A DNA stretch of 64,000 nt from Phoenix dactylifera (taxonomy: Eukaryota > Streptophyta > Magnoliopsida > Arecales > Arecaceae), in assembly GCF_009389715.1 (NCBI RefSeq), contig NC_052404.1:2658738-2722737 (forward strand), written 5' to 3'. The notes below the pieces were generated by a model. That model ran no database searches, was not told where the DNA came from, and saw nothing but the letters and a program-made list of their open reading frames with translations. Each line of letters begins with the position of its first letter. Position 1 is the stretch's first letter. Made by a program: the position numbers and the translations under genes. Below, piece after piece: positions 1 to 64,000 of the stretch.

Positions 1-1777
<1,777 letters not shown>

Positions 1778-2560
1778 TTCGAGATCTCTGGTATAGTTGT
1801 TTCTCTTTCAAAGACGGCTTGTTTTTCTTTGTGGCGTGGTCTGTAGGCTGAGTTTCTTGTGTGTCTTTGCTGCGTAACCTCATAGTTATCAATCTATTAT
1901 GGTGTACCAGTGGTAATGCTGTTTTTAGTTTTAATTTTTTGCCTTTATATACATACTCTTTGTGTTTCCTCTGTTATCAGAGGATGTTGCAGCATAAGAT
2001 CACATTAACTTTCAGTATAAAGATTGGACCCTGGCTTTTGGTAGACTGCTCTTGGTGAAAACTGGTGGTGATTTATTTTTTTTTCTAACCTTCCGGTGAC
2101 ATATCTTACAACATCTGAATTTCCTGTTTCCTTTGTGACCCATGAATTATATTGCTGCTGCTGTTTCTTTGGTGTCGAAGAAACCTGATACTGGATCGCA
2201 TGGTGACACCATTATTCCATTTTTCAGTAGCTGGTTTAATGGAAGCAGCTGCTCTATATTTTTAGCTTGTATTCATGTTCACCGCCTCTTCAGATTATGT
2301 GAGCTTTGAATGATATGCCTATATTTCCAGTATAAGTATTTACAATAATGTTCAAAATATACTGTATACTTTATGCAATTTTAGCAAGCGGTTCCCATGT
2401 AACAAGGATTCATGTCTTTGGAAGAACTCAGGAGGTTCACATTTTTTTGCCATAGCTCACCTGGTTGTCAGTTTTCAAAGAAATGTGTTATTTTACGATT
2501 AGGTCACTAAACAATGATCAGGCTTAATGAGCTGATGGGCATATAATGATCAAGCATCCT
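1778..2560 (+). other. 3' UTR and downstream region of NAC-alpha
   Basis: T-rich, non-coding sequence follows the TAA at 1775-1777. It is probably the 3' UTR for the first few hundred bases, then intergenic sequence. No clear polyadenylation signal or second gene could be assigned. Confidence 0.4.
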
Positions 2561-2930
2561 AGAACATTTAGCCAGATTTTAGTCTCAGTGTGGAGAGATA
2601 CTGCAGCCAATTGGAAGCTCCTATTAAGGCCCTTCTTCCTTTACGAAAACGGCGTTTACTTGGTACACTAATTGAGCTCCAGGATTGGTGTCGTCCTGGG
2701 AACAAATGTCTTACCTTGTTTTTTAACCTATTAATGGGTGCCCTTAACTCCAAGTTTGTGTATAGACGAATTGATATTAGGACTCCAAGAACCAACGTTC
2801 CAAACTAGTTGCCTTCAAGTTTGAGCTCAGTCAAGGCCTCATTAAAGAATTGCTTGAACCTTTGGCTTACCATTTGGATGATGACGGTTGTGAATTTTTC
2901 AAAAAATTGTTGGAGCAAAAGAACTAGCAG
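2560..2930 (+). other. Unassigned region with a short open frame
   Basis: A 72-codon open frame (2590-2808) is followed, in another frame, by a stretch reading KFELSQGLIKELLEPLAYHL. The peptides look more protein-like than the flanks, but I do not recognise a family and the frame breaks. It could be a relic exon or chance. Confidence 0.2.
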
Positions 2931-2954
2931 ATCAATCAGCTTGTAGTTGAGAAT

Positions 2955-3353
2955 GGCGTGTCAGTGCTGTTATCGGTTGGCATTTTTGTTTACGCAATGC
3001 CAAGAAGTCCACTGGCAGCTTCGATCGACTGCGAGGTAACATGCTGAAAACAAGGGCGCTCACCATGCTTTGTTCTTTCCTTTATTAATGAACTTAATGC
3101 TTATATTTGTCAGCAGATTTTGCTTGATGTGCCTCATATTCAAGCAACTGTTTGTAAATAGGCGTGTCAGTGCTGTTATCGGTTGGCAGTTTTGTTTACG
3201 TCCACTGGCAGCTTCGATCGACTGCGAGGTAACATGCTGAAAACAAGGGCGCTCACCATGCTTTGTTCTCTCCTTTATTAATGAACTTAATGCTTATATT
3301 TGTCAGCAGATTTTGCTTGATGTGCCTCATATTCAAGCAACTGTTTGTAAATA
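2955..3353. repeat. Tandem duplication, about 206 bp and 193 bp
   Basis: The block starting GGCGTGTCAGTGCTGTTATC at 2955 is repeated head to tail from 3161 and is nearly identical. The second copy lacks 13 bases (CAATGCCAAGAAG) after TTTACG. The near identity marks a recent local duplication. No coding frame is conserved across the copies. Confidence 0.9.
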
Positions 3354-4030
3354 GGCTGTTCTAGGTCAGGCTCCTCAGTTTTAGAGAGCACAGAACTTGG
3401 AAGCACAGTCCTTGGCTGATAAGAAATTTTCAGACTTTCACTCCATGCCTATAATATGGCTGATAAAAGGTTGTTGGAAGGTTAATGGGAATGTTTACCT
3501 GGGACCATTTCGTTTCAAGAGAGCCTCTGAACCCGAATGGATGGGGTTGTTCACCATTTGAGCGTTCAAGGTGCATGCTTTTTATTTTAGGCATTATCGT
3601 CCAACGAGTCATGTAATCCTTCGATTTCATGGATTAATAAGGTCATGAAATGAATCATGATCATAGTTGAAATGATTGTAAAAGAGATAAGGAGTCAATA
3701 TATATGTCTTCCTTTCTATTTACCATTCTATCTTCAACTCTTTCTTTAGGGATGGTCCGGTAGGCTATTGCCCATACTTGCCCAATAATTAGGTCCTCAA
3801 TAATTAGGTCCTCGTACCTGGCTCAGGGCAAGGTAGTGTAGGTAGAGTTAGATGGAGTAGGTTGGGATGGATAGAGCTTTTTTTTTTTTTTTTTTTAAGT
3901 ATACAAATCAAGCAAATAAAAAAATATAAAAGTAAATTTTAGTACTTAATATTAAATAAGATAAAAATTGAAGATATAAAATATTGCAGAGACATCACCA
4001 GCATTTTGTTTTTGGTAGAAACGGCTACTC
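3354..4030. other. Intergenic, with poly-T tract
   Basis: No gene is recognised. A run of about 19 T at 3879-3897 lies just beyond the 3' side of the minus-strand LINE fragment at 4034-4515. It could be the remains of that element's poly(A) tail. Confidence 0.4.
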
Positions 4031-4033
4031 ATC

Positions 4034-4515
4034 TCATATAAATTTCACGTGAGTACAACCTGTCAAATCACGAGAAAATAGTAAAAATAAAGAAGGAGCT
4101 TCACACATCCACAAAAAATATCCGGAGTGTCGGGCTACAAAGGAGGCGATCCAGTCTACCCTGTTCGCATCCCTAAACACATGTGCTGTCTGAAAATCAC
4201 CCATCATCTGAGCCATCCTACGAGACTCCCGAATAAGGGAATGGGCATCCCCATATCTGTCCGTCCTCCGGATCCAGTTGATCACCACAGATGAGTCCCC
4301 CTCGAAGTATACCCGCTCGACACAAGTACATGCCTGACATATGATATATCCTCCCAGGCTGCCCGCAGCTCTGCCCCGACTACTGTAAGCCCTGGCGTGC
4401 GCCGCCCTCCTGCAACAAGCATCCTTCACTGGTGGTCCCTGATCACAAATCCGACCCATCCAGTCACCCCATCCGCTGACCTACTGCCGTCGAAGTTTAC
4501 TTTGAGATAGCCAGG
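4034..4515 (-). mobile_element. LINE (non-LTR retrotransposon) fragment, RNase H-like domain
   Basis: Read on the minus strand, the segment begins with VNFDGS, the first acidic strand of an RVT_3-type RNase H domain. It continues VYFEGDSSVVINWIRRTDRYGD and HVFRDANRVDWIASFVARHSG, the middle and C-terminal conserved blocks. A frameshift lies in the middle: GAELRAAWEDISYVRHVL reads only in a second frame. The conserved ADW block has lost its alanine (RVDW). The tail SRDLTGCTHVK is shared with the copy at 11805-12109. Only the C-terminal end of ORF2 is present, so this is a dead, 5'-truncated insertion. Confidence 0.75.
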
Positions 4516-5287
4516 AGGTGGGGTTAGCTTATACTTTCATGTCTGTAATGGATTTTAAAAGGTTCTACAAAAGAATCTTTGGACGTATTTTAGAATACCC
4601 ATTCCTTATGCCATCACCTGCCATATGAATTTTTGGCAATTATATCGATACACATGGTGCAAAAGTTGAGCAATCCATGGGGAAAAGAGTACCGGCACTT
4701 AGCTCATGATCTTTCAAAGCGTTTGGTGCAACAAGCAACAAGCATTAAAAAAACCAGCATCCATATGCTCTCTTATAAATTTATAGCTACGTTGGTTTGT
4801 CCTAAAATTGTTTGAAGGGCTACCATAACGTCCAACCATTGAACTACAGTCTAAAACATCATAGCTAGAGAACACTAAGTAGACCCAAAAATCCTCCTCA
4901 GTGTCAACAATAAAAGAATTAACCCCGAGAAAACCATAGTTGACCCTCGTAAAGCAGGTTGTAGAAAGATCGTTATCTAAGAAGAAGATATATTCTTCAA
5001 AATTTACTCAGCAACCCCTCCAATGCCTGCTCCTCTTCTCCGTCCTTGCCCACCACCCCATCGACCTCCTCCTCTTCCCTTGTCTCCCTTTCGCACCTCC
5101 ACTCCCACCAGTTTGGTGCCTTTCGCCGCCTCTGCAACCCCCTTGCTGCTTCCACTTCGTCTTCAATCCCTCCTCTATCTTCGCCACCATCATCTAAAAT
5201 GCTATCCTCGCGCGCGAGGCCCCCTGCAACTTTATTGATGTCGACGCTGCTCCTTTTTTATTTTTGTTTTCTGCTACGACAGGTAAT
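4516..5287. other. Intergenic, C/T-rich stretch
   Basis: No gene is recognised. 5020-5190 is strongly pyrimidine-rich on the plus strand, which creates several overlapping open frames of low complexity that I regard as spurious. Confidence 0.4.
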
Positions 5288-5806
5288 TCATACAACATGT
5301 ATACGAATACATCTAATAAAGTCAAAAAATAAAATATCACAAAGCTCTCGAGGCAGCTCCTCATTCCTTGTCCACACACTACTGCCGGCGTGGTGAGCCA
5401 CGTGGGTGGCCACCCAATCCGCAGCCCCATTGACTTCTCTAAATATAGGCTTAGCCAGACAACGCTTACATCCCTCATCATTATTCAAATGTCACGAAGT
5501 AATAGATGGTCACCAACAGCAACCCTCGGACCCTTATGGACCCAACTGATAACCATGATCGAGTGACCCCTTCAAGATGACTGACCTAGCTGATAGCACA
5601 TGTTAAGCATGCCGAAGACCCGCCCAGGCCACCCTCAGCTCTGCACCGGAAATCGTGCAGTCGAATAACTGACACCCTTCCGCAGCCACAACTCTGAAGT
5701 TTGGGTCTCTGCTCACGAAACCCGTTCCACCTATTGAGCCTCCGTTCGGTACCGACCAATCGAAATTGACTATTGAGCCTCCTTTTCCCCTGCATGCTCG
5801 AACCAT
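5288..5806 (-). mobile_element. Second LINE RNase H-domain fragment
   Basis: Minus-strand reading gives VNFDWSVPNGGSIGGTGFV and then GAELRVAWAGLRHA (5603-5806). In another frame it gives STVIMVISWV and a degraded RDI block. A third segment reads IFREVNGAADWVATHVAHHAG (5288-5488). These are the consecutive conserved blocks of the plant LINE RNase H domain, so a single domain is broken by at least two frameshifts and a stop. It is related to the fragment at 4034-4515 but clearly diverged, so it is a separate and older insertion. Confidence 0.7.
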
Positions 5807-5839
5807 CTTGAGCTAATCGCCATTTTTTGCAGAGCATGT

Positions 5840-7145
5840 GTTTTGTCCACCCAATTAGAAAAGTACACTGCTAGTTATATATAGAGGCAACTTAGTCTGG
5901 GAGAAGATAAATCTAGACCAAATATAAAAAAAACAATTTGATCTTTATTATGCCATGATTTTTTTTGCAAAATCGAGTGTGATGGCCATGCTCCTTGGTT
6001 TCCTAGCGCGAGCAAGCCCTTAGAAACCTAACCCCACTGCCCTACTTCATCTTTAAGAAACAACAATGCTTCATTGAAATATGGTTTATGGAATACCATA
6101 ATGCATCTTAGTTTTGAATAGTAAAGGAGAAACAAAGGCCACTACCAGTGCAACAGCTATTAAATTGACATATAAACCAAACAAACTCAAATAATCAGAG
6201 AAACTTTGACAAGTGTACTGTGCAGGAATAAGGACCATAACTGCTATATGAAGACAGCAAAATTCAAAATGCCACCTTGAATGTAAGATTAGATTATCTG
6301 ATGAAGCATTATAAGGTTTATATGTCATAATAACAACAAGAAGACGAGTCTGTTTTTAAATAACAAGCACTTAAGTAGAATTAACTCAGTCTCATGCGAA
6401 CTGTACTTTATACCTATAAGGCAATCTCCCAGCCCAGTGAACTTGAAGAAGCAGAAGAAACATCATAGCAAGTAAAAGTGCATGTGAAATGCAAGCTACT
6501 GAAGCAGTTAACTGCTAGGAGATATCTTACCAAAGCAATAACCCATCAAACCTGTAGTTTGGATAGTTATCACTGTTCAAAAGTTTAAGACCTGCAATTG
6601 GTCTAAATAAACCAAATTCATTGAATCACTGGACGTTAAATCAATGTCACGAGCAAAACCAACATAAACCGATCACATGTATAATTCATATAAAAAACAA
6701 CAATTCATTCTTCTACTGTTATGTATAATCTCAAGCAATCATTACAAACATCACAAGGCAAACACAGCCTACAACAGGAGGCCATCATGACATCAAGAAG
6801 AATTTTTGGTTCTCTTTCTGCAAGTAAATATTATAATGCAGCATTCAAAAGCCCAAAACGACTGCTCAATCATAATTGCATTAAACTACATAAAAGCACA
6901 TCGTGGTTTTAATGCAAGAATAAAAGCAGATGCAGCAAAAAATAAATAAGAGCATTTACATGAAACCATGCATACTGGCAAGTTTTCACAGGCAACGGAA
7001 ATGAACTATCATCTAACAAGTGGGATACAGTAGAGAACTAAACGAGGTGATAGACATAACTTTCACCAATCACAAGAGAATCCAGAAAAACTCATCTCGT
7101 TAGTACATTCATGGAAAGCAGCAGAATTGCACCCACCTAATCATT
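5840..7145 (-). other. Probable 3' UTR, 3' intron or downstream region of the RING gene
   Basis: AT-rich sequence lies downstream of the RING-H2 stop codon with no recognised coding exon. On the minus strand the stop is followed within nine bases by AG|GTGGGT, a plausible splice donor, so an intron in the 3' UTR is possible. Confidence 0.35.
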
Positions 7146-7991
7146 CTAACGAGATCTAGAATTTGAGTTTGAAGAGCGAAAAGGCCACAGAAAGGAGAAC
7201 AGGTTCCTCCTGCATTGACGTCCCCGGTTATTTCCATTGCTAGTTGAACTTTGATTGCTTGATCTTGAACGTGTGTAACTACCAGAGTTCTGTGGTGGCA
7301 GCTCATGGCGGCAAACTGGACAGGAATTATGCTGTTCCAACCAGGGAATGATGCAGTCCGAGTGATATATATGTTTACATGGCATCTCCCGTGCCTCAGT
7401 CCCTAGCTTAAATTCCTCTTTACAAACAGGGCAATGCGAGTCTCCATGCAGATGCCTCTGGTTGATCTTCAAGGTCGGCATAGCATTGATTGCTGACTGT
7501 GATGCAGGTGGTGGTCCATGCCTATCATTTTGTGCCAACTGTTCAATTAGATCTTCTAGCCCTGGGCCAACAAAATAGTCTGCCATGTTGGCTCGCCGCA
7601 TGCCAACACCACGGCGCCCATTGAAGAAGACCTCAAACCCATCGTTGTCAGACATATGAACAGGGAGCTGGCCCCTGAAGACCAACCAAGGACTAGAGTC
7701 GAATTCCATCCCAAAGTCTGAGAACATATTCGGTCTGCCCCGGCCATCAAACTCATGGCTCCTTCCCACCATCCCTTGACTCATCATAGAAGAGATGGCC
7801 TCCATGACACTGTGGCGTGGGTCACGATCCATATCAGGGTCCATGCTGATGAACTGTCTCATAAGCACCTCTATCTCATCGAGCTCCAACACAAAACCTG
7901 CATCACAGTTGGGGCAGACCATGCCCCGCCCCCGAGGCCGGACTCTACGCCTGCATTGAAAACACCAATGTGTGTGTCTACCGCTTGACAT
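7146..7991 (-). CDS. RHC1A: RHC1A-like zinc-ribbon/RING-H2 E3 ubiquitin-protein ligase
   Basis: A single-exon reading frame of 281 aa. Residues 8-37 form a CxxC...CxxC zinc ribbon (Cys10, Cys13, Cys26, Cys29) typical of this plant RING subfamily. A RING-H2 domain lies at about residues 187-227 with the order C187-C190-C205-H207-H210-C213-C224-C227 and the motif [13 protein letters not shown]. The expected tryptophan after the sixth ligand is present, so E2 binding should be intact. The C-terminus is Ser/Arg/Asn-rich and ends with [15 protein letters not shown]. Family members commonly extend further past the WPF motif, so this copy looks short at the C-terminus. By family it should transfer ubiquitin from an E2 to unknown targets. 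The start is the first ATG after the 5' UTR intron and opens the conserved zinc ribbon. Confidence 0.9.
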
Positions 7992-9070
7992 CTTCTAGTT
8001 TCAATCTATTAAACTCTTGATGAGTTCAATATGACCCCAAAGCAGAAACTGCAATAAGAACAGGAACATGAAGAAAACTTATTTATTACTTTATTCAGAT
8101 CGACAATGCTTGGACAATTGAGAAATTTCATGATACAATAAAACAAGAACATGGAGGAAATGGTACATCACTCCGGTTGGACATGCAAAGCACAAAGTGA
8201 TATGATGGCAATAAACCGATTCACATAATATGGAAATCTTAGCTATGACGGCAAAATTTAGTCAATTAAGACTCGGATATCACAATATCATATAGAAATT
8301 TTAATATGCTGGACTTTTTACAAGATTTGGCATAGCTGATTTGTATTAAACTGGAAATTATTCACGACACCCGAAAAATTTTAGAAAAATGTCCCACAAG
8401 ATTTCAATATCAACTAACGGAGAAATATTTGTTTTTTTTGGCTCATCCAAGACTTGAATCAAAGCAAACATTGAAGGTCTTATCCAGGATAACAAAGGAA
8501 AAAGGCGTGCCTATGGGCAATAATGGCAACTCCAAACTCCGAAATAATTTGAAATTTGGGGGAATAAGCAGACCTAAGGCATAAACGTTGCTTTTAGCTA
8601 AGTAATTAAACTGAATCGAATTAAATTACCACATATTTACCAAACAACGTTCTAACTTTTAACACAAACATTTCCAGAAATTCTGGAAGCAAATCCTCCC
8701 AAATTCGGAAGGAAACCTAATTCAAAGATCCCAGAAGCCTCACCAGCTCCCACCCCTACCCATAGCTATTACTTCAATACCATTCAAAAAATCACCACGG
8801 ATCAACAAATCTGCACTAAAAAAAATAAAAAAAAAAGCCCCAAAAATGGAGAAAAAGAAGATCTTTAAGCGAACGGCGAGATCCCCATATTAAAAATAAT
8901 AAAAGAGAAGAAATTAGAGCATCGAGTATTATACCTCCAAGAAGAGAAGAAGAACAACGAAGCGGAGAAGAAACCCAAAACCATCCGAAGCAACGAGTCC
9001 GAGATCCAAGGATTTTATATGCGGATTGACTTCTTTGGAGCGGCGTCTCCCTGTATTTCTTTCCCCTCTT
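7992..9070 (-). other. 5' UTR intron and first non-coding exon of the RING gene
   Basis: On the minus strand a candidate leader exon upstream of about 8935 ends CTTCTTGGAG|GTATAATAC, a good donor at 8934. The acceptor would lie just upstream of the ATG at 7991. The 0.9-kb AT-rich sequence between them would be a 5' UTR intron. This is inferred from splice-site appearance only. Confidence 0.45.
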
Positions 9071-9517
9071 CGCACCGCGGCCGTCGAGAAGCCAGATCCG
9101 CCGTTGATTTCACGATGGACAGTCCGATTTAGATGGCCGCGTGGACCCTTTAGAAAAGGGTGCGGTACGCGCACCAAGATCCTCGGCTCGGATGCTTCGA
9201 CGAAATTTATCGACGCCGGTACGCAGAGGAAATTCTATGCGGTTGACAGATCCGCCGTTCGTTCGCCAGCCCATGAGCGGGAGATCCGGTTCTCGCATAG
9301 AAACTTCTCTACATATAGTTGTAAGATAGTGATTTTAAGAGGCATATTAGACGGGCTGTTTGGTGGCCCATAAAAGCGTCCGTCCGCACAAATTATTGGC
9401 TTGTAGAATATATCCCATCTGCGTCACCATGATGTGGAGTTCGATTTTTTGATGGAGAAAAATGATGCTTGGCCCACCAGTGTGGTGTGATGTGTTTTTT
9501 TTTTAAAAAAAAAAATA
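9071..9517. other. Promoter side of the RING gene and unassigned DNA
   Basis: 9071-9300 is GC-richer than its surroundings, as plant gene starts often are. Open frames here overlap on both strands without recognisable content. An oligo-T/oligo-A junction lies at 9495-9515. Confidence 0.35.
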
Positions 9518-9518
9518 T

Positions 9519-9780
9519 TTTAACTTAGCTTCCACCAAACTTGATTTTCGTTGTTGTTATTTGGAGACAGTTCAAACTCAGAACCTCTACTCTGATACCA
9601 TGTTAAAATCACTACTAGTCCCAAAAGCGATAAGGTGAGATGGATTTATTTTAAATTAGCTTCCACCAAACTTGATTTCCGTTGTTGTTATTTGGAGACA
9701 GAATTCGAACTCAGAATCTCTACTCTAATACCATGTTAAAATCACTACTAGTTCCAAAAGCGATAAGGTGAGATGGATTT
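9519..9780. repeat. Tandem duplication, 131-bp period
   Basis: The block containing GCTTCCACCAAACTTGATTT and TACCATGTTAAAATCACTAC occurs twice, head to tail (about 9519-9649 and 9650-9780), with a few substitutions. The wording is typical of dispersed plant repeat ends. No coding content. Confidence 0.85.
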
Positions 9781-11800
9781 ATTCATATATTTTATATTTT
9801 TTTATAGAAAGTATGGCTGCATAGCTTAAAATTAAGCTATAGAAGCTGAATCAGCAATGCTTTTGTTATACATAGTTTAGATGTATGATAAAAATTTATT
9901 GACTTTAATCATTTAAAAGAAAAAATTATTGACAAAACATGGTCTAGGATCAACAAGACCCATGATCCAGCTGTGTGGAGTTAGGATGCTTGAAAGCTAA
10001 AAAAGAAAATAATTTAATTGGCGTTGCAGGTGCGTTGGATCAAGGATGCTTGCAAGCAATGATCTGAGATGCTTCATGATACTGAAATTAACTCAGCAGG
10101 AAGATTGTAAAAGTACTAAAATAACATCTTTGGTTTTTCTTGCAACTATGCGGACTCAAAGAAGATAAAGCAAATAAATAAAAGGTTAAATTCAAAAGAA
10201 AACTAGAAATGGTAAAGATTAAAGAAGATAAACTAGCCAGAGTTTTAATGACTGGAGTTGCACTGGTACCCACTGGACTTCTTATAATTTCATCGACATT
10301 GCATTACTTAATGCATAGAGTTGCACCCAAAGAAGAAAAATATTCAATCCGCATGAAGGCCGCCTTGACTACACCATCACACCGTCAGAAACTATTATAA
10401 AGAGAAACCAAAAACTTCAATTCAATTCACTATGATACAAAAGAAGATAGCATGGACCTTCAATGTTTAGTCCTTGATTATAATTATTGTCTAGTATAAA
10501 ATTGCTTACAAGTAATAATCCTGAATTAAACTTTTTATTCACATCCCATTATTTTAATGGCCCTCTAGCGTTTAGTCCTTGACTTTAACACACTTAAATA
10601 TAATTTAAATAGAACAAATAAAAATGTATAACATATATTTTTTTAAAAAAATACATAAATATATATATAAATTTATACCGATTAGATATAAGGGTGTGTT
10701 TGGTTTGCGATCACAGACGGACTTAAAATGTGTTGAAATGTAACGGGAATTACTTATTTCTATTCTAGAATTCAACTCCGTCCGCCCAAACAAGCTTTAA
10801 GTGTGTACAAGATACTGATATATTAAATTCTCCCATTGTTTAGGTAGGAAAGGTAGATGGACTCCATGGCATCATCTCTAGGGGGGTAAATGGGTTAGAC
10901 CGGACCGGGTCATGAGTAATCCCAACCTAATCCGGTTGTTTGTTCGGATCCTAATATTGGACCTAGACCTAACCCAATAAAAGATCAGATTGGGTTGGGT
11001 TGGGTCCACAACTAAAATTGTTGATCCAATGAGTCATTCGGATCAGGTCGGGTTCATGTATAATCCTGTCCTAACCCAAAAAAAAATTGAGTCTGGGTCA
11101 AGTCTGGATCGGATTTCTGTACTTGTCATTCTTTATACTTGGTTTATTTTGCAATGAGTGAAAATTAAAGAAAACAGGTTATGCATAACCATACAAGTGA
11201 AAGTACCCTAGTATTAAAGATTGATGCCATTACAAACTAATCTAATAATGATAGACTCGACCTTGTTAGCCACGAGAAAAAATTTTTTGCTCATGTATGC
11301 ACTACTTTTTTTTGAGTAGAAAAGAATCGTGTCTATGTTTATCTTTTTTTTACGCAGCAGTGATATCCTCTGAATTTGTTAGAATACATCTACTACCATT
11401 TTTTAAAAATATACTACTAAAAAAAGCATACATAAGCCAAAACGAGAAATATAGTTTTGATAATAGTACATGGCAAAATTTAATAGCTGCAAATGACTCA
11501 TTATATACCTATCTTCTTCCGCACGATAAAATTATACTTTATTTTGTCTTTATTAGTTTGAAACTTTTTTTTAGAAAAGTTTTCAGCGCTCCAATTTAAT
11601 GTAACTAATCTAAATCTTAATATAAAATTCATGCCATTCGATAGTACATAAAAATAGCATTTTCTATTCCTTTTGCCTAAAAGCATAGGAAGAGATTAAA
11701 GTAATACAAAGTTATTGGCCCTTAAGCATACTTGCGGGCCCCAATGGCATACTGGGTTTGGGTTAGGTTATGATAGAAAATCTAAAATTATCTCAAAAAT
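9781..11800. other. AT-rich intergenic region with repeat debris
   Basis: No gene is recognised. 10692-10800 may be a small foldback element: it opens GTGTTTGGTTTGCG...GACGGA and closes TCCGTCCGCCCAAACAAGC. 10870-11110 holds a tract rich in GGGTTGGGT/ACCCAACC words with a further related block at 11740-11815, probably the two sides of an interrupted dispersed repeat. Confidence 0.4.
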
Positions 11801-11804
11801 TAAG

Positions 11805-12109
11805 TAGATCGGGTCGGGTGTATTTTGAGGAGGATTCTTCTATTGTGATAGTTTGGATCTGGAGAACGGATAGGTATGGAGATGGTCACCCACTTATTCG
11901 AGAGACCCGCAGGCTGGCTATGAAGATGGATGAGTTTCAGACAGTACACGTTTTTCGGGAGGCGAAGTGGGCAGTAGATTGGGTCGCCTCCTATGTTGCA
12001 CGACATTCCAGAGAGTTCTACTGAAAATCCACAGTAGAACTTCCGCCCGATTTGTATTTTTTGCTTTCTTCTGATTTGGCAGAATGTACTCACGTTATAG
12101 CTATATAAA
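11805..12109 (+). mobile_element. Third LINE RNase H-domain fragment, abutting SAC3C
   Basis: The plus strand reads VYFEEDSSIVIVWIWRTDRY, then HVFREAKWAVDWVASYVARHS, then a stop. It matches the fragment at 4034-4515 block for block and shares the 3' end TGTACTCACGT. The catalytic glycine of EGDS is replaced (EEDS). The fragment ends about 145 bp before the SAC3C start codon and supplies the most TATA-like sequence there. Confidence 0.75.
12102..12109 (+). promoter_or_regulatory. Candidate TATA box of SAC3C
   Basis: TATATAAA lies 144 bp upstream of the SAC3C ATG at a sensible distance for a short leader. It sits inside the 3' end of the LINE remnant. The equivalent position in the LINE at 4034-4515 reads TTATATGAG, so the box may have arisen from LINE 3' sequence. 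Confidence 0.5.
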
Positions 12110-12252
12110 TTGCCGTCTTTCGAGCATCAGATAAACCAGGTGGATGTCGAATAGAAATCGAGATTAGCCCCTTTTTTTTTAATGACAGCCCTCCAAAACT
12201 CTGCGGCCCTAGATCCCGACCTTTCCAACGAGAGATAGAGGCAGAGCCGGAG

Positions 12253-15200
12253 ATGGAGAAGAAGAATAGGAGCAGAGCCGACAAATCGGGGTTTCAGCGA
12301 GCAAGGGAAACTCGCCGCAATCCGCCTTCCTCTTCGAATTCATGGAAATTTCGTCCACCGGCTCGGAAAGAACCCCATGCTGCCGTCGAACAGAGCTCTG
12401 ATCCGAGCTCTTCGATACGCGAACGGAGTCACAACGATGGCAACCTCTACTCTCCAAACGCCCCAGCTTTGGTTGGAACTTGCCCCGATATGTGTCCAGG
12501 TACACCCTTCTCTCCTCCCAAATTCAAAATTCTTGTTCTTCGATTAGATTGAGTTCAATTATCGAATCTAGATCCAATTCTTTTATATTTTATGATATTT
12601 ATGAATTGATGGATTGATGGATGCGGGTGGACTAGATAGTGGTGTAGTGTTTATGCTATATAACTTATCTGCAGTGAGGTAGGAGCGGTTGTTGGGTTCA
12701 TAATTGTCAGAATTTTTTATTTTGGGCTGGTTCTTAATGATTTGAGCTCATTCTTATCACAGAAAAAGAGAGAGCACAGCGCGAGCGGCTTAGAGACTTG
12801 GCAGTGTTTGAAAGGTTAGATGGAAATCTGGCTAGAACTTCTCCAGGCCTTGCTGTGAAAAAGGTAAAATTTTGATCTTTTACTATTTTATGCTGTTAAG
12901 GGAAGTATAATTAAATGGGGATAATGGTGTTGCTAGGATTTTAGCTCTGGGAGAGGACACTCAGTAGTAGGTAGTGCATTTAATGAACTTCAAATCAACT
13001 AAATAAGACTTTGTCAGTTTCCTTCCTTTTTTTGATACTTGTGAGTTGGGGGGGGGGGGGGGGGGGGAGGTGCCAAGATCGGCATTTTTCTTTGCAAGAA
13101 TATATGTCTTTGTAGTAGAGTTTGGTACTCAACGTGTTTGGTGGTGCGTAATCAAAATTGTTCATACTTCGCTAAAGATTCCATATACACATTTGTCCTT
13201 CTAATAGTGTGAGGACCCATGCAGATATATGTTTCATCCCACATCGGCTATGCACTAAATAGATTTTGGGTACTAGTAAGGGGAAGGAACCAAAATAACA
13301 CATTCCGATTGGTTACTTGAGTGTAGTTCCGAATTGTTACAAATGGTATCATAGTGGATCTGGTTTATGACCTATGTAAACTTGGAGATACTGCAGCATA
13401 GGCCTTTTTGGGACTGACCACGGGCCAATCATGATGTTTATAATGGAATTTGATTGGATTTGGATTTTTAGCTTGGTAAAGATGCTGGGGCTTGAATGGA
13501 GGAAGTGTGTGATAACCCGTGCAAATGTGTGTTTAGTTCTACATCAATTATGCATTTGGCAAATCTTGGATACTTATGCAGGCTAAAAAATCGAAATAAC
13601 ACCTTCTAGCAAGACTTTTGAGGTGAGGTTACGGGTTGTCTTATAGGAGCCCGTAGGGAGCCCGTGCGTTTTTCCTTGGATATAAGAGAACATTAAGGCA
13701 TCTTTTTGACTTGTAAGACGGTAGGACATATGATAACTTTGGATTATTGTTATATAAAATCCAGTAAGGTCATAATTTTCAGCTAAAATGATAGTAATGT
13801 GCTTTCCTTGGTTGCTAGCAGGAAGAGACCTTAGGGAAATTTATCACATCTTTTGTAGGTCATATTTTCGACTTATATTTGGAAATGGAGCTTTGTTTGT
13901 CAGCTACCCTATACGTATTGCCTCATACAAGGTTCACTGTCTGGGTGCTAGATCCCATATCGGTATCATCTTGGTATAGTATTGGTATGCCCGGTATGGT
14001 AGTCGGTTTGGCGTACCGACAATTGTTATGCTCCCTATCTTATGTACCAATTTGGTACTAGTACGGTTAGTACATACCAGTACTAACCAGTATGACTTAC
14101 CATATTGTCATGTATTCTGGACTTAGATAATGTCTTAGTTCCCAGAAGTGTGTGTAGTTGTGGGAGCACGGGTATCAGGAAGCAGCTCTCATAATAAAAT
14201 GCTTATTAATAAGAAACGCTTAGGAAGTGGGTGCAAGGACAAGTTTCCGAATAGATTCCTAAGTAGATGCAGCACCATGTTGGGAGATTCCTGCTAGCAA
14301 ATGTAGTATAGGTAGCATGGTTTTTGCTTAACTGTCTCTTATATGACTCTTTAACTGATATCTTGATTTGAACAAGATTTTTTTTCTAGGTTGTTTTCTA
14401 TGTACCTCATTAACTCAACAAATTTAGAGCATTGCATGTTCACTGAGAATAGCTCATATTCCTAGTCATTCACAAGCAAGACTTAGGGGGCTTGTCTCGT
14501 TAAAAATATCTCTTGATAAGTAAGATCAATTATGTACTTACATCTCCTAGATTTTTTAATGATATATGGCCTGTCCTTGTGAATCTTTCCTCTTTGATTT
14601 TTTATGAGATCATTAGAATATAAATGTTTTTCACCCTTCATCTTTTTCTAGTTTTGCAGAACTATCTCTACCATACATATACAGGCATCAGATATCCGGC
14701 CTCTCCCAGTTTTGCAAAATACACTAAAGTATCTTTTGGACTTAATGGATTCTCCAGAATATCCATTTGAAGTAGTTCATGATTTCATCTTCGATAGGAC
14801 GAGGTCTATCAGACAAGATCTCAGCATACAGAACATGATTAATGATCAAGCAATTTGTATGTATGAAGATATGGTATAGCTTCTTTTCTGACCTTTTTCA
14901 GTTCCTTATGTATAGATTGCAAACATGCTATGAAAATTTGAGCATTATAATTTTACTTCTAAAAGCTACCCTTTGCATACCTGTAATAAGCTTCACCTTC
15001 CAAAATTTCCTACGTCTTAGTGTATGACATAATGTATTGACTTTACCTCTTTTTTGTTTGAGAAAATATCCCTTTTTCATAAATTATTGGAACTTTTTAC
15101 TCAAGCAAGCATAGCTAGTTGTAGTGTTCTAGAATATTAAGGACATTGGAAAAATTGCCTGCAGATTTCTGGTTTTGCTTTGTGACTTTTTTTGTTCATT

Positions 15201-18200
15201 TCTTTTTCAGTGAGATCGTTTTTTTTTTTTTTATGTTGAGAAAAAGCTAGCAGTAGGCTAGAACATAGTTATGAGGTAAGAAGTTAGCACCTCAGCCTAA
15301 CAGTCTTGAAGGTCAAGAACAGTGAAACTCCAATAAATTGTCAATTCCTGATCAAAACTCAGAAATTTGCAAAGACAGGGACACCTATAAATTCAGTTGC
15401 ACGAGTTATCTGGGATTACTGATCCATTATATTCCACTTTGGAAAATGACAATTAAGGTAGGGTAGGACTTGCTTTCTGTTTTATTACTCTTCCTCATTA
15501 ATATGTTTGAGTGGTAGCCCCATCTGTAAGCCTTCTGTCCTTGAACTTCGAAATGTTTGATAGGCTATGACCCATTTAAATCTAAAAATATATATTAAGC
15601 TTACATTTCTTTTCTCGCAGCATCCAGCTTTCTGCTTTTCATCAATGCTTCCATTATATATTTTTGGTGTTACTGTATGTAAGCCTGCTGGTCCTTTACC
15701 TTGAAATTTCTGGGAGGCTATTCTTATTAATGTACTTCAGAAAATTACAGTCCTTTTATTACTGCATCTGGCTGTCCTAATGTAATTCTGTGGTTTCTTT
15801 AATTGCAGTCTTGCATGTTTAAAAACATTAGTGATGTGTTTTTTATTTAATATCTATTACAACTTTTGCAGGTTAAATTTCATATCATATCACACAAGAA
15901 ACTTGGCAGGTGCTGTGGCAAGTCTGATGTATCCTCTTTGTGTTACCTCAATATGGAACAGCTGATGAAATGCCTCTTGTCTCTTTTCGATATGTATGAT
16001 ATTAATCAAAGATCCAAGTCCATAGGCAAGAATGCAGCTGAATTCTATTCATTTTATGTACTTCTCCATCTGGGTTATAAGATCCCAAAAATGGTCAGTA
16101 TCTGATTTTGCCTTATTTGTGGATACTAACTTGCCCATGATGATAGTGAGCTTGAGTTGATTGATTGACCCCTTGACCTTACATGTTACATTGATACACA
16201 GGGGGATTCGCTTTCTTTTTGGTATAGCCAATTAGCTCTTCCAATTCTCCAGTCAAAGGAAATGTGCTTTGCTAGGAGTTTATTAAGGTAAGTTATTGAA
16301 TCATACAGTGTCGAACCTTCTGTGCAATTCAAAATGTTTGTAGTACTTTCAGAAACTCCATCTTGCCTCTTTTCTTGCCCCTCCCTTTTATGTGTGGGCA
16401 ACTCAATAGACTTCTTTCTTTCTCCTTATACTTCAAATTTCGCTAGTAAAATTTCTTTTTTTTTGTATGTGATTGATTGAACATCTTCATATTATTAGTA
16501 ACAGAATTTACTCTGATGACACCTTTACGATGTCAGGTACTCTCAAGTGGGCAACTATAAGCGTTTGTTTAGTACCATTGCAGCTGAAGCATCTGATCTG
16601 CAGTTGTGTCTTCTAGAACCTTTTCTCAATGAGGTTGTTCCATGCTTGTATTGACTTTATTCATTCAGATTCCTATTAATCCATCTATACTTGCTTCATT
16701 ATCATGTAGCCCTTTGTTTCTGTGTTGCCTTGGTCTAATATGCTTGGCTTTATCATTGGGCGCAGGCACAACATTCATTATAAGGTGTCCTGTTAACAAA
16801 GAAAGCTAACACTGCATTATACAAATTGTTAGAATGTGTAAGCATTTTTTTACCATTACTAGACATAATTTGGAAGACGTACTTAGTTGGTAGCTTTTGA
16901 GATTCATGATTTCTTGGTGTTGAGGATTATGTCGATCTTGCTGGATAAGATGTTTCCTCTCTGACTTTGGATCCTTTTTTGGAAAGTTAAAGAAATCTTA
17001 GATCAATTTTTGCCTTATTGCTTTGATCGATTCTGGTTTTCCCTTTCCTTTTACAATTTCTTACCTTTCCTGTCTTCCATTTCTTAGTCTTCAATGTACA
17101 TAGATACCACTGAACTTCGTACACTTTGAGTAACAATGATGCTTTAGTCAACTAGCTCCATAATTTTTTCCTTCTCTTTTGTTATAAGTGGTTGCTGCAT
17201 GAGTTGTTCTGTACAACTTCTGGTGAAAAGGCTGCTTACCCACCATCCAATGCAGAGGGAAAGGAACAGGAGGAAAAAATGATAGGCTAGCCTAGGCTTT
17301 TGCAAGGCCAACTTTCACCCATCCTGGCTGATTCCTATATGGAGGACCTATTTTTGGCTTGTGCAACATAACTACCATGTGGTATGGTTTGTGTTATGAG
17401 AGTGTAAATTAGAAAAAGCTACCATGCTGATTTAGAAATACCTTCAGATTGGTGATAAATATCAACAGTGAGGATGATAGTGTTATTTTGATGATTAACA
17501 AGCAATTATCTAGAGTATGTTATAAGTTAAATCAATATTTCATTTATAAGTCCATTACTCTCAGTATATTTGTATGAATTGACATAGATATATTTCATTG
17601 TTCATTTGAATGAATCTAACATTGAGATGCAGCAAAGAGTGGATTAAGTCGACCCAAAGATTGAGTGGGTCGACCCCGGCACATCAAGAAGTCATTTGGC
17701 ACACTTCTGCAAAATTGGCACAGATGAACAGTGAGTTGGGTCGACCCAAGGAAAGCATGAGTCGACCCAAACACCAAGATTCTTGAAACAAAACAGAAAA
17801 AATGGCTCTCTGGATTTACTGAGAGGGTCGACCCAAACAGTGGTTGAGTCGACCCAAGCTTGAGTCGACCCAAACCCTGAGAGGGTCGACCCAAAGGCAA
17901 AACAGAAAAAGAAGTCAGGAAATGGTTCTCTGGAATTACTGAGAGAGTCGACCCAAGAAGAAGTTGAGTCGACCCAAGTGAACTTTGAGTCGACCCAAAG
18001 AATGGTTGGGTCGACCCAAGGGAAGGAAGGCTGAATTTCAAGTTTCTGTGTTTTCTGAGAGGGTCGACCCAAGGAATGTTTGAGTCGACCCAAGTGAAAG
18101 TTGGGTCGACCCAAGGACAGGTTGAGCCGACCCAAACACGGGCTGAAGCATAACGGCTAGTTCTGCAGATGTACTTTTTGTCCTTTCCAAGGTCAGTAAC

Positions 18201-21200
18201 GGCTAGTTTTTCAAATCTAACCATTGGGGCTTGTCCAAAGGATGTGGGAAGCTATTTAAAGGGGCACTATTCATCAGATAGAATAACTTTTGAAAGAGAT
18301 ATCAAAGAGTACACAAGAAAACAAAAGTGCCCTAATCTTCTTCATTCAAGTGCTTCATTCAAGAATCAAAGAAAGGAGTTGAGCAGATTCAAAGAGTCAT
18401 CAAGAGCTCCATCCTCCCTTGAAGAGTGAAGCATCCTTGACAAAGAAGAGCAAAGCCACTTCAAAGCGATAAATACTTTCTAACTCTTCTTTGTAGTTAA
18501 TATTGTTTCATTTGCTCATTTAGGAGTTTGAATCTTTCTTTTTGTTTGTTAAACTATTTGTAAAGGTTGGTTGGTGAGCCCGGAAAACCAACGAAGTAGG
18601 TTGATTGGTGAACCCGGAAAACCAATTGTAAAGGTTCGTTGGTGAGCCCGTAAAACCAACAAAGGTTTTTGGTGAACCCGGAAAACCAAATTGTAAAGGT
18701 TCGTTGGTGAGCCCGTAAAACCAACAAAGGTTTTTGGATTGTGAGCCCGGAAAACAATCCAACTGTAATCCGCGAGATTATAGTGAATTCCCAAGGGGTC
18801 GCTTGGGGAGTGGACGTAGGTGCTAAGGAGAGCACCGAACCACTATACTTTGTGTTGTTTGTGTTGTGAATTGCCTTAGCTTACTAACCATCTATTTGAC
18901 TTGAGTAAGATAGTTTAAATTTAAAAGAAACCAATTCACCCCCCCTCTTGGCTTGTCACCTTGGGCAACAAGTGGTATCAGAGCAAGGTGCTCTAATAGT
19001 ACTCATTGATCTCACAATCAAGAGTTAAAGATCATGACAACCCAAGTGGGATGTTCTATGAGTGAGGGGCAATCCACAAATAGACCACCTCTATTTAATG
19101 GCACAAACTACACATATTGGAAAGCTAGAATGAGAATATTCATTCAAGCTTCAGACTATGAACTATGGCAAATCATCACTAGAGGACCTCACACACCCAC
19201 ACTTAACATAGAGGGCACTGTCATACCCAAACTAGAAATGGATTGGAATGAAAGTGATAGAAGATTAGCACAGTTAAATGCAAAAGCTATAAATGTACTT
19301 TACTGCTCATTAGATGTAAATGAGTTTAATAGAATATCTACTTGCACTACTGCCAAAGAAATTTGGGACAGACTTGAGGTCACACATGAAGGGACCAATC
19401 AAGTTAAGGAGTCAAAGATAAACATATTAGTACACAAGTATGAATTGTTTAAAATGGAATTTACTGAGTCCATAACTGAAATGTTTACTCGTTTTACTGA
19501 CATTATAAATGGGCTTAAGAGTTTAGAAAAATCTTACTCTAACTCTGATTTGGTGCGAAAAATTCTCAGGTCTCTACCAAGGAATTGGGAGGCCAAGGTA
19601 ACCGCTATTCAAGAAGCAAAGGACCTCAACACACTACAGTTAGAGGAGCTTCTAGGATCACTCATGACCCATGAGTTGACAATGAGGCAAAATTCAGAAG
19701 ATGAGGTCAAGAGAAGAAAGCCCATTGCTCTAAAGACTACCACCCCTAAACAACTAACTGAATCGGAAGATTCGGATGATGATGAAGAAATCGATGAAGA
19801 AGGGATGACTGTGCTTGGGAGAAGATTCAGAAAATTTATGAGAGGTAAGAATAGGTTCCATAAAAAGAAACCCTTCCTTAAAGGTAACACAAGCAAAGAA
19901 AAGGGTAAGGACAAAGAAAAGGAAAAAGAAACTCCCATGTGCTATGAGTGTAATAAACCCGGGCATTATAAGATAGATTGCCCAGATTTGAAGTGGATGG
20001 CAAGAAAGTTGAAAAAGAAAAATTTCATGGCTGAATGGAGTGAAAGTGAGGAATCAAGCTCAGAGGAGGAAGATCATCAAGAGATGGCCCAAATGTGTCA
20101 TATGGCCAATGACGATGAGGTAGATTCTGAACTTGACTGTGATTTTATTGTTGATGAATTACATGATGCATTCTTAGAACTCATGGAAGAACATAAGAAA
20201 CTAATTAATAGAAATAAAGTTCTAAAAGAAGAAAATCAATCTCTTATCAAAGATAAGTTAAAGCTGTCACATAACTGTGAAACATTAAGTAGAAAACTTG
20301 CAAATGAAACCAAGAATCTAATTGGTGAAAATATCAAGCTAAAAGAAGATGCTGAAGAATATAAATCATTGGTAGATAAATTTACTCTTAGTTCTACCAA
20401 ATTAAATTTGATTCTTGATAGCCAAAAAGCTGTATATGATAAGGCCGGTTTAGGATATAGAACGAATAGGAAACAAAAATTCTTAAAGAACATTTTTGTA
20501 AAAGCTAAAAGTGAAAATATTACTTGCTATTGCTGCAATAAGTTAGGACATAGAGCATATGAATGTAACTTTAGAAAGTCCAGTCAAAACAAGTTAAGTT
20601 ATAATCAAAAGATTAAATTCAAGAAAGTTTGGGTTCCAAAAGGAACATGGAGTACTAACCCTAAAGGACCCAACTTAGTTTGGGTACCTAAAGTTTCTTC
20701 TTGATCTTGATTGCAGGTGTGTCTTGCAGCTGATAAAGTGGAAAAACGATGGTATCTAGATAGCGGCTGTTCAAGACACATGACCGGTGACGAAGATCAA
20801 TTTGTCACCTTGGAATCAAAGAAGGGTGGAGTAGTAACCTATGGAGACAATGGTAAAGGGCATATCATTGGAAAGGATAAAATTTTCATTGCTCTATCTA
20901 TTTTTGTAGAAAATGTCTTATTAGTTAAGGGTTTGAAACATAACCTTCTTAGCATAAGTCAATTTTGTGATAAAGGGTTTAAAGTTACATTTGAAGCATC
21001 TGTATGCATAATCACTAATCCTAAAGATAATAGCATTGTACTTGTAGGACAAAGGCAAAGAAATATTTACTTAGTAGATCTTCATGAGTTAGGCAAGAAA
21101 AATGGTTTATGCTTAATTACTAATGAAGAAAAGAAAAATGAAACTAGTTGGCTTTGGCATCGAAGATTAGGACATGCTAGTATGGAATTAATATCAAAAC

Positions 21201-24200
21201 TAGTTAAGAAGGAATTAATAAAAGATGTGCCAAAACTGATCTTTGAAAAGGACAAAATATGTGGACCATGTTCATTGGGAAAACAAACTAAATCATCTTT
21301 CAAATCGAAGAATGTAGTATCAACAACTAGACCATTTGAACTCATACACATGGACTTATTTGGACCTACTAGAACTACAAGTCTAGGAGGGAAGAAATAT
21401 GGACTAGTTATTGTTGATGATTTCTCAAGGTATACATGGGTTTCATTTTTGGCACATAAGAATGAAGCATTTTCAGAATTTTTGAAACTATATAATAATA
21501 TCATAAATGAAAAGAAACTCACCTTAGTAGCAATTCGAAGTGATCATGGTACGGAATTTGAAAATCAACACTTTGAAGAATTTTGCACTAAAAATGGAAT
21601 ATCACATCAATTTTCAGCACCTAGAACGCCTCAACAAAATGGGGTTGTTGAAAGAAAAAATAGGACATTGGCAGAAATGGCACGCACAATGTTGTGTGAG
21701 TCAAATCTTCCAAAGTACTTTTGGGCTGAAGCTATAAACACTTCTTGCCATATTCTAAATCGAGTTTTAATACGACCTATAACCAAGAAAACTCCTTATG
21801 AACTCTGGAAGAATAAGAAACCAACTGCTAAATATCTTAAAGTGTTTGGATGTAGATGTTTTATCTTAAACAATGGCAAGGAGGATCTAAGTAAATTTGA
21901 TGCCAAGTCAGATGAAGGTATCTTCTTAGGATACTCCACATCTAGCAGGGCATACAGAGTATTCAATAAAAGAACCTTAGTAGTGGAAGAGTCAGTCAAT
22001 ATTATATTTGATGAGTCTGATAGTGAGTCTGCTAGGAAAGAAAATATTGTTGATGATGATACAGGAATTATCGACTTTGAAAAGTTGAATATTGATGACG
22101 TGCCAAATCAAGATAAGGGAGATGATTGCGTGCCACCACAATCCCAAAACTTGCCAAAAGAATGGAGGTATGCACATGGACATCCTAAAGACTTAATCAT
22201 TGGTGATCCATCTCAAGGGGTAAGAACTCGATCATCTCTTAGGAATTTAAATGATTATCTTGCTTTCGTTTCACAATTAGAACCTAAGAATTATGAAGAA
22301 GCTGAAAAAGATAATAACTGGATAAATGCCATGCAAGAAGAATTAAATCAATTCAAAAGAAGTAATGTATGGACATTAACTGAAAGACCAAAGCATAATT
22401 CAGTAATTGGAACAAAATGGATATTTAGAAATAAATTAGATGAAAATGGATTAGTTATAAGAAATAAGGCTAGACTTGTAGCTAAGGGATACAATCAAGA
22501 AGAAGGAATAGATTTTGATGAAACATTTGCTCCAGTAGCTAGATTAGAGGCTATTAGATTACTTCTAGCATTTGCATGTTTTATGGATTTTAAATTATAT
22601 CAAATGGATGTGAAGAGTGCATTCTTAAATGGTTTTATTGAGGAGAAAGTATATGTAGAACAACCTCCAGGTTTTGAGAATCATGAATTTCCAAATCATG
22701 TGTTTAAACTACATAAGGCATTATATGGATTAAAGCAAGCACCTAGGGCTTGGTATGATCGATTAAGCAAATTTCTGCTTAATAATGACTTTAGTAGAGG
22801 AAATGTAGATAAAACTCTATTTCTCAAAAGAAAGGACAAAAATCTATTAGTGGTACAAATATATGTAGATGACATAATCTTTGGTGCCACAAATGATACT
22901 CTTTGCAAAGAATTTGCTGATTTAATGCATGGAGAATTTGAAATGAGTTTGATGGGAGAACTAAGCTTCTTTCTAGGATTACAAATCAAACAAACTAAAG
23001 AAGGCATTTTCATTCATCAAACTAAGTATACAAAGAAAATACTAAAGAAGTTTGGGAATGAAAATCATAAGGGAGTTGGCACTCCAATGAACCCTACTAG
23101 TAAGCTAGACAAAGATGAAAAAGGGAAGAGTATTGATATTAAGCTCAATAGAGGAATAATTGGATCCTTGCTCTACCTTACTGCTAGTAGACCCGACATC
23201 GTATTTAGTGTAGGAATATGTGCTAGATACCAATCCGATCCTAAGGAGTCACATTTAAGTGTTGTTAAGAGAATCCTTAGATATTTAAGAGGAACTACCA
23301 ATATAGGTTTATGGTACTCAAGAGACTCATGTCTAGATTTGCTTGCATATTCAGATGCTGATTTTGCCGGATGCAAATTAGATAGGAAGAGCACAAGTGG
23401 CACATGTCAATTCTTAGGAAACAACTTAGTATCATGGTTCAGCAAAAAGCAGAATTCAGTGGCACTGTCCACAGCTGAAGCTGAATACATAGCTGCTGGT
23501 AGTTGTTGTGCTCAAGTATTATGGCTTAAGCAACAACTAGAGGACTATGGAGTTAAACTAGATAATATTCCTATTAAGTGTGATAATACTAGTGCCATCA
23601 ATCTTACTAAAAATCCAGTTCAGCACTCTAAAGCCAAACACATAGAAATAAGGTACCATTTTATTAGGGATCATGTGCAAAATGGAAATATATATATTGA
23701 GCATATATGCACTGAAAAACAATTAGCCGACATATTTACGAAACCATTGAGTGAAGATAGATTCTGCATGCTAAGGAGGGAATTAGGCATATGTGATCCT
23801 TTTTATTGAAGAAATATAAAAGGGAGCTAGTAGTCTCATGATACATTCCTCTAATTTCTAAAATCCCATGAAACATGAGTCAAACTTGTTATCTATAGAT
23901 TCCTTACTCATGTATCATTGTCCCAGAAAGAAGTTATAAGGATTGGAAGCAAAGAAAATTTTTAGAAGCAAAAAGGAAGAGAAAAAGAAAAATTCTGCAC
24001 TTGGGTCGACCCAACCCAGAATAGGGTCGACCCAACGTTGAGTCGACCCAAGAAAAATCTTGAGTCGACCCAACGTCGGGACCCCACTGTTAAAAGGGGA
24101 CCCGAGAGCATATCTAGGGCACTGTTTACCCTTTGTCCTCTTCCGAAAATCCTTTTTTCCACTCTCAAATCTTCTCCAATCATCTCCAAACAGTAGATTT

Positions 24201-27200
24201 CCTTGAGATCCTAGAGAAATGGGACCCAAAAGAGCCGTAGCCAAGAGATCCGGAAGAGTCACACGGATTCAACGGGAGGAAAGGCAACCTACGGAGCCAT
24301 CTCCCGTGTCTCCACGACGTGAGGCACGTGCGGAGGCCCCTCCTCCTCCTTCCCCCTCAGTGATACTTGCAAGATTTGCGGGAAGGCCGGTTACAACGGG
24401 GAGAAGGATCCATTCCGAGTTCTTTGATCAAGAAGGGTTTCGGTTGAGGGAATGGATCCAAAGGCAAGGTTGGGAGTATCTTTGCTCCCTAGATGTGGTA
24501 ATCTACCCCGGATTGGTTCAGGAGTTCTATGCCTTCCTCAAAACTGGTATGGGAGGGCTTGTTTCGGAAGTTCGAGGGGTTCGAGTTTGAGTTTCCGAGG
24601 AGAGCTTGAGTGAGCTACTTCATCTACCCTGCATAGGAGCCACTCCGGAAAAGCCAGAAAACAAAATGAGAGCTCTAAAGTTGATCATGGAAAATGAGAA
24701 CTTCGACTTTTCCACGAAGGTAATAGCTAGTTCTCTTTCCGCTGAAATGAGATTACTGCTCAGTATAATAAATAGGATTTTATTTCCAAAGACCGGGAGA
24801 TTCGATCTCATCACAGAGCGAGATCTAGCAGTGATGGAGTGTATGATTCAGGGGATTCCCCTAAATCTTCCGGCCATGATACTGAGACAGATGAGGAAGG
24901 TGATGTGCAGCAACAGGGTATCACTACCTTATGGTATGATACTCACCTTGATTTTTCGACAGCACGGTTTAGCTCTCGAGGAGGAGGCATTCAAGAGTCT
25001 GCATCATACTGCCACATACACTGCACGGACACTTATACGCATGGGATATGAGAAAGTGAACGGACAGTGGATTCACACTGGAGCAGGCATTCAGGGTGAG
25101 GCACCAGAGGGAGATGCACCAGAGGATGAGGATGAGGAGCATATGGATCATCCTCCTGCACCTTCAGAGGCTGGACCATCATCATCCGTTCCTCCGAGAG
25201 ATACGGATGAGTTCTGGAGCAGGATGACTGAGCTCATGTCAGCTCAGGCGAGGACGCCCGGTTGGATGTCATGTCTGCTGAGATCAGTGATCTGAGGCAG
25301 CAGATAGGAGCACTCCGGAGAGAGAGAGACTCATGGACCATCTGTGCCACAGGCTGCTGAGTCAGAGATTTCGGCACAGAGTCATCCAGCTCGTCGTGCT
25401 CTACGCCAGACACAGTCTCACCAGGCACGACCTCCCCTCGCCACATACACTAGGAGGATGAGGACTAGATCCCAGCCGTTAGAGTCTCCCTAGGCTGATC
25501 TTAGCATTTATGTTTAGAGCCTAGGCCAGATATCTAGTTCTCATGTGTATTTTGCTTTTATCATGTATCTTTAAACTTTGATTGAGGAACATTGTATTTG
25601 TTTTCATTTTGGGGATGACTGTATTAAAATGTTCCTATTTTGATCAATGAAGTTTGAAGTTTGCTATTTATTGCATCTTTCCCATGTATCTTTTTGATGA
25701 TAACAAAAAGGGGGAGAAGTAAAGTAAGAGTATTTATTTTAGGAGAAGTAAAGATCTTAGGGGAGAGAAGTAAAGATTTTGTAGATTAGATAAAGTAACA
25801 AAGGGGAGAAGTAAAGATATCTTTAGAGTAAGTAAAGAAAGATTGATAAGAGTAAAAGTAAAGAAAGAGGAATAGTAGAGAAAGGAGAAGTAAAGAAAGT
25901 TAAAGAAAGGAGAAGTAAAGATATCTTTAGAGTAAGTAAAGAAAGATTGATAAGAGTAAAAGTAAAGAAAGAGGAATAGTAGAGAAAGGAGAAGTAAAGA
26001 AAGTTAAAGAAAGGAGAAGTAAAGAAAGAAAGAGAAATAACTTGTAAAACAAATTGAAAATCATATAAGAAAGCATATACATCTAAGGGGGAGCAATTTG
26101 CAACAATGAAAATGATCAAGTCAAAAATTTATATCAAATTTCAGAATTTGGCACGCACCTCTCGCACCCCGATACATAACCTGAAACTCATATTTTATCT
26201 CAAATTTTTGAAGTTTCATCGCTAATGAATTATAAATGAAAGGGGGAGCAATTCAAAAAGTCAAATTGGCAACATTTAAATGATATAGGGGGAGATTTCA
26301 CTTTTATATATGAAAAGCTGAAATTCAGCAAGTTAAGCCCTTTCAAAAACTGATTTCAAAGACAAATAACAATAGGTTCATACTCTTTATTTTGTAATCA
26401 TCAAAAAGGGGGAGATTGAGGATGATAGTGTTATTTTGATGATTAACGAGCAATTATCTAGAGTATGTTATAAGTTAAATCAATACTTCATTTATAAGTC
26501 CATTACTCTCAGTATATTTGTATGAATTGACATAGATATATTTCATTGTTCATTTGAATGAATCTAACATTGAGATGCAGCAAAGAGTGGATTTAGTCGA
26601 CCCAAAGATTGAGTGGGTCGACCCCGGCACATCAAGAAGTCATTTGGCACACTTCTGCAAAATTGGCACAGATGAACAGTGAGTTGGGTCGACCCAAGGA
26701 AAGCATGAGTCGACCCAAACACCAAGATTCTTGAAACAAAACAGAAAAATGGCTCTCTGGATTTACTGAGAGGGTCGACCCAAATAGTGGTTGAGTCGAC
26801 CCAAGCTTGAGTCGACCCAAACCCTGAGAGGGTCGACCCAAAGGCAAAACAGAAAAAGAAGTCAGAAAATGGTTCTCTGGAATTACTGAGAGAGTCGACC
26901 CAAGAAGAAGTTGAGTCGACCCAAGTGAACTTTGAGTCGACCCAAAGAATGGTTGGGTCGACCCAAGGGAAGGAAGGCTGAATTTCAAGTTTCTGTGTTT
27001 TCTGAGAGGGTCGACCCAAGGAATGTTTGAGTCGACCCAAGTGAAAGTTGGGTCGACCCAAGGACAGGTTGAGCCGACCCAAACACGGGCTGAAGCATAA
27101 CGGCTAGTTCTGCAGATGTACTTTTTGTCCTTCCCAAGGTCAGTAACGGCTAGTTTTTCAAATCTAACTATTGGGGCTTGTCCAAAGGATGTGGGAAGCT

Positions 27201-30200
27201 ATTTAAAGGGGCACTATTCATCAGATAGAATAACTTTTGAAAGAGATATCAAAGAGTACACAAGAAAACAAAAGTGCCCTAATCTTCTTCATTCAAGTGC
27301 TTCATTCAAGAATCAAAGAAAGGGGTTGAGCAGATTCAAAGAGTCATCAAGAGCTCCATCCTCCCTTGAAGAGTGAAGCATCCTTGACAAAGAAGAGCAA
27401 AGCCACTTCAAAGCGATAAATACTTTCTAACTCTTCTTTGTAGTTAATATTGTTTCATTTGCTCATTTAGGAGTTTGAATCTTTCTTTTTGTTTGTCAAA
27501 CTATTTGTAAAGGTTGGTTGGTGAGCCCGGAAAACCAACGAAGTAGGTTGATTGGTGAACCCGGAAAACCAATTGTAAAGGTTCGTTGGTAAGCCCGTAA
27601 AACCAACAAAGGTTTTTGGTGAACCCGGAAAACCAAATTGTAAAGGTTCGTTGGTGAGCCCGTAAAACCAACAAAGGTTTTTGGATTGTGAGCCCGTAAA
27701 ACAATCCAACTGTAATCCGCGAGATTATAGTGAATTCCCAAGGGGTCGCTTGGGGAGTGGACGTAGGTGCTAAGGAGAGCACCGAACCACTATACTTTGT
27801 GTTGTTTGTGTTGTGAATTGCCTTAGCTTACTAACCATCTATTTGACTTGAATAAGATAGTTTAAATTTAAAAAAGACCAATTCACCCCCCCCCCCTCTT
27901 GGCTTGTCACCTTGGGCAACAAACAGATTAGTTCATTTCCTCAGTGGCAGGTACTAGTAATTATGGTCTCTTTCCAAAGTGGATCATCGAGTTGTAAAAC
28001 TTATTGTAGCAAAAGGTACCAACTTTATATTTGGATTGGACTATGATGAGACTTTATATCTAGTTCCTGGAACCACAGACATATACGTGTTGCTATATAC
28101 CATTTTTAAGAAGAAGTCTTTATGGAAAAAACCACGGGTTATTGCATTATTGGAAACTATCCTGTGCATGAAATCAATCACTCCAGTAATTGGTGAAAGT
28201 TTCAATCCTGATCATCCTTTGATTCTTTCTATCAGGCTTGCATAATTTTATATGTTCTTATCTCTCAGGCAATGCCGCTATTTTGTTGTTATTGTTTTAT
28301 AATCTATGATATGGTGGTGTGAAGCAAAATTTTCATGTAAATGTTATGATGCATCACTCCTTCAATTTAAAGATTTGTTAGCTTTTGACTTGAGCATTGT
28401 TGAATTTGGTGCTGCTTTCTTGAATAACTAAATCTAGTTATTTATCAATTTACTGGGAGAATCTGGACTGTCACATAGGAGGCCTGATAGGACTCAATAT
28501 AACAAGGGCAACTAGCTCTTGCCCAACGAGAAAAATAAGTTCGATCTTGATTGACATCTTGGAATATCTTCCATCCTCACATCCTAGTGTCAGTGTGCCA
28601 CATATTTTGTCAATGAGGTATATGCCAGCTTATGGTCACTTACACATCAAAGGCATTATTAAAGACAGCTTGATTTCTTCTATATAATATATAGTCAAGG
28701 ACATGATAACCAACTTGGACTGACTCAGATATTCATCGTTTGGTTACTGGCTGCCATATTATCTTCTGAAAGTGTCCTGTTAGGTGTAGCGGCAAAAAGC
28801 AAAATCTTGTTAAAATATTTATCTGGAACAATACCTTTCCACACCAGTTATTAGGCATCTTTTTCTCTGAGCTTCGGCCAAGGTAACTTGAAGTCATTTT
28901 TTGTCCAGTATTTTGTGCTACAACAATGCCTACTTGATTGAACTATCATTTCATTTCAAAAGAAGTGGAGAATGGTGACGCAAGTCATAAATACAATTGT
29001 GCTACATGGTTACTTGCAATAAGAGTTCATAATGGTGCACTGATCTCTATACAAAAAAGTCTCTCATGCAAGCCAACAAAAAGTTGAGGGGTGTGTCCTA
29101 GGTAAGGTTGAGCTTGTCCATGCACTCCAAGATGATGGCATATGGGCTAATTGTGAAAACTAATACAGGGTTGTAGGATGAATTTCAAGATAGAAGGCTA
29201 TCTTCTTTCTTCACTTTGGGTTATTTGGGGGAATTTCATCTGGTAAAAAACAGGATCATGTGTCTCATGTGTACTTATGGAAGGGAAAACAAAGTTTTTC
29301 CTATTTATATATTTTCCTTTTAATTTAATGTTCTTACTTTCTTTATCTAATGCCTCCTCTATTTTCCCCTTCCCTCTACTTCCTTTTTCTTGATGGGTGT
29401 TGCTTGAAAGGTTTGAGAAAGTTAGAATTTATCAGAAATTTGACCCTTAATATGACAAGGAAGGATTGATGATGCCGTCTCTAGAGAGTTGGAATGAGCC
29501 CGGTTGGTTAAAATGTGGTTATTATTGCCTATTAGTGACCCTTCCAAAAGGAGCATTTAGGGTCTATTTGGCATCACCTTTATTTCTAGTTTTCTATTTC
29601 TAAAAATAAAATTGTAGAAATTGAGACAAAAATATCATCAATACTGATGTTTTTTTCTATTTTTCAAAAGTCATTTTCATTATTTCTAGAAAAAATTAAA
29701 AGTAAGAAATTCTTATTTTCAATATTTTCAAAAATAAGAAACTTTCATTTTTTGCCACCACCACTGTCGTTGTCGTTGCCAACAATGCAAACATCGCCTC
29801 TGTTGCTGCTACCACCACACCTACCACTATCGCCGCTTCACTACACCACCACTGCTATCATTGCCACCTCCTCTATATTGTTAGCACCCTCCACTATTGC
29901 TGTTGCTGCCACATCACTCTTTGCCACCTCCACCAAGTAGCCGGCATTCTTGTCACCGCCATCACCGCTACTACGTCCCCCCACCCCACCCACCACCACT
30001 ACCACCATCGCCACCTCCGCCTACCACCACCACCCTTGACACCGGCACCATCAGCGCCTCCACTATTTATGTTGCTAGTACCATCATCTACACTACCATT
30101 GCGATGTTTATATTTTTAAAAATAATTGACTATGCTAAGCACATTTATATTTTAAAATTTAGAAAAAGCAGAATAGAATTTCTATTTTTCTGTTTCTGAA

Positions 30201-31914
30201 ACTAAAAAAATCAGAGTTATGCCAAATGGCTCTTTAGTATATAGTTTGTTTTGAATTTCTATAATCTATAAGATTATTAATGTTTACATGATTCTCTTGT
30301 TAAAGGTTCGTGGACAAGCACTATCTTATATCAGTTACAGCAGCTACAAGCTTCAGCCTTACCCCTTAAGAGACCTATGTAAAATCTTGATGATCAAGGT
30401 ACTATTTCCATTATTCTGCCACTCGTGATTAACTTAGTCTATTGTTGATTAATAGAAGGACAAGCATTACTTTAATTGTTTGTTATGTTGATAACCTGTA
30501 TTTTTGACCATTTAGGAGGCAGATCTGGAGTCCTTGTGCTATGAATGCGGCCTTGAGACCAGCACAGATGAAGGAGGTTCTAAGTTCCTACCTGCCAAAC
30601 AGACGAGTTTCCGTCTACCTAAACCAGGATTCCAAAGCTATAGCCTCTTCAATTCTGAAAAAAATCACAGGTATTTAGTCTTTTGGTTACAATGGTATTT
30701 ATTTTTCTTAAGCTCATTTTGTAGCTCAATCTTTCCTCTATTTTAGCATGAAACATTAGTCAGAAGTATCAAATATGCAGTGCCCTTTTCCGTCTGTTTG
30801 TGGGATGTCTAATTGAAAGGCGACAATGGATGTGTTACTGCGTAAAGATAAAGAGAAACAACACAAATGCACCTGATGGATGTTTTTAGGTTTTAGATAA
30901 TTTGGAAAGATCTTCAGCTGTACTAGAGTTAGTTCACTTTTGGTTTTCTAACATGATATATTCCATTTAATTAGGATCAACTTCATCATCCTGTTTTGCA
31001 ATTGGTCCCTATTCTAAAATTAATTCATCAAACAGGAAGTGTCTTCAATAGTCAAACAATTAGGATAATGACGGTGCTATAATTTTTTCTCCATCAACTT
31101 TAGAATAATAGTGAACTTCCTTTCGTGCAAAAGAAAGAGAAAAAGGTGTTCTTTCCATCAAATACCAAATTTTCTCAAAGCATCTTCAGTGGTCAAACAA
31201 GGAAACAGTTACAACGGCCCTCAATTCTTTGATCACCTATCTGGATCAGATCAGCTGTATACACAATATAGGGGTCCAGGTCTTAGGACTGGAGATCATT
31301 TCTGCAAATTTTCCCCTTCCATAAAGAAACTCAAGAGAAAAGTTAATGTGTTCTCATTTTACATGAAAGAATGCAGAGTTCTTCACAATATTTTCTGAAG
31401 CTACATAAAGATTTTATTACCTTAATTTGGTCACCAGCTATAAGTATTCCTTAAGTCTAGCCAACATACTTATCAAACATTCCTGAAAGACTATGGGAAG
31501 AAAATGATGTTCTTATCCAAAGTGAACCTTCAAACTTAAAGCTAAACCATCACAACATCATTATTCTTTGGATAATCTATAATCGATTAGTCAGCTCTTG
31601 ATAAAAATGAAGGTTGAAGGATTGTAAATAGAAGAAAGGTTATGATTAGAGAAAGTGCATAAGGTTTTAAGAGGCTCAATAGTAATATGTAAAGTCTAGA
31701 TATATAATATGTCAAATTATTTGAGTCTCTATGGTTTCAAAAGAAACTCATTGCTGATGGCCAAAATCTCGGTCAGTATATCTCTTGAATAGCAGGAAGT
31801 CACTTATAGGTTTGTAGCTACTGATGCTATTTGGATTTTCAGTCAATGAAGACCTCAAAGCTTTAATTACCTGATGCTCATTATTGTGAATGCACTTTTA
31901 TCTCTTGCAGGTAG
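12253..31914 (+). CDS. SAC3C: SAC3 family protein C (SAC3/GANP domain)
   Basis: SAC3/GANP proteins work in mRNA export and related complexes; the plant C-type members are short and their exact role is unsettled. Nine coding exons join without a frame error: 12253-12499, 12763-12863, 14652-14873, 15872-16093, 16202-16287, 16537-16633, 30306-30398, 30516-30670 and 31911-31914. This gives 1,227 nt, 408 aa, about the size of the Arabidopsis protein. The N-terminus is basic and Ser-rich. Residues from about 75 hold the family signature [18 protein letters not shown]. The SAC3 helical core follows, with [21 protein letters not shown] and [14 protein letters not shown], and the C-terminal winged-helix part reads [17 protein letters not shown] and [14 protein letters not shown]. 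Intron 6 (16634-30305, donor GTTGTT) is 13,672 bp because a complete retrotransposon sits in it in sense orientation. The last exon contributes one base and the TAG stop. The gene otherwise looks intact. Confidence 0.9.
13048..13067 (+). repeat. Poly-G run (20 G) in SAC3C intron 2
   Basis: An uninterrupted run of 20 G is followed by AGG. Length may be unstable or a sequencing artefact. Confidence 0.8.
13190..13660. repeat. Two diverged copies of a dispersed repeat in SAC3C intron 2
   Basis: A block at about 13211-13310 (CCATGCAGATATATGTTTCA, CACATCGGCTATGCACTAAA) recurs in diverged form at about 13508-13605 (CCGTGCAAATGTGTGTTTAG, CATCAATTATGCATTTGGC). It is probably an old repetitive element. 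No coding content. Confidence 0.5.
13930..14095. repeat. GTAC-rich foldback element in SAC3C intron 2
   Basis: Dense words GGTAT, GGTAC, GTACC and TACCAG in both orientations give strong foldback potential. The left part (GATCCCATATCGGTATC, TATTGGTATGC, GGTATGGTAGT) matches 53305-53380, so both belong to one dispersed non-autonomous family. Confidence 0.55.
16634..17463. other. SAC3C intron 6, part before the retroelement
   Basis: AT-rich intron sequence with no recognised element. It ends at the left copy of the target-site duplication. Confidence 0.6.
17464..17468. repeat. Left target-site duplication AACAG
   Basis: AACAG immediately precedes the 5' LTR and is repeated immediately after the 3' LTR at 27922-27926. 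The 5-bp length is standard for Ty1/Copia integrase. A perfect match shows one intact insertion event. Confidence 0.95.
17646..18131 (+). promoter_or_regulatory. Array of 16 GTCGAC motifs with 21-bp spacing in U3
   Basis: The core GTCGAC (consensus GRGTCGACCCAA; the last copy reads GCCGAC) starts at 17648, 17669; 17740, 17761; 17827, 17848, 17864, 17887; 17947, 17968, 17989, 18010; and 18063, 18084, 18105, 18126. Within groups the step is 21 bp in ten of twelve... cases counted as 2, 2, 4, 4 and 4 sites, the exceptions being 16 and 23 bp in the third group. Two helical turns would put neighbouring sites on one face of the DNA. The array ends about 125 bp upstream of the TATA-like box, as expected for an enhancer. 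It is preserved in the 3' LTR. Confidence 0.8.
18252..18261 (+). promoter_or_regulatory. TATA-like box of the 5' LTR
   Basis: CTATTTAAAG is the best TATA candidate between the motif array and the hairpin array. It is followed by GGGGCAC. Transcription would start around 18280-18290. Confidence 0.55.
18570..18760 (+). repeat. Array of six hairpins with covarying stems
   Basis: Units at 18570-18592, 18604-18626, 18638-18660, 18668-18690, 18703-18725 and 18736-18760. Each has an 11-nt loop GARCCCGKAAA. The stems are GTTGGT/ACCAAC, ATTGGT/ACCAAT, GTTGGT/ACCAAC, TTTGGT/ACCAAA, GTTGGT/ACCAAC and GGATTGT/ACAATCC: the sequence changes but pairing is always kept. In the 3' LTR (27517-27707) the differences inside the hairpins are in loops. 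This argues for a structure that acts in the RNA leader of the genomic transcript, for example in packaging, dimerisation, translation or reverse transcription; which one is unknown. Confidence 0.9.
18973..18984 (+). promoter_or_regulatory. Primer binding site, initiator tRNA-Met
   Basis: TGGTATCAGAGC begins two bases after the LTR end. It is complementary to the 3' end of plant initiator methionine tRNA, the usual Copia primer. Confidence 0.95.
19034..20704 (+). CDS. gag: Retrotransposon Gag polyprotein (556 aa)
   Basis: Forms the virus-like particle that packages element RNA. The N-terminal half (about 11-210) is a Copia Gag (UBN2-type) domain with [18 protein letters not shown] and [16 protein letters not shown] strongly basic stretch is followed by a first CCHC zinc knuckle [14 protein letters not shown] (about 303-316). 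An acidic and then coiled-coil-like Lys/Glu/Leu region occupies about 335-480. A second knuckle, [14 protein letters not shown], lies at about 498-511. Two knuckles separated by a coiled coil fit Sirevirus Gag. The first ATG lies 49 nt after the PBS and suits the domain. The ORF ends TGA, a single codon before another TGA, in the same frame as pol. Confidence 0.93.
   Translation: MTTQVGCSMSEGQSTNRPPLFNGTNYTYWKARMRIFIQASDYELWQIITRGPHTPTLNIEGTVIPKLEMDWNESDRRLAQLNAKAINVLYCSLDVNEFNRISTCTTAKEIWDRLEVTHEGTNQVKESKINILVHKYELFKMEFTESITEMFTRFTDIINGLKSLEKSYSNSDLVRKILRSLPRNWEAKVTAIQEAKDLNTLQLEELLGSLMTHELTMRQNSEDEVKRRKPIALKTTTPKQLTESEDSDDDEEIDEEGMTVLGRRFRKFMRGKNRFHKKKPFLKGNTSKEKGKDKEKEKETPMCYECNKPGHYKIDCPDLKWMARKLKKKNFMAEWSESEESSSEEEDHQEMAQMCHMANDDEVDSELDCDFIVDELHDAFLELMEEHKKLINRNKVLKEENQSLIKDKLKLSHNCETLSRKLANETKNLIGENIKLKEDAEEYKSLVDKFTLSSTKLNLILDSQKAVYDKAGLGYRTNRKQKFLKNIFVKAKSENITCYCCNKLGHRAYECNFRKSSQNKLSYNQKIKFKKVWVPKGTWSTNPKGPNLVWVPKVSS
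20711..23809 (+). CDS. pol: Retrotransposon Pol polyprotein (protease, integrase, RT, RNase H)
   Basis: An uninterrupted frame of 1,032 codons in the same frame as gag. It has no ATG at its start (first codon after the stop is TTG), so it must be made as a fusion or from a processed RNA. Order: aspartic protease [13 protein letters not shown] (about 13-25); GAG-pre-integrase zinc domain [11 protein letters not shown] (about 147); integrase core with Asp near 214, Asp near 278 and Glu near 314 ([23 protein letters not shown]); RT with [22 protein letters not shown] and the active site YVDDIIFG near 717; RNase H with [17 protein letters not shown] and [13 protein letters not shown] near 976. 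All catalytic residues I can locate are present. The order integrase before RT defines Ty1/Copia. Confidence 0.95.
24003..24100 (+). promoter_or_regulatory. Internal GTCGAC array and TATA-like box before the envelope-like ORF
   Basis: Four GTCGAC cores start at 24005, 24026, 24042 and 24064, steps of 21, 16 and 22 bp. The U3 group at 17827-17892 has steps of 21, 16 and 23. At 24089 GTTAAAAGGGGAC resembles the LTR TATA region CTATTTAAAGGGGCAC. The cluster lies about 120-215 bp before the ATG at 24219, so it may be an internal promoter. This is inference from layout only. Confidence 0.55.
24219..25493 (+). pseudogene. Envelope-like ORF of the Sirevirus element, interrupted
   Basis: This sense ORF between pol and the 3' LTR occupies the place of the Sirevirus env-like gene; no function is proven for any plant member. 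It opens with a basic, Pro-rich N-terminus, then [20 protein letters not shown] and [14 protein letters not shown], the conserved part of the plant family. A single in-frame TGA at 24588-24590 interrupts it, after which the frame continues with [20 protein letters not shown]. An acidic Pro-rich linker (about 25090-25200) follows. Near 25245 the coiled-coil-like part moves to another frame ([20 protein letters not shown]), and near 25335 it returns to the first frame, ending at TAG 25491-25493. No transmembrane segment or signal peptide is obvious. With one stop and two frameshifts it is probably non-functional, unless the TGA is read through. Confidence 0.75.
25494..26416 (+). repeat. Purine-rich region with multiple polypurine tracts
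   Basis: AAAAAGGGGGAG-type tracts occur at about 25705-25716, 26085-26093, 26240-26249, 26287-26294 and 26405-26414; the last, next to the 3' LTR, should be the functional PPT that primes plus-strand DNA. Between them 25700-26040 is A/G-rich with repeated GGAGAAGTAAAG words. Multiple PPT copies upstream of the 3' LTR are a described Sirevirus trait. Confidence 0.8.
25815..26022. repeat. 104-bp tandem duplication in the purine-rich region
   Basis: The block starting AGATATCTTTAGAGTAAGTA at 25815 is repeated from 25919 with essentially no change. It has no coding content. Confidence 0.9.
26417..27921 (+). repeat. 3' LTR (1,505 bp)
   Basis: Nearly identical to 17469-18970; I counted about 14 substitutions and two short indels (an A run and the C run near the end). 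All 16 GTCGAC/GCCGAC motifs and all six hairpin stems are retained. It is followed directly by the right target duplication AACAG at 27922-27926. Confidence 0.95.
27922..27926. repeat. Right target-site duplication AACAG
   Basis: Exact match to the five bases at 17464-17468 that precede the 5' LTR. Confidence 0.95.
27927..29559. other. SAC3C intron 6, part after the retroelement
   Basis: AT-rich intron sequence. An 88-codon open frame at 27979-28245 has no recognisable domain and is not called as a gene. Confidence 0.5.
29560..30233. mobile_element. Non-autonomous TIR element, copy 1 (674 bp)
   Basis: Begins GGGTCTATTTGGCATCACC and ends GTTATGCCAAATGGCTCT, imperfect inverted repeats around the core TTTGGCAT. 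TTA on both sides is compatible with a 3-bp target duplication of PIF/Harbinger type. The inside has an AT-rich part and then an ACC/CCA trinucleotide-rich part without a real ORF. It is homologous to 62546-63450. Confidence 0.6.
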
Positions 31915-34880
31915 CATGCTTCAGGCCCATGAACTGGAATATCTTGTGTCCACATCAATTTAATCCGAAACAGTGGCCCGAATTTCATTGAGGTTGCTGC
32001 CTCTAGCTTGTAAATGGATGGCTTTTTGGGGATACGATGGAAGCTATATGGTTAAAGCATATTCATATGAAGCCGATGCAGAAGTCAAGTCAATTGAGTT
32101 GGCCTCCAGTAACTTTCTTTTTCTTTTTCTTTGGGAGGAAGAGTAGTCTTAAGAACTATTGTATGATTCTTGACGGCGATCACCCCACGAAGAAAAAAAA
32201 AAAATAATATTATTGTTGCTGCTGCTACTGTTATTTTGGTCATTTTATCAGCAATTTGTTTCCTTTAGACCTTGTAACATTATTGGTCTAAGGGATCACA
32301 GGAATTCTCATGTAAATCGCTGTTAAGACAACAACAATCATACACTAGATGCTTTTTTTTTCCCTTTTTTTTTTGAAGGTAAAGTTTAATTCATTGATAG
32401 GTAAACATGATATGCACTTAACACTCTGGTGTGCATGTCCATTTCTTATCTTGTGAAACAAGAGTAGACATGAGTTGGTAATGCTCCTATTTCCATGTGC
32501 CACTGGGATGCAAAGTTGGCACTCTACCATCTGGAGCTAAATCCCCTTTTAAAGACATAAATTACAAAATCATACATGATGTCTTTATTTTTGGTAATGC
32601 ATAGGAAATCCTGTCTGTTTAAAGGATAATGAAGATTATCATATAAAGAGCTGGAAGGAGAACTTTGGCAGAGCATAGAAAATCCAGAACTATACTTTGG
32701 TCTTCTTTCATGTGTTTCAACTTGCACCCTGCAAGTCAGTTATCATGGTAAAGGTGCCATCCAGCAAATCCTTGGATGAGACCCACATTAAAATTGGGGA
32801 GCTTGGTACATATGGCAATCTTCTGTCCCACCTTTTTCTTTTTGAGAGAGAACTATTAATTGTTTTTGTCAAGTAGATTTTATCCAACTTTCATATAAGA
32901 TGGTTTATGCGAAGCGCAATCCATGCATAACACAGCAAGAAATCCATAAATATTTACTTGTTTGTTATGCAGGGGTGCAGGTCACAGAAGGAAGAATATG
33001 CATTGTATTGGCATCCAACACCCAAGATCAAACCTCATCAGCGAGAAGCCGAATGTTTTCAACAAATACAACCTTGTGAAATATAGGCTGGTCATTTGCA
33101 TGGGAACACTTATTAATTTACTTAATTTGTTCAAATATGACAATATTGTTCCCTGATGTAAAATTCCTATAGACATTTGACAAATCTTGAACATTCTGAT
33201 TTTATTATGGTTTTCACTGATTTCTTTTTGATCGATCAGGATACAAACTATACGAAGAATGTAGCCCTGGATCACCTCAGGATAGTGATAATAGTTTGGG
33301 AAAAGCTAGTATTCATAAATAAACATAGAAGATTAAACTTTTAGATAAGTAATTAGCATACTAACCATGTGGCTAAACTGGAAGTTAAAGGAATCAACTA
33401 ATTTGGAGTGGATCAGGGAAAGTCATAATGTTGCCACTTGAATTTTTTTTTTGGGGGGGGGGGTGGGGATAATATTCCCTGAGGCAAATAATTTTTCCAA
33501 TTCTCTCACAAACGAATTATTCCTTAACATTGTCAGGGCCTTAGCCAGTCTCCAATCCTCTCACCTTCACCATATTTTATGATTCCAATGAAAATTAGAT
33601 GGAATTTGCCTATCCCTCTTTTCAAAGAAAAATTGGAAAAGATGGAAGTATGTGAAATAGTGAGGCTTTAAAGTGACATTGTGCTTATCTTGCACAACTG
33701 CTAGGTAAAAACTTCACTAACAAATTGGCAAATATTGTCCCTTACCAATGGAAATTCTTCCACAGGGAATCCTGCTACCTGGGCATATGACCCCTTCATC
33801 CTATAAAACTTAGGCAAAGCATGACTCTGTGGCAAGTTTACAAAAGCCCATACTGTCATTTTAGAACAATTGTAACTTTATGGAACTAGTCATTTCGGCT
33901 TGTGCATCATAACAATAATCTACCAGTGCAGATCTTATTAGCAAACAAAACTAAATTAAGTCTAAGAGGTGAAAACTAAAATGCTCTTTGTACTAAGAAG
34001 TGCTACGACTTGTGAAGCCGTTGAAGTTTTTGTTAGCTATGCCAAATTACATAGGGTCAAAAATAATCTAAATAAGACTATTCCTCGTGCGCGCGCGCGC
34101 ATATGTACACATATATGTACATATATGTATCTATGTACATGTGTGTATCTTTGGGACTACAATATGAACTAGAGAAAAGGTGACTATACATCAATTGGGA
34201 ACTCAGCATCATCCATACTAGTTATATATGAATGAGCTGCGAGCTGCGACCATATATTAATAAATGACCAATGCTAATATATAAACAACTCTCATAAACA
34301 ATCATCCAAGACATAGGTTGACACTTCACAGAATTTTTGCGGAGCGGTGGCAATTCTTAATTTGCTTAATCTATTTAGCTTGATTCAATTTATTGTAGAT
34401 TTGGTTAGCTTATGTGTCTGATATAATCAATTCGAGTTTGAATTTTTCACCTATTTAATAAAAATATTGGTTCCAATGTAATAGATATTTGACGTGATCC
34501 TATTGCCATCTTTATTTCACATTGACGTTGGTCTTGTTCTTTTAAGCTCTTCAGATTGCCCAAGTCCCTGGCAATGACACATTGACGTTGAATCATGATT
34601 GAAGATCGATTGATTGTCAGCCGTCCGCTCCATGCAGCGTAATATGAACCGGAAGCCAGAGTATTTCCTTAGAATATTCCATTAATTTATTCCCGAATCC
34701 ATGGCGCAGTGGAAGACGATTTAGGACTCTTTATTAAAATCATATGATTGATTAGAAGCTTGATTGATTTGTAATTAATCGTGTCAAATTTAATTGATCT
34801 TATCAAATTTTATTTTAATTAATTTATGATTGATTATACCAAATTTAGTCGGGCTTACCAAATTTTATCAGCCTCATCGT
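31915..34880. other. SAC3C 3' UTR, then intergenic DNA
   Basis: The first few hundred bases after the TAG are probably SAC3C 3' UTR. Beyond that no gene is recognised on either strand. It includes a G-rich run at 33454-33468 and a microsatellite at 34088-34145. Confidence 0.45.
34088..34145. repeat. GC/AT alternating purine-pyrimidine microsatellite
   Basis: A (GC)n-like tract TGCGCGCGCGCGCATATG runs into repeated ACATATATGT words. The alternating purine-pyrimidine sequence could adopt Z-DNA or cruciform structure. Confidence 0.7.
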
Positions 34881-34882
34881 TC

Positions 34883-34890
34883 TATATAAA
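34883..34890 (+). promoter_or_regulatory. TATA box of EF1B
   Basis: TATATAAA lies 195 bp upstream of the EF1B ATG, leaving a leader of about 165 nt. Confidence 0.7.
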
Positions 34891-35010
34891 AGCGGATCTT
34901 GCGCAATAGAGAGGCGGAAATACAATTTTTTTCTCTCTTATTCTTTCTTCTTCGACATTCCCAACATATATATCTCTGTCTTTCCGCTTGCCTCCTTCCC
35001 TTCTCCGGTT

Positions 35011-35038
35011 CTAGGGTTTTTGCGACGGTCCTAGGGTT
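35011..35038 (+). promoter_or_regulatory. Two telo-box motifs in the EF1B leader
   Basis: TAGGGTTT (AAACCCTA on the other strand) occurs at 35012 and 35032. Such telo-boxes are enriched near starts of plant ribosomal-protein and translation-factor genes. Confidence 0.7.
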
Positions 35039-35084
35039 TCTATTATACTTCCGGCGTCCGCTTGTTCCATCGGCACTGGATCCA

Positions 35085-38000
35085 ATGGCGGTCTCCTTCT
35101 CGGATCTCCACACCGAAGCCGGCCTCAAAACCCTCGAAGAATTTCTCGCCGGGAAGACCTACATCTCAGGGTGAATTCCTACTCTTCATCCTTTACTTCG
35201 TTTCTTTTCCAATTTTTTCAGTTCAATTGGATCTATTACTCGTTCTGTTTCTCTTTTTTCGCCTTCGATTGCGAGTGTTTGCGCTGGAAAAATCGTCTTT
35301 TTACGATCTGGATCCATTGGATCTTTTTGTATAGATTTTTCGATTTTTTTGGGTACTTTCATGTTTTTATGCATATGAATCGTTTTATATTTGGTGCTTT
35401 AGCCAAAAGGTTGCATTTTTCATGGTTTTCTGTGGTTTTCCAGAGATCAGATCAGCAGAGATGATATCAAAGTCTTTGCAGCAGTATCGAGAAAGCCAGG
35501 AGGGGAGTTTCCGAATGTGTGCCGGTGGTACGAGACTGTATCTTCAATTATTGCTCTAAGGTTGGTGGGTTAGATGCTACTGTAACTTTGATTTTGTTCA
35601 AAGCTGTTGCTTTTTAGTTGTGAAGCTTCGAGTTATACTCAATGCTTCGATGTGTTTTAATTCGTTAGAGTTTGTGTGTGCATAATTCGTGAGAGTTTGT
35701 GAGTGCATAATTCGTGAGAGTTTGTGAGGTATAGGATTAGGTAGCTGCTTTGGGTTGACGAATGATGAGTCCTTAGCTTAAAAGTTGAACTTTATTATTT
35801 CACTTTTTTGGACTTAATTACAGCTGCAGCTTACAGGGGTCATAACTTATGATTGGGGAGTTCATTTAGCTAGCTATATGCAGTTTCAGGTTGCCACCAT
35901 TAGGCATATCTTCGAGTTTTAGGTGCAACCAACTTGATTAGACTAAGTTATCATGGCCTGTTATTTTTTTTAAAAAAAAGTTCTTTAGTCATAAGTTTGG
36001 TTTAAGGGATCGGATTAATTCTATCAAGTTAATGTTTCAATTTTAGAGTTTATAGGTTTAAGTAATTATGTTCTATGTATTGTATGGGTGATGCCATTTC
36101 GTAGATAACAGAGATGAATAAATGGTTTGCTTTTAGCCTTGGTTTCTCTCTTTTTTTTTAAGTAAGTGCAGCCTATATATTTGGATAAAAAGAATAAGCC
36201 TATTGTAGAGCTATCTAGGCAAACTGGATTGAGAAAAAGGTTGGCTGTCAGTTTGTTTTTTTGAAATTCCCCTTTACACTCCTGACACCCCTTAAGATGC
36301 CTTCTGTCCTGGAAATAAAAGGACCATGTGGTGGGAAAAAGTGGGTTAAGGGATTTGTTCCGCTTAATCCCTGTATCAAACAGGGTAGTAGTGGACTATG
36401 CACATTCACTAATTCTTTGAATGGACTGCAAAGTCTGTGGAGTTAGTGAGTTAACAAGTCCAGAAATATGCTGCAGAAAGTCCAGGAGCTAAAGAATAGG
36501 AGAGCACAAGTCCAATTGGCCCCATAGGCAGAAATTTAGGTTTGTCTTGTGTCAATTAATTATTCATGATCCTTTATGTAAAAGTTACCTTTTGCTAATT
36601 CTTTCTTTATGATTTTTTTCTGTATTCAGCAATTGCAAGGACATATGCAGAGATAAATTTAGAATAGAATTGTGAATTGCTTTAGTTTTTAGATGCTTTT
36701 GCCACAAGAAATTTGTAATGTAGTACGGCAAGTATGTATTATTAGAAGCATGAAATCACAGCGGTCTTTGCATATAGTAGAAGTCCTAGGATATTTGAAT
36801 ACTGGTCTTTGCATATATTATGTTATAGGATATAGTTTGCATAATTCAGATTATTCATTTGAAATGTCTGGTAATTATATAAGAAATTGATTAGTAATTG
36901 GTATGCCTCAGTCTCGAACAGTAAAACTTTATTCTGGAAATAGGAAACAGGTTTTCTGTATGAGAGCAGCTTTGGCTTCCAAGATGAGTTTCATAGTAGC
37001 TTTGCATTTACCTGAGTAAAATTATGATGAGCATGTTTCTTGTTTTTTCCATCAATACCGACTTTCATATCAACATAATTTTTTTAATTTTTTTTTGATT
37101 AAATATTGTACATACATTTTTACATGTTATTTTGTCAAAATGCTTCTTATTCTTGAGTATCATGTTTTCCATCTTTTCTTTTTAATTTTTCTCAGCACTC
37201 TCTTTTACCCTCTATCGTGACAATTCATTGTTTGCGAGGTCAGATTTCCTGGTGATGCCCTTGGAGTCAAAATTGCAAACCAAGCTGCATCCTCAGCTCC
37301 TGCCCCTGCAGCCGAAGCTGTAAAGGTAATCTTTTTTCCTTTTACATTCATTTCCTTTCTGTTGTTTCAGTCAGTAGGCATGTGCATGTAGTGATGATGT
37401 TTTTGATATTCTCTCTTTTTTTCCCTAAAAATTCTCCCTCTTTCGAATGTGAGGTTGGAATCATATGAACATATATTCCTTATGGTAATGATGATTCTTG
37501 CATTCTACAAAGACAAGTTATCATTTTGTATTTTGTTAGTTGTCTCCTGATATGAAGATGTCTAAGTTGTGCATTTGAATTATCATCTTGATTTAATATC
37601 GGTCTAAAGTGCTCCCATTAAGGTTTCAGTAACAAGCACCATTCTTCTGTTATAATGGTCCCCACCAAAACCATTATTAATCATTATAATGGTTATAATG
37701 GCCATTATTTGCCAAAAAGTGTCCAGATTGAGATAGTTGGGACATAAAATTATGACAGTTAACAACTTTTATCTGCCACACCAAGAGGGAGTAATGGTCA
37801 ATAACGGAAATAACGTAGTTATTTTCTCCACAACACTTTTGAAGAAGAAAAATTATTCTTTTATCAGTTATAACAACTAATATCTGCCATTACAACAAGA
37901 AATAATATGGAATTGTGTAAATAACATTGTTATTTGCTCCACAACACTTTTGAAGAAGAATTTTGTTTTTCTGTTTAACTGAACAAAAATTCGAGCTTAA

Positions 38001-39355
38001 GAAGATTTGAATTTTTAAAATAATGCTATTTTGTCAAATGAATGGTCAAGGAGTTAAATAATGACCATCATTCCTTTTATATAATGATCACTCTATCAAA
38101 ACAGTGGTCAAATAGCTGCTGTTATTTTAAGTATTGTTGTTTATTGATATAATATAACAGATCCCTCTGGAACATTGTATAATGGCTATTATTTTAAACC
38201 ACAGCTTCCATTAGTATCAGGGTTTATGCAGTCTTAATTTCTATGCAGTAAAATGATCAATTTGTACAACGTAAAGCTTGACATGATAGGGCAGATAGAA
38301 CTGAACAAGCGTCGGGAGTCTGTTCACCACGATCCTTTATGTTCCTTCTATGAAAGGCCGAACATCCCCCCTGAGGGGGGCAGGGGAACCTTCCTTAAAT
38401 GGAAGGGGAGGGGGTTTGGGGGAGGGGAAACCAATCCCCTCACCTGACATCCCCCAAGTTATCTGGACGGACGTGTTGGGTGGCTTGATCACTTATATTA
38501 CTGTTTGCTCATTGAGTTACAGTTTATTTTACATTGGTTGTTTCAGCTTCATACAACCAAATGTTTTTCACTGTGTAAAGTTGGCCCTTTTGAAATATTC
38601 TTGGAGATTGGCTGCAGTCTTTCAGTCCTAGCATAATCGCTTTTTATTTTGTAAATGCTTCACCTTTCAATCTTCAACTTAAGAACGCTTAATGTGCTTC
38701 CTGAAGGCCAGGGAGGAGGATGATGATTTAGACCTCTTTGGGGATGAGACAGAGGAGGAGAAGAAGGCCGCAGAGGAGCGGGAGGCGGCTGTTAAAGCCT
38801 CTTCCAAGAAGAAAGAAAGTATGCTATTCTGAACTTGTTCTTTGCTTTGCTATCATTAAGGAAGACACGTTAAATGTTCAATTTTTTTCTTTCAACAGCA
38901 TTATATTATATTCTTACTATCGTGGTTATCATAGTTGCTAGTTAAAATATCTAAATTGGCCATTTGATTTTTGTTGTCAGGTGGAAAGTCATCTGTCCTT
39001 ATGGATATCAAGCCTTGGGATGATGAAACAGACATGAAGAAGCTGGAGGAGGCTGTTCGCAGCATTGAGATGCCAGGCCTCTTATGGGGAGCATGTGTGT
39101 CCTTTTATTTGTTGTCAATCTATATTGTGGTGCTTTTTTAAATAAAGAAAAAACTAAAAACTGACTCTTACTTGTTATTAATTAATTGCAGCAAAGCTTG
39201 TGCCTGTGGGTTATGGCATTAAGAAGCTGCAGATCATGTTGACCATTGTAGATGACCTCGTATCAGTTGACAGCCTTATTGAGGAGCATCTCACGGTGGA
39301 ACCTTGCAGTGAACATGTTCAGAGCTGTGACATTGTGGCCTTCAACAAAATATAG
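35085..39355 (+). CDS. EF1B: Elongation factor 1-beta (eEF1B guanine-nucleotide exchange subunit)
   Basis: Recharges eEF1A with GTP during translation elongation in the cytosol. Six exons join in frame: 35085-35170, 35444-35560, 37244-37325, 38707-38818, 38981-39094 and 39192-39355, giving 675 nt and 224 aa, a normal plant length. The N-terminal GST-C-like part includes [20 protein letters not shown] and [18 protein letters not shown]. An Ala/Pro linker and an acidic block follow ([19 protein letters not shown]), the EF1-beta acidic region. The C-terminal GEF domain reads [40 protein letters not shown] and ends [10 protein letters not shown]. All exon borders are GT-AG. The ATG opens the conserved [17 protein letters not shown]. 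Intron 3 (37326-38706) is the largest and carries a G-quadruplex-like tract. Confidence 0.96.
35660..35732. repeat. Minisatellite in EF1B intron 2
   Basis: A unit of about 27 bp (CATAATTCGTGAGAGTTTGTG) is repeated nearly three times head to tail. Confidence 0.75.
38405..38427 (+). repeat. G-quadruplex-type tract in EF1B intron 3
   Basis: Four runs, GGGG-A-GGGGG-TTT-GGGGG-A-GGGG, on the sense strand with loops of 1, 3 and 1 nt. Two more G runs lie at 38375-38386. It would form a stable quadruplex in the pre-mRNA or the coding DNA strand. Confidence 0.7.
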
Positions 39356-41749
39356 ACGTGTCTCAACCATTTAATTCAGGTGAAGCGGTTATTAGGTAGT
39401 TGTGTTCTGAGGGTATGCAGTAGTTTTTTCTTGTTCTTTTTTGAGGCTTTGGCTTTGACAAATATTATGAGATTTGTTGTTCTGACCCCAAGGGGATTCG
39501 TAGGGACTTTTGTTTGAAAGGTCATTTTGGCTGTCATGATATTTTATTACATTTTACAAGTTTTGGAAACTATATGAGATGAAGTGTTTTACTTGATGGA
39601 AGTTCTGAGTAAATGTGGATATGGCAATGAGGAAGCTGTTCCATGATGTTCGTTGTTCTGAATAACGAGCGTGTTGAACAGAATAATCAGAGCAATCAAT
39701 GTGAACTAGGTTTTCGCATGTCCTGCAGTTGGTAATCTGCAGGATGGGCATCAAAGCCCTGCATGCAAACAACAATGGCAGTGTTTTGAATGCATGTAAA
39801 CAATATTTCTGTTAGGATGCACCTGGTTTGCATGGGATTGGGAGCTTTCCAAGAAATTAGAAACTTTCAGGTGAATAGAATTTAAAAGATTGTTTGAATG
39901 AGGTGTCTGAGATCAATTTTTTATGGAAACTAATAGGTCAGCTGCTCAGCTGCTCCTTGCTTAGACTCTTATCCAGCTTTGCTTTTTCATCCTCACTTGT
40001 GTTAGGAGATGAAAGAGGGTAGTGACTACCAATTCCCCAGAGGTTATGGAAGGTATTTTTGAGAGGAAATGAGCCGGGAGAGCAGGTGAGGTTAAGAGAG
40101 CCTTTCCAAACCTGAAGAACCGGCACCCATGGCCAATAGGGTCTTGACATGAGAGCTTATAGCTTTATACTCAATTGAAGAGAATAATCTAAACTTGATC
40201 CAATAAAAATAGGGATTAATTTATGAAAAGGGACAAGTACAATGGGATTCAAGATCAAAAAAATTAGAAATAGAATATTGATGGATACCATTTTGGATCG
40301 GATATGTTCAAATTCGGGTGCCACCTGATCATCAAAAGACTTGAAATTTCATATTTGACTGATCAAACTTGACAAATTGTTGCCCAGCAAGAAGCAGAGT
40401 AACGATTGGGCCTGATGATACTTGTTTTTCAGAATCCATGACTGTATTAAAAATTGTATTTTTTTCTCAAACCGGTACTAACAGGGATGAAGTAAATCTT
40501 ATTAATGATTGATTCAGTTATTTATTTGATTTATGATATCAATTGAAAACTGACAATCAACTCTGGATTAGAACTACAAAAGCAGGAGATCAGAAATGTC
40601 AGCATCCAAAAGCCGGTAAAGGAAATTCCATTTCATCACAGGTCTTGGATGAAGTGGAGCAGGTTCTGAGAGAATTTGCTAGGAAAACAGAAACTGCATT
40701 CCTTATGATGTTCCTCAAATGAAGGTGGTGTAAGTTGTTCGAGGTTTTCAAATGGTTTTTGCTGTGAACAACTGTACTGTGCTTCGTGGATGGATGGTCT
40801 AAGGCACATGAAGACAGAAAATCCAAATAGCCCCTAAAATGTTCTGCATCTTTCATTTTCCTGGTCATATGAGAAGAGTTTGGGGAGGTGGTAGAAGAGT
40901 AGATAAGCATCTCAAGTCATCCATGTACACTCTGTGTTTGACATGTCTTCAGGTATATCATCTGATTGGTGAGCTCCAGTTATGGTGATCTGTGTGTTAT
41001 GTGTTGCCTGGTTTTTTTTTTTTCCAAAAAAACATATAACCAAAGATTTGGATGCATGAGTGCTACTTATTAATGCTGAAATTGAGCAGATGTATATCAT
41101 ATGCCAGGACCAGCTTATGTGCAGGTGCTGAGATTTGAGCCTACCAGTCATAATATGATGCTGCCACCTGAGTAACACCTAACTCATTTCTTTCCAAAGA
41201 TGTGATTTGTTTGTTACTGTCACACACAAGTGTTTGCACTAAAATATTTGTTAAATTGGAAGGACGTTGCGACGGTGGCAAAATAACCTGCATATATGCT
41301 ATGATGCAACAAAAAGATCCAAGAGATGGGTGCCAACCAGCTGAGCTGCTGTTGGCAAAACATTCACAAGTTTTCATAGTTCCGCTTCTCACAATTTATA
41401 CTTCAATTTAACTCAAGAAACTTCCTGAGTTGCACAACCCTTGCATAACCAAGTGATTTTCAGACTAATAAAAGTGATAGCAACAAATATATACATCCAC
41501 CCAAAAGACAGGAGTTTGTGTGCACCATTCTTCCAAAATTATATGCTAAACTTGAATCTATATTCTTATCAATAATTTCCCATATGTCAGTATATCTACT
41601 ATGGAGAAAAATCTTCATTTCAGGTGTGAAATGAAGATTTCATCACCATGGAGAGAACATAGATTTATTCAGATAGGAGGAAATCAAGAAGACAGTAACA
41701 TTTTTCAAACATAAGGCTTTTATAATAAAGAGTTAAAACTTTTGCGATT
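39356..41749. other. EF1B 3' UTR and intergenic region
   Basis: The first 200-300 bases are probably 3' UTR. The remainder contains only short open frames without recognisable domains on both strands. Confidence 0.45.
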
Positions 41750-42365
41750 TCAGAAAAGCATTTCACCTGGCTTGGAGACAAAAGGAGACCAAGTTCCCCA
41801 AACAACCATTGAATTCAGAGCTGTCTGAGTCACAAATCCTGCACAATATCCCCACCTGGGTCTACTTGGCAATCCACAAAAGCAGGTGGAGCATCTTCTA
41901 TGCCAAACCATCTCCTTCTCGATGCATGGCGCCTCGGCATTACATTTTATGCCAGGGCCACTGCATTGCTTCTCAAATGAGAAAATGCCCAATTATGCAT
42001 CAATCTTTGCCTGGAAGTCTGCAAAGAGCACCCTTTGGTCTATCAATCTCTACCTCTGGTGCTTCCAGCAACTGCAGTCTCACTTGAAGTTTGTGGTTCA
42101 ATGTGTGCAGTCTCTTCACTTCATCCTCCAAATAAATTGCATAGGCCTCCTTTCGATGCTTCCTAACAGCCTCTCTGTTCCCCTTTGGCTTTCCAGACTG
42201 ACTTTGCTCCGTTTCTTCTTCTTCTTTCCTTTCTCGTTCAGAATCTGCCACTTGGTTCTGCATGTCCTATGGTTTCTATGGGATTCACCAAGGTCATTGG
42301 CCATGTTAGAATTCAACAATACTAAATGGCTTGAATCATTTACTTCTCCATCATCGATTTTCACT
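41750..42365 (-). pseudogene. Group-F bZIP transcription factor pseudogene (bZIP19/23-like)
   Basis: Group-F bZIPs of plants include the zinc-deficiency regulators. The minus strand shows an N-terminal block (DDGEVNDSSHLVLLNSN) in one frame. A second frame holds a basic region and leucine zipper (GKPKGNREAVRKHRKEAYAI, YLEDEVKRLHTLNHKLQVRL). A third segment shares the post-zipper block ADFQAKIDA, stop, LGIFSFEK. The codon where family members start is ATC instead of ATG. The basic region is about two residues short. The reading frame shifts at least twice and a TAA interrupts it. These breaks make DNA binding by a product unlikely. The coding part has no introns, which suits either a decayed gene or a retrocopy. 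Confidence 0.65.
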
Positions 42366-44184
42366 TGCTTTGGTAATTTGAAGTGTCAATTGTCAACAGT
42401 TGTATTGATTTAGTAAAGAATTCAATCAAAACCCAGGCGTAGGAAATTTTATGAAGGATGAATAAACAAGGCACCACCATCCTCATAGCATAATGTCCTT
42501 GAAAATTGAACTCCCAAAAACGATAGCACTAGAAGAGACTGCCTTTGCAGGCAAAGGTCTAATTGAGCATAGTTCGAGGAATGAATGCCAAATCCATCCA
42601 TATATTTGGGGGGAAAAAAAAGATATCGAAATGGAAGCAGACAAACAATATATGGTTCCATAATCATCTCTATATTGGTTGGTTCTTGGAAGCAAAAAAT
42701 GGAACTTTATATAAGAACTAACCATAGTGATTCGATCTGTAGACTTGAATTTGATCATCAAAACAAGGCCAAAGCATATAAATCAATAATTGGTTGGAGG
42801 CGGCATCCAAGCGTTAAGTGGAAAGCAAGATAACATGGAGAAGAGGGCTTTTTCTAACATTTTTGGCTTTCTTTTAGAGATCAGAGAAGCTGAAAAAAGA
42901 AGAAACCTGAGGTAGGGGTTGGTTGGAGTAGTCTTGACTGTCGCTGAAATGGATCAGAGAGGAACAGAACGAAGGAACCTCAAGTTTTCCTTCCTTGCTC
43001 TCACAGCATGATACCTTCCCTTTGGCACCCGTATGTTGCATGGGTTCCTGCAATTAGTTAAATGTGTCCCTCTTGCAACGAAGACTCATCTCCTCTGGAC
43101 GTTGGACATAAAAATCTCTGCAGATACTCAAATCTTTGCATGTACTTTGAAATACAGCAACCCTCTATTGTATATAATTTTAAGTGCATTTAACATCATA
43201 ATTTTCTGAGTATCAGCTTCATAGAATGCTTTCTCAATTTTCCTTTTTCAGCTCAATTCCTTTTAATGTCATCCTGAATACCATCTTCCTGAAATTATTT
43301 CTTCTGTTATTCTCTCCGTGTGACCCTTCACCTTTGAATTTTCAGTCACTTTCCTCTGAAGCTCTTGCCATGTGCAGAATCAACTCTACAAGCTGGGCCC
43401 TGATTCTATTCTTTGCTATGATTTGATAATGGGAGCTATCCAAATATCTGAGAACCTGCATTGATTTCATAGCTCTGCATTAGAATTTAGAACCTACCTA
43501 AGAAAAAATATTGCATATCAAGCACCACACCATACAACGAAAAAAGGCTTCAACACGAACACCACCACCTACAGCATTCTATCCCATCAAATACAACCAG
43601 CCTAGCTGGCCTCTTAACATACCTGCACGAATTAAAGAAACCTATTATGATGAACTTTGTAAAAACTGCTGGAGGCTCCCACCAGTCAGTGTTTCATGCC
43701 TCTCCAATAGAGGGGGAGTTTCACTGAAAAATTCTGGCATTTAGATGAGCATTCACAGGGCATGGAGAATAGCAGGAGCTGGTTTCAGCAACCCAACGTT
43801 GGCGTTACTCAGATCATCAACCGCCGAACAATGCAGACAGCTAACATAACTATGCCAGTTAAACTGGTGGAAGCGGAAAACCTACCGTGAATACAAGGCA
43901 AATCTGATGCACTCAAAGACGAGAATATAACTTTGGTGTGCCAAAGGTGCAAGATCCGATCACTTGAAAATGCACAATTTCGGGTTGAGAACTATAAGCT
44001 ACAAGTAGACCAAAAATTACAAAATAAATTAACATTTGAATGAGTGTTCTACTGCAGGCTCACCAAGTTCAAGAGCTCAAAATAATTTATAGGGGCAAAA
44101 ACTATGACTTGACAAAAATATGAGCTTCGGCAGGACTCACTAGCTAATGAATAAACACAAACCAACACTAGTTTCATATCATAA
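42366..44184. other. Region between the bZIP pseudogene and NOP56
   Basis: On the minus strand about 42908-43000 could be an old leader exon of the bZIP locus (it ends CCTCAG|GTTTCT). The rest is AT-rich and includes the NOP56 3' UTR at its right end. No other gene is seen. Confidence 0.35.
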
Positions 44185-47100
44185 TTACTCATCATCTTGA
44201 GTTCTTGCCCTTTTCTTCTTTTTCTTCTTCTTTTCAGTTTCCATTTGGACATCGCCATCTAATTCTTCTTGATCCTTCTTCTTCTTCTTCTTCTTGGCAG
44301 TCCCATTTTCTTCTGTATCATGACCATTCGCCCCTTTCACTGCTTCGGTAGCCATTCCATCTTCCTGTTGCTCTTGTGCCAGCTTGTGTTTCTTTTTCTT
44401 CGTTTTCTTTTCAGTTTCAGGCTCAGCAGAAGCATCTCCATCAGTAACAAGTTCAGTTGGCTTATCCTCATCCATGGGCTCGCCATTCACAGCATCACCT
44501 TTAGATTTCTTTTTCTTGCTTTTCTTCGCAAAAGCTTCATCCTTCTGTCCATCTGAATTGCTAATTTTGTCAGTATATATCCAGCCCAGTTTGCAAGTAC
44601 TACTTACTACATGACACGTTAAAAATGAGAGCAACTTTAGTGAAAAATCAGATTTGACAAAGGTAATAAACAAGAAGCAGTTGCATTTAACAGCAAAACA
44701 GAGAACCAAAAAGATTAAGATGCATTGAGAATTTGCACAAATTTAGGATTTGATGCTATAGCAGGGTGACCAAAATCTGCTTCTATTATCCAAATAAGCT
44801 TATGAACAGACAAAATTAGGATTGGAAGCATCAAAAAACCAACTCTCCAATCAAGAATAGATGATTATACATCAGATAACCGCAAAAAGAGAACCAAAAA
44901 GGCTAACATGTACTAAGAACTTCCATAAATTTAGTATTCAATGCCTTAGCATGGCGACCAAAATCTGTCTCTAGAATCCAAATAAGCTTTTGAACAGAGG
45001 AAATTAGGTGTGGAAGCATCAAAAAACTGACTCTCTAATCAAGAATAGATAATTATTCATCAGATGAGAATGCAATTTATGTACTTGCACACAAAGAAAT
45101 GAGAACTTCCGAAATGTCAATGTTTTTCTCTGCTAGTGATGAAGCATTCATATGTGAAGATTCAGATATTGGTTCAATAAAGGGCCCATACCATCAGCAT
45201 CTTGTGAGCCAATGCTCTCAATAGCACCTTTCATCACATCAACATTCTTGCGAGGCGCAATACCCTTGTCATAGAAGTCCAATCTCTCTTCAACCTGTTC
45301 TCGCAGCTTTTCCCCAAAAATAGATGTATTCATCTCTGCGTGCATTATTTCACTGATTAATGAACAAATAAAATATCTAGAAAAATGTGTGCATATGTCT
45401 ATAGTTGAGAAAAAAGGATACATCCTCCACAAATAAAGACTAACCAGAGAAACAATCGATACGGGATGCAATGGAACACTTATTCGCAAGGTAACGAGCT
45501 AAACGGCCTTTGTTTCGAGTAGATGCCCGGCCAATAAATGAAGAGTGGAAGATGAGACCATACTTCGGAGTATTTCCTCGAGTTTTCAATGCTCTATACA
45601 CATCAAGAAGAAAAAGTAATGCAAACAATACAAGTATAACATAATTGAAGTTCACTGAACTGGCTAGCACTGCAATTAAATATTTTAAAATGCAATCTTG
45701 GAGAGGCAAAATATCATGTCAATTACTATATTTGGTACGTGCAAAATATTGCAAAAGACCTATGTAATATTAACCTAGAATTTTTTATATGCAAGAGCTG
45801 CTTGAAGGGAAGCCTCCATAGTTTGAAAGGAGGTCCGAAATTTAGGTTCATAAAGATGACTCATGTATCAAACATATCCTATCCTATTCTTGTGCAAATA
45901 GCGCTTTCTTTTGACCAAGGTTGATGCTGACCTTGTATGAGTGAACAGGAAGGTATGTTAGGGTGGGAAATTCAAAACCTGAAAAGTGCCTTCTCAGCAC
46001 CAAGTATCTGAAGAGTAGACGAAGGGCATTTTGCAAGATTTGAAAGACTCCCAGCATGAGAAATCAAACGGGCACCAACAACTTCACCTATCAGAGATGT
46101 GAGATTTGGTGCTATATCATTCATTTTTGTGACAAGATACTCATAGAGCTTCTTCCTATACTCAGAGAGATCCATTACTCTCTGTGCAAACTGCTGAACA
46201 TTAATCAAATCAATTGGAGACAGATCCTGTCCTGAAAAGGCAAGAAGAAGTATAAGTGGTAGAAAACATTTTAAGAATTACAAAAGGATAATGATCTTAT
46301 TTTGTGGTACCCATGGATGCTTTAGCTGCTTCTACAATTTCTTTTGCTTTGTCCTCGTCACCTACTATGTCTGCTAAAGCAGGAATATGAATCTCACACA
46401 ATTCTGATTTGTTCTCCACAAACTTTGCAATTTTGGCATATAAATAGTTATCACCGATGATCTTTACCAGCTCTGGAAAATGCCAAGAGTACCATTCTCT
46501 GCATAACCAGGTAATTAAATGTTTAGAGGCAATTTTCACAACCACATGCAAATCCAGGACACCATCACACAATTCCAGGTATCTTTTCGTTAGAAACTCG
46601 TAAAAATTACAAAAGAGACACCAGCAAAAATACATTTAGCTACTTTTGCAACTTAGGTTTCCTCTCCTAGCAGAAAAAAATGAAACTAGTTTTTTCCTAT
46701 TCCATAATCTCAAGTTGCGCTCAAGCATAACATACATAATAAGCGATTACGTATCATGAAACAGACATGACATTTATAATGAAAATTGAGTATGTGGCCT
46801 GAACATGTCTAAATCACTTATACTGTTCTTCTTTAAAAAAATAATAACAAAAAGTTGATCTATTTTGTGATATTTTCATGGTCTTAAACAATTCCACTAG
46901 ATAAAATTTTATATATCTAGAGTACAGGACAACTTCGACCAAAATTGACCATGAACAAAACACTGTCATTTACATCTGGCAATAATCAGAACCTTATCCT
47001 CTACATGTAAGGAATGTCATGCATCAATAACTATTGTGTTAACAATCAGCAGTAAGCGCAACATAACCATCAACTATTCTACGAGATGTAGCTATTTATA

Positions 47101-48382
47101 CCCAAAATCGAATAATAAGGGCAAAAAATTAGACATACACAAATAGGGCAGATAGCGGCCAGGACACATGGTTAGCCAGGCTTCCCACAAGCTCTCTGTA
47201 TAATAGGTTCGGGTTAGCACCTAGTGTCAACTGTGTATTAGTTGGCATCAATTGATATCATTCTACCTCATGTCATATTGGTCACAACAATAAAATATGC
47301 AGCATTACATAAAGATCCAACTGACATTTGATCAATAGTTTTTTTAACAATACAGTCCCATTTGCCAGTAGATACTTTGTTAGCCCTGTATCATTTTTTT
47401 CTTATTGATTTTCCGGCATCAGCAGGCAAACTTATACCTGCGGCATATAAATTGCTTAACTGATCTGAGCTATTTACATGAAAGCTTGAAGGACAGGTTA
47501 TGACATAAACGTTAAAAAAAAGTGATATATAGAAACTTTAGTATATCACCGGTTGCACCATTGATCAAATACTCCAACACATACTAGAGATTAATTCAGG
47601 AATACAAACCTGACTCTCATGGAGAAGGTGTTAATATCCTTGTCAAGGGTATCAAGGAGAAAGATGGCTTGAATAACCATGTTATCCACCCGATTAACAT
47701 TGAACTTGACCTTAGCTCGGCTGTAGCTATGCCCCAAACCCAGCTGAGCCTTCTCCAAGTCTGATGGCTAAAACCACAAATACAAAATCCACAGAACAGC
47801 ATCATCTTTACATGAAAACCCAGTATAACTTATAGCAGATATAAACTACTCAATCAGGTGACAAAAATTCAACCTTTAAGTCTTTAATGAACCTATCAAA
47901 GTGCAACCTGACACCACGAAGGAGCTCGAGAACAAACTCATTGCTCTGGCAAGGAATCTTGGTCACTTCGAAGATCTGAGACCCAACTTTAGGCTCTGCA
48001 ACGCCGAGGCTGAACTTAACCTTCTTCCCCTCTTTTGGTTTCGGGAGGTTGATTTCCAAGAAGTTCCTCAACTCATCGGTCATAAGCCCTAGAAGCCCGC
48101 AACAAAATCGATTAAATTTATGACTTCGAACCCCAAATGGGCAGCAGATGGGGGGAAAGTTAGGGTTCGGAGCTCACCTTCGGAGATGGCGTTGCATTGG
48201 TTGAGGGCATCGAGGGCGGAGGAGAAAGGGTGGAAGGCGACGAGCTTGACCACCTTGCCAAAACGCGTGAGGTCGAGGACCGAGTTCCGGACGGCCTCGG
48301 TGTTCTGGCCGATCTCGTCGAGGCCGTACGCGTGGAAGAGGGAGTAGCCGGAGGCCGATTCAAAGAGGAGGTAGAGTGCCAT
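44185..48382 (-). CDS. NOP56: Nucleolar protein 56 (box C/D snoRNP core protein)
   Basis: Core protein of box C/D snoRNPs, which guide rRNA 2'-O-methylation in the nucleolus. Eight exons (minus) join in frame: 48178-48382, 47874-48088, 47610-47767, 46311-46498, 45979-46231, 45445-45593, 45192-45335 and 44185-44552, giving 1,680 nt and 559 aa. The N-terminal NOP5NT domain starts [20 protein letters not shown] and includes [20 protein letters not shown]. The coiled-coil segment has [20 protein letters not shown] and [11 protein letters not shown]. The Nop domain has [40 protein letters not shown] and [17 protein letters not shown]. The C-terminus is a Lys-rich, Glu/Asp-interrupted nucleolar tail ([13 protein letters not shown] end). 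All borders are GT-AG and no breaks are seen. The ATG at 48380-48382 opens the conserved N-terminus. Confidence 0.97.
44700..45074. repeat. 188-bp tandem duplication in NOP56 intron 7
   Basis: AGAGAACCAAAAAG starts at 44700 and again at 44888, and the following about 185 bp align with about 15 percent differences (for example ATCCAAATAAGCTT and AATCAAGAATAGAT in both). It is older than the other tandem duplications in the window. Confidence 0.8.
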
Positions 48383-48425
48383 CGCCCGACGGAGCCAGGC
48401 TTCGACGAGGAGAAGGTTGGAATTC

Positions 48426-48535
48426 TAGGGTTTCTCCTCCCTCTCCCCTCTGGTTTTCAGCTAGGGTTTTGGAGGCGCGCGGGGGGAGAAGTGGAGGTAG
48501 GGTTTTGAGGAGAGAGGGGCAGGGAGGTAGGGTTT
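48426..48535 (-). promoter_or_regulatory. Four telo-box motifs upstream of NOP56
   Basis: TAGGGTTT on the plus strand (AAACCCTA in gene orientation) at 48426, 48462, 48498 and 48528, that is 44 to 153 bp before the ATG. The first three are exactly 36 bp apart. Telo-boxes are typical of ribosome-biogenesis genes in plants. Confidence 0.75.
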
Positions 48536-48831
48536 TACGGGCCTCGGTTCTCCTCCCGGTGCTCCGCCAGGAATCTTTAACTCGATCAGGACCGTCCGAT
48601 GGATCCGACCGCCTCCGGCCAGGGAAATTAAGAATGAGGGTTTGGGTTGGGTCCTGTCTTAAAGGGACGGACCTAATTCCGGCTTGCCCCAGCCATCTAC
48701 CAGCAGTTTAGGTGGTATTTGGTAACAGCATAAGACCTGAAATAAAATCCTGCACCAGCCAAATATTATTGACAAAATAATAATTATACTCTATTGCCAG
48801 TTATTTTTGCATATTGATGTTATATTTATAT

Positions 48832-48833
<2 letters not shown>

Positions 48834-48885
<52 letters not shown>
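48834..48885. repeat. (AT)n microsatellite
   Basis: About 26 uninterrupted AT repeats. Confidence 0.95.
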
Positions 48886-48888
<3 letters not shown>

Positions 48889-50160
48889 ATGGAGATATGT
48901 GCCAACTTCTTGATATGATTTCAGAGTCTTGGAAGCTCTTGGCATGTTTTTTAAATCTCATGTTTTTTTTTTTGCATTGGTGGTGTCTCAAAAGATGAGG
49001 TAGTAAAAGGACTCATGAAAAATTAAGAAATGGTTGATGGTGACCCTTGATTGTAAGCAGGGTTTGGGGTTTAAGAAATTAAATGTTCAAGACACTCTAA
49101 TTATATATATTTTACTTGGTGAAACCTCTTTCTCACCTCCTACTTATATTGTATTTTAGATGTATCATTTTCTATTGAAGTGAACAAATATATAGGACAA
49201 TTTACTTTGTTCTTTGAAGTCATGGATGGAAGATCGTGGAAAGTTTTTGTTGTTGGTGGATTAACACGCTTGCTGCTAGATGTGAAAAGTTAAAGTGGAT
49301 GAGAATCTAAAAAGTGTGCTTAAATCAAACTAATTTCACTGTGTTAGGATTTTTGATTTATTTATGTTGCTCACAACTTAAGTATAATTGTCCTTCTAAG
49401 ATCAAATAGAATCCACTGAGGAAAGAGCCAAAATGTGTGCTAAAATCAAGAGTAGCTAATTAATTTCATACTCTAATGCAAGTTTTTTTTTTAAATTAAG
49501 TCTTCGGTTAATTGTGGAGAGTCATTGGATAATGAAATATTTTATATTTTTTTATTTATTAAAGTAAAAACCATATCTTTGGCTTTATCGTAGGGCTGTA
49601 GGGGGCAGGTTAGAGGAGCGTGCCATAGAACAATAATCCAACTCATCTAAATTTGAAAGACTTGCTTAAACTTATACTCTAATAATGGATTAAGCTGGGT
49701 AGAAACATAACTTTGTCTTCAAGATGGTGCAACCCGAAGCATGGTCTTTAGCAAACTGACCTCATTATCAAATGATGAAGATATGATCCAATTAACTAAA
49801 ATTTACTTCCTATAAAGAAGCAATTGCTAAGATTGATATCATATTTTTGAGGTATTCAAAACTTGATATTGTAATAAACAGAATGTAGTCATAGGGACAC
49901 TTTGAAATAAGAGTAATTATTCAAACGAGTGATTAAGATAGTTCAAAAAGTCTTAGCCTCGGATAGTGATATTTTTTTCTATTTTTCCATCCATAAGTTG
50001 ATTTTATTTTGGTATTCGGTTTGTCTTTGTGCATTGATGCCACCAGCTTTTGCTCAACGCATAAAATCAACAAAAACTTGTGCGACGGTTCTGTCCAAAA
50101 TTCACAATATTCATTAACCAAGTCACGTGCTCACGTGCTTTTTGTCAGTAACGTTAAATT
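48886..50160. other. Intergenic AT-rich region
   Basis: No gene, RNA or element recognised between the microsatellite and the U6 promoter. Confidence 0.5.
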
Positions 50161-50161
50161 T

Positions 50162-50208
50162 AGTCCCATATTGGATATTGGATAGAGTATACGCTTCTAC
50201 TTCTATAT
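50162..50208 (+). promoter_or_regulatory. U6 promoter: USE-like element and TATA box
   Basis: AGTCCCATATT at 50162-50172 resembles the plant upstream sequence element (RTCCCACATCG) but deviates in its second half. TTCTATAT at 50201-50208 is the TATA box, 20-27 bp before the RNA start. The USE-TATA gap of about 28 bp is nearer to the plant Pol III spacing than to the longer Pol II spacing. Confidence 0.65.
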
Positions 50209-50227
50209 GCTGCCAAGAGGACCGGGC

Positions 50228-50247
50228 GTCTCTTCGGAGACATCCGA

Positions 50248-50279
<32 letters not shown>

Positions 50280-50329
50280 GGCCCCTGCGCAAGGATGACA
50301 CGCATAAATCGAGAAATGGTCCAAATTTT
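50228..50329 (+). ncRNA. U6: U6 spliceosomal snRNA
   Basis: U6 pairs with U4, then with U2 and the 5' splice site in the catalytic core. The RNA is complete: the 5' hairpin GTCTC-TTCG-GAGAC, then GATAAAATTGGAACGATACAG with the ACAGAGA box, the AGC triad in GATTAGCATGG, the internal stem-loop region CCCCTGCGCAAGGATGACAC, and the 3' end GAGAAATGGTCCAAATTTTT. Relative to the usual plant U6 the hairpin has one C-to-T and one G-to-A change that compensate each other, and the CGCACAAAT motif reads CGCATAAAT. A ten-T terminator follows at once and USE/TATA elements precede it, so it may be expressed, though U6 pseudogenes are common. Confidence 0.88.
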
Positions 50330-50335
50330 TTTTTT
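50326..50335 (+). terminator. Pol III T-run terminator of U6
   Basis: Ten consecutive T follow the U6 coding part, ample for Pol III termination. Confidence 0.85.
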
Positions 50336-50390
50336 GATCTTCGCAAGAGCTGTTTAATCTCTTATTTTTTAACCTCTTTTTCTTTCAATC

Positions 50391-50835
50391 CATCGTTCTA
50401 GGGTTTTCTTCTTCGATTTGGGGTAGTTTTATCTTCTCTTTTGCAAAACCCTCAGCGATTTCCAGGAGTTCTCTTAGGGCTCGGTTGGGTAAGTTTTAAT
50501 ATCAACTTCTGTTCCTTGCGTTCGAATTTATATGCTATTCATATGCATGGCAACCATGATGAACCAGATTCCATCGTTCTAGGGTTTTCTTCTTCGATTC
50601 AGGGTAGTTTTCCTTCTCTTTTGCACCAAATCGCACCTGATCCATCGTTCGAGGGTTTGCTTCTTCGATTTGGGGTTGTTTTTCTTCTCTTCTGCAAAAC
50701 CCTCAGCGATTTCCAGGAGTTCTCTCAAGACTCGTTTGGGTAAGTTTTAATATCAACTTTTGATCTTTTCGGTAGCTTGGTGTTTCTTATGCGAATTTAT
50801 ATCCTATTCATATGCATGGCATCCACGATGAACCA
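50391..50835 (+). repeat. Duplicated leader-like region with telo-box and splice donor
   Basis: CCATCGTTCTAGGGTTTTCT begins at about 50392 and 50573, and a variant (CGAGGGTTTGC) at 50642. The first and third copies continue through AACCCTCAGCGATTTCCAGG to the donor-like TTGGGTAAGTTTTAATATCA and on to CATATGCATGGCA; the second is cut short. It looks like the first exon and donor of a transcript, duplicated in tandem. No coding exons could be attached with confidence. Confidence 0.65.
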
Positions 50836-53280
50836 GATTCATTTTTCTTCGACTTGGTCATGATGTGTTATAACTTTTTATATTTATAACATCTGTCCTT
50901 CAGTTTGATATAATTGTAATTGTAATTTGATTCGGTGTCTGTGAAATGAGTGGATGGGCAGAGTTAATGGTGGAGGTTAGATGGCTAGATACGTAAAATG
51001 GATGACAATGGAGAAGAAAAAATTTAGTTGTTTTCAGTTGTTGCGATGTTATGGTGCTGGAGTTGCAGCATTATTTTTTCTAAAATCATTACACCACAAT
51101 TCCCTTTCTTGCTCTGGAATCATTTTGAAGAGATGAAGAAGATGGTGGGCTTCCAAAGGTTTGAAAATAGTGGCAGGTATTGATATAAAAAAATTCACTT
51201 TTATTCTTTAAATTTGAGGCCTTCAGATATGGATTCTTTTATAGAGGAGACTGTGAGGAAGGCCAAATAAAAGGAATAATTTTCAAAAATTCCATTAGCT
51301 ATTGTAATTGTCTAAATCCCACTGATTTGATCCAAAGGATTTCCGAAAGAAAGATGCAGAAATCAAAAAATAAAAAATTCCCACTGATTAACTTGCAGTT
51401 ACAACTCCTTGATTTTCTTAGGAATCCTTGTCATAACTACTTAGGCCAAGACATGTTCTTATCCTCATACGGCGACTTACCTTTTTTGGTCTTATACCAT
51501 CTACAATGAAGTCATTTGGTTTCAGCCTGTAGAAGCCTCTGAAATATATTGGTCAAACGGGTTCTAATCTATCAGTTGCTCTTTTGAGAAAAAATTCCTA
51601 GCATGTGGGATGGCTCATTAGTTAGTCTTTATCGTCTTTTCACTTATTGGTGGGATACTCTTGGTCTGTTTGCAGCTTTTTAACAGCACCATATCTGTTT
51701 TTCAGTGTGGTTCATTTATTCTTCACTCCTAAAAGTATCTTCTCCAAGAAGTGTGAATCAGTCATTTGGTGGCTTTATTCCTGTTCACTTAATACACTCC
51801 ATAATATATTTATTCGTGACTTGAATCATCCATGGATCATTGGATGGATAAGTGACTTGGGACAATCACTGTGATAATGGTATCTAAAGCAACACCATCA
51901 CAAATTTGATCCTCAGAATCCAACAATATCTAGCATTTTCTTTAGTTTGATAATTTATTCACTGAATGATCATTGCATTTTACACATGTTTCCAGAAATT
52001 ACACATATTTGAGTGATTTTTTTCTTTTTAGCATGCAGGTAATTAGAATCTATATGAAGTTTCTGGTTATGAAGTGAAGATGCTAATAAATAGTAGTCTG
52101 TTCTAAACAGCTATTGGGACAATCCATTGGAAATAAGAAAAGAAAGATTCATCTCCTCTCTTTCTTTTTTTTCAATGGTTCGTTCATAAGTTTCTTCTCA
52201 TTTTCATGATCCAGGTTTCCATTTCGGTTTATGCATTGCAACTTTGGGTAGTTTGTGATAGCCTTTTCAGTTCCTAGTCCATGTTTGGGTAGACAAGTGG
52301 TGCTAGCAGAAATATTTTTGTTCAGAAACTTTTTAGGGTCCTGATCCTTTTGCTTTGTAGAGAGTTCAATATTTGGTGGGACACTAAATGTTGTCTCTAG
52401 GCAGCCTTCCCACCAACATCTGGTACTTAACCAGAACCAACTTTTGGAAGTTTGATGCTTGCTTTTGGAGCATCATCAACTAGCACATGTGGCAGTTCTT
52501 GCATTTTCATTGGTGGAGACGATGGAACAACCTTTCAAGAACTAAGTTATTTCCATGCATCTATATACTGATTATGTTTTTTTTTCCTTATTAGTAAAAT
52601 TATGCATTATAAGTATGAGAAAAGAATAAATTCATGTGAGATCAGTGTTATTCTTCTACTTTTGGATGCAGGATGATGTAACAACTCTGTTGTATTTATG
52701 AGTTTGATGTGGTTTATTGCTTGCTTGGTTCGTCTGCCTTTAGTGCTTGATGCAGATGAATTTTGTACTCCCTTGTCTTGGACAAACAGTGGGTGGAATT
52801 GTTTTAGGTGGTCTCTTGAGGTTTCTGAGAACAGTGGTATGTCGTGTATTGCGGGCCTTATTACTTAAATTGAGATTTTACTATCTACCTATGAAATTCT
52901 AGACCATTACAAAAAAAAGTTAGCATATCTATTTGCTGCTCAACATGTTAACGTCATAAGTTTCAGTAGATGTTTGCCCATCAATCTTGATATCAAACTC
53001 TGCATTGTATACTCTTGTATGCTTGGAATTTGTGATTTCCAACCTTGGAGTCATGCCCTCCAAATATGAACTTTATAATGTGTTTGCTCCTTATGGTTCA
53101 TCAATAGTACTATTTCTTGCTATAAGTGACCTAATAAGCCTCTTTCTTGGTATGGTACTAGTAGCAATAATGTTATGGGATGATGTTATATTTGTGGCAT
53201 CTATCACAGTGGTTTCCCCAAACATTTGGGTATATTGTCATGATTAGTTCTCATTTGATATTTTGTCTTATTAAGCAATT
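50836..53280. other. Unassigned, possibly introns of a decayed transcript
   Basis: AT-rich sequence with scattered short open frames and acceptor-like sites (for example before 52672) but no recognisable protein segment. Confidence 0.35.
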
Positions 53281-53299
53281 TATTCCAAGGTTTGTCGTC

Positions 53300-53465
53300 T
53301 CAGTGTCAGACCCCATACCGGTGCCACATTAGCACTGTATTGGTATGGTATGGTAGTATGGTACGAAGTTGGTACGCCTTCCGTACCATATACCGATACC
53401 AAATGGGTACTGTACGGTATGTCCCATACTGTCCGGTTCGAGCCAGTACGGCGATAAATTCCGAT
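53300..53465. repeat. GTAC-rich foldback element
   Basis: Repeated GGTATGG, GGTACG, CGTACC and ATACCG words in both orientations. It shares CAGACCCCATACCGGT and GTATTGGTATGGTATGG-type words with 13930-14095, so it is a second copy of that family. Confidence 0.6.
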
Positions 53466-53626
53466 CACTTTCTTCCAAGATTATTATTTTTTTTTAATAT
53501 ATTTTGATGCTGTATTTGACATGTATCATTTGTTGTATGTGCACCTTGCAGCTATTTTAATTTTTTTCCCCTTCATTAGTTAGCGGATGCCACAGATATG
53601 AATGAATATGAAATGAGAATTGTATG

Positions 53627-54134
53627 GTTGACGTGGGCAACATTCGTGATGCAACATGGACAAATGATGATGAAAAAAAATATATTGTACTCATGGAAGA
53701 AGAGGTCATCAAGGGGAATAGGCCCAAAAGAAGCCTGCATGGCATCATATCTGAGAAGCACTTAATGCACAAACCTGGAAGAACTGTGATAACACACAAT
53801 TAAGAAATAAGTTCAACTGATTAAGGACTTGACAGAAGGAATTTGCTAATTTGATAAATGAGAAGGGACTTAGTTGGAACTCAAGTGACGAGGTCTGGCA
53901 ACGCTTATACGAGGTAAAATCTTGTATCTTGTGGGATGTTTTTTTTAATTTTTTACTTTTTAAATCATTTAGTTCAATAAGTTTACATGGTGACTTACAC
54001 ACCAGTGCATAAGTTTGCAAGAAGTTTTCATAAGAAAGGGTGCCTGCTATTTAATAAGTTATGTCTGATTTACAGGGACAAGGTAACTGGCTCCCATGAG
54101 CATCCTTCAGGGAGTCCTCCAGAAACTGATACTG
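53627..54134 (+). pseudogene. Myb/SANT-like DNA-binding domain gene fragment
   Basis: The plus strand reads ATWTNDDEKKYIVLMEEEVI then KGNRP, the start of a Myb/SANT-like (Myb_DNA-bind_3) domain. It shifts frame to LNAQTWKNCDNTQLRNKFN before a TGA at 53818, then in another frame EFANLINEKGLSWNSSDEVW, the usual end, finishing at a donor GAG|GTAAAA (53913). A further piece from 54076 reads TGSHEHPSGSPPETDTEE and a stop, resembling the Ser/Pro acidic segment after the domain. This domain occurs in host regulators and in proteins of Harbinger-type transposons. At least two frameshifts and two stops make it a relic. Confidence 0.6.
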
Positions 54135-54483
54135 AAGAATAGGGTGCAGAGCTGAATGTGGAGACTTCTTTTAATGAGCATCTTGATGGCGACTTAATTA
54201 ATGCTTTGTATGCCTTCTCATGCAAGCACTAAATGCACTTAAAGGCTTAGATGGAGCAGCTTATGTTAAGGAAGTTGGGAAGTTCCATGATGATCTTTAA
54301 GGCATGTTGGAGTGGCAAGGGGATTGCAAGTGTGACAAAAATGATACTGGATCTATGCCAAGATTTTTTGGTACGTAAGGAAAAATGATACTGGATATAA
54401 TCTCCAACTTGTACGTTATGCATAGGTAGCAAAAGGGGGCGGTGATGTGATGATACTGGATAACAAATTATACCACTATAAAT

Positions 54484-54996
54484 GTAGCCAAATGGGGTCG
54501 TGGGGTTTACATTAACATCCAGAATGCTGTAAATTTCCACTTGACAGTTAATGTGGTTGCTCTGATGGTTCATTTTATTTCTGCATGCATCGCAGGTACA
54601 CCCAAATCTTCATTGAACTCCTTTATTGCTGCACTTTAGTTGAGGACTCTTTGAGTTGCTCTGGCATTTAAAAATCACACATTTCTCATGTTGTTTTACT
54701 CATAGGAGTGCTCCTCTGACTGATACCCACTTGCTTTGGGTCAACATGATTATGGATATTCTCAGTGCTTTCGCATTAGCAGCAGAGTCTCCAATGATGA
54801 ACAAGAAAAGACCACCTGGTGGGGAGAGAACTTCATCACCAGGGTCATGTTGAGAAATATCAATGGCCAGAGTATATTTCAATTGATTGTACTTGGACTT
54901 CTCATGTTTGATGGGAAACGGCTTTTGAAAGTTAGTGTTCCAGATGCTGATTCACTTCTCAATACATTCATGTTCTACACATTTGTGTTTTGCCAG
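54484..54996 (+). pseudogene. P2B-type (autoinhibited) calcium ATPase fragment
   Basis: Two exon-like pieces. 54484-54595 reads VAKWGRGVYINIQNAVNFHL then TVNVVALMVHFISACIA, equivalent to the segment entering transmembrane helix 5. 54706-54996 reads APLTDTHLLWVNMIMDILSA then FALAAESP, the helix 6 region with its Ca-binding sequence, and in another frame NINGQSIFQLIVLGLLMFDG and LLNTFMFYTFVFCQ (helices 7-8). In functional pumps the helix 6 motif continues with Asp-Thr; here it is Asp-Ile. A frameshift near 54822 and a phase mismatch at the exon junction break the frame, and the ATP-binding half is absent. It is a dead fragment on the same strand and next to the Myb/SANT relic. Confidence 0.7.
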
Positions 54997-57510
54997 GTAT
55001 CAGTTGTACTTGTAGTTTCTAGTAAAATATGGAACATTTCTAGTATCTATAGTTTCATTGTTCTTGATTCTGCATCTCTTGAATGTAGAACCTCTTCGTG
55101 TGGTAAAGACTAATCTTTGTTTTTTTATCATTCACAGAATTCTTATAATTGTTCTTTGGTGCTTCGAAATCTATGAATATCATCACTTGTTTTTGTTTGC
55201 AATAGATCTCTTTCGCTATGTAACTCTACAGTAATGTTAGTGCATAAGATAGGAAAAGCAATCGGCTCTTGCCACTGCCGACAAAAAATAATTATTTTGT
55301 AGAAAATATTGTTTGATGGTATATGGTCTCTAGGGTTATTTGATTAGATGCTCGTTTTAGCAATGGTGTTAGCAGACTACTTGGTTTGACAGTCAATCTT
55401 GTAGCAGGTAGACCTTTGCAAGTTTTTTATCAGTTTATCTGTGTAAAGATCAAGTTGCAGCGGAAAATTTCATTCTGGAGAGTATCAAGTATTTGTTCAT
55501 GCGGAATTTATCTAATTTGAAGGAATAGTTTAGTTCGGATTTATTCTAACTTTTTTCATTTGATAAGAAAAAGGAATATACTTCATACAATATAGTTTCA
55601 TTTTGTTTTGCAGGGCTGCCAGGACATCAATTGTCAACCTTTGCCAAAACCAAACCAGCTTCAAGTCAAGATTTCGTTAGTTGTCAGTCCAAGAATAACT
55701 GAAAGTTTTAGCAATCAGATTTTGTGCAGTGATAGCACACCTTGAACCTCTGGTTGGAATATGAACTTATTTTATTTGTGGATTTATGGCACATCACAGC
55801 ATATCCTTGTTCAGGATCTGGAATTTATTATATAAAGTTCAATTTTGGGATGGTCGTCTGATACATGTAGAAGCCTCAGTACCAACTGTTTGATAGTGTT
55901 TCAATTCCTATTTCTTGGTGCAGTAACACGACTCAAAGCGAAAAAATCTGATTCTTGGGAGAAAAAAAGAAAGGACATTGGCAAATGGATCTATCAATTA
56001 ATTCTTCATTGTACAGAAGAAGCTTCCATGAACATTCAAGAAACGAAAAGGTCAAAAAAAATAAGAGGAAGAAAAAAGGGGCACCATTCTAGTTGTAACA
56101 GCAAATAAGAGGCTCAAAGGATCAAATCTAATCTGCTATTTTCCTCTAGTCAATTAATAGGGAATGCTGCAATATTTTTGTATACCACTGTCGTTGACAA
56201 ATGAATCTAGCAGAAGGAGTGAGATTAAACTACCATTGACTCGAGAAACTTGTAACATATAATTGACTATCTTTGGCATGCGTCGGGCATCATATTGACT
56301 TGATCAAGTGAGTTAACTTGATGTCAACTTTCCATACTTTTCACGAGATTATTGCTTACATGTGCGATCGACTGCGAATATTCAATAGATTTTTCACTTC
56401 ACTTAATCCCAATTTAACTGGCATGAGGTGAGATTGATTAAATTAGGGATCACATAAAATTCTGTATATCAAGTGTTTAAGGAACTTACTTCGACATGAA
56501 TGCATATATAATTCCAAAGCTGTTAGACATCTAGCACCAAAGAGATTCGCATTACAACCTACAGATACAGGCATATATATTGCATTTGATATATTGGTAA
56601 ATCATTGGATTTCTGAACTTTATAGTAAAATTAAAATATAAGGGGTTTTGACATATTTTCAGAGTTAATTAGAACATAAAGGGACAACATTTGAAAGTAG
56701 ACAACTCATAACATCCATCCTTCAATAATAATCAATATCATAATTCAGGGTGAAATATTACATCAAGCAGAACACATAAGATCACAGAGCTCTTTCAAAC
56801 AAGCTGCAGCGTATGGGTGACCGATTTGTAAAACACAAAAGGTGGAGTCCAATACAAACAGCTTTGGGTCACGAGCACTTCATTCTTTTAATTCCACCTG
56901 CAACAAGCATAAGAATAAGCTGCAGATGAGCACCCCAATTGCATATAAGTGCTCTAATGGTCGCCCCGCGGTTCACCCAAAAAGGTTGTATAAACAGTCC
57001 CTTTTGGGTGTACGCCCAGCCATTGTGTGATTCATGGGAGGGTCAGGGTGTTTTTCAATGCCAAGAGGCCAATTTTGCCCTTGGCAGGTCACAAGGAAAC
57101 TGCCTTTGTAACCTTCTTGGTGGAACTTGTGAGTGAAAAATATGTCAAAGCACTTTGACTTCAAGTGAAACTTGCAACCTGTCAAAGCTGATGGACAAAC
57201 AGCTCCTAAATTGCTGGCAAGAGTTCAACTTAAGAGTGGTCATTTAGAAGAAGTTTCTTAGAAAAATCTATTGCAAATTCATGACAGGAATTCCTTAACC
57301 AACATTTCAGTTGCTCTAAACTATTTATGCATATCTAGTTTTCCAATGTCCTATATTACTGCAGCTTCACAACAGTTCATGATCTTTAAGTTACAACACT
57401 ATCATTTTTGGAAGCCTCTTTAAAAGTTAACGAGAGATCATGATATTTTATTCAAGACACTGATAGTGATACACAAAATGTGTTCCAAAACTCAGAAAAA
57501 CAAGACTTCA
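54997..57510. other. Intergenic region
   Basis: No gene or element recognised. Short open frames at 55845-56108 and 56842-57185 have no family features. The right end should hold the 3' UTR of the coiled-coil gene. Confidence 0.45.
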
Positions 57511-60326
57511 TTAATTTACCAACTTAGCATCTGCCTCCTTCAATGCCCGAACAAGATGAGTGATACGATATTGAAGCTTCAGGTTCTCTGCTGCAAGTTT
57601 CTGGATCTCCTTTGAAGCCTACAAGCAAACAAAAGGTAATAAGACTCTCCTTACTTATGTGTTGTATGTGAAGATGCAACTCTAGACAGAGTCCAACCTT
57701 TTCTCGCTCAGACATGAGCTCCGCTTGTGCAGTTTCTAGCTTTGCTTGGAAGTCTTTTATTACAGATGATATTTCCTTGTTTTCATTGTCCGAATCACCT
57801 GAGAGATAATACACAAGAATATAAATAAAATTTACATTTAAAGAATACTTGGACTTGTATAATGACATTGCAGCCTACCTTTCTTAGCAAGCAAAGCCTC
57901 CAATTTTGCTAACCGGTCCTACAGATACAATATAAGAGTAAGGATGCTGCCAGAAACTAAACGTGCAGATAAGCAACACGTAGAAGTTCTATCAAAAATA
58001 AAGAAAATTTCTTGCAGCAGATTGTCATGTTGTTATTTTGCATACATTTATGCAGACAATTTTTTCTTGACTGGTTATAATGTAAGAACAGGGAGAGTCT
58101 TTTCTCCCAAACGATATTGTTGTGGAAGTATACAGCCATACATATGTCTAACTATTTTGGGTTTTCTCAATCATAAAATCATACTTAAAGCAGTTGAAAT
58201 TAGACTATGTTGTTATATGTTTAGAAGAATATTTAATACATGATTGGGTTGATAGGGAAGTGGTGGATCGTCCTCATTAATTACTTTTTTAGGCTCTCTA
58301 ATTTTTAATGATAACAAACTGTATCTCACATGGTCTGCTGTGCTAGTACAGTCCACTGGACCGGTTGCCTAGCGGCATGGGTCGGTACGGGCCTACGTCG
58401 CACCGTGTCTGTACCGACACAGTAGAGGAGGTGGGAGAGAGGGTGAACGAAAGAGAGAAAAAGAGAGAGAGAGAAGGGGGAGAGAGGGAGGAAGAGAGAA
58501 GGAGGCCGACGGAGGCCCTCCTCTCTCCCTCTCCCTTCCTCCCCTGCTCGCTCCTTCTTTTCTCTTTTTTCTTCTCATTCTCCACTAGCCCTCCGCCGGC
58601 CCTTCTTCTCTCCCCCTCCCTCTCCCTCTCTCTCTCCCTCTCTCCCCCGCTTGCTCTTTCTTTTCCTCTCTTTCCTTCTCGTTCTCTTTCTCCAGCAACA
58701 GGTTTCGTTTCCGTTTTCAGAACCGTCCCGATTTGCCACCGGGACGGCTCGATACGACTAAAACTGTCCGATTCAGAACGGTTCTGCCGACCCTAGTATC
58801 TCACCTATGTCGGCTCAACTCTACGAATGATGGATCCTACTTTACCAATGGCTTATATCAACAAAAATATCTTCAGTAATCCCATCCAGCTAGGGATGGA
58901 AGTGGACCAAATAATATTCATTCGAACCTATTTCCATATTTGAATCTATTCAGGTATGAATACAAATTCGAGCATTATATCTGTTATCCTTAAAAAAAAA
59001 AAGAAGATGGATATGAATAGACAACTATCCAATCCATATCTGAATTTTCGAATCTATTTGCAATCCTATTTAGTCTTATATAGATTTCGTGAACTTTAAA
59101 GAGAAATAATTAGCAATATTAACATGTCTTTCACTTATTTTACCTTCCATACAATGATATCTTTGAGTGATGGTTCACCAAATTAAACTATCCAATTTAC
59201 ATCCCCATATATCTATATTGTTATTATCTGATTTGTATCTATATCTATTTAAAATAAATATGGATACGAATTTTTAACATCCCATCAATAGCAGTAACCA
59301 TATTTGTATTTGCCAAAAAAAACAGTTATGGATATGGATATATTAATATATGATCTGTTTTCAGCACTACATCTAGACTATGTAATTCCTTAAAGTAGGT
59401 CATCTTTAGCTTACACTCCACATGCCTTTACCATACTAAACATCTTATCTCTCTCCCAGCTTATATTCATGTGGGGCTACTAGTAAGTTCTCTATTGTAT
59501 TCCACAGTCCGGGGTACAAATATTTTTCTTCTGATGTACCCAATACTCATCTCGAAAACTATCTAGAGATATATCTAGTAAACTTTGCATTAGAGCTGGT
59601 ACTAACCTGCCTCCGACGTACTCTCCTTCATAGTGCTACCAAAGATCCACTCTAACATAGTCAATTTTGCTACTTATAAATATGTCTGTTCCTACCTGAT
59701 TTCATACACTAATCAAATCAAGGAGTGGGTCTTAGACCCTCCTCAACCTTCCAAAAAAAAAAAAATATATGCCTTCCTATTCTTGATTCCGCACAAATTG
59801 CCATTGCCCAACATCATGATCCAAATAATAAAGCTATGTGTAAATAAACAATATTCGTAACAGGATCTTTAAACATCTAAAAAACAATACTTACAACTTC
59901 TATTACACTTTTTTTTCATGAATTGGTATAAATAAACTATGTTCATAAAAAAGTTACGATGTAATAATCTGCAATCAACTTTCTCTTCTCTTCAAAATTT
60001 AATGGCTTCTCTCCTTACAGATTTCAAAGGCAATGACTTTTGGTAAAATTCGACCAAACTCAAACCAAAACTTCGAGCAAGGTCCAATCTTTAACACATC
60101 CCACACCATATCATGGCGTTTTACCACGAATGAGATCAACGCCAATAGATTTCTTGAACTCAGTAAATAATAACGCTAGATGACCAAAAACCAAACCAAA
60201 CCAAGGTCGCCAATCTAGGAGAGAGAACGAGAGGGGGAGCTGGGTGCATACCTCGGCCTCGGAGGCCCTCTGGTAGAAGGGCTTGAGGACCTTGTCCAGA
60301 TTCTTGGATTTCTCGACCTCCGCCAT
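57511..60326 (-). CDS. Small coiled-coil protein, function unknown (107 aa)
   Basis: Four exons (minus) join in frame with GT-AG borders: 60252-60326, 57879-57918, 57698-57798 and 57511-57618, giving 324 nt and 107 aa. The N-terminus is MAEVEKSKNLDKVLKPFYQR. The rest is almost wholly heptad-like: ASEAEDRLAKLEALLAKK, a short acidic hinge (GDSDNENKE), then ISSVIKDFQAKLETAQAELM and QKLAAENLKLQYRITHLVRA. No signal peptide or membrane segment is seen. I believe it belongs to a conserved plant family of small coiled-coil proteins but cannot name it. Intron 1 is 2.3 kb and holds a purine/pyrimidine-asymmetric element. The start is the only ATG ahead of the first donor. It is called a gene because splice phases and the coiled-coil pattern agree across all four exons. 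Confidence 0.82.
58330..58800. repeat. Insertion with long purine and pyrimidine tracts, intron 1 of the coiled-coil gene
   Basis: GC-rich flanks (GGTCGGTACGGGCCTACG on the left; CCGTCCCGATTTGCCACCGG on the right) enclose a G/A-rich tract (58425-58500) followed by a C/T-rich tract (58520-58690). The two could pair with each other. The flanks carry words like those of the GTAC-rich family. It is much GC-richer than the surrounding intron. Confidence 0.55.
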
Positions 60327-60480
60327 GTCCCTTCTCCTCCGCCGTGCTGCGAAACCCTCGCGCGCTCTACCGCAAGACAGTGGAAGGAGGCGAAAGTGTG
60401 GTTCGTTGGTCGCTTTATTGCGTCAAAACCTTCGCAACCAGCGGCCAGCCCGATCCAAAGAAAACCCAACCTCCCAATCA
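60327..60480 (-). promoter_or_regulatory. Promoter and leader region of the coiled-coil gene
   Basis: GC-richer than its surroundings, directly upstream of the ATG at 60326 on the minus strand. No clear TATA box is seen. Confidence 0.4.
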
Positions 60481-60942
60481 TAAAAAAGAAACCCAATTCC
60501 TGCGTTGGCCCACCTTAGCTTGTTGGGCTGGCCCGATCCAACTACTTGTACATGGCCACGTAAGTTTCTTACAAACAACTTTCATTAAAACCAAAAAAAA
60601 AAAAATCTTATGAGAATCGCCACTCTTTGTGTGTACTAAAAGGAGATTGAGGGCGTTCTTGAGTTCGATTATTTTATCCATGGATAGAATGCTATTTAGT
60701 TTAAATCATAAACTAAATCATAAAACAAAAACCCAATTCCTGCGTTGGCCCACCTTAGCTTGTTGGGCTGGCCCGATCCAACTACTTATACATGGCCACG
60801 TAAGTTTCTTACAAACAACTTTCATTAAAACCAAAAAAAAAAGCCTTATGAGAATCACCTCTCTTTGTGTGTACTAAAAGGAGATTAAGGGCGTTCTTGA
60901 GTTCGATTATTTTATCCATGGATAGAATGCTATTTAGTTTAC
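60481..60942. repeat. 240-bp tandem duplication
   Basis: ACCCAATTCCTGCGTTGGCC starts at 60491 and again at 60731; the blocks are nearly identical through TGGATAGAATGCTATTTAGT (ending about 60701 and 60941). Differences are a few substitutions and the length of an A run. It contains the plant word TTGGGCTGGCCC. It lies just upstream of the coiled-coil gene. Confidence 0.92.
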
Positions 60943-62105
60943 AAAGAAGAGTTTATTATATAGTAACTATCAATATAAATTCTTTCAGCAATAAAAATAG
61001 AATTTTTTTGGATGAATACCTTTCTAAATATCGAATTTTGTATGAATACCCTTCCAAAATTGATATTTGCATGTATATCCTCGTAAAACACTTATTTTGC
61101 TATTCAACCATTTTTTATTCTTATTTTTGCATATGTACCCACGCCATCTAACGCGGTTAAAAATTAATGGTTTCAAATTAAAATGACTAAAATATTCTTA
61201 ATGGGTAGATGTGTAAGAAGAAACATTTATAAGACGATCGTGATAGAGGATAAAAAAAGTAATTTCAAAATTTTATTTTATTTTTAATTAAAATAAATAT
61301 GGTTTTTATTCATGGTGTTAGAATAACCGTTATATTAGGGACATTTGTGCAAAAACAGTATTTATGAAGGTACAAAAATAAATATAAATTTTAAAAGGGT
61401 ATTCATGCAAATTTAAATTTTTAGAAGGATATTCATGCCAAAAAAAACCTATAAAATATATAAATAACTAATCTCGATTGTCTTCTCTTTCAAAAAAAAT
61501 ATACGCTATCCTCTCTTTTCAAAAAAGAATATACAACACCAATCTCAGTCCTTTCTCTCCTACATTCAAATCCAATATATTTCGCTTTTGGTAAAGATAT
61601 GAATTATACTCTTATACTTGCAATTTTTTCTCTGTATCATGACATATATTCTCTATCTCCCTATATCTCACAATGCGACTTCCTTTTTATCTCTCTCTCC
61701 CTCTCTAGAGATTTTGTCCTCTCTTCACGTTCAACATCTTTCCTTCTCCCATTTATATTTCAAAAATTTTGATCTTGAAGATTTGTCATCTAAAGGACCG
61801 TACCACAAGATCTTACTATTAGAGTTTTTGAGGTCTAGGAATGCAAATGTGGCATGGATATGCTTGATATTTGATGGTTTTATACCTTTGAAGTGTGAAT
61901 AGAGTGCCAAAATGTGGGCTAACGCATATATATATTTATATATATATATATGTTTGTGTATGTATATGTATATATGTATATATGCGTATGTGCGACGTAT
62001 ATGTATATATGTGTGCGTATTACTATGTTTGTGTATATATGGGTATATATGTGTGGATCTGCACACAATATGTACATCCACACAAACAATATATGTACTT
62101 ATATT

Positions 62106-62143
<38 letters not shown>

Positions 62144-62545
62144 TACATATATGTATATGATATATGTACATGTATATATTTATAATTGGGCATTGCCAAT
62201 TGCAAAATTTGACACGCAAGCCCAACTGAGAGAGCCAGTCCATTTACTAATATGCCATCCTAGATTTATGCATACACATATATCAATGCACTATGATTTA
62301 AAAATTGATGTAATAATACATTTAAATTTTTTAAAAAAATTATGAGAATGGAGATATATTTCTTGCTATCACAAAATAAATTTGGTTTTAAATATTTATA
62401 AAGATCAAGATTTAGCAATGCAAGTTTTTTGAAATATGTCAATTGAAGATAACAAATAAGACCTGTAAAATGTCGAAAGATGTCTAAGGGCCAACATTGA
62501 CCAATCATGATAAGGAGTATTTGGTAAATAAAACTGAAAAATATA
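60943..62545. other. AT-rich intergenic DNA
   Basis: No gene is seen. Apparent open frames across 61731-62345 come from the TA/GTAT microsatellite. Confidence 0.5.
61924..62182. repeat. TA/GTAT/CATA microsatellite complex
   Basis: Repeated ATATATGTATAT and GTGTATAT words flank a run of about 18 AT repeats at about 62107-62141. The sequence reads as Tyr/Ile-rich nonsense in all frames. Confidence 0.9.
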
Positions 62546-63450
62546 GGGCCTCTTTAGCATTGTTTTTATTTTTTTAAGAAAATAAAATTATATAAACTAA
62601 GATAAAAACATGTTTGGTGCTATTATTTTTTTTTGTGTTTTTAAAAGTTGCTATCATTATTTTAGAGAAATAAATTAAAAATTCTTATTTTCAATATTTT
62701 CAAAATAAAAAAATATTTTTTTGCAGTACTGCTAACACCACCTCTACCATCACCATTGTGGCCTCCTTTCTCATCATAGTCGCTTTCACCACCATCATTA
62801 CTATCTCTACTAATATTACTGCTAATCCCACCAGCATCGCCGCCTTAATCATACCACCGCCGCTACCATTGCTTTCTTCAAAATAGCTTAACACTTGAGC
62901 CACCACCATTGTTGTTTATGCTGCATCATGCCACCATCACATCATTCGTGCCCTCACCATTGTCGTTGCTACCTGCACTAACATTATTGTCTTCACTATG
63001 CCATTGCCACCACTATTACCATTTTCAACATATCGCGATACCCCAACCACCACCATTAATGTTTATGCTACATCATGCTGCCATCACATCGCCTATGCCC
63101 CCACCATTATTGATGTCACCATCACCACTAGCACACCATTGTTGCCATCATCCTTACCCTCCACCACATCGACGATGCATTCCTACCATCACTGTCGCCA
63201 TCCTACCATCACTGTCGCCATCGATATCATCTCCAACTACCCCACGCCATTGTCACCTTACATCAATGTTACTAGCAGCTCGGCTATCTCCGTCATTACT
63301 ACTGTCACCTCCATCATCATCACTTATATTTATATTTTTTAAAAATTGGACTATATGAAAGATATTTATATTTCTACAAATTTTAAAAAATAAAAATATA
63401 TTTTTTAATTTTTTAAAGTAAAAAAATGAAATGTGATGCCAAATGGCACC
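62546..63450. mobile_element. Non-autonomous TIR element, copy 2 (about 905 bp)
   Basis: Begins GGGCCTCTTTAGCATTG and ends GTGATGCCAAATGGCACC. The sub-terminal AT-rich part (ATTCTTATTTTCAATATTTT) matches 29706-29728, and the inside is again rich in ACC/CCA trinucleotides, so it belongs to the family of 29560-30233. Flanks are ATA and TTA, so the target duplication is imperfect. The long CCA-coded open frames inside it are low complexity and not believed. Confidence 0.6.
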
Positions 63451-64000
63451 TTAGTATACATTAAACAGTATTATGGTATTATGTATTACCTAGCTCGATG
63501 ACCTTGTTACCGGAAAAGCTAAGACCACCTCCCACAATTGCAATTTGATACTCAATGGATTGATTTGTGTAAGAGAAGGGAAGAATGATTGATGAAGAGA
63601 GGATGCTTCCCGTTGGGCTCGATAAAAAATGATATTGATTCATAAAGAAGACGTTTTATTATTATTATTATTATTTTTTGCTGTGACAAAGGGTGGGGGG
63701 GGAAGGCAACCTCCCCCATGTAGCAACCCCACATCGGGCCCCTCTCCCACTGGGACATGTCCGATACGGATAGAAAGCACCCCCTACCCCCTCGGAGGTA
63801 GAGGCATACTTATGTTTCTCATATCCTCCCCACCTTGTGGGCGGCTCCACCTACATGGTAACCTCCTCACGAGTGAGTACGTCATCCCGGTGCCACCTTG
63901 GTACTAGCCGACCAATAGCGCTTCCAGACCCCGTGTCCAAGCGTGGGGTATCCGTTCCCCGAACTTAATCGATGTCTGTATGTTTCGAACTGGAATTACT
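63451..64000. other. Unassigned right end, possibly an element cut by the window
   Basis: After AT-rich DNA the sequence from about 63690 becomes GC-rich (CCCCACATCGGGCCCCTCTC, CCCGGTGCCACCTTGGTACT). The abrupt change of composition suggests the edge of a repeat, but I cannot assign a family. Confidence 0.3.

Follow-up and report, generated by a model that had tools for sequence, protein, structure and literature searches.

To our knowledge, little is known about how Sirevirus RNA is selected, exported and translated. The LTRs of these elements carry short repeated units with dyad symmetry, the palindromic RM motifs, which cluster upstream of the TATA box and contain a CGG-CCG core in 12 of 13 elements (PMC2829016). 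In maize, clusters of palindromic motifs have been located in the cis-regulatory region of Sireviruses, together with an excess of siRNAs (Bousios 2016, as cited in PMC10760457), and strong predicted secondary structure in the LTR is the trait they share with the locus analyzed here. RM motifs have short intervening bases and lie upstream of the TATA box, whereas the array described below lies downstream, has variable stems around a constant loop and contains an additional, predicted pseudoknot helix.

Outside Sireviruses, retroviral packaging leaders are structured, lie upstream of gag and belong to elements with a zinc-knuckle Gag, and simple retroviruses have constitutive transport elements (CTE); we know of no repeated near-identical pseudoknots in the packaging leaders of retroviruses or BARE. 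BARE has packaging and dimerisation signals (PMC3735527), and a structured leader before gag and a zinc-knuckle Gag are common to these systems and the present element. The MusD MTE mediates export via pseudoknot and kissing-loop motifs, and the structured leader of CaMV recruits export factors (PMC12786077); like the MTE and the CTE, the array would be a structured cis-acting RNA with a pseudoknot in an LTR element, a likeness of type and not of sequence or position. In the 3' UTR of TMV, a run of three pseudoknots is important for translation and replication (PMC4683447), and it is the comparable case of consecutive small pseudoknots in a plant (+)RNA, although there they number three and stand in a viral 3' UTR beside a tRNA-like structure, whereas here they mostly number two to eight and lie 5', in the leader of an LTR element. 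No prior description of the array was found in the literature searched, and an earlier mention is possible because the 2016 Genome Research study of maize Sirevirus palindromes was beyond the reach of that search. At the Rfam gathering score the only match was a U6 snRNA elsewhere in the window, all matches in the leader being below threshold; one of them, a weak match to MIR845, overlies the primer-binding site.

The element and its probable leader

The array is found in a 64,000-nt stretch of Phoenix dactylifera DNA (the window), within an element that, by its sequence organization, is a Sirevirus-type copia LTR retrotransposon (Table 1). Its junction CAACA-AGTGG-TATCAGAGC (18966-18984) agrees with the Sirevirus junction, CA/ATTGG (or AGTGG) followed by TATCAGAGC (PMC2829016). 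The polypurine tract lies 10 bp upstream of the 3' LTR with the AT/TG attachment and has four extra copies upstream (25709, 26086, 26241 and 26287), and a C-rich integrase signal (CACCCCCCCTCTTGG, 18937) is present near the LTR end. The coding regions match PF14223 and PF07727, as expected for copia-type gag and RT, and the zf-CCHC match in Gag scores 26.6 bits (cut-off 20.8); a tRNA gene search of the window found none. The element has its own RM-like set (TTGGGTCGACCCAA, 17738-18151), and the array, whose membership among the palindromic motifs of Sireviruses had been raised as a question, does not belong among the RM motifs: it lies downstream of the TATA-like site and lacks the CGG-CCG core (PMC2829016).

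The last ATG preceding that of gag is at 18242. The 750 nt read as leader, whose start was assumed to be about 30 nt past the TATA-like site, contain no ATG, against a mean of 9.76 in shuffled sequences, with the caveat that CAT is scarce within the array too. Since AUG is absent from the TATA region to gag, the array, lying about 300 nt past the TATA-like site, very probably belongs to the RNA leader upstream of gag and is transcribed and scanned with it, which supports its earlier placement past the likely transcription start.

Table 1. Position of the element, its probable leader and the predicted RNA structures (numbering of the window)
Feature	Position	Strand	Basis or composition
Target-site duplication AACAG	17464-17468 and 27922-27926		flanks element
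5' LTR (TG...CA)	17469..18970	+	pairwise LTR alignment and ends
TATA-like TATTTAAA	18253..18260	+	from sequence; promoter role inferred
ATG-free stretch read as leader	18284..19033	+	ATG count
Predicted pseudoknot unit 1	18565..18592	+	hairpin 18570-18592; S1a 18565-18568 GGTT, S2a 18570-18575, S1b 18577-18580 AGCC, L3 CGGAAA, S2b 18587-18592
Predicted pseudoknot unit 2	18599..18626	+	hairpin 18604-18626; S1a 18599-18602 GGTT, S2a 18604-18609, S1b 18611-18614 AACC, S2b 18621-18626
Predicted pseudoknot unit 3	18633..18660	+	hairpin 18638-18660; S1a 18633-18636 GGTT, S2a 18638-18643, S1b 18645-18648 AGCC, S2b 18655-18660
Predicted pseudoknot unit 4	18664..18690	+	hairpin 18668-18690; S1a 18664-18667 GGTT, S2a 18668-18673, S1b 18675-18678 AACC, S2b 18685-18690
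Predicted pseudoknot unit 5 (unit 3 repeat)	18698..18725	+	hairpin 18703-18725; S1a 18698-18701 GGTT, S2a 18703-18708, S1b 18710-18713 AGCC, S2b 18720-18725
Predicted pseudoknot unit 6 (last slot)	18729..18762	+	hairpin 18734-18762; S1a 18729-18732 GGTT, S2a 18736-18742 GGATTGT, S1b 18744-18747 AGCC, S2b 18754-18760
Hairpin A, ACTGTAATC/GATTATAGT	18762..18784	+	fold; changes mostly one-sided G-U
Hairpin B, CCCAAG/CTTGGG type	18789..18808	+	fold; weak covariation
Hairpin C, GTGG-ACGTA-GGTGC...GCACC-GAA-CCAC	18809..18844	+	fold, genome pattern, alignment
AGTGG + primer-binding site TATCAGAGC	18971..18984	+	Sirevirus type, compared with PMC2829016
gag ORF, 556 aa	19034..20704	+	Retrotran_gag_2 and zinc knuckle match
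pol ORF, 1032 aa (integrase, RVT_2)	20711..23809	+	start set mechanically
Terminal polypurine tract AGGGGGAG, then AT/TG	26407..26414	+	sequence
3' LTR	26417..27921	+	14 substitutions and two small indels relative to 5' LTR
Predicted six-unit array, 3' LTR	27512..27709	+	S1 and S2 intact in all six

The tandem units and their predicted structure

The array of the 5' LTR (18570-18762) consists of six hairpins with perfect stems and 11-nt loops of the form GARCCCGKAAA. The preliminary description had reported six tandem hairpins with this loop and four stem types, all fully paired, which the positions bear out; its stem length of 6-7 bp is too short for the last one, which has 9 bp (TTGGATTGT/ACAATCCAA). 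The 3' LTR copy (27517-27709) preserves every stem of the six, and the two differences between the LTRs inside units (18644, G/A; 18750, G/T) both fall in loops, as had been noticed. The stretch 18633-18672 is identical to 18698-18737, and as this repeated block holds units 3 and 5, the array represents fewer than six independent events. With at most one mismatch, the loop motif occurs 12 times in the window, six in each LTR, where 2.18 would be expected, and none of 100 shuffles reached 12. The 270 nt upstream of hairpin C contain six perfect hairpins (stem of at least 6, loop of 8-16); 50 shuffles averaged 1.04 and never exceeded 3. Folding, which had been proposed as a check, gave weaker support: the advantage of the whole array over shuffled sequences is only moderate (z -2.34, equalled by 4 of 200), and the nested minimum-energy structure pairs adjacent units with one another. 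Folded singly, units 3, 5 and 6 surpass shuffles (3, 3 and 2 of 200 as good), whereas units 1, 2 and 4 show no gain (20, 59 and 83 of 200 as good).

Each unit is preceded by a GG(G)TT flank complementary to the 5' half of the loop (GARCC), which makes tandem H-type pseudoknots the best reading of the units, one in which we have good confidence. A unit would run from S1a, GG(G)TT, through a short L1, S2a, a G, S1b, RCC(C), and an A-rich L3 to S2b, and the interleaved order S1a S2a S1b S2b that defines the H type is predicted for all six units in both LTRs. L1 would span the 6-7 bp of S2 with 0-3 nt and L3 the 4 bp of S1 with 6 nt, loop lengths that are plausible by known H-type geometry; unit 4 is tight, its L1 having 0 nt with a 6-bp S2 and 1 nt with a 5-bp S2. 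The constancy of the loop would then be due, at least in part, to the pairing of its first half (RCC) with the GG(G)TT located 5' of the stem.

The extent of this pairing was compared with controls in related units. In a first, looser test, 195 distinct hairpins had a mean of 4.18 S1 pairs, against 2.40 with shuffled, 2.09 with reversed and 1.84 with 3' flanks. Under a unit rule narrowed after that test, S1 reaches at least 4 pairs in 174 of 207 distinct units (84%), compared with 21% when flanks and 32% when loops are shuffled. The same rule, unchanged, gave at least 4 pairs in 44 of 48 units of the held-out LTRs L120-L128 (24% and 34% in the respective shuffles), LTRs that belong to families already seen, the pseudoknot idea having been formed after inspection of the data.

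The reading given in the preliminary description, simple hairpins whose loop is the recognised part and whose GGTT flank is fortuitous, now seems improbable; the hairpins are real, but the flank-loop helix leaves a description limited to them incomplete, and plain hairpins were demoted once it was found. In their favour, S2 shows paired change by itself, the A-rich 3' half of the loop is constant without pairing, and S1 still averages 3.57 pairs, against 4.18, when flanks are exchanged among units. This weak discrimination arises because GGTT/GARCC and G-U pairs are shared; CC-type flanks placed on CTYG loops likewise do as well as the CTYG units' own flanks (0.81 and 0.80 with at least 4 pairs). 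Against plain hairpins stand the retention of S1 in the held-out units and the joint variation of flank and loop in homologous slots: AAG/CTT, GAG/CTC, GGTT/AGCC and GGGTT/AGCCC in the last slot (74 of 76 LTRs fitted the slot rule, L096 and L100 being the exceptions), and GAG/CTC versus GGG/CCC in the second-last one. Moreover, of the 146 distinct units in which loop bases 2-5 are ARCC, ATCC or ACCC, 132 have a purine as base 3, as pairing with U needs. The helix is not universal: family E (L013, L016) has hairpins with the loop TTATCTGAAA and without S1, and two LTRs of the window's family have lost the GGTT of the last slot (AGATTTTTG).

Spread of the array and paired change in related LTRs

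GARCCCGKAAA has 18,837 matches in the genome of origin, compared with 1,272 for the reversed pattern. In 39 LTRs, the 270 nt upstream of hairpin C hold 5.05 perfect hairpins on average, against 0.78 after shuffling and 0.97 in the DNA downstream (31 of the 39 LTRs having enough sequence). Forty LTR stretches were picked by hairpin C alone, ignoring stem or loop; 38 have at least two non-overlapping units, in each case with at least two whose S1 has at least 4 pairs, one has a single unit, and one (L096) has hairpin C and no array. Exactly two units are found in 11 of the 40, and 75 of the 77 LTR stretches counted have two to eight, counts that depend on register, as LTRs lacking a unit with S1 number 12 of 77 when the shorter loop is taken first and 2 when the longest stem is. 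The first family listing accepted loops with two mismatches only if paired, a rule that does not enter the hairpin-density, S1, held-out and loop-blind counts. The array is not general to LTRs with this primer site, since 18 of 20 ATTGGTATCAGAGC stretches (L049-L068) are free of units; the other two have one unit each, one of them with S1, and two of the 20 contain one loop-like word. Among 11 other stretches with hairpin C (L109-L119), eight have no unit and three have one each, none with an S1 of at least 4 pairs. A viral contig collection gave no exact match to the core unit pattern; of its matches to the hairpin C pattern, L129 looks coding and was taken as chance, and L130 reads as a plant-like LTR that has hairpin C but lacks such an array.

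Beyond the array, the structured leader continues with hairpins A, B and C (18762-18844). Change in this region was followed in 65 aligned rows from the last unit to hairpin C, comprising the window and 64 distinct stretches with the hairpin C pattern from L009-L108. Paired cells amount to 94.7%, against 90.1% in shuffled alignments, and eight pairs have changed on both sides, against 4.7 in shuffled and 2-5 in slid versions, neither value being reached in 500 shuffles; one of the eight (8-25) depends on out-of-register rows. The number of further pair types shows no excess (18 against 17.1 shuffled; 170 of 500). Within S1, 31 rows have AU and 14 have GC at pair 7-26 (11 of the 14 in register), and the 42 in-register rows divide into 32 with U-G and 10 with U-A at pair 10-23. 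In 128 distinct units, S2 positions 3 to 6 show 3, 4, 4 and 4 Watson-Crick types; at position 4, two of the types were seen once, and pairing is built into the unit rule. S2 stems thus change in pairs across families, which sustains the compensated change claimed earlier. Hairpin C shows clear covariation and a conserved internal loop (ACGUA/GAA), its pattern followed by CACTATA is abundant (16,668 versus 0), and it also occurs in copia-type LTRs without the array. In hairpin A, 64 of 65 rows have G-U at pair 44-62, a wobble whose retention has meaning only in RNA, on this strand. Many of the sampled stretches are near copies of each other, and distinct sequences were counted where possible. 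Because every array-bearing relative is drawn from a single genome and, besides the window, a single contig, there are few independent compensatory events, roughly 4-6 for S1 and about 8 for S2. The region is very likely a structured RNA under selection.

That the units are instead palindromes acting in DNA, as binding sites or through arms corrected by template switching, is barely credible and was rejected: Sireviruses do carry palindromic RM boxes upstream of the TATA (PMC2829016), but here wobble pairs are conserved on one strand, the arms vary while the asymmetric loop stays constant, opposite to what a dyad binding site would show, and the array of the window lies downstream of the TATA-like site. 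In ten close LTR pairs, 12 changes fall in loops and 6 in stems, each of the latter one-sided (small numbers, from pairs of which some are perhaps not one element), so that no correction of arms is seen. With a single S2 mismatch, distinct units of G-U type number 28 and those of A-C type 19, a mild excess that is too weak as proof of RNA.

Possible roles of the array

From these comparisons, the region is probably a cis-acting RNA domain in the leader of the Sirevirus-type element, made up of small tandem H-type pseudoknots (six here) and, after them, hairpins A, B and C; we infer that the RNA folds into these knots in the cell. The repeated units may serve as identical binding sites, and the most likely use of the array would be as a multivalent platform for a repeated binder. 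The zinc knuckle makes the element's own Gag the first choice, and genome selection and packaging the first-choice role, although such a platform is put forward as a tentative candidate. The uses named in the preliminary description, packaging, dimerisation, translation and strand transfer, are conjectural.

A role of the same pseudoknots in translation, tuning scanning, shunting or internal ribosome entry before gag, is rather unlikely. From the TATA region up to gag, the array included, the leader of the window has no AUG, so ribosomes probably traverse the array, and the triple pseudoknots of TMV matter for translation (PMC4683447); however, the latter are 3' and not 5', and a scanned leader with stable knots should be inhibitory. 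It is improbable that the array is a CTE-like nuclear export element offering repeated receptor sites: the MusD and CaMV structures serve export (PMC12786077), yet the proposal draws on the position of the array, which has no sequence link to either. Highly improbable, finally, is a block to 5'-3' exonucleases that would shield packaged or uncapped RNA; the H-type topology, tandem redundancy and 5' position would suit it, but the known plant xrRNAs differ from the array units in size and conserved residues.

We know of no such repeated, evolving RNA platform in any LTR element. It seems reasonably probable that Sirevirus-type elements have in their genomic RNA leader a tandem pseudoknot array, variable in copy number, joined to hairpin C. 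The hairpin is shared with other copia-type LTRs, so that it may be a wider, previously unrecognised conserved element of plant copia leaders. Sireviruses make up much of some plant genomes, 21% in maize B73 (figure cited in PMC10760457), and the array suggests an unstudied working part of these abundant elements. It would give LTR annotation a structural anchor between the TATA and the primer-binding site, each helix yields testable point predictions, and the natural variation from two to eight units is a ready-made dose series. A repeated, covarying RNA module present in thousands of copies may thus provide a handle on how Sirevirus RNA is selected, exported and translated.

The host element and its landmarks

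The array belongs to an element with copia-type gag and RT, a C-rich integrase signal, a primer junction that reads AGTGG-TATCAGAGC in the window sequence and five AGGGGGAG copies as polypurine tracts, features that fit the Sirevirus list in PMC2829016. Pairwise comparison of its LTRs gives 14 substitutions and two small indels. The TTGGGTCGACCCAA and GGGTCGACCCAA repeats are placed like the Sirevirus RM, but lack its CGG-CCG core.

Coordinates of features in the window
Feature	Position	Remarks
LTRs of the element	17469-18970 and 26417-27921	Target-site duplication AACAG
TTGGGTCGACCCAA palindromes	17738-18151	LTR, 5' of the TATA-like site
Hairpin C	18809-18844	GUGG-AYGUA-GG...CC-GAA-CCAC
GGGTCGACCCAA repeats, related to TTGGGTCGACCCAA	24003-24051	In the linker
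ORF, 229 aa	24606-25295	PF20167 match (putative plant transposon protein) within the linker
Purine-rich tandem repeats	25787-26048	Amid the polypurine tracts of the linker
U6 snRNA match, full-length	50228-50330	+ strand, 113 bits

Tandem units and the probable interleaved helix S1

The six tandem hairpins of the preliminary description were recovered, the last with a stem of 9 bp, and every stem is intact in both LTR copies. The loop motif GARCCCGKAAA has 18,837 matches in the assembly (773,078,369 bases, 2,391 contigs), versus 1,272 for the reversed motif. Variation of the stems between families, with pairing mostly retained, was found in 40 stretches around the first 100 places among the matches listed, all on contig C1. 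As a second anchor, chosen to avoid selection by the loop, hairpin C, just downstream of the array, was used (16,668 genomic matches; reversed control, 0); 40 further stretches of contig C1 contain three to eight non-overlapping units in 27 cases, two in 11, one in L108 and none in L096, from another family. Perfect hairpins in 39 LTRs average 5.05 per 270 nt, versus 0.78 after shuffling. The narrowed unit rule given below found no unit in 18 of 20 ATTGGTATCAGAGC stretches and one in each of the other two.

Each unit can be read as an H-type pseudoknot, in which the hairpin stem (S2) is interleaved with a helix (S1) between the 5' flank and the 5' half of the loop. GGTT pairs in this way with AGCC or AACC in 6/6 window units and in the 3' LTR copies; GGGTT with AGCCC and CAAGTT with AGCTTG are further such pairs. 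A first, loose test gave a mean of 4.18 S1 pairs versus 2.40 with shuffled flanks, and flanks permuted among units still gave 3.57. Under a narrowed rule, units were defined by S2 alone (closing GT/AC, at least 5 Watson-Crick pairs, loop of 10-15) and the search for S1 allowed at most 3 for L1 and at most 2 for L2. In 77 LTRs, including both of the window, this gave 422 units in overlapping registers, 207 of them distinct; S1 reaches at least 4 pairs in 174 of the latter, versus 21% after flank shuffling and 32% after loop shuffling. Counted without overlap, S1 is present in 363 of 394 units when the longest stem is taken first and in 339 of 382 when the shorter loop is; the second count leaves 12 LTRs with no S1-bearing unit, because S1 itself is taken as stem, and 11 of these are of family D (our label, assigned by hairpin C sequence). 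At the place of the last hairpin in this family (L089, L105, L108) the detector gave an upstream-adjacent CGAGTT pairing with loop AACTCG. Nine held-out LTRs (L120-L128), all from families already seen, have S1 in 44 of 48 units, versus 24% and 34% for shuffled flanks and loops, and one of two between-type swaps did not lower S1 under the narrowed rule.

Stronger evidence for S1 than these counts comes from homologous slots in which flank and loop differ together: AAG/CTT, GAG/CTC, GGTT/AGCC or GGGTT/AGCCC in the last, and GAG/CTC or GGG/CCC in the second-last. In family E (L013, L016), standard units alternate with hairpins of loop TTATCTGAAA that have no S1 partner.

Paired change and hairpin C

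In an alignment of 65 distinct stretches from the last unit through hairpin C, given S1, S2 and hairpins A and C as the structure, pairing holds in 94.7% of cells versus 90.1% after shuffling (0/500), and change on both sides occurs at 8 pairs versus 4.7 (0/500); sliding the structures lowers paired cells to 30-53%. Further pair types show no excess (18 versus 17.1, reached by 170/500 shuffles). In the S1 columns, rows of the window family and of family E are out of register and mostly unpaired because their GG(G)TT lies further 5'; such rows supply 3/14 GC cells at pair 7-26 and 2/2 at 8-25. RNAalifold, which is blind to pseudoknots, recovers S2, A, B and C unaided. Both-sided change is clear in hairpin C (pair 109-123: UA 42, AU 21), and changes in A and B are mostly G-U. 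The S1 wobble U-G is kept in 32 of 42 in-register rows and the hairpin A wobble G-U in 64 of 65, a pattern best explained by RNA of this strand.

Hairpin C recurs in 4 of 20 ATTGGTATCAGAGC stretches (L060, L064, L065, L068), in L109-L119 and in L130; its CCGAACCNCGT pattern has 921 places (reversed control, 1). None of the 11 stretches L109-L119 has a unit with S1 of at least 4 pairs. In the other copia-type LTRs read, it lies between TATA and primer site, and its stems show paired differences across such LTRs, including GAGG/CCTC. Its internal loop GUA/GAA may resemble a bulged-G (sarcin-ricin-like) motif. L130, from a viral contig collection, is read from its sequence as a plant-like LTR element amid viral contigs; repeated CCTTCGTGGG-like words lie upstream of its hairpin C. 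In several families (L070-L108) the array is preceded by an extra hairpin, which lies roughly 180-320 nt 5' of hairpin C and is of type CTTGATTCAA/TTGAATCAAG or CTTGTTCCA/TGGAACAAG, with paired differences.

The array in the probable leader and its possible role

The 750 nt that run from 18284 up to the gag ATG at 19034 contain no ATG (shuffled sequences average 9.76, never below 3 in 2000). Across 62 LTRs, ATG occurs at 11.6 per kb at -600, drops to 0.4-2.8 between about -560 (TATA region) and hairpin C, and stands at 16.9 at hairpin C itself and at 12.1 beyond. CAT reaches 12-31 per kb between -560 and -320, a clear contrast with ATG; within the array (-280 to 0) it too is scarce (0-6.9 per kb), so composition may contribute there. 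On this basis, the array is most likely part of an RNA scanned by ribosomes. It may belong to R or to U5; R has been estimated at only 10 bp for the Sire group of PMC3601003 through comparison with Tnt1. In several GATGTAGG stretches (L011, L014, L074 and L075 among those with it), hairpin C includes GGATGTAGG, in which UAG comes immediately after an AUG; this possible start-stop element sits precisely at the end of the AUG-poor zone.

One module is repeated while its stems drift, which points to recognition of the fold rather than of the stem sequence and to an advantage of several copies over a single one. We tentatively favour a multivalent packaging platform, since the Gag of the element has a zinc-knuckle match and packaging leaders of LTR elements occupy the same place; even so, this reading is less likely than not. 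The array may instead act in translation, export or decay.

Palindromes in maize Sirevirus LTRs were described in Genome Research in 2016, as cited in PMC10760457. No description of the array was found in the literature searched, that maize paper, the most pertinent one, being known to us through citation only. Tandem pseudoknots are already known in TMV (PMC4683447). We know of no earlier retroelement leader with tandem pseudoknots and, to that extent, their presence in this one would be new.
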